Below are positions 1-64,000 of a DNA stretch of 64,000 nucleotides, in pieces. The notes beneath the pieces were generated by a model. It ran no database searches. It was not told the DNA's origin and saw only the letters and a list, made by a program, of their open reading frames with translations. Origin of the DNA: Hysterangium stoloniferum (Eukaryota > Basidiomycota > Agaricomycetes > Hysterangiales > Hysterangiaceae). The stretch is taken from NCBI GenBank assembly GCA_015178975.1, contig WHVD01000012.1, positions 682,001 through 746,000 on the forward strand, written 5' to 3'. A program made the position numbers and the translations under genes. Numbering within the stretch: the stretch's first letter is position 1; each line of letters opens with the position of its first letter.

Positions 1-1
1 C

Positions 2-1446
2 TTTGCTCTGAAGGACTGGACTGTGGATGATTGGAAGAAGGTTGTTTGGTCAGATGAGACAAAAATCAATCATTTGGGGTCAGATGGAAGGAAGTAGGTG
101 TGGAAAAGGACAGGAGAGGGGCTCAGTGATAGGGTGGTTGAGGGTACAGTCAAGTTTGAAGGAGGAAATCTAATGTTGTGGGGCTGTATGTTGTGGGAAG
201 GACCAGGATATTCCACCAAGATTGATGGAAGGATGGATGCTGACCTTTATTTTAGCATTCTGGAAGATGAACTTCAAGCAACCATGGAGTATTATGGCAA
301 GAGCACAGAAGATGTGGTCTTTCAGCAAGACAATGACCCCAAACACAAGAGCAAGAAGGCCACCAATTGGTTTAAAGACAATGGATTTGTGGTCACGGTA
401 TGGCCACCTCAGTCTACTGACCTTAATCCAATTGAACACCTCTGGTATTACCTCAAAAAGAGGCTGGGAGAGTATGAAGTAGCACCCAAGAGTATCCATG
501 AGTTGTGGGAGAGGGTTGGAGAAGATGTTATGACCGGACAATCCCGCCGGACTCCGGGCACTAACCCGTATGCCCCCACGCGCTACAAGCACCAATCGTC
601 TGTTTATAGGATTTCCCGCCCGGACTCCGTTATGTCAAGACTCGTTACGTTTGACCTCATTACGACACATATCAGTCACCGGACTTTCCCCGGACTCCGT
701 CTCTGTCTATGTCCGTCTTTGTCCCACGCATCAGTCACCGGTCCCCGCTTAGAATCCCGTTACCGCTCTAATCGAGCCCCGTTCCCGTTTTAGTCAAATG
801 ACCTGTCACGATTTAGGACTCTGCTCCCGCTCCGTTTCCCGTTATGGGTTATGCTTTGTCACGATTCGGACTCCGCTCCGTTCCGTTCCGTTCCTAACAC
901 CAATTTGGTGTTTACTATTCCCGTTTCATGTTTTGTTAGTTTCGTTTCGCCATTACTGGATTTGGTATGTCATTCACTCCATGGTCTATATAAACTGGCA
1001 GATGTTGTACATACAATCCAGTCAGAAAATTAGCTTAGATTCCCCCCAGTAATCTAATACATTTTCCTCTCTAAACCCTACTCTTATCAGACCGCTCGCA
1101 CTAGTCGGAGCCCACGGGCTCCGGCGCATCTATCTCTCTCAAACCAACTCGACTCACGACCCACGACCCACGACCCCCGACTTACGACCTACGACCCACG
1201 AACCCCGCCCGGACTCCCCTGGATCCCCGTCCGTCCATTTAAAATTGGACAACACGATCTAGCGAGGGCGCAGCCTATAAGCTGAAGCCAAGTCCTACCG
1301 GATATCCCGCGGGTTTCTCCGGAAACCCGGCCTGTGTGTGTATCCTAACAGAAGATCCCTGCCTCTACTTGTCAGAACTTGATAGAGAGCATGCCTAGAA
1401 GGGTTGAGGCTGTTTTGAAGGCCAAGGGAGACTATACCAAGTACTA
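2..1446 (+). pseudogene. Tc1-a transposase, broken (DDE, IS630/Tc1/mariner)
   Basis: Encodes the catalytic half of a DD34E transposase that would cut and paste the element at TA sites. The frame from position 2 shows WSDETKIN (first catalytic Asp), then a TAG at 95-97. It resumes with FQQDNDPKH (second Asp) and DLNPIEHLW (Glu). At 526 the solo LTR interrupts it. The C-terminal end (IPASTCQNLIES..., stop at 1444-1446) resumes after 1355 in another frame, so bases were lost near the insertion point. It has three lesions: a nonsense codon, a frameshift and an insertion. It cannot make an active enzyme. Confidence 0.88.
526..1350. mobile_element. Solo LTR (family LTR1), young, CpG-rich
   Basis: 825 bp starting TGTTATGACC and ending TATCCTAACA, so the termini are TGTTA...TAACA. 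It is flanked by the 5-bp direct repeat GAAGA at 521-525 and 1351-1355, the target duplication of a retroviral-type integrase. No internal region remains, so it is a solo LTR left by LTR-LTR recombination. A TATA-like motif (CTATATAA) lies near 983-992, and a degenerate heptamer run based on CGACCCA lies at about 1145-1205. CpG density is far above that of the surrounding relics, which marks it as the latest event at this site. Confidence 0.88.
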
Positions 1447-1686
1447 GATTGTTTGATTTGTGTTTTTTTATACCAGGGACAAAACCCTTCCAATGTGATT
1501 TTGTAGTTATTTTATTTATAGCATGGGAAATACCAATGCTTATGTCATAATATTTTAAGGGCATATAAATAACATATAGACCTAACCAACCACCAAATGT
1601 CAGGTCTGTATCTACAGTGGTTCTTGAGTTATTCAAGAATCTTTGCATAACTAAAAATCATTGGAAGGGTTTTGTCCCTCACTGTA

Positions 1687-2249
1687 TTAGGGACAGAACA
1701 GAATGGGAGCAGGGTCCGAAACATGACAGGTTATTTGACCATAATGGGAGTGGGGTTCTATGCTCTGTTAGAGAGGTTCCAAGAGTCCAGTCAGAGTCTG
1801 GTTTTGGGCACAGAGAGTTGGGTATAAACAGGTTGTTGTGCGGGTCCGGCAGAGTCCGAGGACTGGTGCATGAGTCAGATATAGACAGGTTGACATGTGG
1901 GTCCAGTGGAGTCCAATGACTGTGGGAGCAGGGCTCTATGCTCTGTTAGAGGGGTTCCAGGAGTCTGGTCAGAGTCCGGTGACAGGCACAGAGAGTCGGG
2001 TATAAACAGGTTAATGTGTGGGTCCAGTGGAGTCCAACAGATTCCAGGTCATAACAGAAAGTGTCTAGTTGGGGGGCAGACTGACAGAATGGGATGTGAG
2101 TCAAAGGGTACTTGAGGGATGAGGGTCAGGTTCCAGTGGATTCAAGATCTTGATACTGAAGGTGGTTTGGAACCTAATATAATATCTGGAGGATACTCCA
2201 TGGAGTTCCCAGGAATGGGTCTTCACAGAGTCCCAGTGAGGGACTCTAC
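1687..2249 (-). mobile_element. Decayed LTR1-family relic with adjoining sequence
   Basis: From 1687 to about 2053 the sequence aligns by eye with the reverse complement of the young LTR at 526-1350, with CpG replaced by TpG or CpA almost throughout; it ends GGTCATAACA, the mirror of the LTR start. Positions 2036-2227 recur at about 9,810-10,005, so this stretch belongs to the same old element family. Its right side is cut at 2249 by the copia insertion. Confidence 0.65.
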
Positions 2250-2502
2250 TGTTGAAACAGTTGAATAACACTTTTCAGAACACCCCTGTGAGTGTGATTG
2301 GAAAGTAAACACTAAGGAGACTTTCCCACACCCACAGTGGACTATACTACTAGGTGCTTATCTAAGCACCTATACAGCAGTTACCAACCTAAGGTAACTC
2401 ACTCCATACTGCACCTACAGTGCTGGGAAAAATACTACAAATATCAGAAAAGTATAGAGATCATAATAGACTACATTAGAGCTGTAGTATCATACTCTAA
2501 CA
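2250..2502 (-). repeat. 3' LTR of the old copia element
   Basis: 253 bp, in plus sense TGTTGAAACAG...CTCTAACA. It aligns with the 5' LTR at 8513-8815 but carries one rather than two copies of a roughly 29-bp motif, consistent with a deletion between direct repeats. The CTCCCACCTG just inside it (2503-2512) is the complement of the purine tract that primes plus-strand synthesis in the intact copy. Confidence 0.9.
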
Positions 2503-5013
2503 CTCCCACCTGATGAGACAGCTCTATGCTAGTCCCAATGGTTTTCTCAAATATTCCACCTTTGGCTTAGCCAATGGTTTTGTTAATAAATCTGCAGGCA
2601 TCTCTGAAGTAGGTAGATGAACAACTTTACTCTTCCCACTATCAACCTCCTGCCTTAACCAATATGTCCTCAAATCAAGATGCTTCATTTGACCATGATG
2701 TTCAGGATCTCTGGCAACTGCCATAGCAGACTGGTTATCAAGGTACAAAGTGGATGCAGTCTTTTGAGGATATCCCAATTTCTCAAATAAGTTCCGCAAC
2801 TATAATACCTCTGCACCTGTTGATACTGCTGCAATGCACTCTGCTTCAGTAGTGGAGAGAGTCACAATAGTTTGCAGTTTACTCTGCCAGCTAATGGCTC
2901 CAGTACCCATTTTAACCACATAGACACCAGTAGATTTTCCAGTGGATTTATCGCCTCCATGATCAGGACAAACAGTTCCTTATCATTACTAGGGCCATAA
3001 GTCAAACCCAAATCAAGGGTGCCTTTGAGATAGCGGAAGAGGTGTTTTACTGCTAGCCAATGAGCCTTTCCTGGATTGTGATTGAATCTAGCCAATACAC
3101 CAACAGTGTAAGCAATGTCTGGATGAGTGGCAACAGCCAAATACATAAGAGACCCAACAGCATGGATATATGGAATGTCCTTCATACATATATGCAATCT
3201 CCTCAGAGGACACTGGAGCCTGGTCTTTACTCAGTTTCAAGTTAGGCACCATAGGTGTACTAATTGGATTGCAATCAGCAAGACCATAATGCTGTAACAT
3301 GTCCAAAATGTATTGCCACTGTGATAGAGTAATTGTTCACTTCTTTCTGTCTCTTTCAATGCCAACACCCAATAAGTAAGAAATTGGACCAAGATCATGC
3401 AATTTGAAGTGGCTCTTTAGATCATCTTTGAGCTTCTTGATAGCCTCCTTATATTTGGATGCAATATCATGTCATCTACAAATACTGGTATAATGACTTT
3501 GACATCACCCTTTTGGAAGACCCAAATACTCTTGTGCCAGATACATGGTGATCAATGTAAACCATAAAGTCCTTTCAAGAGAAGTAAAAACTCATCATGA
3601 GCACCTTGGTGAAAACCCTCAGATTGTTGTAGTACACCTCCTCTTCAAGTTCACCATTTAAGAATACAGAAGAGATATCTATACTCTCAAGTTCCATATC
3701 CTCTAGTGCAGCCAAAGCTAGGACAGCATGTAAGGTGGCCCATTTGGCAGTAGGAGCAAAGGTATCAGTGAAGTCAAACCCTGGTTGCTGTGCATAGCCT
3801 TTGGCAACAAGACGAGCTTTGAACTTGTCAATTGAGCCATCCTTTTTACACTTTATTACAAATACCCAATGAGAGCCAATAGCTTTACGACCCTCAGGTA
3901 ATTTGGCAAGACAAAAGGTGCCATTTTCAAGCAAAGATTGCATTTCAGCATATGCAGCATCATAACACTTGTCAGCATCAGGACTTTGCAAGGCCTCTTT
4001 GAGAGTTCTGGTGCATTATCATTGGCACTAGCCTTGTAAGCAAACTCAAAGGCCTCATCTACAGAGATATAAAGATCTCCTTCACTGGCACCTAGAGCTT
4101 CCTCCTCAGACTCAACTGGTTGAGGAGAAGCTGGTACAGAATCCTCTGCTTCATCACTGGACTCAACTACAGGAGTAGATTATCTATAGTTGTGGATGTT
4201 AGCAGGGTAACACTTAGGAAGAACTCTGTTTCTGGATGGATTTCAATGTGGTTGAGGGGGAGGACTTGGTAAATGCTCAGAAGCAGAATCAGAGCTAGAG
4301 CCAGAATCAGGAGCCAAAGCATTACCTTGATCATCTCCCACCTGATTTGGTTCCTGTGGAGCTCCCACCTGAGTAGACCCAGAGGGGCCAGGAATAAACA
4401 TATCAATGAATTGTTGGTTATCAGGAAAAACCTTAGGAATAGATGGTGGTGGTGATGGTATAGTCTGCTTAGATAGTCCTGGCAAAACTCTCTCATCAAA
4501 AACAGCATTATTACTAATAATTGTCTTCTTAGTCAATGGATTGTAAAATAACCAACCCTTGCAGTCTGGAGGATATCCAATGAAGATACATTCTGTGTAT
4601 GAGAGCCAGGTCCAATACACTGATATTTCTGCACATGTACATAGCCAAATACTCTGAGTTGTGACACTTCTGGTTTACTGCCATGGAAAGCAGTGTAAGG
4701 TACAGAGTGTTTGAGAGCAGTAGTAGGTGAGCGATTGCACACATAAGTAATTGCAAGGACAGCATGTCTCCAAAAAGAAGGAGGAAGATGGGATTCAGTC
4801 ATAATTGAAGTAGCCCCTTCTTCCAATGTCCTATTAAAGTGTTCAGCCACACCATTTTGGTGAGGCTCATTTCGGACAGTATGCTGCCGACTAATGCCAG
4901 CATTTGCAAGGAAAGTATCAAATTCCTTTGACATGTACTCTCCACCCTTGTCATCCCTAAAGAACTTGATCTTTTGACCAAGCATATTCTCAACTTTGGC
5001 CTTATATAACTTA

Positions 5014-5234
5014 CAGTGACCTCAAAAACCCTTTCCATGTTGACCAAATGCAGTGTTTGAAGAACACCGCCTTACAGCATGGGAATTACGCTTAGCTTTG
5101 GTGGAGTCATACACAGTACATCCTCTTGGCTACAATATTGCTCCCTGGGTCACGTGATTCCAATCACAGGGTATAGAGATATGATTAATTTAAAACAGCA
5201 ATACCATGGAAAGGGTTTTTGCACTTTTGAACTG
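5014..5234. repeat. Left terminal inverted repeat of Tc1-b
   Basis: Matches the reverse complement of 6415-6637 with only scattered substitutions and a 2-bp indel. The outer and inner edges carry the same short motif in opposite orientation. Confidence 0.92.
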
Positions 5235-5254
5235 AACAGGGTATTTACATATTA

Positions 5255-6279
5255 TCAGTACTTGGTATAACCACCTTTTGCTTTAAGCGCTGCCTGAACC
5301 CTTCTAGGCATGCTTTCAATCAATTTCTGACACTCCTCAACTGGTATTCTATCCCACTCCACTTGAATCCTTTCCCACAATTCATGAATTCCATTGGGGG
5401 GGTTTTCATGCTCTGCAAGCCTTCTCTTGAGACAACCCCAGAGATGTTCAATAGGATTCAGGTCTGGGGACTGTGCAGGCCAAACCATAGTCCTGAATTC
5501 TTGTTCTTCTAGCCAGTTCTTGACCAGCCTGCAGGTATGCTTAGGGTCATTATCCTGCTGAAAGATGATGTCAGAAGGATTGAGACCATAATACTCCAGG
5601 GTTTGCTGGAGCTCATCCTTCAAAATTTGAAGATAGAGGTCTCCATCCATCCTACCATCAATCTTGCTAGCAAAGCCAACTCCCTCCCAAGTCATACAAT
5701 CCCACATCATAAGAGAACCTCCTCCAAACTTCAGAGTTCCCTCTACCAGCCTATCATTAAGGCCTTCACCTGCCCTTTTCCATGCCTATTTACATCCATC
5801 TGACCCTAGGCGATTGATTTTGGTTTCATCAGACCATATACTGTAACCTTCTTCCAGTCCTCCATAGTCCAATCCTTGTGAGCATAGGCAAAGTCCAAGC
5901 GAGCTTTGCAATGCCTAGTGGAAAGAAGGGGGCGTTTTGACTTGACCACAGCCTTCATACCAGCTTTCTTCAAGTGGAGGCAAACTGTACTGGCAGAGAG
6001 GGGCTGGTTGATAATGTTGGTAAGGGCTTTGGTCACTTGGACAGCATTTTCAGCTTTGCCAGAGGTGATGAGATGCTGAGCATGTCGAATATTTGTAGGA
6101 GAAAGCTTTGAGGGACGACCCCCAACAGCTTTGGGAAGGAGAGAACAATGTTTGGAGCAAAGTTTGGATATGGCAAATGGGCGAACACCAGTTCTCTTGG
6201 CAATAGCTTCACCAGAGTGGCCAGAATCAAGCAAGGAGAGGATGGTATTTTGTTGAGTAAGAGAGAGGGATCTGACCAT
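5255..6279 (-). pseudogene. Tc1-b transposase, frameshifted
   Basis: Starts at 6279 (MVRSLSLTQQ...). The N-terminal half has the helix-turn-helix DNA-binding region. After DWKKV the frame is lost near 5850; shifting frame recovers WSDETKIN (first catalytic Asp), then a TAG at the same place as in Tc1-a (just before AWKRAGEG). The C-terminal half (from 5710) has FQQDNDPKH and DLNPIEHLW and ends YTKY at 5255. A whole protein would be about 340 residues, normal for the family. One frameshift plus one nonsense codon make it inactive. Confidence 0.92.
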
Positions 6280-6414
6280 GATGGTGGTTAGGAATCAAGA
6301 AGTGTGGAAGTGTGAGAACTTTTTTAAACTCAGACATACTATTTACATGTATATATCTATTTGTACCAACAAATAATAACCATTATTCTATGATTTGACT
6401 GAGATCCTAGTTAT

Positions 6415-6637
6415 CAGTTCAAAAGTGCAAAAACCCTTTCCATGGTATTGCTGTTTTAAATTAATCATATCTCTATACCCTGTGATCGGAATCATGTGAC
6501 CCAGGGAGCAATATTGTAGCCAAGAGGATGTACTATGTATGACTCCACCAAAGCTAAGCGTAATTCCCACGCTGTAAGGTGGTGTTCTTCAAACACTGCA
6601 TTTGGGGTCAACATGGAAAGGGTTTTTGAGGTCACTG
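6415..6637. repeat. Right terminal inverted repeat of Tc1-b
   Basis: Inverted partner of 5014-5234; ends GAGGTCACTG next to the duplicated TA. Confidence 0.92.
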
Positions 6638-8500
6638 TAAATGCCTGAAATGCATCACTTTTATTTTTAAGTAATGCAATGGCAGCATAACATGAGGCAT
6701 CATCAATGAAAGTCACCCAGTAGCGAAACCCTTCTACAGTTTGTGTAGGTAGAGGACCATGAACATCCCTGTGAATAAGTGCAAGTGGTGTAGTGTAGCG
6801 TGTTGTTGTCATCTTATTAACCACTCTGTTCTGTTTACCAGCTAAGCAAGGTTCACAAATAGGGTCTGGAGCAAGGTGAGAGTCAATCTGAATACCAGTG
6901 ACCAAATATCCTGTCAGAAGCTTCTTCACATCAGCATAATTCAGATGACTGAAACAACGATGCCAAAGTGTAGAGTCTAGTGGACAGGTTGTAACAAGAC
7001 CAGCATAATCTGTCATAGGTACTGTAATTCTATTCAAATAGGCCTGATTCTGTTCATTGACTGTTGCAGTGAAATACAAAACCTTCTTCTGATAGAAAGA
7101 CATGGTGGAACCAAAGATAGAAACATGGAAGTTCTTTTTCTTTGTCAAGTACAAGACTGAGAGTAGGTTGCTTGTGAGATGGGGAACATGGAGAACTCTT
7201 TGAAATTCCAATGTTATATTGCCTTTGCCTTTAGGCTTAAACCGCACAGCTCCTATTCCTGCAGACATAATAATATGTCCATTTGCAACTTGGATAGGAA
7301 TTTGAAATGGTTTATAGCTTGAAAACCAGTGACGATGTGGTGTCATATGGGAAGATGCACCTGTGTCAGCTGTCCAATCAGAACTAGCATGAACAAGGAG
7401 AGCACAAGATGGATCAGAAGGATCAGGAATACAAGCACTTGCATTTCCAGCAAACTCTGGCTGTTTCTCTTCTGAGACTTTATCAGAGACACTAGTATGT
7501 GCTTTGGCTACCTTTCTCCTTTTATGTTTCTTCTTCTTCTGCTCTACTTGTTTTAATGCCTTCTTCTGTGCAAATTTGTAGAGATGGCAATTATTCTGTA
7601 TATGATAGTGACACTTGCAAAAGGTGCAAGTAGAATGTGCCTGGTGAAGTTTCAACCACATATCATTAGGAGCATCATTAATATCAATATGACTGCTCTG
7701 GATGGGTCCAATAGAGTGCCAAATAATACCAGCTGCTTTGTTGGAGTGTTCCAACCAGGATGCAAGTAGTTTAACATCATTGGGCTGTTTTTCTTTTCCA
7801 AGGACAATGGAAAGACAATTCTCCATATGCAATAAACCAATAAGATCATGATGCCAATCCTCATAATTTGACTGTTCCAAAATAACACTATGGTGCTTGT
7901 AAGTATTGCTGGATTTGCCATGCTAAAAATTTCCCTGTATATCAAAAAAGACTAATTAATTGGAGAAGCAGTTGTAACACCACCTTGCTCAACAGGGTTA
8001 CTGTGATGTTGCAAGGAAGGTAAAAAACACAGGCCCACTGAAGTGCACTATGCCAACAGTTCAAAACCAATGTATATAAAAAGACCCTGTGATAAAAGGC
8101 AAAACAATGTGGCAGAGAGCCAGACAAGACTGTAAAGTTCCAGAAATGGCAGGAGGGAGTGTGACAGATGAGACACAAGGAGTCACAAGGGTGACAAAAA
8201 TACTTCCACTCTAAAAATGGAAATTAGGAGGACTGGGTTTTTGATTTTAGGCATGGGAATATATTTCCTTATAAGGCAACCAGTGCTAAGCGGGCACTTA
8301 ATAAGTGAAAAATGCATGCAAGGGCAGGGGGGTAGGGTGAGTGCAGAAAGTGACCAAGGCAAGTCCAAAACCACAGAGATATGACCACAAATAAGATCCA
8401 AATACAATGTAGAGTGTTGTGGATAATAGAAGTTGTCAAAAAAGATGTGGGAAGTGATGGATTGCACAGATAGCAACTGGATGTAGCAGTTTAGAAACCA

Positions 8501-8512
8501 GGGCCCATAACC
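8501..8512 (-). other. Primer binding site of the old copia element
   Basis: On the minus strand, directly after the 5' LTR, reads GGTTATGGGCCC. This is complementary to the anticodon arm of initiator methionine tRNA (GGGCCCATAACC), so first-strand synthesis would be primed by a cleaved tRNA half, as established for Drosophila copia. Confidence 0.8.
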
Positions 8513-8815
8513 TATTGAAACAGTTGAATAACACTTTGCAGAACACCCCTGTGAGTGTGATTGGAAAGTAAACACTAAGTATATTCAACTGTAAAGACAT
8601 ACATACCTGTGAGTGTGATTGGAAAGTAAACACTAATCCCACACCCACAGTGGACTATACTACTAGGTGCTTATCTAAGCACCTATATAGCAGTTACTGA
8701 CCTAAGGTAACTCACTCAATACTGCACCTACAGTGCTGGGAAAAATACTACAAATATCAGAAAAATATAGAGATCATAATAGACTATGTTAGAGCTGTAG
8801 TATTATACTCTAACA
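8513..8815 (-). repeat. 5' LTR of the old copia element
   Basis: 303 bp. Its inner end reads TATTGAAACAG (expected TGTTG), so the terminal CA of the LTR has mutated. It contains two copies of the TGTGAGTGTGATTGGAAAG-type motif. The target duplication TCTAC follows at 8816-8820. Confidence 0.9.
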
Positions 8816-8820
8816 TCTAC

Positions 8821-9404
8821 ACCCTGAAGTTGTTTTTCACTTACATATGTATGTACCATGCATTTCAGATGATCAATGGCAATGTGTCCCATTCACCTAT
8901 GTATGACATTTATGTTCACAATAGTATGTGTGGACTTGATCACCTTTGGATGGTGGGTTTGGGCATGATACAAACCACCTTTGTGTATGCCCATCATGAT
9001 GATCCTTCCATGTTTTTGTATTTCACACATTTGAGTTTGGGCTGGAAAAAGGGTACTGAGACCCACATGGGTCAGTCAACTCACTGATAATAAGGTGAGG
9101 CAGAATATGGTTATGTGTAACACATTTGACAAGATGATTTCATAGCATTGTTTTCTGACAAGTGTGTGCATGGTCGCACTTCTGCTGACACCAGTTGCAA
9201 AAACTACAGAATTGTCTGCAAATTTTGCTGACCTTGGTGGTTGTATTGGCATGTATTTGGAGAACCAAGACTAGTGTGGGGTCATGTGTGATGTTGTGCC
9301 TGAGTCAATGATAATCTTGCCTTCTTCTCTTACATCTCATTCAGACAAGAGGTAAGCTTGAATGCATTCCATTAAGTCTTTTGATACAGATGCAGTAGTA
9401 TGTG
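8821..9404 (-). mobile_element. Decayed retroelement relic with gag zinc-knuckle trace
   Basis: CpG-free, transposon-derived sequence. On the minus strand near 9160-9235 a frame reads ...FCSFCNWCQQKCDHAHTC..., which resembles a copia gag CCHC knuckle (C-X2-C-X4-H-X4-C) with two damaged positions. An 85-codon plus-strand frame at 8830-9087 has no recognisable domain and is probably chance. Confidence 0.45.
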
Positions 9405-10005
9405 GGCTGATTCTGGAGGGGTTCTTGGAGTCCAGCTGGTGGTCCAGTGACTGGTCTGTGAGATACAGAGTGTCAGGTGTAAGCAGGTTGGTGTACGGGT
9501 TCCAGTGGATACTATAGAGAGTCAGGTGCAGATAAGGTGGAGTCTGGAGACTGGTGGGTTTTCCAGTTGTAACTGTACCTTGAGTATGATATAGAGAGTC
9601 GGGTGCATATAGGGTGGAGTCCAGAGTCTTGTGGGTTGTCCAGTTCTAACAGTACCTTGGGTATGATATAGAGAGTCAGGTGTATATGGGGTGGAGTCAA
9701 AGATTAGAGAAGCATGTATAACAAAACACGGGGGGTCCAGTTGGAGTCCAGTCTGGGAAATAACCAAGAACATGTAGAGATGTCAAATGTCAAAGGGGAG
9801 AGTCCGAGGGATTCCGGGTCATAACAGAAGGTGTCTAGTCAGGGGGCAGACTGACAGAATGGGATGTGAGTCAAAGGGTACTTCAGGGATGAGGGTTGGG
9901 TTCTGGTGGATTCCGGATCTTGATACTGGTCCAGAAGGTGGTTCAGAACCTAATATAATATCTGGAGGATACTCTGTGGAGTTCCCAGGAATGGGTCTTC
10001 ACAGG
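9405..10005 (-). mobile_element. Second decayed LTR1-family relic
   Basis: The left part resembles the LTR1 family (repeated GGAGTC/CAGGT motifs; GGTCATAACA near 9830). Positions 9810-10005 closely match 2036-2227. It ends abruptly at the gag fragment that follows, so it appears to have inserted into that gag. Confidence 0.55.
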
Positions 10006-10236
10006 CATCTGATATATATTCTTGGATGATACCATGTGCCTTCTTATCTCACTCTATCCACTTTTGCATATCTTCAAGATCAATTCCCCCCCACTGGGGG
10101 TTGTTGGACATGTATCTACACTGGTGACTGTCCCTAGTACTTTTTGTTTTTGTAGTTCAACTGTGATCTGGATTTTCCAGATTTGATAGTTGTTTTGGCC
10201 CATGAGGATAGGGCACATTGAGGGAGTGGTTGACAT
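10006..10236 (-). pseudogene. copia-type gag N-terminus, second family
   Basis: Starts ATG at 10236. The frame reads MSTTPSMCPILMGQNNYQIW and onward, the L-x-G-x-N-Y-x-x-W pattern of the DUF4219/UBN2 gag N-terminus. After a frameshift near 10,090 another frame continues with DKKAHGIIQEYISDA, a typical continuation. The coding is then cut by the relic at 10,005. Positioned directly after an LTR and primer binding site in the same orientation. Confidence 0.72.
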
Positions 10237-10321
10237 TTTGAAAGAAAATCATCAGCATCTGTGTATGTCAGTCAAAAGGATTTTGTTTTGGCACAGATCA
10301 ACAGATCAGTATGTGACTCTG

Positions 10322-10333
10322 GGGCCCATAACC
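10322..10333 (-). other. Primer binding site of the second copia family
   Basis: GGTTATGGGCCC on the minus strand, the same initiator-tRNA anticodon-arm complement as in the two other copia elements here, directly abutting an LTR end. Confidence 0.75.
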
Positions 10334-10566
10334 TGACAAAATTTGGACTGAGCTAGGACAGAAAAGGGCAACAGATGCCCAAGACTCAGTTGCTGCCTAG
10401 TGGGGCTGTAGGGAAATGACTGAGGTTCTACTCCATAGCCTTGCATACATATATGTATATGTGTGGGGGTGAAAAATGCACTCATATGATGAAAAGGAAA
10501 AAATGTAAGCAGGTGGTGCAGTCTGATATACAATCTGGTAGTGTTGCTGCATTTGGGGTATGAACA
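10334..10566 (-). repeat. 5' LTR of the second copia family
   Basis: About 233 bp between the primer binding site and a sharp rise in CpG content. In minus sense it starts TGTTCATACC and ends TTTTGTCA. The outer boundary is inferred from the TG...CA rule and the compositional break; no matching 3' LTR was found. Confidence 0.6.
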
Positions 10567-11736
10567 TTACCGGTTTTTGTCAAATAGGGTATGTGCCATC
10601 TTCCACAGCAGGGACACAATCTCCCCTGAGGCAACACAGGCGATTTCCTTCTGAATAAATAACCGAGCTGACCATAATATCTTTATGAAAATCAATGTGA
10701 TATAATCCATGAGATCTCGGGATAAGCTACTATGAGTCCACTTGACAAAACATTGTTTGGCAACTTTGAACTGGCCGAGAAGATGACCGGAGATGTATGC
10801 CAGGACTACTTTAGAGAAAATCTTGAGTATTGGGCTGGTAGGCCATAAGCCCTCCAAAAGAAATCAAATGCTGCTGAGAACCGCCTTTCCACCATCCCTA
10901 TGACAGAAGCCCCCAGACCTCATATGGAAGATACCATGTAAAAGATTCTCGAAGAACCTTGTGGCGAGATAACGTAACACTAGATCCGTAACCGGGTGAA
11001 AGTAAGGCCAACAGGTTCATAATGCCACTAATTCTGGACTATATAAAAGGAAAACTGTCCCTGTACGTTTGGCGAGCAAGAAATCGAGGAATCTGAAGGT
11101 AGGGACTGGGAGAAACCCGTATATATGCAGAAGGTATTATCATATTACTAGTGTTTTATTGGGTATCAGCCAAGGGAGGCCTTCATGAAGCCTAACCGGG
11201 CTGGAATCCCACACTACCAGTTTGTCTGTTGTGGTTCCCCAGGCGGTACATCAGGCCCATGTAAACACTCTGCACGGTTTTGCCATCAGCACTGACCTCG
11301 GGTGTTGTACGCAATGATTTTTTTTTTACATTTCATAATGAGCTCTGCTACTGTCTGCGATGTGGGACCATCGAATTCTTGTTTGTATTTGCGTCGTTCA
11401 CGTGTGGCAAGCATGAAACGATCCACTAGGTATTTATTTATGTCAGTGATCAAAAGTAAGTAATTGTACGACGGCCACGAATGTCACGTTACAGCTTACT
11501 CGCTAGCTCATACCAGACATCCTTGCGGAGGCCCCAGCCATCCATGGTTGTCATTATGGCATCGTGGCGATGACCTGGATTCATCTTACCGGTCGAAGCA
11601 CCTCAATTACACGCCCACTGGGAGACAAACCGTTTCTGCTGTGGAACCAAACTTATTGAACTCTTGCATTGACACTGCGCATTCTATCATAAATACTCGT
11701 TCACAAACATTTGGCTGCGATGTACATTTTCTTCAT
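10567..11736. other. No recognised gene
   Basis: Host-like composition begins here. A minus-strand open frame at 10567-10857 (96 codons, rich in hydrophobic residues) matches no family I know. A plus-strand frame at 11464-11790 overlaps the 3' end of the reductase gene and is probably its shadow. Confidence 0.4.
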
Positions 11737-12884
11737 TCATGCAGCGTCTACAGGATTCCAGCTGATAGCACCTGCTTTGCCTTGGTCTAAGGCATCTATG
11801 GCTTCCATATCGCCGTTATCGAGCTCGAAGTCATAAACATCGGCGTTGGAGACAACTCGGCTAGGCTGGGACGACTTGGGGAGTGGAACCAGACTATCAG
11901 GTTAATGGTTAATGTCGGCATATTTCTTGGACGGAAATATTATACCCTTTTTGCAAAGACCATCGAACGAGGACCTGTGCAACATCCTTGGAGTACTTCA
12001 GATGGACTGAATGTTAATGTGAAAGTATATCAAATTCATCCTTGAGAGACATGCCTTTTTGGAGACGGCTTGTAACGTGGGATTGTCGAATTTTCCTCTC
12101 ACAAGCGGGCAATAAGCTTGGACAATGATGTTGTTTTTGGCACAATATTCGACGATTGGCTTTTGCTGGCAGAATGGGTGCAATTCGATTTGGTTGATCG
12201 CCGGTGTCTCTAAACCAGCTTCCTTAATTTCCTCGAGATGTTTTACTGAGCTGAAAACATGTTATAAGCCTAAGAAGTAAATGAGAGTAGAAAAAACCAA
12301 CTGACTAGTTGGAGACACCCACGGTGCGAACTTTTCCTTCCTTTTTCGCCTCGAGCAAAGCCCGGTATGTTGCTACTCGTTTTTCGGTACCAGCCAGCGC
12401 ATCATGAATAAGATAGAGATCGATATAATCTTTTGGATATGACAAGTTTAATTAGCCTAGATAATGATCTCAAACACCTACCAAATCCAAAGTTAAGTAA
12501 GGATTCGTCGACCACCGCGAGGCATTTTTCATATCCATGATCAGGACTCGCAATCTTTGACGCTATCGCATGCGACACCACATCAGGACACTGCTCTCTG
12601 AGATCACCTGGGTCGTCACGTACTAATAAAGATATCTTCTCGCTTAATACCACTCTCTCTCACTGCCTCACCCACTTGTTTCTCATTCCTATACATTCGT
12701 GCTGAATCTATGTGTCTGATAAAAAAATGCATTTGTTATGGGTATGTTTTGATTATACGAACACAAATGCCTACCGATAGCCATCTTTCAAGGCAGCCAG
12801 ACAGGCCGGTTTGCAATCATCGTTCCGATATACACCCAGCCCTAGCTTGGGCATAAGAAATCCTATGAGAGGAGGGTTAAACAT
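11737..12884 (-). CDS. Aldo/keto reductase, 7 exons, about 269 residues
   Basis: NAD(P)H-dependent cytosolic carbonyl reductase of the AKR superfamily. Exons: 12884-12775, 12715-12624, 12562-12482, 12429-12306, 12250-12055, 11995-11946, 11893-11737; introns are 52-61 bp. The spliced frame (810 nt) is open and shows [87 protein letters not shown] and ISWNPVD. The catalytic tetrad is Asp40, Tyr45, Lys70, His103. One intron (11996-12054) begins GC rather than GT. The first codon is uncertain: 12884 is the first in-frame ATG before MPKLG, but an upstream ATG near 12,977 opens a frame that cannot be joined cleanly. Confidence 0.9.
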
Positions 12885-15076
12885 TGCTAATTACCGTCTT
12901 TGGACCCTGTGCAGGTTGTATAACTTGCCTGTCGGCAGCCGAAAAAAAGATTGCTTGGTAATTTTAGTTGCACTAGACATGGTGTACAGGCCAAGGTACT
13001 TTGGTAGAAGTGACGAAGTGGCGATAAGAAATTGAGTGTGGGATGCAGGTAGTATAAATATGTGTTCACGTGTGACAATGTGACACGGCTCGTGATAAGA
13101 CAGTGGGATGTCGATCCGATGATCGTGAACAGAAGAAGTCAACTGCTTTGCAGCGTCCCCGTGTGTCCCCATGTATTTACGGAATATCCGTCGCTTGTAT
13201 CTTTCCGTGTACCTTTACAGTAATTGCCTTTATCTAGTCGGAATTTTACCACATATATAATTGCAGCCGAAGATAAATGTATTATCACATCGCAATTAAT
13301 GCAGGTTTTTGTCAAGTCAGTTGAATATTTAAATAAGCTCACAAGTGTCCCGAGAATATGGATACAATACATTTAGTTTCCAGGGCACTTGAAGAACTTC
13401 ATTATTATGAATACCACGTGTTGATTTTGGTGATCACAGGCATCGCACTTTTCAGCTGTGCACTTATGTAATGATTTCATTTGGAATCTAAATCCGACCC
13501 AGGTCCGGAAGTCCAATTACCTCCGGTCACGTGCTGACCCGTTTCAGGACACCGAGCCACGTGTCATCCACCCCTTCTGTTCACCGTTTGACCTCCACAT
13601 ACTCTTAAATACCTCAAAATAATGAATTCAAGTGTGTTTCTAGTACATATTTAATATGAATGATTTCTAGAATTGATTTAAATCTCCTGTGTCCGTTCGT
13701 AGATGTATTTCACCCATCTGTCATTTCTAACTCCTGCACTCATTCGTTTTGGTGCGCCTTCGTTATGTCTCACGGTAAAATATGCGAGCAACGAAACTAT
13801 AAAACTGCGTATAGTGTGAGTTGTGGGTATCAACTATATAGTTATTTTTCCCATGCTCAGTTGGACCTCCTCCAACAGTCCCTCTTGTGAGTCGTACATA
13901 CGCCTGCATATCCATAATATATACTTACACAACTATGCATATAGATCTTTTCATGCAGAGGAAAGCAAAACGCGTTTAGCGGTATCCCGCAGCTGTAAGT
14001 CGTAATGTGCGCACCGTTGGTAAATCACCCGTTTTATTGCTGCTTATTCTATTGACAATTTATTGGAGACATCAACCTGTTAAACTTCTATTATCCCCCC
14101 CCTATCAATCTCGGCGAAGCGTCTGAGCGACTTCGTGATGATCGGTATAGATATCTGTCACTCATATTGGAGCGTAATCGTTGTGTATTGGAATGTGGCG
14201 GGAACAAGGTGATTATGCAAAGTTATTCATAATGCGCTTTTATTTTATTTTATTTTATTCTGTGTTTGTGCGTGGCCACCGGTAATAAGAGTAATATAAA
14301 TATCGGCTAGGTTAATTTTACGATGTGAACAAACACAAATGAAGGTATTCTATACCTAGCTACTCAATGACTAACCACTAGGCCCTAAAACGCCGTGATC
14401 TCCTAAAGCTACGTACCTCTAATTGATATAGTGATTTTAAATATCCTGGTTACATTACAGTGCATGCTAACAGTGAGTACATGATATTATAAGGCTATAT
14501 CCGACTGACAATCTCTCATACTAGATCCAGAGTAAAAATAAAGTTGACATCCATCTGGTTTTAGAACACTTCTTATATGACCCATTACATTGTTTCAAAT
14601 CCACCTATATTGAACAATAAATATACCTGAGCCCACTGCTCGGACAGTATATGAGCATTCCGCGTTCATGCCTCGAAACTAGGCCGATTTAAGACACTAA
14701 CTAGCAATGGGTTATGGGGTGTGTCTATAAGCATAATTGGTGTTTCCCGTGAATGATAAATCGATCGCCACTTGCATGGAAAATTGTGGAGAGAAGTGCA
14801 AAGGTGGTATAAGAATATATCATTCGGCAATGCATGATCCTTCTACGTTTTATGACTGTTTGTTCTGTAGCATGTATTTATTTACTAGCCACTTTGAGAA
14901 GGTGTTGAACGAGCCACCCGGATGGTGTCTATTTAATGCCGCCCAATCCGTATCGATCGACTACCGGCAAAACTCCCACACCACACTCGGAAAGAGGTCA
15001 GAAGTGGTCGGGCCGAGATGAAGTAGCTGCAGCGTCACGTTCCCGCCATAGTTGCATTCTCTGCCAGACCACCAGG
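12885..15076. promoter_or_regulatory. Intergenic region with three CACGTG boxes, between divergent genes
   Basis: Separates the reductase (minus) from the permease (plus), so it holds both promoters. CACGTG palindromes, the core site of fungal bHLH factors, occur at 13415-13420, 13528-13533 and 13558-13563. AT-rich stretches (for example at 14240-14262, TTTTA repeats) follow. Open frames at 13660-13890 and 14737-15021 lack recognisable features. Confidence 0.35.
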
Positions 15077-17539
15077 ATGTCAGAAAAAAACGATTCGAAA
15101 CCCCAAATTGTGAATAGGAAAGCTGCTGATGATTTGAAGGCTCTAGGCTACACGCAAGAACTGTCTCGTGTGAGGATATTTTTCTTGTAGTAGAGCTACC
15201 GGTTGATATCACTTTTGTGCAGAATCGTGGTCTATTTCACATATTGTTCAGTGAGTTTGGTTGCTCTGTACATACCATTGCTGTTGGTTCTAATGCAGTT
15301 GTAGTGTCATTGGGTATGACGCTATCACTAATATCGCATGCTCGAGTGATCATAATTAACGTGTCTTAAAGCAATATTGGCCGTCCGTGAGTTGCACAGT
15401 GTGTAGGATAGTTTGAGGAATTCGAATTAAATTCCGGGTAGCCTTTGGTCTTTCGGCACCGTTTTCCACGAGTCTTGTAGGGGGAGGAGTGCGTGTACTA
15501 TCCTGCTACATGCCCTTGTGCTATTCTGACACAACTATGGCACTTGTCTTCTTGATACCAGCCAGCAACTATAATCTGGGTACTAATAATGTCCAGATTT
15601 TATGGATTCAGCGATGACATTTGACTCATTTCAAAGGGATACGTCGTCATATCTTTAGTAGTCCTCTGCCTAGCCATTTCATTGGGAGAGATCTCGTCAA
15701 GGTTCCCTACATCTGCCGGCCCATATTGTTAGTTTATAAATCCGCTTGAGTTACCTACCTCAGATAAATCACTCCATATAGACTGGGCCCACCAGCTTGC
15801 GCCTCCAAAATACAAAATTTTGATGTCTTGGGTTACAGGTAATAACCATTTACTTTCCGCCAGTGAATGGCGGGAATAACACAATTACAGGATGGATATC
15901 GCTCACGGGCAATTGGACCATCGCCCTTTCCGTTAATTTTGGTGAGTCACCTTCCACACTAGTATAAGACGCTAGCTATAGGCCGTGATGCCCCTCACTA
16001 GGGGTAGCTCTATTCATCGTGGCTGCTGCTGGGATCTACCATCCCGACTGGGAGGTCGTACCATATCAAGTCTTACTGATATTTTGGGCGGTTACACTTT
16101 TTACGATGTCTGTCTGTATGTTTGGGAACACATATTTGCCCATGATTGATGTACGTGCTTTTGCGTCACACTTTTTGATGATTCACCGGCTGTAGACCAT
16201 TTGTGCATGGTGGACCGGAGCGAGGTGAGTTCCTATTGTGATGTCCCATTCTACCGATCCCACATAATGCCCTTTATATAGTATATTCATTATATTAATT
16301 GCCCTATCAGCGAAGGCGGGACAAGGGAGGCACTCCGCGGGATTTGCTCTGGGTCACTATGACGGCACACTATCCGGGTGGCCAGAGGGGTTCAGTTTCT
16401 TCATAGGTGTGGTAATACGTATCTTGCATTCTGCCCAGAGATTGGATGTTTCGTTACCTAGGTTTATTGCCACCGGCCTACACATACGCGGCCATTGGCA
16501 TGATAGCAAGTATGGCCGAAGAAGTGGAAGAGCCCGAGCTACAAGTGCCGAGAGCAATGGTCTATTCTGTGGTCGTTGCTTTGGTCTCAGGCTTGGTATT
16601 CCTTCTCCCGATTATGTTCACACTGCCTGATATTCCAACGCTATTAGCAGGTATGGACATAATATTTAGATTTCCAACTCTCTACCCCCGCCTAACTGCG
16701 CACCCAGTGCCTTCTGGGCAACCTGTTCCCCTCATGTTCGAATTGATAATGGGCTCTCCCGGGGGTGGTTTCGGCCTCTTTTTCCTACGTGTGTGACAAT
16801 GAAGTATGCTGCAGTGCTTCCCAAATTAATCATTTATCACAAGTAATTGGCATCGCTGTATTCTGCGCCATCAGTATATCGACAGCAGCATCCCGGGCTA
16901 CATGGGCATTTGCGCGTGATAACGCAATTCCAGGCTCCAAATATTGGGCTCGTGTCCACAAAGGGCTGGACGTGCCTGTTAATGCGCTTCTTCTGTCAAC
17001 GATAATACAGATGCTCTTGGGCTTAATCTACCTTGGTAGGGCAGTCTGTTGTTTCAGGGTGACTACTAGTACGTAGACTGATCAATTACATTAAAGGCTC
17101 CACGGCGGGTTTCAACGCATTCTCTGGAGTAGGAACTATCTGTCTGGGGGTTTCGTACGTCCTCCCTGTCGGAATCAGCCTCTGGCAAGGTCGTCGAGAA
17201 ATATCCACTGCGCGCTATTACTGGGGGACGTTTGGGGCCGTGGCAAATGTCGTTGCTATTGCTTGGGTGCTATTCTTCATCGTTTTGTTTTGCATGCCTG
17301 CTGCATTGCCAGTCCGCACGAATACGATGAGTGAGTCCGTCGGTTGATATCTTGGCACAGGACCCTGAAATGCGTCGTACACCGCAGATTACGCGAGCGT
17401 CGTCTTTGCCGGATTCATGGTCCTAAGTGCGGGGTGGTACATTATTCATGGTCGCAAACATTACACTGGTCCCCCGAATACAGTGGCTATTGGGAGTAAC
17501 GAGGGAAAGCTATCTCAGGAGGGAGCGGCCGCAGCCTGA
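15077..17539 (+). CDS. Amino-acid/GABA-type permease (APC family), 17 exons, 519 residues
   Basis: Multi-pass plasma-membrane transporter of the fungal amino-acid/choline/GABA permease group. Exons: 15077-15169, 15223-15250, 15305-15313, 15372-15386, 15442-15488, 15562-15579, 15637-15727, 15782-15838, 15891-15941, 16002-16150, 16196-16224, 16282-16406, 16462-16650, 16708-16788, 16844-17035, 17097-17330, 17388-17539. The spliced frame (1,560 nt) is open and shows AVPFGLSAPF, GGGPATIIWG, LGEISSRFPTSAGPYYW, TGNWTIALSVNFG, LLPPAYTYAAIGM, EVEEPELQVPRAM, ASRATWAFARDNAIPG and VPVNALLLSTIIQ, all family landmarks. Length and about 12 hydrophobic segments are normal. Exons 3, 4 and 6 are only 9, 15 and 18 nt but are needed to give the conserved AVPFGLSAPF/GGGPATI stretch. 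Substrate is not determinable. Confidence 0.93.
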
Positions 17540-17987
17540 ACCCACCCCGTCTGCGAAGCATCAAGTTTGATTCGTCTTTTCATTTCTTCTTGATAACCTA
17601 TTTGTACTCTTAGGCGAGCAGCAGTTTCGCATGCTTTGGTGGCCAATTGGCCGTCCATTGCAGCCGTTTCAATTATGTAAGGCGGACTTTGGAAACAATG
17701 CAGTAATTAAATACCCAGTGGTCCGACCGCACGCACATGAACCAGGCCCAGGGCCAAAACATGACGATGGATCTCATCGGCGAGTAACCTAATACGTCGA
17801 ACATCACATTGGTGGACAAAGGAACAGGTTGTTTTCCAACGTTGAATATGAATTTCCGATGAAGGCCATTTCGCCACTATACTAAGCACTACTTATTGTA
17901 GGTTATCAAGGAGAACTAGTCAAAATAGTCTAAAAAAATACGGTGAAAATATAACTTGACTCGTCATGACTTATGTACTTGTCACCA
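17540..17987. other. No recognised gene
   Basis: 3' flank of the permease. A 60-codon minus-strand frame (17707-17889) has no recognisable motif. Confidence 0.4.
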
Positions 17988-18650
17988 GGAAAAGCCCTAG
18001 CTCCAAAATGTTTTAGGATCTTTAGGAGAGGTTTATTTTATATAAACACCGCCAATCACTCATCGTATCATTACCCGAGTTAAACGGTTAAGGATCCAAC
18101 ATGGTGATTGGCGGGTTTAGAATCTGATAAACTTTTGGATCCTTAAAAGATCCAATGAACGAACTTTTGGATCCTTAAAGATCCATAACCGAGTTAAATT
18201 CGGTTAAGGATCTAACATGTGATTCATCAGGGATTTGGGAATGTCTACACCCATTATGTAGACTCCCTAGATCTATAGTAAGCTTATAGGGATCTTGCGA
18301 AAGTAGGATGTCTAGCAAGTCTAGCCGAGCTAGCTCTCCTTTGGTGCACGTGCCCTTAAGACCGCCAGTTTGGAACAACGATGACGACGAGCTCAGTCTA
18401 ACTCGGAATGCTTCCATACTTGCTAGGATGGGCCATAATACTGTAAGGAAGAAACTTATAAGAACGATTGCCCCAATTCTTCGTTTGAAAATTTTCGACG
18501 TAGACTGATTTCGCCACCTTCCTTATATACCAATTTTAACTCTTATAACGATTCAATGGATGATTGTTGGAGTTTATATAAAATAAGGCTCTACTAAGGA
18601 TCCCAAAAGCTTTTGGGGAGGGGGGTTATCCCAGTGTGTGTTATTGAGTG
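17988..18650. mobile_element. MITE-like element with about 60-bp inverted ends
   Basis: The left arm (about 18,003-18,060; CCAAAATGTTTTAGGATC... TTATTTTATATAAAC) recurs inverted at about 18,560-18,645. The interior holds short direct repeats around GGATCCTTAA and CGGTTAAGGATC at 18,080-18,220. It also holds a segment (18,222-18,350, ATCAGGGATTTGGGAATGTC...) found again at 35,188-35,345 and 38,184-38,335. One arm recurs alone at 54,453-54,525. It encodes no protein; a non-autonomous DNA transposon is the best reading. Confidence 0.6.
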
Positions 18651-19289
18651 AAGTAACACATGAGGGAATTTGGAAAAGGCGTCTAAAGGATCCCTAGAGT
18701 GGGACTTGCAAAAAAAAAAATCTTTCCACACGCACACTCATGTTACTTGTCTCTTATTCCCAATAATTTTACGGTAAAAACAAGAAAATTCTCGTATAAC
18801 CTACTTCATATTGATTACAAGTCTCCATGTTAATGCGCCAAAAGTGATTTTTACGCTTTCCTTATGAAACTGTGGAGAGGTGGTTTGAAGCATTGCCGTA
18901 CTATCATAAAGTTAATGTGTACTCTTGGCATTTGCTCTTCTTGCCGTGGACTTATTTCAGATTCGCGTTAGTCCGGAAACATCACGATGCTCACTGTTCC
19001 TCGAGTGCCATGAGCTTCTGTCGCACTGCGGCCGACGAGCTCATTTTGGTCGTCGACGGCGATGCTTGAACCATGTATAGCTCTCACTTTTTCCCCCGTG
19101 CCTGTCAGCCAAAAAGGATGGGTACGCGTTGCGGGGAAGTCTACAGAACGTCTCCACAGTGGCGTCCTGCGATTTATCCAAAGATTTAAATATAATATAA
19201 GGGGATGGAACCCAATGTGAACCAATAACGTGTTACGGCCTTCCCTCCTTTGAACAAAATATGCAAACAACCGTAAGGAACGTTTACGT
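18651..19289. other. No recognised gene
   Basis: Open frames at 18872-19069 (plus) and 18968-19270 (minus) overlap one another on opposite strands and show no known motif. Confidence 0.35.
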
Positions 19290-20321
19290 CTACACTATTC
19301 CCTCGCCTTTAATATCCAGGATCATGAACAATATGGCTCTCATGACAGTCTTATAATCCTCGTCATCTTTGTCAGGAAACCGTATCAGGTTAACATGGTC
19401 GCTCCCCAGAGCAATTGGTTCGACATTTACCGCTCCTGGGACAACGGCAGACCACTTGGGAACCAACTGTAAAACTATGTGTAAGCAATTAATCAGGTGG
19501 TAGAAAGTGGCCGAAAGTACAAGCAGTGTGTCGCCACCCTTCAACTTTGTTTCATATGACTCGTAGTAAAACTTCGTGGGATAATTACCACTGATACTGT
19601 TATAGTCCGAAATTTGATCCTGCAACATCTCCGAGTGTGCCACCAGATCCTTTGTTAAAGCTTGGTTTACTTGACCGTAGATGGAATATATGTCGACGAA
19701 ACGTTGTATCGCATTAGTCCCTTGATGGGGGGTTCCAATGTATAGAATACCTTTTGTATTTTCTGTAAACGAGCGGTGGTTGTGGAGATGTTTGTTATGA
19801 GCCATGTTTGCCAGTATCAAGGCCTGTAACGGGGACGCTCATCATATCCCGGCAACCTGTGGGATGTAAAAGCACTTACGAACTTCAAAACGATCCCACC
19901 CATGCTATGTGCTATTAATATTATAGGGTGTTCCTGGGATTACACAAATGCTAAGCAGTGGAAGAATCATTGATTTGAACGCATGCGTACCGATGTCTTA
20001 GTTACTTTCCTTTCCTCTACAACCTTATTCAGCTGTTGAGCGTGATCGAACATTGTCGCTTTAGCCGTATGTGAAGATCCTTGCATTCGGGATATCTTCC
20101 GGCAAAAAGTCCTCAAGCATTTTCTTGTTAGTGGCGGTCCAAGAGGTGTCTCGATGACCATCTAAGCCGTGGATGGCCACAATGCTATAAATCGACCAGT
20201 CATTGCAGTTCATCAGCGCGAGCGTCCAGACTGTGGCTTACTCGACGACTGGTGAAACTCCTTCAGCGAGACACTTGAGTCCAACTTGGAGTTTTGGTTG
20301 TTGATGCTGACTTGGACTCAT
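19290..20321 (-). pseudogene. SesB-like alpha/beta hydrolase, copy A, frameshifted
   Basis: Exons: 20321-20242, 20184-19991, 19933-19880, 19823-19521, 19466-19290. Features in order: DIVAIHGLDGH (strand and oxyanion region), FLPEDIPNARIFTYG, PIILIAHSMGGIVLK (nucleophile elbow with Ser), GILYIGTPHQG, and KWSAVVPGAVN...GSDHVNLIRF with the candidate catalytic His. This is the SesB/PGAP1-like serine esterase fold often found as the N-terminal domain of fungal NLR-type proteins; here it stands alone (about 269 residues). In exon 2, after FTYG, two bases appear to be missing, which creates an immediate TAA. Otherwise the gene looks functional, so the lesion may be recent or a sequence error. Confidence 0.85.
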
Positions 20322-21529
20322 TGCTTAATATGGCAAACTGCACCCAGGGTGATCCACTGGGCTTGAGAGAGGCAGATAAAGACGCAGCTAGAGTTTCAAC
20401 TAAGAAAACACGATTTGTACTTATCTGTCAGACAGTTGTTGGTTATTCAGGGTATTTTCAAAGTTTCTAAAAAGGAGCCGTGTCAGAGAAAATTCTACAA
20501 AACCCTATTTCCAACAGCACAAGGCACCGTGCCAAAGTAACCAACACCAGTCACATGAAAAAACAAAGTTTCTGGCAAAGTTGGCAGAACTATAGTGCGT
20601 TCAGAACCCCGTGACTAGCACATGGCGGTCTCTGCGGTGCCAACCTTGTTCCCATTGATGAGGATTGCCTTGAATCAAATACCTTCTAATTGTTGGCGAA
20701 GGTCGCCAAGTTGGAACACTAATGAAATAGAGTCCCGGATGATATTATATTCAAGAATGTGTTATATTAGTACTGAAAATAGATAACTGAGCCTCGTATG
20801 TTTACACTGCAAGGGAAATCCCGAAAATCAAGGGATCATTGAATGTACTTATCCTGTGTCGTCAAATATGCCGACATATTTGACATAACTACACGATACG
20901 TGGATTTGAAATCATCTGTACAGAGCAGCAACTGTGCAATTCTTAATATCTATTGAGATGCTTTGGCACACCGATGATCATCCCAATATGTTTTGAAGAA
21001 TCTCGCTCGTTGTGAACTCCGGGCAGAATAGCGAAAAAGCCTTGCCGGCGCAGATCCTAACGTCAATGTCGATCCGGATTCGGAAGCCGACCTTGATGTG
21101 GAGAATAAGGTCAGTAGGAAGTGAAAGGAACAGTAGTCAAGTGAGGGCTTGGGAATTGACAAATGAGTGGGGGTGGTAGCCTGAAAAAATCGAATCGTGA
21201 GTTCAACGCGTCGAGGTTGTGGCCAAAGGGAAACTATTCACCCCTGCCGAAGACATATTTGAGGCAAGGCATTATATTCTTCTCGTTTCGATCTCTCGTC
21301 CTAATGCATGATTATGAGTGGCTTGGCTAATAGAGACGGCGGGGCTGAATGCAAAGAGGAACCAAGGCGCCACTTAGTGACGAGAGTCGAGTATCAAGGG
21401 AAGGTGCATATATCCGCTAAATCAAGACAAACGCACCTTGTTGAGACGAAGGCGTTCAAAAATCAATGGCATGGAGAATATACATAATATACATGCAATT
21501 TACCTACACCTCGAGCACAGTAGCCTAAT
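20322..21529. other. No recognised gene
   Basis: Low coding potential. A 70-codon minus-strand frame (20950-21162) has serine-rich low-complexity sequence only. Confidence 0.4.
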
Positions 21530-22158
21530 CTTTTAAAACAGAGGGGTGAACTGCCCCTGGAGAGGTGGGTGTTTCATCACGAATAATGATAATAATGAAT
21601 TTCAATGAATACATGACCCACAATTTTGTCTTTCGAAATGACAATCTATTCTTCAGACAGCTGAATATGACCCATTTACTCAGCCCCCTGTAGGCAGAAG
21701 TCATGGCCTGGTTCGTCGCAACCCCATTGTTCACGGAGCATTGTATAAGATTTCATCGTTCAGTTGAGAGTCAGCAGTTGTTACTGCTGCTGAAGGGAAA
21801 CCGTAGGGGGAAATCCTGCGACGTCGTCCATACGATTTATCCCGTCCACCCCGTAGGTATTTGGCAAGGAATCAGGAGTGATGGGCATCAGTGCTTGGTT
21901 ATCAATGGACGAAAAGTGATATGCCTCTGTCATAAGCAATTGGGCAGCATGTGGATCGCATTGCAAAGAAACCCACGAAGTACGACACGGGTACCCTGGT
22001 GACATAATCTCGTTAATGCGGTGAGCTGCTAAGCAAGTGAATATAATTACCTCAATGGCAGCGTTCAAAGTTTGGGTCTGTATGAGAAGGTAAGATACTG
22101 ATATAATATAAGAAACACACGACTCAAACCTTGACACTGCAGAACTCAAAAAGGCCAT
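21530..22158 (-). pseudogene. 5' fragment of gene family X (X0)
   Basis: Minus-strand sequence from about 22,000 to 21,590 matches the N-terminal exon region of the family-X genes at 34.4, 37.9 and 40.5 kb (conserved words MPIT-DSLPNTYGVDGI and SSIDNQALMPI). The rest of the gene is absent, and the exon has lost its frame after PPTVS. Confidence 0.6.
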
Positions 22159-22253
22159 ATGCCTTTACATCGCCAGCCTTGCCTGTTTCTCCATCATGAG
22201 CTGTCCCCATTGGCGTGCTTAGCCTATGCAATTCATTATCTCATAAATACAAC

Positions 22254-22560
22254 TCAACCAGAAGAAGAAGAAATTTTGCGTACGTTGAACTCGATAAGAA
22301 TACGAATCAGGTTCCCACCCGCATTTTGGGCAAGTGTCCTGGGTATCACCTCCATCTCATCCGCAACAGCCGAAAACACTTTGCACCCCACGACGCTACG
22401 CGCACGCGCTTGCTGTGCGACATTAATCACGAGCCGCTCCACTGATACAAGAGTCGGGTTATGTAAACACAACATTATATTTTGGGCGACAGCCATGGCA
22501 TCAGCCAAATTGCGGTTGATGACAGTGCATGCCTTGGGGGTATTTTGTGAGGTAGGTGAA
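22254..22560 (-). pseudogene. Fragment of chaperonin subunit gamma (CCT3-like)
   Basis: The minus-strand frame shows PKACTV, then NRNLADAMAVAQN, and near the end AVADEMEVIPRTLAQNAGG followed by IRIL. These are landmarks of the equatorial domain of the TCP-1/CCT gamma subunit. The conserved LLRGPSKD and PGGGA blocks between them are missing or garbled, and no flanking exons are visible. A degraded duplicate of an essential cytosolic chaperonin gene; the functional gene must lie elsewhere. Confidence 0.78.
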
Positions 22561-22665
22561 ATACTCGTCTTCCAAGCTTTTTGATGTTGGACAGTCTGCA
22601 TTCCTAATTATTGCCAACTTTTGACTTTTGGTGGTCACATAGTGTACTCGTTTGAAGTCAGGCCT

Positions 22666-22936
22666 TATTAAAAATAGTATGAGTTGACTCTATTGCAATA
22701 CACAATATACAAGGGTTTAATAAGCTTGTAATAAAAGTACTTGTGTCTCAATATCTTGTGTCAGTTAGTGTAGCACCTCCTGACAATATAGGTTGGATGC
22801 TCTGGGAGGTGTATAGTGGTTCTGACACACATTAACCTCCAAATGCATGGTCCACAATTAGCATCTTCATATGAAAAGTTGCAATAATTGGTGGACTCCC
22901 CCTATAAAAAGGTGTGTTTCATCATCAAATTTAACA
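22666..22936 (-). mobile_element. Solo LTR, family LTR3, copy 1
   Basis: 271 bp flanked by GGCCT at 22661-22665 and 22937-22941 (5-bp target duplication). In its own sense it runs TGTTAAATTTG...CTATTTTTAATA, so it ends TA rather than CA. Nearly identical, in opposite orientation, to 26712-26982. Confidence 0.88.
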
Positions 22937-22941
22937 GGCCT

Positions 22942-24984
22942 TGTATATCATTTTCAATCCTCTAAATAATAGACTATAAACCACACTCTTCATTCTTTTA
23001 AAGCATTTTATCATGAACTTGTGTCAATTACTACTTTTCTTTTTTCATGAGTCAACTGTGTTTTCATTCATAGCTTTAAGGTAATGTTGCCAACCTCTCT
23101 TTTTTTTCCCCATTGACTTATGGGAAATTTCACACCTTTTACATAATAGGTGGCCTGTTTTCGCAGATTTAAGCTCACCCGCAAGTGTAACCACATCCCA
23201 TTCTCTTCTCTCACCCTCTACACTACATCCCTGAAAGTTCTCTTAGTGAAAATTTATTATTAGCCCCCCTTTTTAACCATTGTACCAAATAGAATCTACA
23301 GGGTGTAAAGGGAATAAAATTAGACACTTGTTCCACTATAGGAAACACGTTACAAACAGCTACAATAATAGTACAATCTGGCTTAAATTTTCTTTGTCTC
23401 TGTCTATGTTTGGGTGAGTGGACCCCTCGTGGAAGTGAATCCAGGGGCCGCAGGCTCCATTGCGCAAAACACGCTGATGGGGACATGAGCAAGCCCCAGC
23501 AGCATGCCAAACTAATAGTAAATACATGAGAAATCTATCTAAACTACAAGTTTTAGGTGCAATAAAGAGCAGGAAAGGGTGGGATGGTGGGAAAAAGAAA
23601 AAGACTCAAGGAAAGGCTGAGCAATCCTTGAGGGCTGGCTGCTCAGACGATGGTGGCAAGAGACAAAAGGCGGCAGGAGCTGACTGCACGATGGCGGAAC
23701 TTAAAAGGGGAAACACTCCTATTACAAAGAACATGGACTAATGATATTAGTCTGTTCCATCTTTGTCTCTGTCCATATTTGGGTGAGTGGACCCCTGGTG
23801 GGAGTGAATCCAGGGGCTGCAGGCTCCACTGCACAAAACATGCTGATGGGGACATGAGTGAGCCCATAAGAAGAATGGAGTGGAGGCATGGAGGGCCGGG
23901 AGCAAACATATCATGAATGTCGCCAAAAGAATGCAGTTGAAGGGTCCTGCCAGGATGAGGAGAGGGAAGACAGAACAGATGTGTCTTCAAAGAGCCACTG
24001 GGTTATCATGGCAGCAAAGGGCCAATGTGGTTGGCATAGTGTAGGATAGCCATTATGGTTCAATCGTAGGAACAGGGCAGCAATGGGTTGACAAAATCAT
24101 AGTATAAGCCATTATGGTTCGAAGATCTGGAGTGGTTGACAGAAAGGCAGGATAGACTTCAAGAGGTGAAGGATATCTGTGCCACCAGTTTTACGAACCC
24201 CTGCTGGGAAGGACAAACAGACCTCTCTATTGGCAGTGCCAAAACTAGAGTGGTGTCTGGGTGGAGATTCCAAGGAAAAAAGAAAAAGACTCAAGGAAAG
24301 GCTGAGCAATCCTTGAGGGCCAGCCACTCAGACAATGGTGGCAAGAGACAAAAGGTGGTGGGAGCTGACTGCATGATGGGGGAGCTTAAAAGGGGAAACA
24401 CTCCCATTGCAAAGAACACGGACTAATGAGATTAGTCAATTCCGGCTTGATATGCTGTTGTTAACACACTGCATTGGATAATTTTAAATCATCACTCATA
24501 TTTTGACCTGGCTGATAAATATAGACATGTGATTGACACATTAGGCATGTGTCAGTAATTGTCATGACGTAGTTGAACATGGCATCGATGATGGGGTGCA
24601 ATCAAGGTACTATTGATTTTTTGAAGGATCCAGTAGCTGTTTTGGTGACAAAAGGCACAGAATGAAGTAATAAAATCAAATATTTTACTTGGCACTTATA
24701 TTTAATATTACTATATTTGGATGATTGGTCTTCGTGGAGCTCAATGGAAGAAAGAAGGTGGACAGGTAATCCCAGGTGGCTCAAACCTTCTTTGAGACAA
24801 ATTGGAGGTGATCCATCCCCCAACCACCCAGCCCCCACCTGAGAACTTTGTTTGTTAAAGGACCCTTGATTATGAACTCAATACACGGCACATTGCTTGC
24901 AAGCAAGCTATATGTTTTCCAATTGTTGATTCCTTCCAAAATCACCTTGATAAATACCTTCAGAACCCCTCACTTTAGACTAAG
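22942..24984. mobile_element. CpG-poor repeat relics with direct duplications
   Basis: No host gene. A 110-bp unit (TTTGTCTCTGTC...GGGGACATGAG) occurs at about 23,392-23,490 and 23,762-23,858. A second unit of about 165 bp (AAAAGACTCAAGGAAAGG...GACTAATGA) occurs at about 23,588-23,745 and 24,280-24,432. Copies differ mainly by CpG to TpG/CpA changes. Open frames here (for example 23526-23741 and 24136-24426) are the two copies of the same repeat. Origin unknown, probably a decayed retroelement. Confidence 0.5.
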
Positions 24985-25247
24985 TGTTGGAATTGGTGAT
25001 GAAACCCCTTTTCTTAGGGGCAGTTCACCTATTTCTTCACTTTTTCATAGGAGGATGCCAATTGTGGACCATATTTTTGGAGGTTAATGCATGCCAGAAC
25101 CAGTGTACACCTAAACTAGCATCCTACCTACTATGTTAGAAGGTGATTCACTAACTGACACATTGATTGAGACATAAATACTTATATTACAAGACTATTA
25201 CTTGTTGATTGTGTATTACAATAAGTCAACTCATACTATTTTTAATA
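24985..25247 (+). mobile_element. Solo LTR, family LTR3, copy 2 (diverged)
   Basis: 263 bp starting TGTTGGAATTGG and ending CTATTTTTAATA, flanked by CTAAG at 24980-24984 and 25248-25252. More diverged than the other two copies. It lies about 50 bp before the start of hydrolase copy B, so it replaced or now forms part of that promoter region. Confidence 0.87.
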
Positions 25248-25301
25248 CTAAGTATTCTGAACTGACCATCCTCAAGAACTATCATTTGGAATGAGTTCTA
25301 A

Positions 25302-26278
25302 ATGACAAGAGCCCAAGCTCGGAGTCAAAGCACTCACATGGCATCCATTGAGTAAGTATTTACTCCCCATGTACATACACACTAACACATGACTTGTCAA
25401 TAATCAGCATTGTCGCCATCCACGGCATAGACAGTGATCGTATAGACTCTTGGACAGCAGATGGTTCCTCCCAGTCATGGCTTGAACACAAAGATATGCT
25501 GCCAAAGGACATCCCCGAGGCCAGAATCCTGACATATGGTTACAACCCAACGGCCCAGTGGGTCAAGGAGAAACCAATTACAGTTTCAATGGACGATCAT
25601 GCGCAAAATTTAATCACCGACCTTGTAGCATATAGGACGAGAATGGGAACTCCGCCGTTATGTTCCCATCCTGACATGTGTTTTATTCCAGTCTTGATGG
25701 TTACCTCTCCGTAAATTAGAACCGACGTATCATATTTATCGCGCATAGTACGGGAAGGATTATCTTGAAATTTGTTCGTCTCTCTGTTCTCTTAATATTA
25801 CTCCCAGTTTATGTAGCACATTCCTCTGAAGGCCTTAATACTGGTGAAAAAAGAAAGCCATTCGAGTCTTAACCGATTGTTCGCAGAAGTTACTAAAGGT
25901 ATTATATTTCTTGGAACGCCCCACCAAGGGGTTGACGTGGTTAAACTCTATTGGATCTACGGGAAATTAGACAATGCTCTGAAAAGCGATTTGGCGAAGT
26001 ATTCGGAAGCGTTACAGGACCAGCTTTTAGCACATAATACTATTAGCCACAAGTACATCACTAAATTCTTTTATGAGAACTATCAAACTAAACTTCCAGA
26101 CGGTTCCCAAGAAATAGCAAGTCCCACCTTACCCGCGTCAACTTCACGATTTGTGACCTCTTCTCGGGCATAGATCGTGCCCAAATGGTCTGCAGTGGTT
26201 CAAGGAGCAGTCAACGCTGCACAAGAGGGGTTAAATAAGGATCATTTTTGCTTGGCAAAGTTGGAATTGTCAAGCTAG
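25302..26278 (+). pseudogene. SesB-like alpha/beta hydrolase, copy B, probably decayed
   Basis: Same exon plan as copy A: 25302-25351, from 25408, 25720-25773, 25832-26116, 26174-26278. Shows DIVAIHGIDSDR, LPKDIPEARILTYGY, IIFIAHSTGRIILK, GIIFLGTPHQG and IVPKWSAVVQGAVN. The elbow keeps Ser, but the second Gly of S-x-G-G is Arg. No donor at the end of exon 2 restores the phase needed by exon 3, and the C-terminal strand after DHF is short and divergent. Intron 26117-26173 begins GCAAGT (GC-AG type). Likely a recent pseudogene or an altered paralog. Confidence 0.75.
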
Positions 26279-26711
26279 AACACAACGTAATCAAGTAAGG
26301 ACAAGGACGGAAGGGACGGCGGGATATTAAGCAGACACAGAGGATATAAATATGTATAAGCATATACTTCACAGATAATGTCCAAAGCCCTGGATTAAAT
26401 TTATATCCACAATAAATCTTATTGATATCTCCAAAACGGTTATCGGGCACTCCAAGAAGACGAAAAAATCAATAGCACCCCATGACGTTTCAACTACATC
26501 TTGACACTGAGGACAGCTTTACTGTTCATGTATCAGTTAGCATTCAAGTTCAAGGAACATACCCAGAGAGTGGCAATGAGCTCAATGCCGTCACGTTTCT
26601 ATCTTTGCGAGAACAGCCATGCTTTGGCACGCTCGTTCACATCTGACTCCCTGTGACGTTAGACACCCGGTGTTAACCGCGTTTGTACACTGAGAGGCTG
26701 TTCCAATTACG
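26279..26711. other. No recognised gene
   Basis: 3' flank of hydrolase copy B. A 79-codon minus-strand frame (26211-26450) overlaps the hydrolase end and has no known motif. Confidence 0.35.
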
Positions 26712-26982
26712 TGTTAAATTTGATGATGAAACACACCTTTTTATAGGGGGAGTCCACCAATTATTGCAACTTTTCATATGAAGATGCTAATTGTGGACCA
26801 TGCTTTTGGAGGTTAATGTGTGTCAGAACCACTATACACCTCCCAGAGCATCCAACCTATATTGTCAGGAGGTGCTACACTAACTGACACAAGATATTGA
26901 GAAACAAATACTTTTATTACAAGCTTATTAAACCCTTGTATATTGTGTATTGCAATAGAGTCAACTCATACTATTTTTAATA
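26712..26982 (+). mobile_element. Solo LTR, family LTR3, copy 3
   Basis: 271 bp, TGTTAAATTTG...CTATTTTTAATA, flanked by TTACG at 26707-26711 and 26983-26987. Nearly identical to copy 1, so both are young. Confidence 0.88.
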
Positions 26983-27854
26983 TTACGTTGGACAGGGTCT
27001 ATGGAAGCTAACTCGTCAACGGTCCCTTGGCATCATCCGAGGATTTCACAAGCTTTTCTGTGCCAAAACTATAATTGATACGAATACATATCAGACATTC
27101 ATCCAGGCTAAACTCTAAAAGTGATTTTAGAAATATCTTCATCAAGGACATACCGGCCAAATCCGAACCAAACTGTATTGTTATTGGTATCTGTTTACAT
27201 AACATCCTCGCTCTGAAACCCATATTGCAGCACTGCAAGATCGCACACCACCCTTTCAAGTCGCCTCAATTGTGAGGCTGACCTTGCTATCTCAACCTGG
27301 GTGCGGAAAGAAGAGCTATTTCACAGTATATGAAAAAAACAGAAAGCTATCCAATGGAGCTGATGAGGCGCGTCACGGCATCTGGCGACATTCCCGAGCA
27401 GCTTGAGGGGTATGTGCCGATGAGATAGTGACTTCGCCCATTCTCGAAAGGCACCTGAGGTCGTGTAGATTACTTCTCTAAACCATGGGTGAGAAGTGAT
27501 GGGCAAACATAACGAATTTGCAATGATAAGTGCCAAAACTTACGAGTTCAATGCACAGGCGATTTCAAAATATACAACTTATGACTTGTTTGTAGCACTC
27601 TAAATTTATGTCTATTGTGGGGCCATGTCACATACGCAGGCACAGGATACAATGATTTTGCGATTGGCAGGATCCTCTTTAGAGGGAGTTCCCGTACCAA
27701 CCCGGAGCCGATACTCTACATAAGCGCATATATTGGAAAGTCGATGCCCCCCCTCCCTCTGCCGTACCACACATCATCTTCGGTGTTGTATTTCCTTGAA
27801 ACGTCTTGAAGTTTTCCCGGAGCCTCATCTCTTCTCCTTAGACCGACTGCCGCT
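26983..27854. other. No recognised gene
   Basis: Upstream region of hydrolase copy C. Several 60-80 codon frames on both strands overlap one another; none shows a known domain. Confidence 0.35.
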
Positions 27855-29388
27855 ATGACTGCAAATCCATCTCATCCGAAAGACTTTGGCATTCTAAAGA
27901 TAGCAGATCCTAGACAATCAAATATCGAGTGTGTATAATAATACCTCGGTTCACCATTTGAAGTCCTCATACCTTTTGACGGTAGCATCGTTTTCATCCA
28001 CGGCTTAGATGGACATCGGGTAAAATCATATACACACACACGCAGCGGCGAAATGTGGCTTCGCAACTTTTTGCCTTCTGATTTACGCCAGGCGAGGATC
28101 TTGAGTTTTGGCTACGACGGCTATACTGAACACAGGAATCAATTTTCGGAAGGGACCCTTAGTGATCACGGCAGAGGCTTATTAAAAAAACTCGCACAGG
28201 CAAGAATTGATAAGGAAGTGAGCGACGATCGCAATCTTGCATGTTTTTATTGGTATTGAGTTACCCCATAAATAGGACCAACCTATCATTTTCGTCGCAC
28301 ATAATGTTGGAGGGATCATATTGAAATCCGTAAAACTATCTCGACCCCATCACGCATTATAGTGCTAATATTTTTAACAGGCCCTGGTTTTTGCATACTC
28401 GTGCCACAGGAAGCGTCACAGCCATTTCCGAAGAATTTATGATGCCACTAAAGGTATCATATATCTCGGGACCCCTCATAAGGATACACCACACAATTAC
28501 CTGGATGTTGTGCTCCACTCAGGAACGAGCGAGCTTGCGGAGAAGATAAAGGAGCGTTCAGAGAAGAGCTACGAGCTTGCCGAGAAGTTAAGGGCGCATT
28601 CAGAGAAGAACGAGAAACTTTCCAAAATTTTAAAGGAGTATTCAGAGAGGGATGACAAGGATGCCAAGGATTTAAAGGAGCATTCAGAGAGGAGCGGCAG
28701 GCGTAGGCTTGCCAAGAAATTAAAGGAGCATTCAGAACAGAGCGGTGGACTTGCCAAGAATCTGGAGGGGCATTCGGAGAGGAAGGACGGGCTTGCCAAA
28801 AATTTGAAGGACCATTCAAAGACCAACATGGAGGTTGCCAAGATATTAAAGAGGCATTCAGAAAAAAGTGTCAAGCTTGCCCAAATTTTAAGGAAGCATT
28901 CAAACAAGAACACGGAGCTTGCAAAGAATTTAGAGGAGCATTCAGGGAGGAACAATGAGCTTAAGAAGAATTTAGAGCGGCATTCAGAGAGGAACGCCAA
29001 GCTCGCCCACGATTTAGATAGACAATTAAAGAGGAGCGACAAGCTTACCAAGAATTTAAATGGGAGTTCGGGGTGGTTTCAGCGGCTATTTGCGCAGGAG
29101 CGTCCCATCCTTGCCCAGCAAAAAATCAGCATAGAGTACTTTTACGAAGCCACCGCCGAAATAAAATCGAGCTCGGTATGTGGCAACTTTACATCCACTA
29201 GTCTACCGGTATCTTTAATTTATAGTCGGTGTCTTTAGTCAAGGGAAAATGCCAACACCAAGGAGAGTGTGTTGATGAGGAATCACGAAATGCTGACGAA
29301 ATTCGAGTCGTCATCAGAGAACGACTACCAAGTCATAAAGGCAACGTTACAGATAATGGCACGTCCCAGACAATCCCGTCCAGAATGA
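27855..29388 (+). CDS. SesB-like hydrolase-fold protein with 13 in-frame 14-residue repeats (copy C)
   Basis: Exons: 27855-27928, 27986-28217, 28276-28329, 28381-29175, 29239-29388; introns 51-63 bp. The spliced frame is open (1,305 nt, 434 residues). Order: short N-terminus, IVFIHGLDGHR, FLPSDLRQARILSFGYDG, the elbow at about residue 112, GIIYLGTPHKD (about 146-155), the repeat block (171-354), then ISIEYFYEATAEIKS and a C-terminal exon with NHEMLTKF (candidate His) and SENDYQVIKATL. Exon positions match copies A and B. The elbow reads AHNVGG where the family has HSxGG, so the nucleophile Ser is Asn and catalysis is doubtful. The repeats enlarge the helical segment between GTPH and YFYE, which is short in A and B. 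Confidence 0.88.
28531..29082 (+). repeat. Thirteen 42-bp coding repeats (one unit 48 bp)
   Basis: Each unit encodes 14 residues of the pattern x-L-A-K-x-L-K-E-H-S-E-R-x-x. The fourth unit has two extra codons (Arg-Arg). Leucines recur at positions 2 and 6, and units are highly charged, which predicts a long continuous helix (two heptads per unit), perhaps a coiled coil. Units are similar at the DNA level but none are identical; frame is kept throughout. Confidence 0.92.
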
Positions 29389-29764
29389 TCCAGTCTCGTG
29401 GAAGGGGATCCGGAGGTAGTTGATACTCAAGTTCCAAGCTTTGACTTGTGGTCAAACCTTTTTGCGGCTGAATTACATCACAAGTGTCCATTGTATCTTT
29501 ATTGTGTAGGATATGGCAACAGCGTTTATAATACTTTCTTCGCGGTTTAGGTGATTCAGTGCTGCGGGTGTTCTCCGGAACCTTGTAGCAAACTACTTGC
29601 GCTGCGATTTTCCATTATCTACCCCAATAATTCTTGAACTGACATTGATCGTTGCCGAACAACGAATCTGTAGTCGACATGAGCAAGGGATATAAAGTTC
29701 TGAGTCTTTCTGTCTTCAGTCTATGACAGGCCTTTTTGTTCGAAGGATCAAGTCCATGGTACAG
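29389..29764. other. No recognised gene
   Basis: 3' flank of hydrolase copy C; nothing coding recognised. Confidence 0.35.
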
Positions 29765-31335
29765 CAGGCCACTGTAATTTTTCTGGAAGGACTCTCTTCA
29801 TCGGACCGAGCCTGAGACCAAAGCAAAGACAACAGAATAGACCATTGTTCTCGGCACCTGTAGCTCGGGATCTTCCACTTCTTTGGCCAGACTAACTGAC
29901 ATTCCAATGGCCACGTCTGTGTAGGCCGGTGGCCATAACCCTAGGTAAACAAAAAATCGAATTTCCATACGTATTACCACACCTATGAAGAAACTGAGGC
30001 CCTCTAGCCACTAGGATAGTGTGCCATCATAGTGACTCAGAGCGAATCCCGGGGAATGCCTCCCTTGTCTAACCTTCGCTGATAGAGAAATTAATCTATT
30101 GAATATATTATATAAAAACCATTATGTGGGATTAATAGAATAGGACATCGTGGCGAGAACTCGCCTCACTCGATTCCAGTCCACCATGCCCAAATGGTCC
30201 ATACTGTGAATCGTGGGAAAATATGAAGCCAACAATGGGAAAATATGTGTCCTAAGCATACATACAGATCCCAGGCCGAATTATCCAGGACGAATCAATG
30301 CCAAATAAGTATCAATCTCAACGACTGCCGGGGTATGACTGCCATCGTGTCTCCTAGCTTTGCGATCACCACGGTATCCAGTAATTTATACATGATAATT
30401 GCAGTGCTTCGAAGGCATATGCGGTCAGTGCAGTCAGTGCAGTCAGCCTCATTTAGGTGACCAATTTGCTGAAATTCTAAAAATGGGACGGAGGCCAAGT
30501 CTACTCTAGCCAGCGTCGAGACATCTTTGTGCTCTCAAAAATTGCAATCCTTCAGTGTCCGTGGCTACACCCGTTCCCTTAGCCGGAGATAAGAGAGGCT
30601 CTGTTGAGAAGTGTCAGGGAAATGGAAAATAGTTAGCGAGTTTAGCTAGGATGTCTAGCAACGCGACCGTGAATACTATCGTTGACGTAGGATATTGCAA
30701 TAGTCAAGGTAGGCTGGATAAAATTTCTTAGTGCTAGTTAGCATCCGTAGGTGCCAGCTAGTGGTGGTGCCTCCTAGCTTGACTATAAATGAAAATATCT
30801 GCGCCTAGAAGATGCCATGAATGCTGAAGTACTTCGATGGATAGGGTTTAGGGTGAGATATACGATCACGCGTTGCAGTGTAAGAAAAATCAAACGGCCT
30901 ACCTCCTATCTCAGGCTTCAGCATGGTATTCAGAATTTTCTCAATGTTTTTGATAACCTCCTGTGTCATCTTCGGGAGTATCTCCAGCGCCTTCAGCTTC
31001 TCTTTCAGTTATTCAGGTGATGACGTGCCTAAAAGGATTGTGTGGGTCCGGAGATGATGCAATCAAAGTGAGTGCTGGAAGACACGAGAATAAGGGGACA
31101 AGGCGGAAGTGTACTCACGCTAGGCTTCATCACCCATGGAACCCATTTCAGTTTGTACAGTCAATCTGTATTCTGTATTCTTTATAATCTGTGAAATATA
31201 TATGGATGATATATACCATGTTTCACTGACATTTACTGTTTATTTATCTCCAATTCCGAGTATACAAATGTATAGCCGATCAATTTCAGTGATTGCCGCT
31301 ACAATGAAATTCACCAGACTGCTGTTGTGTTTTCC
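29765..31335 (-). repeat. Duplicated block, copy 1 (permease exons plus unknown gene)
   Basis: About 1.6 kb that recurs, with scattered indels and substitutions, at 43,628-45,290 in the same orientation. It contains a truncated permease segment, then relics of an unrecognised minus-strand gene (conserved frame at 30295-30498 with FQQIGHLNEA and LLDTVVIAKLGDTMAVIPR). Confidence 0.8.
29798..30205 (-). pseudogene. Permease fragment (exons 11-13), copy 1
   Basis: Minus strand. Matches the exon 11 to exon 13 part of the permease at 15,077-17,539 including intron positions: ACCATTTGGGCATGGTGG (exon 11), the SFFIG end of exon 12, and LGLWPPAYTDVAIGM...EDPELQVPR (exon 13). Exon 13 stops mid-way (VSGS), and no exon 10 or 14 flanks it. 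Internal substitutions damage the frame. A dispersed partial gene copy. Confidence 0.85.
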
Positions 31336-32008
31336 AGCTATTTGGTAAAAAGGGTGTAAAATTTCTTGGACTAGAATATAAAATAAACTAGGCTTGAGAT
31401 TGGAATGTCAACTTTCAATATAAAAGTGTTGGTATCAATGTGTTAAATAACACCATTGAAATCCACCCGGCCAAAATCGACCGACCCAAGACCATCGCCA
31501 ACCACGAAACCAACGTTCCCTATGGGGGATCCATACTTTGAAAACCCATGGCATACGATCGTTTCAGAACAAATTCAATGCCTTGGGAGTTGAGGGAAAA
31601 ATAATATGTCTAATATATCTGCCGCATCCAATTTGTTCTCATTATCAAGGGAATCCACACGGCTTTTGAAGAGCGGCCTAGATGATATGTAACAATGGCT
31701 TGAGAGAAACATGTCAGAAGATCAACCGACGATCAACATTGAGTGCTTAACATTTTTAAGTAAACCCTCCTTTAAGGGACTTCAAAGAAAGGAAAAATGG
31801 TTTCAGGATGATCCTCTTTTGTGCACAAACAGCAATCATGTGTAAGTAAAGTACATTTGCTTGGCTGGTGTGCTTCACGCTGTGGCCGATATCACGTGGA
31901 TAGTGCAAAAAGGTGAAATTCACGCGAATTTAGTCACATTACCGTCCTAAGGGGAAAATCTGTAATTTTGTGGAATGCCGGACGTGCTGTATCAGTGGCC
32001 AACTGTGA
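31336..32008. other. No recognised gene
   Basis: Nothing coding recognised on either strand. Confidence 0.35.
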
Positions 32009-32290
32009 TTAATCAGAAGCGCATTCCTGTATTATGTGCCGCATATCGGATGGAGAGACAAAATAAGTAGGAATGGCACAGAAAAAGCTCGGGTTGGCGG
32101 TCGGTAAATGGTTAAGATTGACACCAGGGTTTAAAATCTGGAAGACGTTGCAACGAGTCAAACTGTCAATCACTTGTGGGAGCAGCTGAATACGATGGAT
32201 GAGCTGGGCAGGGTGAATGAATGACCTGAGGGGGGAGATTGGTTTCATGAAAGGACTAAAATTACAGGAAGCGTATGGTAAAATGTCCAT
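32009..32290 (-). other. Conserved tail block downstream of family-X gene X1
   Basis: A 93-codon minus-strand frame whose central part (SPLRSFIHPAQLIHRIQLLP) recurs at 35,900-36,068 after X2. Either a further 3' exon of family X or a duplicated neighbour. Confidence 0.4.
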
Positions 32291-32525
32291 TGCTGGGATA
32301 ACACATCAAGCGATGTAGTTAGTCAGTAGTGCCTGATCTACACCACTCACCATCCGCAGAGGAATCACCGCATTCCATCACAATATCTCCAGTGAGTTCA
32401 CTTTGTCACTGGTATCTAGAGAAGATCGCAGAACCCTTCAGAAATACTCCTATTTCTTGATATTTGGGATCCAGTATTGAGGGGCGTCACAATGCTAGTG
32501 GTAAATGAGAGGAGGAAATGTTCGC

Positions 32526-34623
32526 TTAATTGGACGCAGGAGCGTTTCCGACCCATCCATTGTCCTCCAGTATCGACATGCAATACGAGCTAGACAGGAC
32601 CGAAAGACCAGTGAATGGATTGGCGATGAGGAGTAAGAGGGAGTGTGTGTCACTTTTCAAACGTGAAAGGTGTGCGAAATCGTCGTGGTGATCACGAAAA
32701 TCAAATGGATCGAAATGTGAGAAAAAATCGACGAAAGCGTTTACTACATTTTCTGACTGTATTTTCCTACAGGAAAATGCTGGATCGGAAGAAGCTGCTA
32801 TGAGGGAGATGATGGTTTTGATTGTGTTAGCAAGACAACTGAACGTGAACCATTGGTGGGGTTGAATTGAAATATGACTAGAAGGGGAAGGTAAGTTAAG
32901 ATATCAGTTGATAAAAGTGCATGTACAACGTGCCATAGATAGAAAGCAATCAATGAGGCAATTCGATTAATCTTCTTGACGTAGTCTATCAGCAATACCC
33001 TGTCCTCGAAGAATCTATACACAGCACGTCCTTTGCCCTGGAGGAAGTAGTCAAGCCCCCTATGTCGCGATGTAGCCCCAATTGTGGTATCTAGGGCGAT
33101 ATCCAATAACGCCTGAGAGAGGATATGAAACCGTGAATCTTGTTGAGAACATGGTATGGAGACTTCCATTTGGGAGCATATAAAGTAAGCATCTCTGTTG
33201 TAGGACCATCTTGTGTTGGATCTGGCATGGCTTGAATCAGCTCGGGGTGAAGAATGCTGACAACATATCCTACCGCTGCCGCAGCCAGGATTCCAAATAA
33301 TCGTGAATAGCATTGAGCTCCTCGAATGATAGCTTACGTAGATGACAGACATTTTTCATGAGATGTGTAAGCGTGTAGGGAAGGGAATCATAGTCCCGTT
33401 CCCACGAGCTGACATGTCGAGCGAGAATTACAATGAAATTGGATAGAACCTCGTCATAATGAACATGCAAGGGTGCACTCGTTAGATATCGATATAGTGC
33501 TGACATAATTTCAGGTGACACATGATGCTCCCCGGAACGACGGAATGCATCACCTAACCACTCTAAAATAATTTGAATCCAATCATCGCCTCGGTATCCA
33601 TCAGGGATCCAAGTCCTCCTGCCAAAAACGTTGGATGCTTGTTTTCGAATATAAAGTGGGTAGGATGGTCTGCGAAGATGTTCAATGTTCAAAGGGTTGG
33701 CCATAAATTCGCGTAATAGATGGCAGCTCGTACCCCATTAGATCAGCCGTCTCTTGCAAGATTAGTCCAAGGCTTCGCTCGGACGCAGGTTTGTAAAGTC
33801 GTTTATATCCATAAAGCGGCCAACGATTCACAATTTGCCTATAAAGCGATAGCTTAGCTAAGAACAACGAAACCTTTGAGTGATAAAGGATCGTCCTGCC
33901 GACTCGTTCTAGAGCCAGTCCACAAAAATACCCCGGTCCAATCTCAACTTCTGTGTCAGTATTCGTTTCGCTAGTCCCCCAGTCAAAGTTTGGGTTTGTA
34001 TTGGCTCTAGAGCCGTCTGGGATAATAAACACCTCTGGCGGATAGTGGCATCATGATGTCGCCTGACCTCGGCACTGTGGAAATCAGGTATTGGATGAGT
34101 AAATAATGATAATGATGGATCTCAATGAATAGATAACCCACAATTTTGTCTATCCAAATGAAAATCTGTTCTTCAGACAGCTGATATGACCAATATACTC
34201 AGCCCCCTATAAGTGATGGCCTGGTTCGTCGCAACCCCATTGTTCACGGAGCATTTTGTAAAATTTCACCGTTCTCTTGTTTTCATTGCTCAGCTGAGAG
34301 TCAGCAGTTGTTACTGCTGCTGAAGGGGAAACTGTAGGGGGTAACTCTGCAACGTCGGCCATACGAGTTATCCCATCCATCCCGTTGGTATTTGGCAGGG
34401 AATCGGTAGTAATGGGCATCATTGCTTGGTTATCAATAAACGAAATGTGATGTGCCTCTGTTATAAGCAATTGGGTAACGTGTGCATCGAATTGCGATGA
34501 GACATATTCCGGCTGTGTTGCTGTGCTAGGCCTTTGGCATATCACAGTATACTTTGGCACAAATGCTAGGCAAACCAGAAATAATCTGAAGCACTTCTCA
34601 TCTGCACATATTTTATAAACCAC
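32526..34623 (-). pseudogene. Family X gene, copy X1
   Basis: Unrecognised protein family, minus strand, several exons. The N-terminal exon (from about 34,420) has MPITTDSLPNT... and REQWGCDEPGH. Next comes an exon with IIPDGSRAN...NFDWGTSETNTDTEVEIGPG and RVGRTILYHSKVS (34,032-33,740), then an exon with YIRKQASNVFGRR, GYRGDDWIQIILEWLGDAF and LPYTLTHLM (33,680-33,280). Last are an exon with EDRVLLIDYVKKINRIASL and a C-terminal part with ENVVNAFVDFFSHFDPFDF, MSILEDNGWVGN and stop 32526-32528. Donors such as GTACGAG and acceptors such as TTCGCAG are conserved between copies. The exon after REQWGCDEPGH has a deletion and in-frame stops, so this copy is probably dead. Confidence 0.55.
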
Positions 34624-35187
34624 AAAGATTCTGTCATGTCATATCTTATATCCAACATGCCGACCCAAGATGATTGTCTTCTATATTCCCGGTCAGAAGA
34701 CCAAGCAAATTTCTGATAGTGAGACTGAGGGTAAGCACTTCAGACAAAGCTTGCATGAGCATAGCTAGCTAGCGTGACAGGCTAAACCCAGCTATTTACT
34801 AATTGGTATTTTTTTTATACAACGAGTTGGTGCATACTGTTGGGATACGAAGTAATCTATAACAATATACTCAGTCTCGTATAAAGTAAACGAAAGACTA
34901 TATTCTATAATTGCTAACCTATAACAATATACTAATAAGAAATCAGTATCAGTTATGAAGCATTAATTCTAGAATATCTACTAACCTCAGTCTCGTATAA
35001 AGTAAACGAAAGACTGAGGAAAACTTTTCTAACTCAGAAGTATAGCATATATAGAACTTTTGACACCGCATACCCATCCGGCAGTTGTGGACCGTAGTGG
35101 ACCTAAACACCGTCATGTGACACAGACGCGTCGCGCTAATATTCCAACACATACTAGCTAGCCTAACCCTGTTCTTGCTCTAGGACC
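34624..35187. other. 5' flank of X1; short internal direct repeats
   Basis: About 34,640-34,760 matches the 5' flank of X3 at 40,730-40,830. CTATAACAATATACT and CAGTCTCGTATAAAGTAAAC each occur twice about 65-135 bp apart. No gene recognised. Confidence 0.4.
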
Positions 35188-35345
35188 GCATCAGGGATTT
35201 GGGAATGTCTACACCCATTATGTAGCCTCCCTAGCCTCCCTAGCCTCCTTATATCTATAGTAAGCTTTTATACCGACTAGTAAATAGGGATCTCACGAAA
35301 GTAGTGTGTCTAGCCGAGCTAGCTAGCTCTCCTAGATGGCTCTAG
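35188..35345. repeat. Dispersed repeat R1, copy 2
   Basis: GCATCAGGGATTTGGGAATG... through CCGAGCTAGCTAGCTCTCC; other copies at 18,222-18,350 (inside the MITE) and 38,182-38,335. Contains a local GCCTCCCTA triplication. Confidence 0.75.
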
Positions 35346-35399
35346 ACAAAATAGACGACATACTTACTGGTCTTCCCACTTTCCTGATGTGTTATATCA

Positions 35400-35860
35400 C
35401 ATTGTAAAGTTTTATATTTAATAACTTATTTTTTATATTTACGAGGCATATTGCAAGTAAATAATAATATATAAAGTAACAAGTACACCATTGGTATTAT
35501 ATATAACCTCACCACTGCACCTTGACAGTGCTGCGCTGTCACTTACAACACCACAGTCCCTGAACTTCTTGAAAACAAAGTCCACCATCTCTTTGACCAG
35601 CAAGAATACAAAAATATGTAATCACACTACAAGCAACGAGACTACCAAGTATAGTTGGCAATCCGGAATACTCATAGTTCTCACATTACCACATATGGAT
35701 ATGTTTACCCGGTGACAAAAGATACAGCAACAATGCTGGCTCTTTCATCACATCATGTTCGGCCCAAGATATAAAATTAATCAATGTGGAAATGGAGCCG
35801 AATGGGAGGGTAGATAATATAAAATGACAAGAACGGAAGAAAAAGGGACAGTTTTACTTA
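35400..35860. repeat. Duplicated block Y, copy 1
   Basis: Matches about 41,025-41,560 by eye over several hundred bases (TATTTACGAGGCATATTGCA, AGTATAGTTGGCAATCCGGA, ACAGCAACAATGCTGGCTC). Part of an unrecognised minus-strand gene, damaged here. Confidence 0.65.
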
Positions 35861-36125
35861 AGGAGATTCGATTTAGGCCCTTTTACTTCCGCGTGGCATT
35901 TTCCACTGAAAATCGACGGTTGGTGAAGGGGTTAAGAACGGCACCAGGGGTTAAAATCTGGAAGACGGTGCAACGAGTCAGACTCGCAATCACTCGTGGG
36001 AGAAGCTGAATACGATGGATGAGCTGGGCAGGGTGAATGAATGACCTGAGGGGGGAGATTGGTTTCATGGAAGGACTAAATTACAGGAAGTGTATGATAA
36101 ATGAGGGGAGGAAATGATGTTCGCT

Positions 36126-37984
36126 CAATTAAAAGCAGAAAGAGCGTTTCCGACCCATCTATTGTCCTCTAGTATCGACGTGCAATGTGAGTTAGATAGG
36201 ACCGAAGGACCAGTGAACGGATTGGCGATGAGGAGCAAAAGGGAGTGCGAGTCACTTTTCAAACGTAAATAGTCTTTGAAATTGTGGGGGTGATGGTGAA
36301 AATCAAGTGGATCGAAATGTGAGAAAAAATCGACGAAAGCGTTTACTACACTTTCTGCCTGTATTTCTCTACAGGAAAATTCTGGATCGGGAGAAGCTGC
36401 TATGAGGGAGATGATGGTTTTTATTGTGCTGGCAAGACAATGGAACGTGGACCATGGGTGGGGTTGAATCGAAATATGACTAGAAGGGAAAGGTAAGTTA
36501 TGATATCAGTTGACAAAAGTGCATGTACAACGTGCCGTAGATATAAAGCAATGAATGAAGCAATTCGATTAATCTTCTTGGCGTGGTCTATCAGCGATAC
36601 CCTGTCCTCGAAGAACGTATTCACAGCACATCCTTTGCCCTGGAGGAAGTAGTCAAGCCCCCTATGTCGCGATGTAGCCCCAATTGTGGTATCTAGGGCG
36701 ATATCCAATAACGCCTCAGAGAGGATATGAAACCGTGAATCCTGTCGAGAACATGGTATAGAAACTTCCATTTGGGAGCATATAAAATAAGCATCTTTGT
36801 TGTAGGACCATCTTGAGTTGGATCTGGCATGGCTTGAGTCAGCTCGGTGAAGAATTCTGACAACATATCTTACTGTTGTTGCAGCCAGGATTCCAAGTAA
36901 TCATGAATAGCATTCAGCTCCTTGGATGATAGCTTGCGTAAATGGCGGACAAATTGTACGGTGTGTGTAAACGTGTAGGGAAGGGAATCATAGTCCCGTT
37001 CCCACGAGCCAGTGAGATATCGAGCGAGAATTACAATGAAATTGGATAGAACCTCGTCATAATGAATATGCAAGGGTGCACTAATCAGATTTCGATATAG
37101 TGCTGACATAATTTCGGGCGACACATCATCCTCCTGGGAACAACGGAATGCCTCACCTAGCCATTCTAAAATAATTTGGATGGAATGATGGCCTCGGAAT
37201 CCATCAGGGATCACAGTGATCCTGCCAAAAACGTTGGATGCTCGTTTCCGAATATAAACTGGGTAGGATGGCCTGCGAAGATGTTCAAAAGGATTGGCGA
37301 TAAATTCTGGTAATAGATGGCAACTCATACCGCATTAGATCGGCTGTCTCTTGCAAGATTATTCCAAGGTTTTGCGCGGACGGACGTTTGTAATGTCCAA
37401 TATGTCCATAAAGCGGCCAACAATTCACAATTTGCCTATAAAACGATAGCTTGACTAACAACACCGCAACCTTTGAGTGATAAAGGATTGTCCTGCCGAC
37501 TCGTTCCAGAGCAAGTCCACAAAAATACCCCGGTCCAATCTCAACTTCTGGGTCAGGATTCGTTCCGCTAGTACCCCAGTCAAAGTTTAGGTTCCTATTG
37601 GATCTAGAGATAATAAACACTGGCGGATAGTGGCATGTCGCCTGACCTCGGCACTGTGGAAATCAGGTATTTGGTGACTTCAATGAATAGATGACCCACA
37701 ATTTCGCCTATCCAAATGGAAATCTGTTCTTCAGACAGCTGGATATGGCCAATATAATCAATCCCCTGTAGGCATAAATCATGGCCTGGTTCGTCACAAC
37801 CCCATAGTTCATGGAGAATTTTGTAAGCCTTCACTCCTTTCATGAAGTTTTCATTGCTCAGCTGAGATTCGACAATTGTTACTGCTGAAGGGGAAACCGT
37901 AGGGAATAACCCTGCAACGCCGGCCATACGAGTTATCTCATCCACCTCGTAGGTATTTGACACGGAATCGGTAGTGATAGGCAT
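36126..37984 (-). CDS. Family X gene, copy X2 (best preserved)
   Basis: Same gene family as X1. The N-terminal exon runs from 37984 to 37700 (MPITTDSVSNTYEV..., HELWGCDEPGHDLCLQGIDY, SEEQISIWIGEI). Intron 37699-37654 follows, then an exon starting CRGQATCHYPP and continuing FIISRSNRNLNFDWG to RTILYHSKVAVLLVKLS. A 57-bp intron (GTATGAG...TTCGCAG) leads to RPSYPVYIRKRASNVFGR and ILEWLGEAFRCS. Then an intron with GTAAGA leads to SQMEVSIPCSRQDSRFHIL and DYFLQGKG. The C-terminal part ends ILEDNRWVGNALSAFN with stop at 36126-36128. No known domain. The upstream frame seen in X1 is closed by a TAG here, so the start may differ or be lost. Confidence 0.5.
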
Positions 37985-38181
37985 CAGTGCTTGGTTATCA
38001 ATAAACGAAAGGCCCTATGCCTCTGTTATAAGAAATTGGGTAACATGTACATCGCATTGCTATGAAACCTATTCCGGCTGTGTTCCTGTGCTAGGCCTTT
38101 GGCCTATCATAGTATACTTTGGCACAAATGCTAGGCAAGCCACAAATAATCCGAAGCACTTCTCAGGGCGGCAATGAGGAT

Positions 38182-38335
38182 AGCATCAGGGATTTGGGAA
38201 TGTCGATACCCATTATGTAGACTCCCTAGATCTATAGTGAGTTTTTATACCGACTAATAAATAGGGATCTCGCGAAAGTAGTGTGTCTAGCCGAGCTAGC
38301 TGGCTCTCCTAGATAGCTCTAGACAATATAGACGA
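38182..38335. repeat. Dispersed repeat R1, copy 3
   Basis: Matches 35,188-35,345 closely and 18,222-18,350 less closely, including GGGATCTCGCGAAAGTAG and GTCTAGCCGAGCTAGC. Confidence 0.75.
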
Positions 38336-38354
38336 TCTTCCCACTTTCCTAATG

Positions 38355-38466
38355 AAGGGCGGCAATGAGTTAAGGGCGTCAATGAAGATTAAGGGCGTCA
38401 ACGAGGATTAAGGGCGGCAATGAGGATTAAGGGCGGCAATGAGGATTAAGGGCGGCAATGAGGATA
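38355..38466. repeat. Minisatellite, 19-bp unit, about 6 copies
   Basis: Unit AAGGGCGGCAATGAGGATT; the last three copies are nearly perfect and earlier copies have GGCGTC variants. Followed by a purine-rich stretch shared with block W. Confidence 0.85.
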
Positions 38467-38660
38467 AGTTGAAGGTGAAGACGAGGGTCAGTCAAAAGTG
38501 AAAGTGAAAGTAAAGGCAAAGAGCAGAGGCAGAGACAGGGTGGTCGAAGCATGAGGATAACTCGAAAGCGAAGTTGAAGGTGAAGGTGAAGACGAAGGAG
38601 AGGGCGTGAAGACAGGACAACTTATAAGTATGTGGTTGCAATATTACTATGGCTAATCGA
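38467..38660. repeat. Block W, partial copy 1
   Basis: Purine-rich (GAAGGTGAAGACGAGGGTC...) sequence matching 41,575-41,790 and 58,265-58,470. Confidence 0.6.
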
Positions 38661-38706
38661 GACAGCAACTGTAGAGAAGATATATACCATAATGTGCATG
38701 CTAATT

Positions 38707-40427
38707 CTAATGGTAAATGAGCGGAGGAAATGGACGCTTAATGGACGCAGAAAGAGTGTTCCCGACCCATTCATTGTCCTCCAGTATCGACATGCAAGAC
38801 GAGTTAGATAGGACCGAAGGACCTGTGAACGTATTGGCGACGAGGAATAAGAGTGAGTGCGGGTCACTTTTCAAACGTGAAAAGGATCTGAAATCGTAGG
38901 CGAAAATCAAGTGGATCGAGATGTGAGAAAAAATCGACGAAAGTCTTTACCACATTTTCTGCCTGTACTTCCCTACAGGAAAATTCTGGATCGGGAGAAG
39001 CTGCTATTGTGCTAGCAAGACAACTGAACATGAGCCCTTTGACGGGCTGAATCGAAATATGACTACAGGAAGGTAAGTTAAGATACCAGTTAACAAAAAT
39101 ATAAAACGTGCCGGAGATAGAAAGCAATAAACGAGGCAATTCGAGTAATCTTTTCGGCGTGGTCTATCAGCAATTCACTCTGTCCTCGAAGAAACCATTC
39201 ACAGTATATTCAATGCCCTGGAGGAACCAGTCACAGTCCCTAAATGGCGATATAGCCACAATCGTGGTATTTAGGGTGATATCCAATAACGCCTCAGAGA
39301 GGATATGAAACCGTGCATCCTGTCGAGAACATGGTGGAGGTTTTTCTTTGAGCAAGTATAAAGCAAGCATCTCTGTTGTAAAACCATCTTGAGTTGGATC
39401 TGGCATGTCTTGAGTCAGCTGGGTGTGACGAATCCTGACAACAGCTCTTACTGTTGTTGCAGCCAGGATTCCAAGTAACCATGAATAGCATTAAGCTCCT
39501 TGAATGATAGCTTACGGAAACGGTAGAGGTTAAACACCATATATGTAAGCATGTAGGGAAGGGAATCATAGTCTCGTTCCCACGAGCTGAGATATTGAGC
39601 GAGAATTACCAAGAAATTGGATAGAACCTCGTCAAAACGAAGATGCAAGGGTGCACTCGTCAGATCACACGATCCCGGAACGACGGAATGCAAGACCTAA
39701 CCATTCTAAAATAATTTGGATGCAATCATTGCCTCGGTATCCATCAGGGATCCCCCAAAAACGTTGGATGCTCGTTTTCAAATACAAAGTGGGTACCATG
39801 GTCTGCGAAAATGTTCCATGTTTAAAGGGTTGGTGATAAATTCGTATAATAGAATGGAACCCGTACTCCATTAGATCAGCGGTCTCTTGCAAGGTTACTC
39901 CAAGCCTGAGCTCGGATGCAGGTTTGTAAAGTCGTCTATATTCATAAAGCGGCCAACGATTCACAATTAGCCTATAAATCAATAGCTTGGCTAACAACAA
40001 CGAAACCTTTGAGTGACAAAGGATTGTCCTGCCCACTCGTTCCAGAGCGACTCCACAGGATTACCCCGGTCCAATCTCAACTTCTGGGCCAGTATTCGTT
40101 TCGCTAGCACCCCAATCAAAGTTTGGGTTCCTATTGGCTCTAGAGCCGTCTGGGATAATAAGCACCTCTGGCGGATAGTGGCATGTCGCTTGACCTCGGC
40201 ACTGGGGAATTCAGGTATTGGATAAGTGAATAATGATAATCATGAATTTCAATGAATAGATGACCCACAATTTTGCCTATCCAAATGAAAATCTGTTCTT
40301 CAGACAGCTGGATATGACCAATATAATCAGCATCCTGTAGGCATAAGTCATGGCTTGGTTCGTCGCAACCCCACTGTTCACGGAGCATTGTGTGAGCCTT
40401 CGCCGCTCTCTTGATTTCATCGCTCAC
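38707..40427 (-). pseudogene. Family X gene, copy X3, deleted
   Basis: Retains LREQWGCDEPSHDLCLQDADY (40,427-40,300), RTILCHSKVSLLLAKL and ETADLMEYG (40,036-39,850), a shortened IPDGYRGNDCIQIILEWLG exon, LSNFLVILAQYLSSWERDYD, CREVQAENVVKTFVDFFSH and MSILEDNEWVGN. About 70 bp is missing between the ILEWLG and TSAPLHL parts (near 39,665). A one-base loss removes the normal stop, so the frame runs on to 38,707. Several other frame breaks. Confidence 0.65.
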
Positions 40428-41024
40428 CTCAGAATCAGCAGTTGTTACTGCTGCTGAGGGGAAACCGTAGGGGGGAACCCTGCAACGTCAGCCATACGAG
40501 TTATCCCGTCCACCCCGTCGGTATTTGGCAGGGATTCGGTAGTGATGGGCATCAGTACTTGGTTATCAATAAACAACAAGTGATATGCCTCTGTCATAAG
40601 CAATTGGGTAACGTGTGCATCGCATTGCGATGAAACCTATTCCGGCTGTTTTGCTGTGCTAGGCAAGCCAGACATAATCCGAAGCACTTCTCATTTACAC
40701 ATATTGTCTGAACCAGAAATACCATCGTCATGTCTTATCCTATATCCACCATGCCGACTCAAGATGATCCTCCTCTATATTTCCGGTTAGAAGAACAAGC
40801 AAATTTCTGCTAGTGAGGCTGAGGATAAGCACTTCAAACACAGCATGGATCAGGAAATTGTGAAATGTGTACATTCCCTACCTAGCTAGTATATCAGGTA
40901 AAGCCCAGCTATTTACTAAGTAGTATTTTTTTTTTACAATGAGTTGGTGTAGACTAGCCATCTCATGTGTCTGCTAGCTAGCCTAACCTCGTTCGAGGTA
41001 CTCTAGGACTGCTATATGACATTT

Positions 41025-41560
41025 TGAATAGTTTTATATTTAATAATTTATCTTTTATATTTACGAGCCATATTGCAAGTAAACAATACTATATAAAGTA
41101 ACAAGCACATTATGGATAATCTCACAGCTACACCCTGACAGCGCTGCGGTGTCACTTAGAACACCACGGCCGCTGAACTTCTTGAAAACAAAGTCCTCCA
41201 TCTGACCGACACTATCCACCATCCCCTGACCCTTTGACGAGCAAGAATATAAAAATATGTAATGACGGTTCACATCATAGACAACGAGACTCCCCAGTAT
41301 AGTTGGCAATCCGGAATGCTCATAGTTCTTTCAATAAAACTTCCATCATCTCGCCTGTGTGCTGATTTTCAGCGCCTGCTGCCCTTCTGAGCCCGCATTA
41401 CCACATATGTTACCCGGTGACAAAGGATACAGCAACAATGCTGGCTCTTTCATCACATCAGGTTCGGCTCAAGATATAAAATACATAAATGAAGAAATTT
41501 TAACTACCCCTATAGAGAATGTGGAAATGGAGCCGAAGGGGAGGGTGGAGATAATATGAC
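41025..41560 (-). repeat. Duplicated block Y, copy 2
   Basis: Better copy of 35,400-35,860. An 82-codon minus-strand frame (41061-41309; GSLVVYDVNRHYIFLYSCSSK, QMEDFVFKKFSGRGV) may be the end of a real but unrecognised protein. Confidence 0.5.
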
Positions 41561-42045
41561 GATGAGAACGGCAATGAGGATAAGTTGAAGGTGAAGACGA
41601 GGGTCAGTCAAAAGTGAAAGTGAAAGTGAAGGTAAAGGCAGAGACAAGGTAGTCAAAGTATGAGGGTGACTCAAAAGCGAAGTTGAAGGTGAAGGTGAGA
41701 CGAAGGTGAGGCCATGAAGACAGGACAATTTATAAGTTTTACGTGACTCCAACGTTACTATGGATAATCGAGACAGCAAATGTCCCGCCTCGTCCAGCTC
41801 AAAAACTGTGGTTCCGTGCCTCGCGCTCGTGGATGTAGTCCGTAAAGGCGTACGCGCGAATGCCGCCGCCAAACAATTCGGAGGGAACTTTGGCGACGTT
41901 GTCGGGTGTCCCCTCCACTGTACCTGGACACGCAGAATATCATAGGCGCTGCGGCGGGGTTAAGCAGGGAGAGGAGGGATAGCAGGGCCGTGAGCTGGGA
42001 AGAGGTGGCATAGTAGTGTGGGTTGGACATGCGTGTTGCAGCCAT
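41561..42045 (-). other. Duplicated block W, copy 2, with unrecognised coding trace
   Basis: Matches 58,200-58,660 by eye. In one minus-strand frame the two copies share SELFGGGIRAY followed by FTD-IHEREAR-HSF, which looks protein-like. Other frames are also open, so the true frame is uncertain. The strand complementary to the GA-rich part is C/T-rich low complexity. Confidence 0.45.
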
Positions 42046-43627
42046 GAGGTGTATGCGTCAATAGAGCTCTACATTATGCATAATATTCCAAGGACAAACA
42101 AGATACGTTCAATTTGTGGTATGATGGTATATGGCTGGGCAAGACTCACCAGGAAGCCAATACATCCACCCAGCCTGTCTCTCGAACCTAAATCCGGACT
42201 TAAATCTAGTTCCACGCCCCTCTTGTCATTTCTCTTTCCGCCACACGGTCAATCACATCCACGAAGACGCGGTTCGAGACCGCGATTATCCAGCGTCGGC
42301 CTCCCCGTCCTTTTACCGGCAATGTTTCCATAAATAGCGAAAATCGGCAAGTGGGTGAGCAAAAGTAGCTGGAGCTGATAGCTGTGCAGTCGCAGAAGGT
42401 CCTACGGCGGCCAGCAGGAGCATTGCGTCGAGACGTAAAGGTGGCAGGGTGGGGGCGGGATGAAAGGCTGTAGAGAACTATGGGAGACGTTCCATGATGC
42501 TGGTGGTAGTCCTGGCACTATCGTGATACTTGAAAGAGAATCAGGGTATATTTTTATCATAAGTCGTAAAGCAACAGCGCGGCTGGCTGAGATTCGGTTG
42601 TATGGCGGCGATATGTTGCGTAAAGGTGCCGTACGGACTGCATGGGCGATGGATGATGTGAGAGACGGTTATCAATGCATCAAAGCACACCTAAAACTTC
42701 CAGCCATGCTTGTTCCAATGAGAAAACGTCCAACCACAGAGAGAAAGCAACGAAGATGAAGGTGTCACGAACGACGAGGTGATTAGGAAGGATGTTTGGT
42801 CAGCCCGCGGCGATCTCGGATTGCTTGCAGGTTGAGTGTGCTCTTAGCAGTGATGGTGGAAGGTAAATTCTTAGTAATATAATGTGGGAATGTATAAACG
42901 GAGAGATAATGTAACGTGCCGACTAATGAACCAACGAGTGATGAATGTGAACAGCCCCCAGTCGATAAGAGGGCTGCCCAAGGAGAAGAGCACTGTGACC
43001 AGAATCACGTTGAAATAACATACCGAAGGATGTATGAGGACAAGATGACAGGATGACGGATGAAATGGGCTGATAGGAAGCAATGTCACGAAGAAGCGCG
43101 GCTTGAGTGAGTGACTTGGGCATTGGACGTGTTCCGGTGAGTCAAACGAGATGGATGAATTAAAAACACTTGCGAAATATAAACAAAAATTTTCCTGCAT
43201 CAATTGTGAATGGCCAAGGTGGTTGATGAAGAGCGGATGGTTGCACAGTGAGGAACAGAGGGCAAATTGAGATCATGAATAAATAACAATGTGACGCTAC
43301 AAATGTTAATAGATGTCATATAAACCATAAGAGTGGATAACTAAATGGAAGAGTAAAGCATAGTAAGCATAGCGATCGAAAGGCTGAGGAAATGAACATA
43401 CCAGAACAGTGCCAGTCATGAAGATAGATGCCTGGTTGTCTCACACAAATTTTAGTGTCCAGAGACCTTGGGATGGCTACGATTATCCAGGGCTATATTC
43501 CTTAAAACTTAGCGTAGGAGCATTGGCATGAAATTTGACATGATATTCTCGTCAAGGAGAAGTATATACACTCTCTAATTTACCTTACAGAGCGAAATCT
43601 TCCGTAGTCCATCATTAAAGTCTCCAC
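42046..43627. other. No recognised gene
   Basis: Open frames at 42016-42333, 42460-42759 (plus) and 42871-43203 (minus) show no known domain or splice context. Composition is host-like with normal CpG. Confidence 0.35.
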
Positions 43628-44055
43628 TGCAATTTTCTGGAAGGACGCTCTTCATCGGACCGAACCTGAGACCAAAGCAAAGACAACAGAATAGACCATT
43701 GCTCTCGGCACCTGTAGCTCGGGATCTTCCACTTCTTTGGCCAGACTAACTGTCATTCCAATGGCCACGTCTGTGTACGCTGGTGGCAATAAACCTAGGT
43801 AAACAAAACATCGAATCTAGACGTATTACCACACCTATGAAGAAACTGAGGCCCTCTAGCCACTAGGATAGTGTGCCGTCATAGTAACCCAGAGCGAATC
43901 CCGCGGAATGCCTCCCTTGTCTAACCTTCGGTGATAGAGAAATCAATCTATTGAATATATTATATCAAAACCATCATGTGAGATTAATAGAATAGGACAT
44001 CGTGGGGAGAACTCGCCTCACTCGAATCCAGTCCACCATGCACAAATGGTCCATA
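43628..44055 (-). pseudogene. Permease fragment (exons 11-13), copy 2
   Basis: Same part of the permease gene as 29,798-30,205: exon 11 (ACCATTTGTGCATGGTGG), exon 12 with SFFIG, and exon 13 cut after VSG. Exon 12 keeps features closer to the intact gene than copy 1 does. Truncation points match copy 1, so the block was duplicated after truncation. Confidence 0.85.
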
Positions 44056-45290
44056 CCCTGTGAATCGTCGGAAAATATGAAGCCAAAGCACGCACATCTA
44101 CCATGGGAAAATATGTGTTCCTAAGCATACATACAGATCCCAGGCCGAATTCTCCAGGTGACGAATCAATGCCAAATAAGTATCAATCTCAACGACTGCC
44201 GCCGGGGTATGACTGCCATCGTGTCTCCTAGCTTTGCAATCACCACGGTATCCAGTAACTTATACATGAACATTGCAGTGCTTCGAAGGCATATGTGGTC
44301 AGTGCGGCCAGCCTCGTTCAGGTGACCAATTTGCTGAAATTCAAAAAATGGGACGGAGGCCAAGTCTACTATAGCCAGCGTCAAGACATCTTTGTGCTCT
44401 CAAAAATTGCAATCCCTCAGTGTCCATGGCTACACCGTTCCCTTAGCCGGATATAAGAAAGCCTCTGTTGAGAAGTGTCAGGGAAATGTACAATAGCTGG
44501 TGAGTTTAGCCAGGATGTCTAGCAACGCGACAGTTGATAATATCGTTGAGGTGGGATATTGCAATAGCCATAAAATCTCGGAGTGCTCGTTAGCATCCGT
44601 AGGTTCCAGATAGCAGGTGGTGCCTTCTGGCTTGACTAGAAATGAAAATATCTGCGCCCCCCCGGTCCAGCTTGGGATTCCATGCATTTACTGTAAAGGG
44701 AGGGTCAGTGTTATTTCCATACCTCTAGAAAGTCCGATACACACTTTGACGACTGGAAGATGCCATCAATGCTGAAGTACTTCGATGGATAGGGTTTAGG
44801 GTGAGATAGACAATCACACGTTGGAGCGCAAGAAAAATTCAAAGGCCTACCTCCTACCTCAGGCTTCAGCATGGTATTGAGAATTTCCTTAATGTTTTTG
44901 ATAGCCTCTTCGGGAGTATCTCCAACGCCTTCAGCTTTTCTTTCCGTTATTCAGGGGATGACGTGCCTAAAATGATTGGGTTGGTCCGGAGGTGATGCAA
45001 TCAATGTGAGTGCTGGAAAGACACGAGAGTAAGGGGACAAGTCCGAGGTCTACTCACGCTAGGCTTCATCACCTCCCATGGGAGCGGGAATGCTGGGATG
45101 GTGGTACCCATCTCTGGTTGTACAGTCAATCTGTATTCTGTATTCTGTATGCTCTGTGGGATATATATGGATGATCACTAACCATGTCTCCCTGTCATTT
45201 TATTTATTGATACCGGGTATACAAATGGATAGCCGATTAATTTTAGTGATTGCCGCTACAATGAAATTCACCGGACTGCTGATCCGATCA
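43628..45290 (-). repeat. Duplicated block, copy 2 (permease exons plus unknown gene)
   Basis: Counterpart of 29,765-31,335. Minus-strand conserved frames at 44166-44384 (FQQIGHLNEA...KLGDTMAVIP) and, further upstream, MGTTIPAFPLPWEVMKPS at about 45,110-45,056 followed by GTGAGT, and EGVGDTPEEAIKNIKEILNT near 44,930-44,870. Likely the better copy of an unrecognised intron-bearing gene, but frame breaks remain. Confidence 0.7.
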
Positions 45291-45600
45291 ATATAAGATT
45301 AGATAATCAAAGGTTCGTATTTCTTGTGTTTTTTCAAGTATTTAGTAAAGAGGATGTAAAATTTCTTGCACTAATATATGAAATAAATTGCCCTTGAGAT
45401 TGGTTTGCCAACTTTCAATGAAATTATCGGCATTTATTACTGGTAATATAATATGATATTAGCAAAGGTTCCCGACGACTCCATCACATTCCAGTGTAAC
45501 GAGTCAGCGGCTCACCAATGCTATGTTGCAACTCGATATCCCGTATCCGGAAATATTAATAAGTTAGTATTTATTTAGTATAAAATACTCGATATCATCG
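45291..45600. other. AT-rich spacer
   Basis: Nothing recognised. Confidence 0.4.
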
Positions 45601-46830
45601 CGAATAAATAGTATATTTATACCATAATGTGCATGCTAATTCTGATGGTAAATGAGGGGAGGTAATGTTCGGCTAATTGGACGCAGAAGGAGCGTTTTGA
45701 CCCATCCATTGTCCTCCAGTATCGACATGAAAACGAGTTAGATAGAAGCGAAGAACCAGTGAACGGATTGGCGATGGGGAGTAGGAAGGAGTGCGAGTCA
45801 CTTTTCAAACGTGAAAAGTAGAAATCGTCGGTGTGATCGCGACCCCATGGCCGGGTTGAGTCGAAATATGACTAGAAGGTAAAGGTAAGTTAAGATATCA
45901 GTTGAAAAAGTGCATGTACAAATGCCGTAGATAGAAAGAAATAAACGAGGCAATTCGAGTAATCTTCTTCGTGTGGTCTATCAGCAATACCCTGTCATCG
46001 AAGAATCTATTAACAGCCGCCTCTTTCCCGCAGAGGAACCAGTCAAGCCCCTTATGTCGCGATGTAGCCTTAATTGTGGTATCTAGGGCGATATCAAATA
46101 ACGCCTCAGAGAGGATATGAAACCGTTTCTAACATAATTTGCAATCATCGCCTCGGTATCCATCAGGGACCCAAGTGGTCCTACCAAAAACGTTGGATGC
46201 TTGTTTTCGAATACGAGGTGGATAGCATGGCCTATGAAGATATTCAATGTTTTAGAGGGTTGGCGATAAATTCGGATGATAGATGGCAACTTATACCGCA
46301 TTAGATCGGCTGTCTCTTGCAAGATTATTCCAAGGCCTTGCGCGGACGGAGGCTTGTGAAGTCGTCTATATCCATAAAGGGGCCTGGCGATAAATTCGGA
46401 TAATAGATGGCAACTTATACCGCATTAGATCGGCTGTCTCTTGCAAGATTATTCCAACGCCTTGCGCGGACGGAGGTTTGTAACGTCGTCTAGTTGTAAA
46501 AGGCTCCAGGGAATTCACAATTTTCCCATAAAACGACAGTTTCGCTAACAATCACAAAACCTTTGAGCGATAAAGGATTCTCCTGCCGACTCGTTCCAAA
46601 GCGAGTAAAAATATCCCGGTCCAATCTCAACGTCTGTGTCAGTATTCGTTCCGCTAGCCCCCCAGTCAAAATTTGGGTTCCTATTGGATCTAGAGCCTTC
46701 TGGAATAATAAACACGTCTGGCGGATAGTGGTATGTGCATCCTGTCGAGAACATAGTATGGAGACTTCCATTTGGGAATCTATAAAGTAAGCATCTCTGT
46801 TGTAGGACCATCTTGAGTTGGATCTGGCAT
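45601..46830 (-). pseudogene. Family X gene, copy X4, rearranged
   Basis: Pieces of family X in scrambled form: C-terminal part (45,617-45,800), a KINRIAS-type exon (45,900-46,130) joined to the middle exon after a large deletion, and a segment duplicated in tandem with a 124-bp period (46,263 and 46,387). A further NFDWGASGTNTDTDVEIGPG exon (46,600-46,710) is joined directly to the SQMEV-type exon. It cannot encode the family protein. Confidence 0.65.
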
Positions 46831-47229
46831 ACAGTAGCTACATATAAACTGGGGGTCCAGAGGCTAAAGCTGCAAAGGTAGTAATCTTTGGTCTGGAAAG
46901 ACACTAGCAAAAGGATTAAGCAGTATGAAAGGAAATAGTGCAACATGAAATGTTCGAGTGCGTTCAGAACGTATCAATTTGATGACTAATATATTTCTTT
47001 TCTGTCCATGTCTCATTCATTCAATCGCAGCTGGAAAATTAGCATCAATCCCATAGTACCATAATATAACGTCCAGGAATTTAAGTCAATGACTCAGGCA
47101 ATCAGGCAATCCAATGGCTTGTTAGCATGTGCAAATGCCTCGACGGTGTGACATAATAGATTTATTGGACAGTGACTAAACAAATCCTAATAACTTCATA
47201 TGCGGGGGAGATAGCAGACTGAGGTGTAA
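46831..47229. other. No recognised gene
   Basis: 3' flank of the membrane-protein gene; nothing coding recognised. Confidence 0.4.
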
Positions 47230-47888
47230 CTAACTAGGCCTATTGCCTATTTCCTTCCTAAGCCATTTATCATCCGAAAAATCAACCAAATCCCCCAATG
47301 GCCTATCCCCTGCATAGATCTCTTGTAAACGAACCGCCGTAGTAAGACTTCCCAATTTAGGTTCAATAGAGCGACGAAAATCAACAACGGAAACAAATAT
47401 TAACCCACATAACCACAAGGTTAACAATCCAATTAACCCAGTCCAGAATGGCTTCGAGCGCGTTCGAGCGAGTGTGGGCATTGTCACGTTGCGAATATCT
47501 GTTGAACTGGATAGTAAACCAACTCCCACCACCATGTGTGCAACTCCGAGCCATATTTGATTTGCGAAAGTGTCAAGACTCGGCTGGGTAAAGACCAGGC
47601 TGTTACCATTGCCGACGGCAGCATTATAGCCTAGCTGCTTTATCAGTATTGAATTGCCCCCAAAGGTGTCGTTCCCAGCGCTCGCATTGACCATGCCCGC
47701 AAGTACAGCGGAAAGAGGGTCGGAAAGCCCCGCCCCCTGTACCGGAGTGTAGGGGACGTCCTTTTCAAACGATTTGTAGGTCATATGCGCTCCGGATAAT
47801 GATGCAGTACCGAGCGAGAAATTCGATTGACACTTGACCATACCAGTGGTGTCTACAGTTCCATTGGTGGATTGAAGGAAGATATAAG

Positions 47889-48193
47889 TGTTAGAGTATG
47901 ATATTACAGCTCTTACATAGTCTATGATGTTCCCTATATTCTTCTGATATTTGTAGTATTTTTCCCAGCACTGTAGGTGCAGTATTGAGTGAGTTACCTA
48001 GTAAGGTAACTGATGTGTAGGTGCTTAGGTAAGCACCCTGTAGTATACTCCGCTGTGGGTGTGGGAAAGTCTCCTTAGTGTTTACTTTCCTCACACTCAC
48101 AGGTATGTAGTTATTTCACAGTTGAATACATTTAGTGTTTACTTTCCTCACACTCACAGGGTGTTTGTCAAGAGTTATTCAACTGTTTCAACA
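47889..48193 (+). repeat. 5' LTR of the intact copia element
   Basis: TGTTAGAGTATG...CTGTTTCAACA. Contains two copies of a 29-bp motif (TTAGTGTTTACTTTCCTCAC...) at about 48,075-48,103 and 48,132-48,160. Confidence 0.96.
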
Positions 48194-48205
48194 GGTTATG
48201 GGCCC
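48194..48205 (+). other. Primer binding site of the intact copia element
   Basis: GGTTATGGGCCC immediately after the LTR; complement of the initiator-tRNA-Met anticodon arm, indicating half-tRNA priming. Confidence 0.82.
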
Positions 48206-48794
48206 CGGCTTCTAAACCGGTACATCCAGTTGTCATCTGCACAATCCATCACTTTGCACATCTTTTCTGACAACTTCTACTTGTCCAAAACACTCTACAT
48301 TGCGTTTGGATTTTATTTTGGTTATATCTCCTTGGATTTTGGCCTGATTTGGTCGCTTTTTGGACTCACATCTCACACCTGTGATTGTGCGCATTTTTCG
48401 CCCATTTAGGCGCCCGAGTCTATAAAAGGAAATATATTCCCACGCTCCAAATCGCTTGTCGTCGCTCAATTTCCCTTTTTTGGGCAACTTCATTTTTATC
48501 ACCCTTGTGACTCACCCTGTCACACCCTGTCACCTCTCTCTCCAGTCACACTCTTCCCTCACACCTCAAGCACTTCAAAGTATCATCTGGGTCTGTGCCA
48601 CGTCATTTTCCCTTTTTAACACGGTCTTTTAGATACATTGAACTTGAACTGTTGGCATTGTGCTCTTCAGTGGGCCTTTGTTTTTACCTTCCTTGCAATA
48701 TCACGGTAACCCTGTTGAGCAAGGCGGTGTTACAACTGCGAGTCCAATTACTTAGTTCTTTTTAAGTTAAATTCTTGGTGGATATTGACATGTC

Positions 48795-51700
48795 ATGGCA
48801 TCCAGTGATACTTACAAACGTAGTGTCATATTGGGAGAGAATAATTATGAGGATTGGAGACATGAGGTAATTGGTCTTTTACGTATGGAGAACTGTCTCT
48901 CTATTGCCACTGGCAAAGAAAAACAACCTAGTGAGACTAGTTTACAGTCTGCTTGGTTGGAACGCTCCAATAAAGCAGCTGGTATCATATGGCGCTCTCT
49001 TGGACCTACACAGCGCACCCATGTTGACATTGATGATGGTCCTGATGATATGTGGTCTAAAATTGACAAGGCACATAATAAACAACTCCCTGCAGTTCGT
49101 TTTAGTGCCTACAATGACCTCTTTAATATTCGGAAGGAACCTGATGAATCTCTAACTTCATTAATGAGTCGTGTTGACAAGGTTTGTGCACGTGTCCAGA
49201 ACTTGCGTCCAAAGGGGTACACTCTTGCCATGCTGGATGATGAGCTTGCTGCTCTCACTTTACTTCGTTCTCTGCCTGAATCTGACTCTGTGTGGACTTC
49301 ATATTTAATGATGAATACTGCTATCACATTCTCTGATGTCAAAACTCACTTTGCATCACAAGAGAGCTTGCAGTCTGCCAGAAGTTTAGAGACGGCGAAC
49401 AAAATTGTGTCAAAGACTTCAAACACTTCTGGTAAAGTTCCTTGCACATTCTGCAATGGTTCCACCCACACCCAAGACAATTGTTACGAGTATGCAAATG
49501 CACAGAAACAGGCAAAGGCCAAAGTTGAGCAGAAGAAAAAGGAGTATAAAGAAAGAAAGACTGCTAAGGCTGACAAAGCTAATGCGTCTGACAAGGTATC
49601 AGAGGAGAAGAAACCAGAGAGTGCTGGAAATGCAAGTGTTTCTATACCTGACTCTACCAATCCATCTTGTGCTCTCCTTGTCAATGCTAGTTCTGACTGG
49701 ACTGCTGACACAGGTGCTTCTTCGCACATGACTCCCCATCGTCATTGGTTTTCAAGTTATACCCCGTTTCAAACACCTATCCAAGTTGCAAATGGACAAA
49801 TAGTTATGTCTGCAGGGATAGGAGCAGTGCGGTTTAAGCCTAAAGGGAATGGAAATCTAATAATAGAGTTTGAAAGGGTTCTCCATGTTCCCCATCTCAC
49901 AAGTAACCTCCTCTCCGTCTTGTATTTGACAAAGAGAAAGAATTTCCGTGTCTCTATCTTTCATTCCACCATGTCTTTCTATTTGAGAAAGGTCTTGCGT
50001 TTCACTGCCACAGTCAATGAACATAACCAGGCCTATTTGGATGGAATGACGGTACCTATGACGGATTATGCAGGTCTTGTTACAACCTGTCCCTTGGACT
50101 CCACACTTTGGCATCGTCGCTTTAATCATCTCAATCATGCCGATATCCAGAAGCTCCTCAAAGGTGATTTGGTTGGTGGGATAAAGATTGACTCTCACAC
50201 GTCTCCTGATCCTATTTGTGAACCTTGTTTGGCTGGAAAACAGAACAGAGTGATTAATAAAATAGCAACAACACGCTATACTAAACCACTTGCACTCATT
50301 CACAGTGATGTTCATGGTCCCTTGCCTACACAAACTGTGGAAGGGTTTCGCTACTGGATCACTTTCATTGATGATGCCTCACGCTATGCTTCGATTGCAT
50401 TACTCAAAAATAAGAGTGATGCCTTTCAGGCATTTAAGCAATATAAGGCTAAAGTGGAGAACTTGCTTGGTCAGAAGATCAAGATATTCAGAGATGACAA
50501 GGGTGGAGAATATATATCTAAGGAGTTTGATACCTTCCTTTCCACTGCTGGCATTAGCCGGCAGCATACTGTGCGGAATGAACCACATCAGAATGGGGTT
50601 GCTGAACGCTTCAACAGAACATTGGAAGAAGGGGCTACTTTAATTATGGCTGAATCCCACCTCCCTCCCTCATTCTGGGGACATGCTGTCATTGCCATTA
50701 CTCATGTGCGCAACTGCTCACCTACCACTGCTCTTAAGCATTCTGTGCCTTATACTGTTTGGCATAGTAGGAAACCAGAAGTATCACATCTTAGGGTATT
50801 TGGCTGTACTGCTTATGTGCATGTACAGAAGGATCAACGTATTGGACTTGGCTCTCATACACAGAAATGTGTCTTTATTGGATATCCTCCAGATTATAAG
50901 GGTTGGATGTTTTACAATCCCTTGACTAAGAAGACTATTATCAGTAATAATGCTGTCTTTGATGAGAGAGTCTTACCAGGCTTGTCTAAACCTGCCATAC
51001 CTTCTACTCCTACTGCTCCTGATGTTCTTCCTGATACTCCACAATTTATTGATTTGTTTATTCCTGGACCCTCTAGGTCTATTCAGGTAGGAGCCCAGCC
51101 TAATCAGATGGGAGCTCCACAGGAACCAAATCCAGTGGGAGATGGTCAGAATAATGCTTTGCCTCCTGGTCCTAGTTCTAACTCTGATTCTAATTCTGAA
51201 CATTCTGAACGTTCACCGAGTCCTCCTCCTCAACCACGTCGCAATCCACCCAGAAACAGAGTTCCTCCTAAGCGTTTCTGGCAAGTTGACCCTGCTCACA
51301 TCCACAACTATAGAGAATCTACTCCTGTAGTTGAGTCCAGTGATGAGGCAGAGGATTCTCCACTACATTCTCCTCCTCCAGTTGAGTCTGAGGAAGAAGC
51401 CCTAGCTGCCAGTGAGGGAGATCTTTACATTGGTGTGGATGAAGCCTTTGAGTTTGCCTACAAGGCCAGTGCTCATGATGATGCACCGAGAACTCTCAAA
51501 GAGGCCTTACAAAGTCCTGATGCTGACAAGTGGTATGACGCTGCATATGCAGAAATGCAATCCCTGCTTGAAAATGGCACTTTTCGCCTTGCTAAACTAC
51601 CTGAGGGTCGTAAAGCTATTGGCTCTCGTTGGGTGTTTGTGATCAAGCGTAAGAAGGATGGGTCAATTGACAAGTTCAAAGCTCGTCTTGTTGCAAAAGG

Positions 51701-53039
51701 CTATGCACAACGACCAGGGTTTGACTTCACTGATACCTTTGCTCCTACTGCCAAATGGGCCACTTTGCGTGCTGTCCTAGCATTGGCTGCACTGGAGGAC
51801 ATGGAACTTGAGAGTGTAGATATCTCCTCTGCATTCTTGAATGGTGAACTTGAAGAGGAAGTATACTTGCAGCAGCCTGAAGGTTTTCACCAAGGTGCTC
51901 GTGATGAGTTCTTACTTCTTCTGAAAGGACTATATGGTTTACGCCAGTCACCTCGTATCTGGCACAAGAAGTTGAATGCTGTCCTGCTCAGTTTGGGTTT
52001 CAAACAAGTGCTATGCGATCATAGCATTTGGGTCTTCCAAAAGGGTGATGTCAAAGTCATTATACCAGTATTTGTAGATGACATGACTATTGCATCTAAA
52101 TCCAAGGAGGCTATCAAAAAGCTCAAAGATGATCTAAAGAGCCACTTCAAATTGCATGATCTTGGTCCTACTTCTTACTTGTTAGGTGTTGGCATTGAAA
52201 GAGACAGGACAAAGCGTACTATTACTCTATCACAGCGTCAATACATCTTGGACATGTTACAGCGTTATGGTCTTGCTGACTGCAATCCCATTGGTACACC
52301 TATGATACCTAACTCAAAATTGAGTAAAGACCAGGCTCCAGTGTCTCCTGAAGAGATTGCATACATGAAGGACATTCCATACATCCATGCTGTTGGTTCT
52401 CTTATGTATTTGGCTGTTGCCACTCGTCCAGACATTGCCTATACTGTTGGAGTATTAGCCAGATTTAATCACAATCCAGGAAAGGCTCATTGGCTAGCAA
52501 TACAACATCTCTTTCGATATCTCAAAGGCACCCTTGACTTGGGCTTGACCTTTGGCCCTAGTAATGACAGGGAATTGTTTGTGTCTTATTCAGATGCTGA
52601 CCATGGAGGTGATAAGTCAACTGGAAAATCTACTGGTGCATATGTGGTTAAGATGGGTACTGGAGCCATTAGCTGGCAGAGCAAACTCCAGACTATTGTA
52701 ACTCTCTCTACTACTGAAGCAGAGTATATTGCAGCAGTGTCAGCTGGTCAGGAAGTGCTATGGTTACGAAACTTATTTGAGGAATTGGGATATCCTCAAA
52801 AAACTGCATCCACTTTGTATCTTGACAACCAATCTTCTATTGCAGTTGCCAGAGATCCTGAACATCATGGCCGTATGAAGCATCTGGATTTGAGAACATA
52901 TTGGTTAAGGCAGGAAGTTGATAGTGGGAAGATCAAAGTTGTTCATCTCCCTACTTCAGAGATGCCTGCTGATTTATTGACAAAACCATTGGCTAAGCCA
53001 AAGGTAGAATACTTACGAAAACTACTGGGACTAGCATAG
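48795..53039 (+). CDS. copia gag-pol polyprotein, 1,414 residues, intact
   Basis: Single frame carrying all functions needed to package, reverse-transcribe and integrate the element. Order: gag with NNYEDWRHEV near the N-terminus; CCHC zinc knuckle CTFCNGSTHTQDNC (about 217-230); aspartic protease TADTGASSHM (Asp about 305); GAG-pre-integrase HRRFNHLNH...CEPCLAGK; integrase catalytic Asp (about 504), Asp (about 566) and Glu (about 604, NGVAERFNR); proline/serine-rich linker (about 730-850); reverse transcriptase from about 905 with VFVDDM (about 1,092-1,097); RNase H with SDADHGGD (about 1,267), TEAEYIA and LDNQS. Length is normal for copia. No gag/pol stop or frameshift is present, as is usual for copia. 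The start is the first ATG after an in-frame stop. Confidence 0.97.
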   Translation: MASSDTYKRSVILGENNYEDWRHEVIGLLRMENCLSIATGKEKQPSETSLQSAWLERSNKAAGIIWRSLGPTQRTHVDIDDGPDDMWSKIDKAHNKQLPAVRFSAYNDLFNIRKEPDESLTSLMSRVDKVCARVQNLRPKGYTLAMLDDELAALTLLRSLPESDSVWTSYLMMNTAITFSDVKTHFASQESLQSARSLETANKIVSKTSNTSGKVPCTFCNGSTHTQDNCYEYANAQKQAKAKVEQKKKEYKERKTAKADKANASDKVSEEKKPESAGNASVSIPDSTNPSCALLVNASSDWTADTGASSHMTPHRHWFSSYTPFQTPIQVANGQIVMSAGIGAVRFKPKGNGNLIIEFERVLHVPHLTSNLLSVLYLTKRKNFRVSIFHSTMSFYLRKVLRFTATVNEHNQAYLDGMTVPMTDYAGLVTTCPLDSTLWHRRFNHLNHADIQKLLKGDLVGGIKIDSHTSPDPICEPCLAGKQNRVINKIATTRYTKPLALIHSDVHGPLPTQTVEGFRYWITFIDDASRYASIALLKNKSDAFQAFKQYKAKVENLLGQKIKIFRDDKGGEYISKEFDTFLSTAGISRQHTVRNEPHQNGVAERFNRTLEEGATLIMAESHLPPSFWGHAVIAITHVRNCSPTTALKHSVPYTVWHSRKPEVSHLRVFGCTAYVHVQKDQRIGLGSHTQKCVFIGYPPDYKGWMFYNPLTKKTIISNNAVFDERVLPGLSKPAIPSTPTAPDVLPDTPQFIDLFIPGPSRSIQVGAQPNQMGAPQEPNPVGDGQNNALPPGPSSNSDSNSEHSERSPSPPPQPRRNPPRNRVPPKRFWQVDPAHIHNYRESTPVVESSDEAEDSPLHSPPPVESEEEALAASEGDLYIGVDEAFEFAYKASAHDDAPRTLKEALQSPDADKWYDAAYAEMQSLLENGTFRLAKLPEGRKAIGSRWVFVIKRKKDGSIDKFKARLVAKGYAQRPGFDFTDTFAPTAKWATLRAVLALAALEDMELESVDISSAFLNGELEEEVYLQQPEGFHQGARDEFLLLLKGLYGLRQSPRIWHKKLNAVLLSLGFKQVLCDHSIWVFQKGDVKVIIPVFVDDMTIASKSKEAIKKLKDDLKSHFKLHDLGPTSYLLGVGIERDRTKRTITLSQRQYILDMLQRYGLADCNPIGTPMIPNSKLSKDQAPVSPEEIAYMKDIPYIHAVGSLMYLAVATRPDIAYTVGVLARFNHNPGKAHWLAIQHLFRYLKGTLDLGLTFGPSNDRELFVSYSDADHGGDKSTGKSTGAYVVKMGTGAISWQSKLQTIVTLSTTEAEYIAAVSAGQEVLWLRNLFEELGYPQKTASTLYLDNQSSIAVARDPEHHGRMKHLDLRTYWLRQEVDSGKIKVVHLPTSEMPADLLTKPLAKPKVEYLRKLLGLA

Positions 53040-53060
53040 AGCTGTCTCATCAGGTGGGAG

Positions 53061-53365
53061 TGTTAGAGTATGATATTACAGCTCTTACATAGTCTATGAT
53101 GTTCCCTATATTCTTCTGATATTTGTAGTATTTTTCCCAGCACTGTAGGTGCAGTATTGAGTGAGTTACCTAGTAAGGTAACTGATGTGTAGGTGCTTAG
53201 GTAAGCACCCTGTAGTATACTCCGCTGTGGGTGTGGGAAAGTCTCCTTAGTGTTTACTTTCCTCACACTCACAGGTATGTAGTTATTTCACAGTTGAATA
53301 CATTTAGTGTTTACTTTCCTCACACTCACAGGGTGTTTGTCAAGAGTTATTCAACTGTTTCAACA
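53061..53365 (+). repeat. 3' LTR of the intact copia element
   Basis: Appears base-for-base the same as 47,889-48,193; preceded by CAGGTGGGAG (purine tract). Confidence 0.96.
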
Positions 53366-54452
53366 ATAAGCTGTGGCGTTAGAGTCGGGACCGGAGGGAA
53401 CTGTGAGGGCCGGTGGGTATGTACAAAAGCTATACGTGACGTTTGAGGGCCCAATAGAGACGTTTATATTCATCTTTTGGTCCCTATTGGGAGGAAGAGA
53501 GTTGCAGAATATTGGGAAGAGAGCGGGACCTTGGTCAACGGCCGTTGAATCGTCAGGGAATGGCGCGCAGCCCCCTTGAAGGTGTAATCCTGTCGTATTA
53601 CCATCTGCGCCTCCGAGATCATCGGAAAAAACAAAGTCATTGAGATCGTCTGAAAATTCGTCCACAGTGTATATACTGAACTCGTAGGCGTCAAATATGG
53701 ATAAACCGGTGGCCCATGAACCCATCCCTGTGCCTATCTCTGTCTCCCGGTCCACATCAAGGATCGCCTGGGCCGAAAATATTCCATGTGGGGTGACTGG
53801 GAAGGACAACGTCGTATTGACGGATCCTAGAGGATAAGCAAGGGAAAGGATTGATGGCGTGATAAAGGCAGCCATGGAAGTGGATGCAAACATGATGAAT
53901 GTTATGGAGACAGGCACCCAGTTCACGATAATGGTTTTCAAAACAGGTGCGAATGTGAGGGGTTGATACCATGACTTGTCAGTCATCCAGAAGAGCTCAC
54001 CCCAGGTACTCTTAGCTGCTCTGTCCCCGTGAAACCTGGAGGCACCGACCCGCACGAGGTATAAAGTAGTAATAGCGGGGTGAAGTTGGGAGAAGAAAGT
54101 ATGCAATAATCCCGCCCGATAGTCTTCTAATCCCCTCTGATCAATGTCGTGGGGAGCGCTTTGGACTGCCTTTTCGAGAAAAACAATGTACGCTGCAACG
54201 TAGGCGATCCACATGCCTAAGACTATGGGAGCAAAAGGATGCCAACTCTCTTTCGGCTGCTGCTGACGTTGTGGTTCACCCCCCCCGTTCGGTAATAACT
54301 GGGTGGTTCGCTAAAAACCCCAAGTGTGCACAGTCAGCAGATACATCGGAGATAATTTGAAGTGAAGAGTTCAGACCTGAAGGCTCATGGCGTTGACTAG
54401 AGAATAACTAAATAATCTTGCCACTATGTAGGAAACAGTAGGAAAAGCCCTA

Positions 54453-54525
54453 GCTCCGAAGACTTTTAGGATCCTCAGGAGAGGCTTATTTTATATAAAC
54501 TCTGCCAATCACTCATCGCCGCTTT
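54453..54525. repeat. Single MITE arm
   Basis: GGAAAAGCCCTAGCTCCGAAG... TTATTTTATATAAAC...CAATCACTCATCG, matching the left arm of the element at 17,988-18,650. It lies just upstream of the membrane-protein gene start. Confidence 0.7.
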
Positions 54526-56127
54526 CCGTTTAGTCTCTATTAGGACGTGATCATGGTAGATGTAGCCGAGCAGGTTTTTCCTTTCAACCTTACCGTCTGG
54601 TACACTCCCCTGTATCCAGTCTCGTCCTAGCCCAATACACTGTGGTCCTGTCAACTTGTGTGACCGCCTGTGAGCCCATTTAACAACGGGCTTTCACTAA
54701 TGTTTGTACCATATGTAGAATAACCCTTAAACACCAAAAGATTGCCGTGATATAGTACGCCACTGTCAGCTCAGATTTGGAAACATAAACCAGAAAACAC
54801 CCTAGAACCAATACAGTAGAGCCACCGCTACTGGCAGCTCAGATTTTGAAATATAAACCGGACAATGCCCCAGAGGAGGCTGTGTGATGTGTCAATCACC
54901 GTCGGATCCTCAACCGAGTCGAAGATTTTGGTCTTTCGGCGCTTAAGGTGGAAGAGTGACTTTGGAACGTCTGGAGCAGCCGCAGAATAGTTATTTCTTC
55001 TATCCTGACAAAGAACCTGATAGCTCCAAGTTGAACTCAATAGTTCCCACATGATCATCATGTGCTTGGCACTTCATTTAAATGTGTGCCACACTTAGTG
55101 ACAGTGTTCAAACACTACCGCTATCCACCGACGCCGCCTCTATTTACCATTGCCACCACTGTCCCCCGCTGTTCACCACTGCCACCCCCAAACATACCCC
55201 AAAACCCACGCACACACTGACACCCGCGCGTCCACGTGCGCGTACCCAGATGGTGGTGCCACATCTAGACAGACTGCGGGATGGGAAAGGGCGCGCTCAA
55301 GCTGCGGCACCGTTCCACTGTTGAGGTCACATGTACATTACATGTATATAAACCAAAAAAAAATTCATATATGCGCACAAAACTATCATTAATACTCCTA
55401 AGCACATTAATAAAATACTCACATATATGTTGAAAAAATTCTGGGAGCATGTAATAGCCAGTTGGGATACTAATATGATGATGAGACCAGTTGGTAGATG
55501 GTAAATGGACCCTTAAAAAGGGTTTCAATGTGAAAATCAGTGAAATAATTTCAGAAATTACACACATAATAGACGTGCAAAAATGTACTGAAAAACAGTG
55601 CAATAATCTTGAATATTAATACGCTTAATATCATTAGAAAAAATGCACTAAATTTCAATGCAAGCGCATTTTACACTGATATTCAATGCATATTCTTCCT
55701 AAGTGTCATTTTTCAGACAACAGTGCTTTATTTGCGATCAAACATGACTGCGAACGTACCGTTTGCAGAAGAGGATATAAGGGAAGATACAAGCAGTCAG
55801 GGACCATTTGCTAGTGAACTTGTCAGCGAACATGTCGTTATCGCGACTTTTTCCCTTTTGCGCGAGCAATCTGTTCAGAGGGATATCCAAGACAATCAGA
55901 TATTTGCAAATCTAACCCGTCACACTAATAATACAATGAGTCACAAAAGGTCAAATAATATCATTAAAACAAAGCAATGAAGAAGAGAAATATCCTTCAA
56001 GTTGTGCAGTCTGCAACATGTTAACATTTTAGCTTCTCGTAGTAATCTCACCGTGATGACACTTATGAGTCACCTATCTATTTTGTGCTAGGCTATGTAG
56101 TTCTGTTAGTAATCCCAACGCTTTTTG
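54526..56127. other. No recognised gene
   Basis: Contains open frames at 55082-55324 (low-complexity Pro/Thr/His from a CA-rich stretch) and 55609-55980 (123 codons, plus). The latter includes EEDIREDTSSQGPFASELVSEH and may be a small unknown protein, but it has no known domain. 55,325-55,700 is AT-rich. Confidence 0.35.
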
Positions 56128-56259
56128 CTCGCGTCCACGGTGTACCAACGTATACCCCCTCCCCCTTTGCGTCAACACAAAATCCATTGTAAGGGAATGT
56201 AGGTCCCATCGATCTTACAACAAGCTCATTTCTCAGCGGCATTGTGACCTAATGAACCA

Positions 56260-57055
56260 TCACTTTAGTCTCGGAAAGGTCTGCTCGCGTAATTTTCGTC
56301 TCTGCTGTTCTTCGTTGACAATATAATAATTCATTGTATGCCAAAGCTGGAGCTGGGGAGAAAGCGGTTTTGTTGCGATCATCTTTTGTGCCAAGGGATA
56401 ATGTATCGTTCCGCTCCCGATTAAATGTGCTTCATTAGGCACGTGATTGTAAGCGAATGCTATTGTTCCATCATTCTTCGAAGATTGTTGTCGGTTCTCC
56501 ATATATGATATTCAGTTTTACCGAGAAATGCCTCGTCCAGATGGCTTCGCAAGCAGCTTCGGAAAGCGGATTATATTCCGCTTTGTAGACGAATGGGCTA
56601 CTATCTGCTGCTTGCTCCGGAAGATCGCACATCCTCCCGTGTCTTCTATATCGCCAGTAAGATCTGCGGCGGAATCGGAATACGCGTGTAAGCATAGATT
56701 TTCGCCTCCCAAACCTAATTCAAACATTTTAATTGAATATAGACATTGTGATGCATAAAGGCAGAGTTATATGAATATCGCGAAAGTTTATTGACGGAAT
56801 ACGCGATATCAGGACGAGAAACTGTTGCTGCGAACATTAAACTTCCTATAAGTTCGCGATGCGCCAACTTCTTAATCTCGTTTCGCTCATCTTTTGTTTC
56901 GGGACGGTCAATTGAATTAAAGTTTCCAAAGAGGATTGGGGTCCTAATCGGTTTTGAATTTTGTACTTAAATTTCTTTGCGATGCTTTCAATATAACCCT
57001 TTGGAGATATGAACACCGATTTTGCTACAGCGTCGCGCCTGATACTCGTCCCCAT
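56260..57055 (-). pseudogene. copia reverse transcriptase/RNase H relic, third family
   Basis: Minus-strand pieces in order: KSVFISPKGYIESIAKKFKY (end of reverse transcriptase, 57,000-56,930), YSDSAADLTGDIEDTGG (RNase H start), SEAACEAIWTRHF and LNIIYGEPTTIFEE, then DGTIAFAYNHVPNE and AQKMIATK. These are landmarks of the copia RNase H domain, spread over three frames. LTRs, gag and integrase are absent. Clearly a different lineage from the two full-length copia elements. Confidence 0.85.
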
Positions 57056-57333
57056 CGTTAGACCAACTAGCTGGCCTGGCTATAACGCCAAGGACTCAGT
57101 CGATTGTTACCACTCGGCATCCCGGCCACAGATCTGATCACACAACTCATCAAACCACCCAAAATGGGCAAGTGTTGCCGTTGCCCTGCTTGGCAAAACT
57201 GAAGCGCTGATCAATCTGTCAAACTCAAAATTCAAAATTCATGGCAAGCTGATAGGTGACATTTGCACTTTACTCATTGCTGTCAGATTCTACCTGATAC
57301 AGTTGGGACGCCGTAGATATGGTCAACTATCCT

Positions 57334-57806
57334 AATGGCATCTAACACTTGCCAATACCTCCCTCAGGAGACCATCCACTAATTTTAACACCAAAGTACT
57401 ATTCACGATTCCCGGATTTGATAGATATCGCAAGAAACCGCTTCCTTTGGATGACAGAATGCTTTTCTGTGGTATTCCCATTGACATGGGTGTTTGTAAT
57501 ATTAATTCAATGGTGCTGGAGCCATGTTCAAGTCTTCTGCTTATTGATGAGACTCATCCTGCATGGTTATTCCATTTTTTTCATGAACAATCTGGACCCG
57601 CCAGATTTACTCCAAGGCGACATATTCTCACCTCCGTTCATCGTGACGAAGAGCCTCAAATTCACATGTACACCCACTTGATTCTGATACTTATATACAC
57701 TGCTTCATCTCCTTTCCTCTCATTTGCACTGGAGACTTCAATGTGGGGAGAGGGGCAGAGAAGCCAGCCATGCTGTTCGTCGCTGTTCTTCCTTGATACT
57801 GTTTAG
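57334..57806 (+). other. Unrecognised open frame
   Basis: A plus-strand frame reads NTSLRRPSTNFNTKVLFTIP, then DRMLFCGIPIDMGVCNINSM and HPAWLFHFFHEQSGPARFTP, and ends at 57804-57806. Residue usage looks protein-like and CpG is normal. No family recognised; it may be an exon of a larger or decayed gene. Confidence 0.35.
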
Positions 57807-58199
57807 TGGGCATTATGTAGTAGAGTGAAGGGATGTCATGGAACAGCGGGACGATGAAATAAACCATAAAATTTGTATCAGGTAATAGAGGGTCGGTAAG
57901 GGGGCAAACAGCTGTAAGAGGGTAGGCTTTGCTGCAGACTATGTAACAAGATATTACCGAACATACTGTACATGGAGATACCCTTAGAAGACATTCATTC
58001 CAATATCATTGGTTTGAAGGTAATAATGCCCCCGCCTCACTGAAAGCTTAAATTTTCACATGACAAACACCCACTTTCCATCCACTCCAAAGGCAGTACC
58101 TCCAAGGAAACTGCACGGTCCTTGAAGGAATGCTGCTCTCAAAAAGGGGTGGAAAGAATGGTGAACTTAAACCCCAAAAACCTATTATGCTGGACAATC
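57807..58199. other. No recognised gene
   Basis: Nothing coding recognised. Confidence 0.4.
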
Positions 58200-58660
58200 C
58201 GGAAGTTTTACCGCGTGGAAATGGAGCTGAAGGGGAGGGTGGAGATAACATGACGAGAAGGGCGACGATGAAGATAAGTTGAAGGCGAGGGTCAGTGAAA
58301 GTGAAAGTTTAAGTAAAGGCAGAGGCAGAGGCAAGGTAGTTGAAGTATGAGGGTAACTTGAAAGCGAAGTTGAATGTGAAGGCGAGACGCAGGTGAGGGA
58401 GGTGTGAAGACAGGACAAGTTTTATGTGACTCCAACGTTACTATGACTCATCGAGTCAGCAACTGTCATGCTTCATCCAGCTCAAAACTGTGGCACCGTG
58501 CCTCGCGCTCGTGAATGTGGTCCGTAAAGGTGTACGCGCGAATGCCGCCGCCAAACAATTCGGACGTAACTTTGTCGACATCATCAGGTGCCCACTCCAC
58601 TGTACCTTGACACGCAGAATACCATTGATGGTGAAGCGGGATCAAGCAGGGGGAGCAGGG
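58200..58660 (-). other. Duplicated block W, copy 3
   Basis: Matches 41,561-42,000 (and the GA-rich part of 38,467-38,660). The minus frame shows GTVEWAPDDVDKVTSELFGG, IRAYTFTDHIHEREAR and HSFELDEA. Cut on its upstream side by LTR1-type sequence. Confidence 0.45.
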
Positions 58661-59737
58661 GGAAGAGTTATGGGGAAAACTAAGTTGATTTTCTGATTGG
58701 ATTGTAAATACAATTTGTGCTAATTTATGTAGATGAATCCTAATACACTCTGACAGAACAGAAAAATGGAACAGAAAAATAGAATGGAAAAACAAAATGG
58801 AAGGTGGGAAATGGGCAGGGATGACCATAGTCTGGGGGTAGTCCAGGTCATAACAGGAAACATACACATGGGCATAGTAAAATAGCTGACAACCAGGTTG
58901 AAAAACAGATCAAGACATATATCTGAAGGGCTGAGATCTCTGGGTGGGACCAGTCAGTTATATGTGCTTAAAAAAGGAGAGTTGAAGACTTATAGAGTAG
59001 GACCCAGGGTCCAGCAGGTTGTCCAGTCTTAATATGTACATATAGAGTTGCTGTAGTTGGGGGTACTGATATCAGGATGCCAGAGGGTTGCCAGGGTGAA
59101 AACAAGCTGTGGGGGCCCACTCAATCAATTCCACTGTTTTAAACGACTTAGAAGATATATCTGTTATAGGCATAAAATTTGGCATGGCTGTCAGATCAGC
59201 AGTAAAGATGGATCTGTATATTGGATATGGGTGGGAATATTTCCAAAAACTGGGGAGAGACACAAGAAATATAGTATATATAAGGTAAGAACAAATGGCA
59301 CAATGTACATATGTACTTAGCAAATGCATGTAGATCTGGTATGAGCCATATATTACAGTGGGGGGAGTTTTTACTATTCATCCAGTCATAAACTATATTG
59401 TGAAACTACAATGTTATTAATAGTCCATGTCTATCCATTTGCAGGATCAAAGCCTGAATGTGCTCAGGAGAAATATCCCCCATGAAATGTATTATGAAGG
59501 ATAAAATATGAGCAACTTCAAGAATGGTATGGCTTACACAAGCTATCAAGATCAGCATTCTGACAACTAGAGAATAGAAATACTTACTAGATTTTAAGAG
59601 AATTTCAATCAGTGTACAACAATGGCCCAGAGGTGGTGTGGGTAAATATAGATGGCACAATGCAGAGAGGACTATCCGTAGCTTAATGTTTGTAAGGTAA
59701 CCTTCAAGACTATGAAAGGAGTCAATGATGCAAAGAA
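58661..59737 (-). mobile_element. CpG-poor repeat relic including an LTR1 fragment
   Basis: About 58,670-58,856 resembles part of LTR1 in minus sense (starts TGTTATGACCTGG; shares ACAATCC-ATCAGAAAAT with the young LTR). The rest, to 59,737, has almost no CpG and no recognisable gene. Confidence 0.5.
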
Positions 59738-62223
59738 TTAAAGCTTACCATATTGAACAAAAGTTACAAACAATTTTCCACCAGCTGAAACGAGTTGGTC
59801 ATTATCGGCATCAACAAGGGATATACAGTGATGTTGTAGGTTGCAGCCAATAATAGCTTTACGAAAGCAATCTTTGAGAACATGGGTGAGGGAAAGGTGT
59901 TGACTTGCGTGTCGAGGGCACACACCATGAGCTGCTAGCTTAACGAGCAAGTCAACAACGTGTGTTTGAGTTTGTAAATATGTGTCGTCCAACAGTGCAA
60001 CAATGGCGGGAATGAAACCCGCAATGGCCGCTCGAAATTCGGCTGTGGTCAAATGTCACCCGGATTCCCATCCCACTGTCACACACCGCACCTTGCTTTG
60101 AAACCTTCCACAGTACCGATACGGCGTTCGATCGAACGTCAGAGTCAGAGTGCTTCAACAGTGCAACAATGTCGGGAATGACACCTGTAATGGCCACTCG
60201 AAATTCGGCTGTGGTCAAATGTCAGCTGGATTCCCATCCCATTGTCACACACTGCACCTTGCTCTGAAACATTCTCCAGGACAGATACTGCGCGTGATAG
60301 AACGCGCCAGTCAGAGTGCCTCAACAGTGCAACAATGTCGGGAATGACACCCGCAATGGCTGCTCGAAATTCAGCTGTGGTCAAATGTCAGCTGGGTTCC
60401 CATCCCATTGTCATATACCGCACTTTGCTCTGAAACATTCCCCAGGACCGATACTGCGCTTGATCGAACGTGCCAGACAGAGTGCTTCAACAATGCAACG
60501 ATGTCAGGAATGACACCCGCAATGGCGGCTCGAAATTCGGCTATGGTCAAATATCAGCTGGATTCCCATCCCATTGTCACACACAGCACCTTGCTCTGAA
60601 ACCTTCCCCAGGACCGATACCGCACTTGATCGAACGTCAGAGTCAGAGTCCTTCAACAGTGCAAGAATGTCGGGAATGACACCCGCAATGGCCGCTCGAA
60701 ATTCAGCTGTGGTCAAATCTCAGCTGGATCATCCCATTGTCACACACCGCACCTTGCTCTGAAACCTTCCCCAGGACCGATATTGCGCTTGATCGAACGT
60801 CAGATCGAGAGTCCTTCAACAGTACAAGAATGTCGGGAATGATACCCGAAATGGCGGCTCGAAATTCGGCTGTGGTCAAATCTCAGCTGGATTCCTATCC
60901 TATTGTCACACAGCGCACCTTCCTTTGAAACACGCCCCAGGACAAATACTGCGCTTGATCGAACGTCAAATTGAGAATCCTTCAACAGTGTAAGAATGTC
61001 GGGAATGATGCCCGAAATGGCGGCCCGAAATTCGGCTGCGGTCCAGTGTCAGCTGGATTCCTATCCTATTGTCACACAGCGCACCTTCCTCTGAAACACG
61101 CCCCAGGACAGATACTGCACTTGATCGAACGTCAAATTGAGAATCCTTCAACAGTGCAAGAATGTCGGGAATGATAGCCGAAATGGCCGCTCGAAATTCG
61201 GCTGTGGTCCAATGTCAGCTGGATTCCTATCCTATTGTTACACACCGCACCTTGCTCTGAAACATTCCACAGGGCCGATACTGCCCTTGATCGAACGTCA
61301 GAGTCAGAGTCCTTCAACAGTGCAATAATGTCGGGAATAACACCCGCAATGGCGACTCGAAATTCGGCTGTGGTCAATGTCAGCTGGATTCCCATCCCAT
61401 TGTCACACATCACACCTTGCTGTAAAACCTTCCCCAGGGCCGATACTGCGCTTGATCGGACGTCAGAGTCAGAGTGCTTCAACAGTGCAACAATGTCGGG
61501 AATGACACCCGCAATGGCGCCTCGAAATTCGGCTGTGGTCAAATCTCAGCTGGATTCCTATCCCATTGCCACATACCGCACCTTGCTCTGAAACATGCCA
61601 CAGGACCGATACTGCGCTTGATCGAACGTCAGACCGAGAGTCCTTCAACAGTGCAGGAATGTCGGGAATGATACCCGAAGTGGCGCCTCGAAATTCGGCT
61701 GTGGTCAAATGTCAGCTGGATTGCTATCCTATTGTCACACATCGCACCTTGTTCTGAAACAATCCACAGGGCCGATACTGTGTTTGATCGAACGTCAGAG
61801 TCCGAGTCCTTCAGCAGTGCAACAATGTCGGGAATGACACCAGCAATGGCGGCTCGAAATTCGGCTGTGGTCAAATCTCAGCTGGATTCCCATCACATTG
61901 TCCCATTGTCACACACCGCACCTTGCTCTGAAAGCATCCCCAGGGCCGATACTGCGCTTGATCGAACGTCAGAGTCAGAGTGCTTCAACAGTGCAAGAAT
62001 GTCGGGAATGACACCCGCAATGGCCGCTCGAAATTCGGCTGTGATGAAATGTCAGCTGGATTCCCATCCCATTGTCATACACCGCACCTTGCTCTGAAGC
62101 CTTTCCCAGGACCGATACTGCGCTTGATCGAACGTCAGAGTCAGAGTCCTTTAACAGTGTAGCAACGTCGGGAATGGCAGCGGTAATGGCGGTTCCAAAT
62201 GCGTCTGCAAGTCCATGAATCAT
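59738..62223 (-). CDS. HEAT/ARM-repeat protein HEAT-1: 14 repeats, one per exon, 596 residues
   Basis: Start ATG 62223 (Met-Ile-His-Gly-Leu-Ala, then repeat 1). Exon 1 is 62223-62088; thirteen further exons of exactly 117 nt each follow (the last is 60042-59926), then a terminal exon 59871-59738. Every repeat exon begins in phase 1 and encodes 39 residues of the type AEFRAAIAGVIPDIVALLKD followed by SDSDVRSSAVSALGKVSEQ, two amphipathic helices as in HEAT/armadillo solenoids. Introns (about 46-58 bp) start GTGCGG-like and end CACAG, with CTGAC before the acceptor. The spliced frame totals 1,791 nt. Repeat 14 is diverged, and the C-terminal exon (DCFRKAIIGCNLQHH...) is not a repeat. A scaffold or recognition role is likely for such solenoids; the partner is unknown. 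Confidence 0.88.
59926..62204 (-). repeat. Tandem array of 14 exon-intron units, period 166 bp
   Basis: Unit boundaries judged from the CTCGAAATTCGG motif at 60031, 60197, 60363, 60529, 60695, 60858, 61024, 61190, 61356, 61521, 61687, 61853, 62027 and (altered) 62193. Spacing is 166 bp except -3, -1 and +8 steps, each explained by an indel inside the intron. Confidence 0.93.
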
Positions 62224-62396
62224 GACAGTTTACGAGGAATTGATGCACGGACCAAACATATGCATAGCAGAGACCACCATTAACAGAGCGAACTTTCCTT
62301 TTCGAGCTCTAAGGTCGAATCTGGATAAGGGAAGGTAAAAATTCCGCGCTTTAAAGTGGGATGGGAATTAGCGAATGAATAATAGATGACCTGTCT
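62224..62396. promoter_or_regulatory. 173-bp gap between HEAT-2 stop and HEAT-1 start
   Basis: The only non-coding DNA between the two head-to-tail genes; it must hold the HEAT-2 terminator and the HEAT-1 promoter unless the two are co-transcribed. No clear TATA or terminator signal was picked out. Confidence 0.45.
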
Positions 62397-64000
62397 TCAC
62401 ACACATATAATTGTTACGCATTGAATGATCTTGATGTCTTCATGACGCGAACTACTATCAGTACTATACAAGAGATCCACAGTTGACGACAGAGGACGGG
62501 TAGATAATCCGGAGAGGTCTCGCATATCGGGCAAACTTGCTAGATTACCGCAATATCGATCTGAATGAGAGGGAAAAAAGAGTGAATGGGAATACTTTGA
62601 AGTTGGGTTGAAAGTGACTCACGTAGCGTTGGTTGTCTTTTCTCCGACAATCCTACAGCCGCACGTATTTCAGCCCTGACGAAAGGGAGAAACTCCTCTG
62701 TGGAGACTTCAGACAGATCCTTCGACAAGATTTCTTGGATCACCTTTTTCTGAAAATGTCGCCAGGGCTGATGCTGCGCTTGATCGAACGTTAGAGTGAG
62801 AATCCTTCAACAGTGCAACAATGTCGGGAATGACACCCGAAATGGCGGCTCGAAATCCGGCTGTGGTCAAATGTCAGCTGGATTCCCATCCCATTGTCAC
62901 ACACCGCACCTTGCTCTGAAACCTCCCCCAGGATCGATACTGCCCTTGATCGAACGGGCCAGTCAGAGTCCTTCAACAGTGCAACAATGTCGTAGATGAC
63001 ACCCGCAATGGCGACTCGAAATTCGGCTGTGGTCAAACTTCAGCTGGATTCCTATCTCATTGTCACACATCGCACCTTGCTTTGAAACCTTCCCCAGGGC
63101 CGATACTGCGCTTGATCGAACGTCAGAGTCAGAATCCTTCAACAGTGCAACAATGTTGGGAATGACACCCGCAATGGCCGCTCGAAATTCGGCTGTGGTC
63201 AAATGTCAGCTGGATTCCCATTCCCATCGCCCCATTGTCACACACCGCACCTTGCTCTGAAACCTTCCCCAGGGCTGATACCGAGCTTGATCGAACGCGC
63301 GGGACAGAGTGCTTCAACAGTGCAACAATGTCGGGAACGACACCCGCAATGGTCGCTCGAAATTCGGCTGTGGTCAAATGTCAGCTGGATTCACATCCCA
63401 TTGTCACACATCGTACCTTGCTCTGAAACATTCCCCAGGACTGATACTGCGCTTGATCGAACGCGCCAGTCAGAGTGCTTCAACAGTGCAACAATGTCGG
63501 GAATGACACCCGTAATGGCCGCTCGAAATTCGGCTGTGGTCAAATGTCAGCTGGATTCCTATCCCATTGTCACACCGTACCTTGCTCTGAAATCTTCCCC
63601 AGGGCCGATACTGCGCTTGATCTAACGCGCCAGTTATAGTCCTTCAACAGTGCAATAATGTCGGGAATGACACCAGCCATGGCGGCTCGAAATTCGGCTG
63701 TAGTCAAATGTCGGCTGGATTCCCATCTCATTGTCACACACCGCACCTTGCTCTGAAACCTTCCCCAGGGCCGATACTGCACTTGATCGAACGCGCCAGT
63801 TAGAGTCCTTCAACAGTGCAATAATGTCGGGAATGACACCAGCAAAGGCGGCTCGGAATTCAGCTGTGGTCAAATGTCAGCTGGATTCCCATCCCATTGT
63901 CACACCGCACCTTGCTCTGAAACCTTCCCCAGGGCCAATACTGAGCTTGATCGAACGCGCGGGACAAAGTGCTTCAACAGTGCAACAATGTCGGGAATGA
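62397..64000 (-). CDS. HEAT/ARM-repeat protein HEAT-2, C-terminal part (8 repeats visible)
   Basis: The gene continues beyond the window. Seven complete 117-nt repeat exons (unit motif at 62849, 63015, 63181, 63356, 63522, 63686, 63852) and part of an eighth, separated by introns of about 47-58 bp with the same splice signals and phase as HEAT-1. After the last repeat (ending SALATFSEK), exon 62697-62623 encodes EEFLPFVRAEIRAAVGLSEK and a few more residues. Intron 62622-62561 follows, and the terminal exon is 62560-62397 (stop 62397-62399). Its C-terminus differs from HEAT-1 although the repeats are nearly interchangeable. N-terminus unseen, so extra domains may lie upstream. Confidence 0.82.
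62744..64000 (-). repeat. Second tandem array of 166-bp exon-intron units
   Basis: Same unit as 59,926-62,204. Spacing 166 bp except +9 and -2 steps, both within introns. Runs off the window end. Confidence 0.93.

Follow-up and report, generated by a model that had tools for sequence, protein, structure and literature searches.

A minus-strand gene of Hysterangium stoloniferum combining DUF6535 with HEAT repeats in symmetric exons, probably a member of a variable-repeat recognition family

The tandemly repeated exons analysed here are part of one gene, which probably belongs to a large, non-NLR family of membrane-anchored recognition proteins with variable repeats in the truffle-like basidiomycete Hysterangium stoloniferum. 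The window (the whole 64,000-nucleotide stretch of DNA analysed) holds the 3′ two thirds of this gene, and the 5′ part extends beyond the window edge. The comparative splice model predicts 34 exons on the minus strand and a protein of 1,744 amino acids, in which DUF6535 is followed by a first array of 11 HEAT repeats, a linker of two exons, a second array of 14 and a C-terminal domain. A single frame passes through all 34 exons and 32 of the 33 introns are in phase 1. Each HEAT repeat comprises 39 residues and is encoded by a single 117-nt exon, flanked by phase-1 introns of roughly 49 nt. When four units were joined, the HEAT profile PF02985 matched in four stretches (E = 3.4e-26), and the repeats are thus HEAT repeats.

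Exon coordinates are those predicted by the comparative splice model, given in window numbering; all features lie on the minus strand. The ATG is at C24:748455 (window coordinate 66455), outside the window. The DUF6535 exon (64800–66063) and HEAT1–3 are likewise located beyond the window on contig C24, HEAT1 having its exon in common with upstream sequence. The HEAT4 exon (63911–64027) is cut by the window edge, with 63911–64000 inside. The first array continues with HEAT5 (63747–63863; 117 nt, phase 1-1), HEAT6 (63581–63697), HEAT7 (63417–63533), HEAT8 (63251–63367), HEAT9 (63076–63192) and HEAT10 (62910–63026), and its final repeat is HEAT11 (62744–62860). The second array starts with HEAT12 (62088–62204), followed by HEAT13 (61922–62038), HEAT14 (61748–61864), HEAT15 (61582–61698), HEAT16 (61416–61532), HEAT17 (61251–61367), HEAT18 (61085–61201), HEAT19 (60919–61035), HEAT20 (60753–60869), HEAT21 (60590–60706), HEAT22 (60424–60540), HEAT23 (60258–60374), HEAT24 (60092–60208) and the diverged terminal repeat HEAT25 (59926–60042). 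A diverged unit of the HEAT25 type ends the array in 18 of 19 loci, and the array of the 19th leaves the fetched stretch. The C-terminal domain is encoded by exons C1 (59749–59871), C2 (59588–59701) and C3 (59406–59542). The gene ends at the stop codon in C3 (59408–59406) and not at 59738, and the C-terminus is homologous to that of the Mycena albidolilacea protein P0168 (28% over 114 aa, E = 1e-7).

Two linker exons are placed between the arrays. M1 (62623–62697; 75 nt, phase 1-1) and M2 (62405–62539; 135 nt, phase 1-1) are followed by an intron of about 200 nt (62205–62404) leading into the second array. The preliminary description had assigned the two arrays to two adjacent genes; the supposed gap between them (62204–62744) is where M1 and M2 reside. 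According to the two-gene reading, the first array would stop in a spacer and a HEAT-only gene would begin at an ATG beside 62204. By eye, the window copy does carry an in-frame ATG ahead of HEAT12, and read-through past HEAT11 runs into a stop. The linker was compared in 20 paralogous copies from 19 loci, in which it is conserved. The ATG needed by the second gene is found in just 12 of the 20 copies, whereas all of them have the AG acceptor located there. M1 and M2 are open and a multiple of three in length in 20/20. The GT donor of HEAT11 is kept in every copy, as is that of M2; the M1 donor is GT in 14/20 and the M2 acceptor AG in 18/20. Moreover, the linker is spanned by Mycena P0168 and crossed by the public Hysterangium models P0048, P0049 and P0058, and the repeat-to-repeat junction of P0049 is, by eye, that of the genomic locus L031. 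On this conservation the two-gene model was rejected, and we consider it very improbable. A small extra exon between M2 and the second array was left out of the model because, by eye, L023 and L027 have lost its acceptor and its frame runs into a stop; some copies may have a further small exon in this intron. By eye, P0058 translates some sequence of this region, and no one branch site stands out in the final linker intron.

The 21 complete 117-nt exons in the window read in one frame with no stop codon, each with an AG acceptor, a GT donor and phase 1-1 boundaries, as expected from the symmetric exon structure first proposed for them. They form a tandem array of period 166 (59990–64000, 24.2 copies). 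Unit spacings of 163, 164, 165, 174 and 175 nt depart from 166 by exactly the length changes described earlier (-3, -2, -1, +8 and +9), and every difference falls within an intron (46–58 nt in the window). To extend the survey, 566 full-length units were scored at 19 loci picked from the strongest HEAT matches. The donor is GT in 557 units and GC in 8, the acceptor is AG in 556, and only 9 units have a stop, as against about 193 expected in simulation had the same substitutions fallen at random. The selection on the protein claimed in the preliminary description is thus borne out. Across the 19 loci, 154 of 522 introns are not 49 nt long, and six spacings suggest a unit overlooked by the scan. 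For further analysis a clean set of 532 units was used. Of the 34 set aside, 18 are diverged terminal units and 16 carry a stop codon, an altered splice site or a frame shift. Some copies seem to be damaged: L023 has units with stops, the linkers of L011 and L013 are without donor and out of frame, and L020 has a 10-nt gap in its first exon.

A 166-bp, nucleosome-like period and tandem homogenisation would also be features of a noncoding satellite or dead repeat array. The stop-codon simulation ruled this out, and the almost complete confinement of length changes to introns and the nearly fixed splice and branch signals point the same way. The introns carry splicing constraint: GT and AG are almost invariant, and a CTGAC element has its T and A (divergence 0.014 and 0.005, against an interior mean of 0.082) among the most conserved positions. 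In addition, the array is fused to a DUF6535 exon that is open for 419 codons in 12/12 loci examined out of the 19. A satellite or pseudogene origin thus retains next to no probability.

The exons had been called near-identical, which is too strong. Mean pairwise DNA identity of the 21 window exons is 0.83 (0.85 without the terminal unit), and amino-acid identity across the 25 units of the gene averages 0.705. The exons are more diverse than the introns, the fourteen 49-nt window introns having a mean identity of 0.88. Near-identical blocks of two or three units occur within 6 of the 19 loci. Both observations agree with the amplification or conversion that had been read from intron conservation. 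Unit similarity is 0.815 between loci and 0.828 inside one locus. Between loci, where the search covered blocks of at least three units, none at ≥97% was found, and recent exchange is thus evident within loci only. Exon–intron linkage and mutual information between positions gave mixed correlations, in part due to locus effects.

Amino-acid change is concentrated at few positions of the repeat. Codons 22 and 23 have pN of 0.48 and 0.54, compared with a mean pS of 0.198 and an intron divergence of 0.146, a yardstick possibly lowered by splicing constraint. These values are 2.4–2.7 times mean pS and 3.3–3.7 times intron divergence. When the top five codons were chosen from one part of the loci, their pN was 2.0 times pS in the other (mean of 20 splits, minimum 1.8). 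Position 23 is among the five most variable in 18/19 loci. Most of the positions at which new residues would be favoured (8, 21–23, 27 and 31) fall in the second helix or in the turn preceding it. These results indicate diversifying selection at few positions per repeat, as judged from counts that were checked by locus bootstrap and split halves and whose independence is broken by unit-to-unit exchange. Pairs matched on intron identity were left out as a neutral yardstick, since picking similar introns biases intron divergence downwards.

It could be argued that the same single gene encodes an ordinary HEAT scaffold, in which the variable sites are relaxed surface and homogenisation is passive, from tandem repetition. 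Variable sites are expected on exposed helix faces, pN/pS over the whole repeat is about 0.9 and not above 1, and the DUF6535-HEAT relative P0001 of Mycena venus has few and diverged repeats. Relaxed constraint, however, cannot lift pN past neutral yardsticks, as is seen at codons 22 and 23, and the top codons recur in split halves. Furthermore, the 15 units scored in Mycena P0168 have positions 22, 23 and 21 in their top four for variability. We therefore regard a plain scaffold as unlikely, though it keeps some weight.

Most of the best solved-structure matches to the repeats are alphaRep proteins. Passages of PMC3754942 give the randomised positions of alphaRep as 18, 19, 22, 23, 26 and 30, equivalent to 22, 23, 26, 27, 30 and 34 here, and describe contact between alphaRep A3 and its binder through concave faces that include randomised positions. 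Mean variability at these six positions exceeds that of random sets (p = 0.002 in Hysterangium, 0.0009 in Mycena), also when the test is held inside positions 20–37 (p = 0.022 and 0.015, respectively). The agreement is partial. In Hysterangium, positions 26 and 30 do not stand out in variability (28th and 22nd of 38 by entropy). Position 34 has high entropy, but its pN is barely above pS (1.08 times) and it shows no variation among the scored Mycena units; positions 8 and 31 vary though they are not alphaRep positions. By analogy, the binding face of the repeats may be the side used in alphaRep proteins.

The N-terminal domain is DUF6535 (PF20153; E = 4e-34, 118.4 bits against a cut-off of 23.9). 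To our knowledge, this domain has no known function. Its exon is under purifying selection (pN/pS 0.45 at the 12 loci examined). A Kyte-Doolittle profile displays four hydrophobic segments within residues 87–253, which make DUF6535 a putative membrane anchor. Searching the PDB with the alignment of DUF6535 found no relative that was convincing by sequence; weak matches to ACE/ACE2 and to designed proteins (best E 0.006) were taken as chance. Genome-wide, PF20153 has 75 matching stretches, some of them pieces of one gene, and the linker is present in about 60 copies. A DUF6535 match is located 2.2–6.5 kb upstream on the same strand in 29 of 40 linker-region copies, and 11 are without one.

In the favoured reading, that of a membrane-anchored recognition family, DUF6535 would hold at the membrane a long two-block HEAT solenoid with its linker and C-terminal domain. 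With almost all repeats on symmetric exons (phase 1 at both ends) and short, conserved introns between them, units could be added, lost or copied, and in principle skipped, with the reading frame intact. Tandem exchange inside arrays, atop an older stock of units common to the loci, would keep exons and introns alike, while selection would favour new residues at positions 8, 21–23, 27 and 31. The most likely task of the protein would be recognition of variable protein ligands at the membrane, such as those of nonself, microbes or symbiotic partners; the genes would be expressed and may be alternatively spliced. A tentative extension, which we hold possible but do not favour, is that NLRs are not the only variable recognition proteins of Agaricomycetes, there being a second, unrelated class with DUF6535 membrane anchors and HEAT repeats as exchangeable exons. 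Specificity would be rewritten by germline gain, loss and copying of exons, and perhaps by exon skipping in RNA, such that one mycelium could derive many binding surfaces from about 60 genes. Nature would then have its own equivalent of the binder libraries engineered from repeat proteins.

Nonself recognition in basidiomycetes is described in the abstract of PMC8229728 as poorly understood, with models coming from ascomycetes, and the fungal recognition literature surveyed is centred on NLRs and het genes. A large, fast-diversifying repeat family that is probably linked to the membrane and has no recognised nucleotide-binding domain would open a new field of search, and would provide DUF6535 with a role open to testing.

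Membership in the NLRs themselves was rejected. In many fungal NLRs the repeats of a protein resemble one another and include sites under diversifying selection (passages of PMC4986451), and NACHT-HEAT proteins do occur in fungi (parts of PMC12258605). The present gene, in contrast, has DUF6535 at its N-terminus and no NACHT match in a genome-wide search, the nearest one listed on the contig being at C24:766542 and below the family cut-off. A Pfam scan of two N-terminal ORFs listed DUF6535 and no nucleotide-binding family, and among the Pfam matches listed for eight fungal homologues neither NACHT nor NB-ARC occurs. That the gene encodes a fungal NLR (STAND) receptor bearing HEAT repeats is therefore barely credible. 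The analogy with Podospora HET-D/E/R drawn earlier holds for the mode of evolution and fails for the protein. Repeats of fungal NLRs (Podospora HNWD and HET-D/E/R; ANK and TPR types) undergo concerted evolution, change in unit number and diversification at binding-face positions (passages of PMC4986451 and PMC12222747). Concerted evolution and diversifying positions, and probably change in unit number, are common to both systems, whereas here DUF6535 takes the place of NACHT and each repeat has its own exon. The criterion of high internal conservation of Dyrka 2014, as we read it (over 85% over at least 100 aa), was applied to the window gene only, where the best of 174 three-unit block pairs has 0.838 and none attains 0.85.

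Close counterparts are DUF6535-HEAT proteins of other Agaricomycetes such as P0168 and P0001, with the domain order seen in Hysterangium. P0168 has the same architecture in one chain, including both HEAT blocks, linker and C-terminus; the large family size was observed in the Hysterangium genome. Work by Zambounis in 2012 and Teng in 2023 reportedly dealt with ROCO one-LRR-per-exon and NB-ARC-TPR genes of brown algae. In the algal ROCO genes, each LRR occupies a symmetric exon (72 bp, phase 2) subject to exon shuffling, four positions per repeat are under positive selection, the proteins are proposed immune receptors, and alternative splicing rests on transcripts (Teng 2024; abstract and passages of PMC11378527). 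The one-repeat-per-symmetric-exon design, predicted here by the comparative splice model, and the few diversifying positions are shared. The lineage, repeat type and intron phase (1 here, 2 in ROCO) differ, DUF6535 stands in place of a ROC-COR or NB-ARC core, and alternative splicing, seen in algal transcripts, is conjectural here. The algal design on a new scaffold would have arisen independently in fungi, and one could then test the general idea that fast change of binding surfaces favours symmetric exons for repeats. In Tuber melanosporum, NACHT-ANK genes have 3-bp microexons (Iotti 2012, cited in PMC4986451 and PMC9815663). This is also diversification of a fungal repeat domain through exon structure, with other domains and with codon-sized microexons in contrast to the whole-repeat exons described here. 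Finally, the natural variable sites coincide in part with those randomised in alphaRep, an engineered protein of shorter unit. The likeness is one of use and not of ancestry, and the partial overlap provides an independent check on both.

Tandem Repeats Finder placed an array with a 166-bp period at 59990-64000 of the window (G000:C24:682001-746000, from an assembly of 111 Mb in 554 contigs). The window holds 21 complete 117-nt exons on the minus strand, all open, preceded by AG, followed by GT and in phase 1 at both ends. Units are spaced at 166 nt and every variant (-3, -2, -1, +8, +9) is intronic, so that the symmetric exons with length changes confined to introns, as proposed in the preliminary description, were recovered. 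Four units joined matched Pfam HEAT (E 3.4e-26); the consensus unit is EFRAAIAGVIPDIVALLKDSDSDVRSSAVSALGKVSEQ plus one residue created across the splice site. Beyond the window edge, a DUF6535 exon (PF20153, 118.4 bits vs a cut-off of 23.9) lies upstream of the array on the same strand. The start codon was found by alignment of paralogues and is kept in all 11 loci alignable there; N-terminal and C-terminal splice sites were set likewise. The resulting model has 34 exons in a single frame and 33 introns (32 of phase 1, one of phase 0), and encodes 1,744 residues with 25 HEAT repeats (11, a linker and 14). Four hydrophobic segments are located at residues 87-253, and a weaker fifth at 1065-1083 in the linker. 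The stretch of a few hundred nucleotides directly 5′ of the ATG in the window copy (locus L009) was set against that common to several paralogues, such as L017, L018, L019, L021 and L026, and by eye seems unrelated to it; the window copy may therefore have a different promoter. Elsewhere in the window, Tandem Repeats Finder reported imperfect 42-bp tandem repeats at 28530-29058, perhaps coding for a putative charged helical repeat, and a 19-bp minisatellite of 5.9 copies at 38355-38465.

Twenty 10-kb stretches of the H. stoloniferum genome were read, most of them picked at strong HEAT matches. Arrays were present in 19 of these, with 567 units, 566 of full length. The ~540 bp between the two arrays of the window gene had been taken to separate two adjacent genes. 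A spacer of similar length occurs in every one of the 19 loci, with a unit-to-unit distance of 609-664 (20 linker copies, because locus L028 has two). Both linker exons, M1 and M2, have an open frame and a length of 3n in 20/20 copies; gaps inside them measure 3, 6, 9, 18 or 24 nt, and in the flanking introns (M1-M2 and M2-array II) most gaps measure 1 or 2 nt. The GT donor following array I, the M2 donor and the array II acceptor (AG) are kept in 20/20 copies, the M2 acceptor in 18/20 and the M1 donor in just 14/20. Where the M1 donor is missing (six copies), the reading frame continues across the intron in four, but not in L011 and L013. An in-frame ATG, as required for a second gene to start, occurs in 12/20 copies. 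The public H. stoloniferum models P0048, P0049 and P0058, inspected by eye, cross the same linker within a single protein, and the M1-M2 join of P0058 is the site predicted here. P0168 of Mycena albidolilacea (1,679 aa) has DUF6535, a HEAT block, a linker and a HEAT block, with a C-terminus alignable to that of the window gene. The exons open in all copies, the inconstant ATG, the linker-spanning models and the Mycena protein argue against the reading of two genes, and arrays I and II with their linker are predicted to form one.

The interval between M1 and M2 (62540-62622 in the window, compared with 19 paralogous copies) is 84 nt long, open and without GT donor in L022, L023, L024 and L027. 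With a GT donor, its length is frame-breaking in six loci (L009, L012, L016, L017, L020, L021). The pattern resembles ongoing intronisation or intron loss.

Genome searches gave at least 233 matches to the HEAT query (150 of 1,735 candidates scored) and at least 40 places for the spacer DNA (40 of 59 scored). The linker protein gave 79 matches from 103 candidates, with M2 at ~61 separate places as counted from the matches, a few of which, on short contigs, may be assembly duplicates. DUF6535 matched 75 stretches; when the 60 strongest were paired with the spacer places, one lay 2.2-6.5 kb upstream in the same orientation at 29/40 places, and none at 11/40. At L028 (C212:667000-676999), three HEAT arrays of 11, 16 and 12 units lie within the stretch with two linkers, and an internal 4.2-kb segment is duplicated at 85% identity, indicating that an array and linker block can double. 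L023 (C17:219500-229499) has several units with stops and N- and C-terminal flanks unalignable to other loci, and looks like a decaying member. Deduced stretches of L031 (on contig C140) are identical to parts of P0049. By eye, the intron remnant joining some units reads through in frame at L029 and L031, and P0049 includes such translated sequence; these arrays are probably hard to annotate.

Selection on the protein, as claimed before, is evident from the stops: 9/566 units carry one vs 193 expected with equal numbers of substitutions placed randomly (99% range 160-223), among units located by a translated search biased toward intact ones. Six gaps each suggest one unit missed by the search. 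Intron length differs from 49 nt in 154/522 cases; the splice dinucleotides GT and AG are almost invariant, and in a CTGAC element the T and the A rank among the least variable intron sites. The DUF6535 exon has pN/pS 0.45 (the 12 of 19 loci with the exon complete in the stretch).

Exons of one locus share a mean identity of 0.828 and those of different loci 0.815, and the nearest unit comes from the same locus in 241/532 cases vs 5.5% by chance. Eleven blocks of two or three successive units are at least 97% identical, in 6/19 loci; four comprise three units. A search for such blocks of three or more units between loci found none. Recent change is thus seen within loci, and exchange between them is older or rare. 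Errors in tandem assembly could conceal or create units. Mean nucleotide diversity is 0.137 in introns vs 0.183 in exons (in the 361 clean units whose intron is 49 nt; the remaining 171 clean units were excluded). Intron conservation with amplification or conversion, also proposed earlier, agrees with this diversity and these blocks.

Diversity is alike at codon positions 1, 2 and 3 (0.174, 0.175, 0.198). Among the same 361 units, 6,000 randomly drawn pairs gave pS 0.198, pN 0.177 and intron divergence 0.146. By codon along the 39-residue repeat, pN is high at 23 (0.535), 22 (0.477), 8 (0.368), 31 (0.352), 27 (0.323) and 21 (0.287), and low at 10 (0.027) and 16 (0.022). Locus bootstrap gave pN/pS 1.6-2.2 and pN/intron 2.0-3.4 at codons 21, 22, 23, 27 and 34, and pN/pS 0.26-0.39 at ten core codons. 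Both sets were picked after inspection of the data, so the split-half pN/pS of the top codons is the fairer figure (mean 2.0, minimum 1.8, 20 splits). Position 23 is within the top five variable positions in 18/19 loci.

The DUF6535-HEAT gene family is real and well supported. H. stoloniferum (Hysterangiales, Phallomycetidae) is described as ectomycorrhizal in PMC7550596. No published account of one-HEAT-per-exon arrays in fungi was found in a search largely outside subscription journals, and DUF6535 was named in one paper of the literature searched. By eye, P0074 of Mycena venus, named for ankyrin repeats, has many closely similar HEAT-type units, e.g. AIPLVMELLKDSDSYVRRAAIECLSGLG; internally similar HEAT arrays thus seem present on other scaffolds.

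The top solved-structure matches of the HEAT unit are mostly alphaRep artificial proteins, whose randomised positions (18, 19, 22, 23, 26 and 30; PMC3754942) align with 22, 23, 26, 27, 30 and 34 of the Hysterangium unit. Variability at these six exceeds that of random six-sets (p 0.002) and of sets from 20-37 (p 0.022); in Mycena P0168 the values are p 0.0009 and 0.015 (15 units scored). Positions 26 and 30 in Hysterangium and 34 in Mycena do not fit, so the coincidence with the binders, known here from sequence alignment, is partial. With moderate confidence, we infer a recognition role as the most likely reading. The brown-algal one-repeat-per-exon genes (PMC11378527) work alike, but have core domains where Hysterangium has DUF6535. 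The repeat domains of fungal NLRs (PMC4986451) evolve alike, and there too DUF6535 stands in place of the core domains. Since DUF6535 replaces these domains and the window gene falls below the 85% internal-conservation criterion as applied here, it is neither of the brown-algal type nor a fungal NLR. The Hysterangium family is the known one-repeat-per-exon design in a new form.
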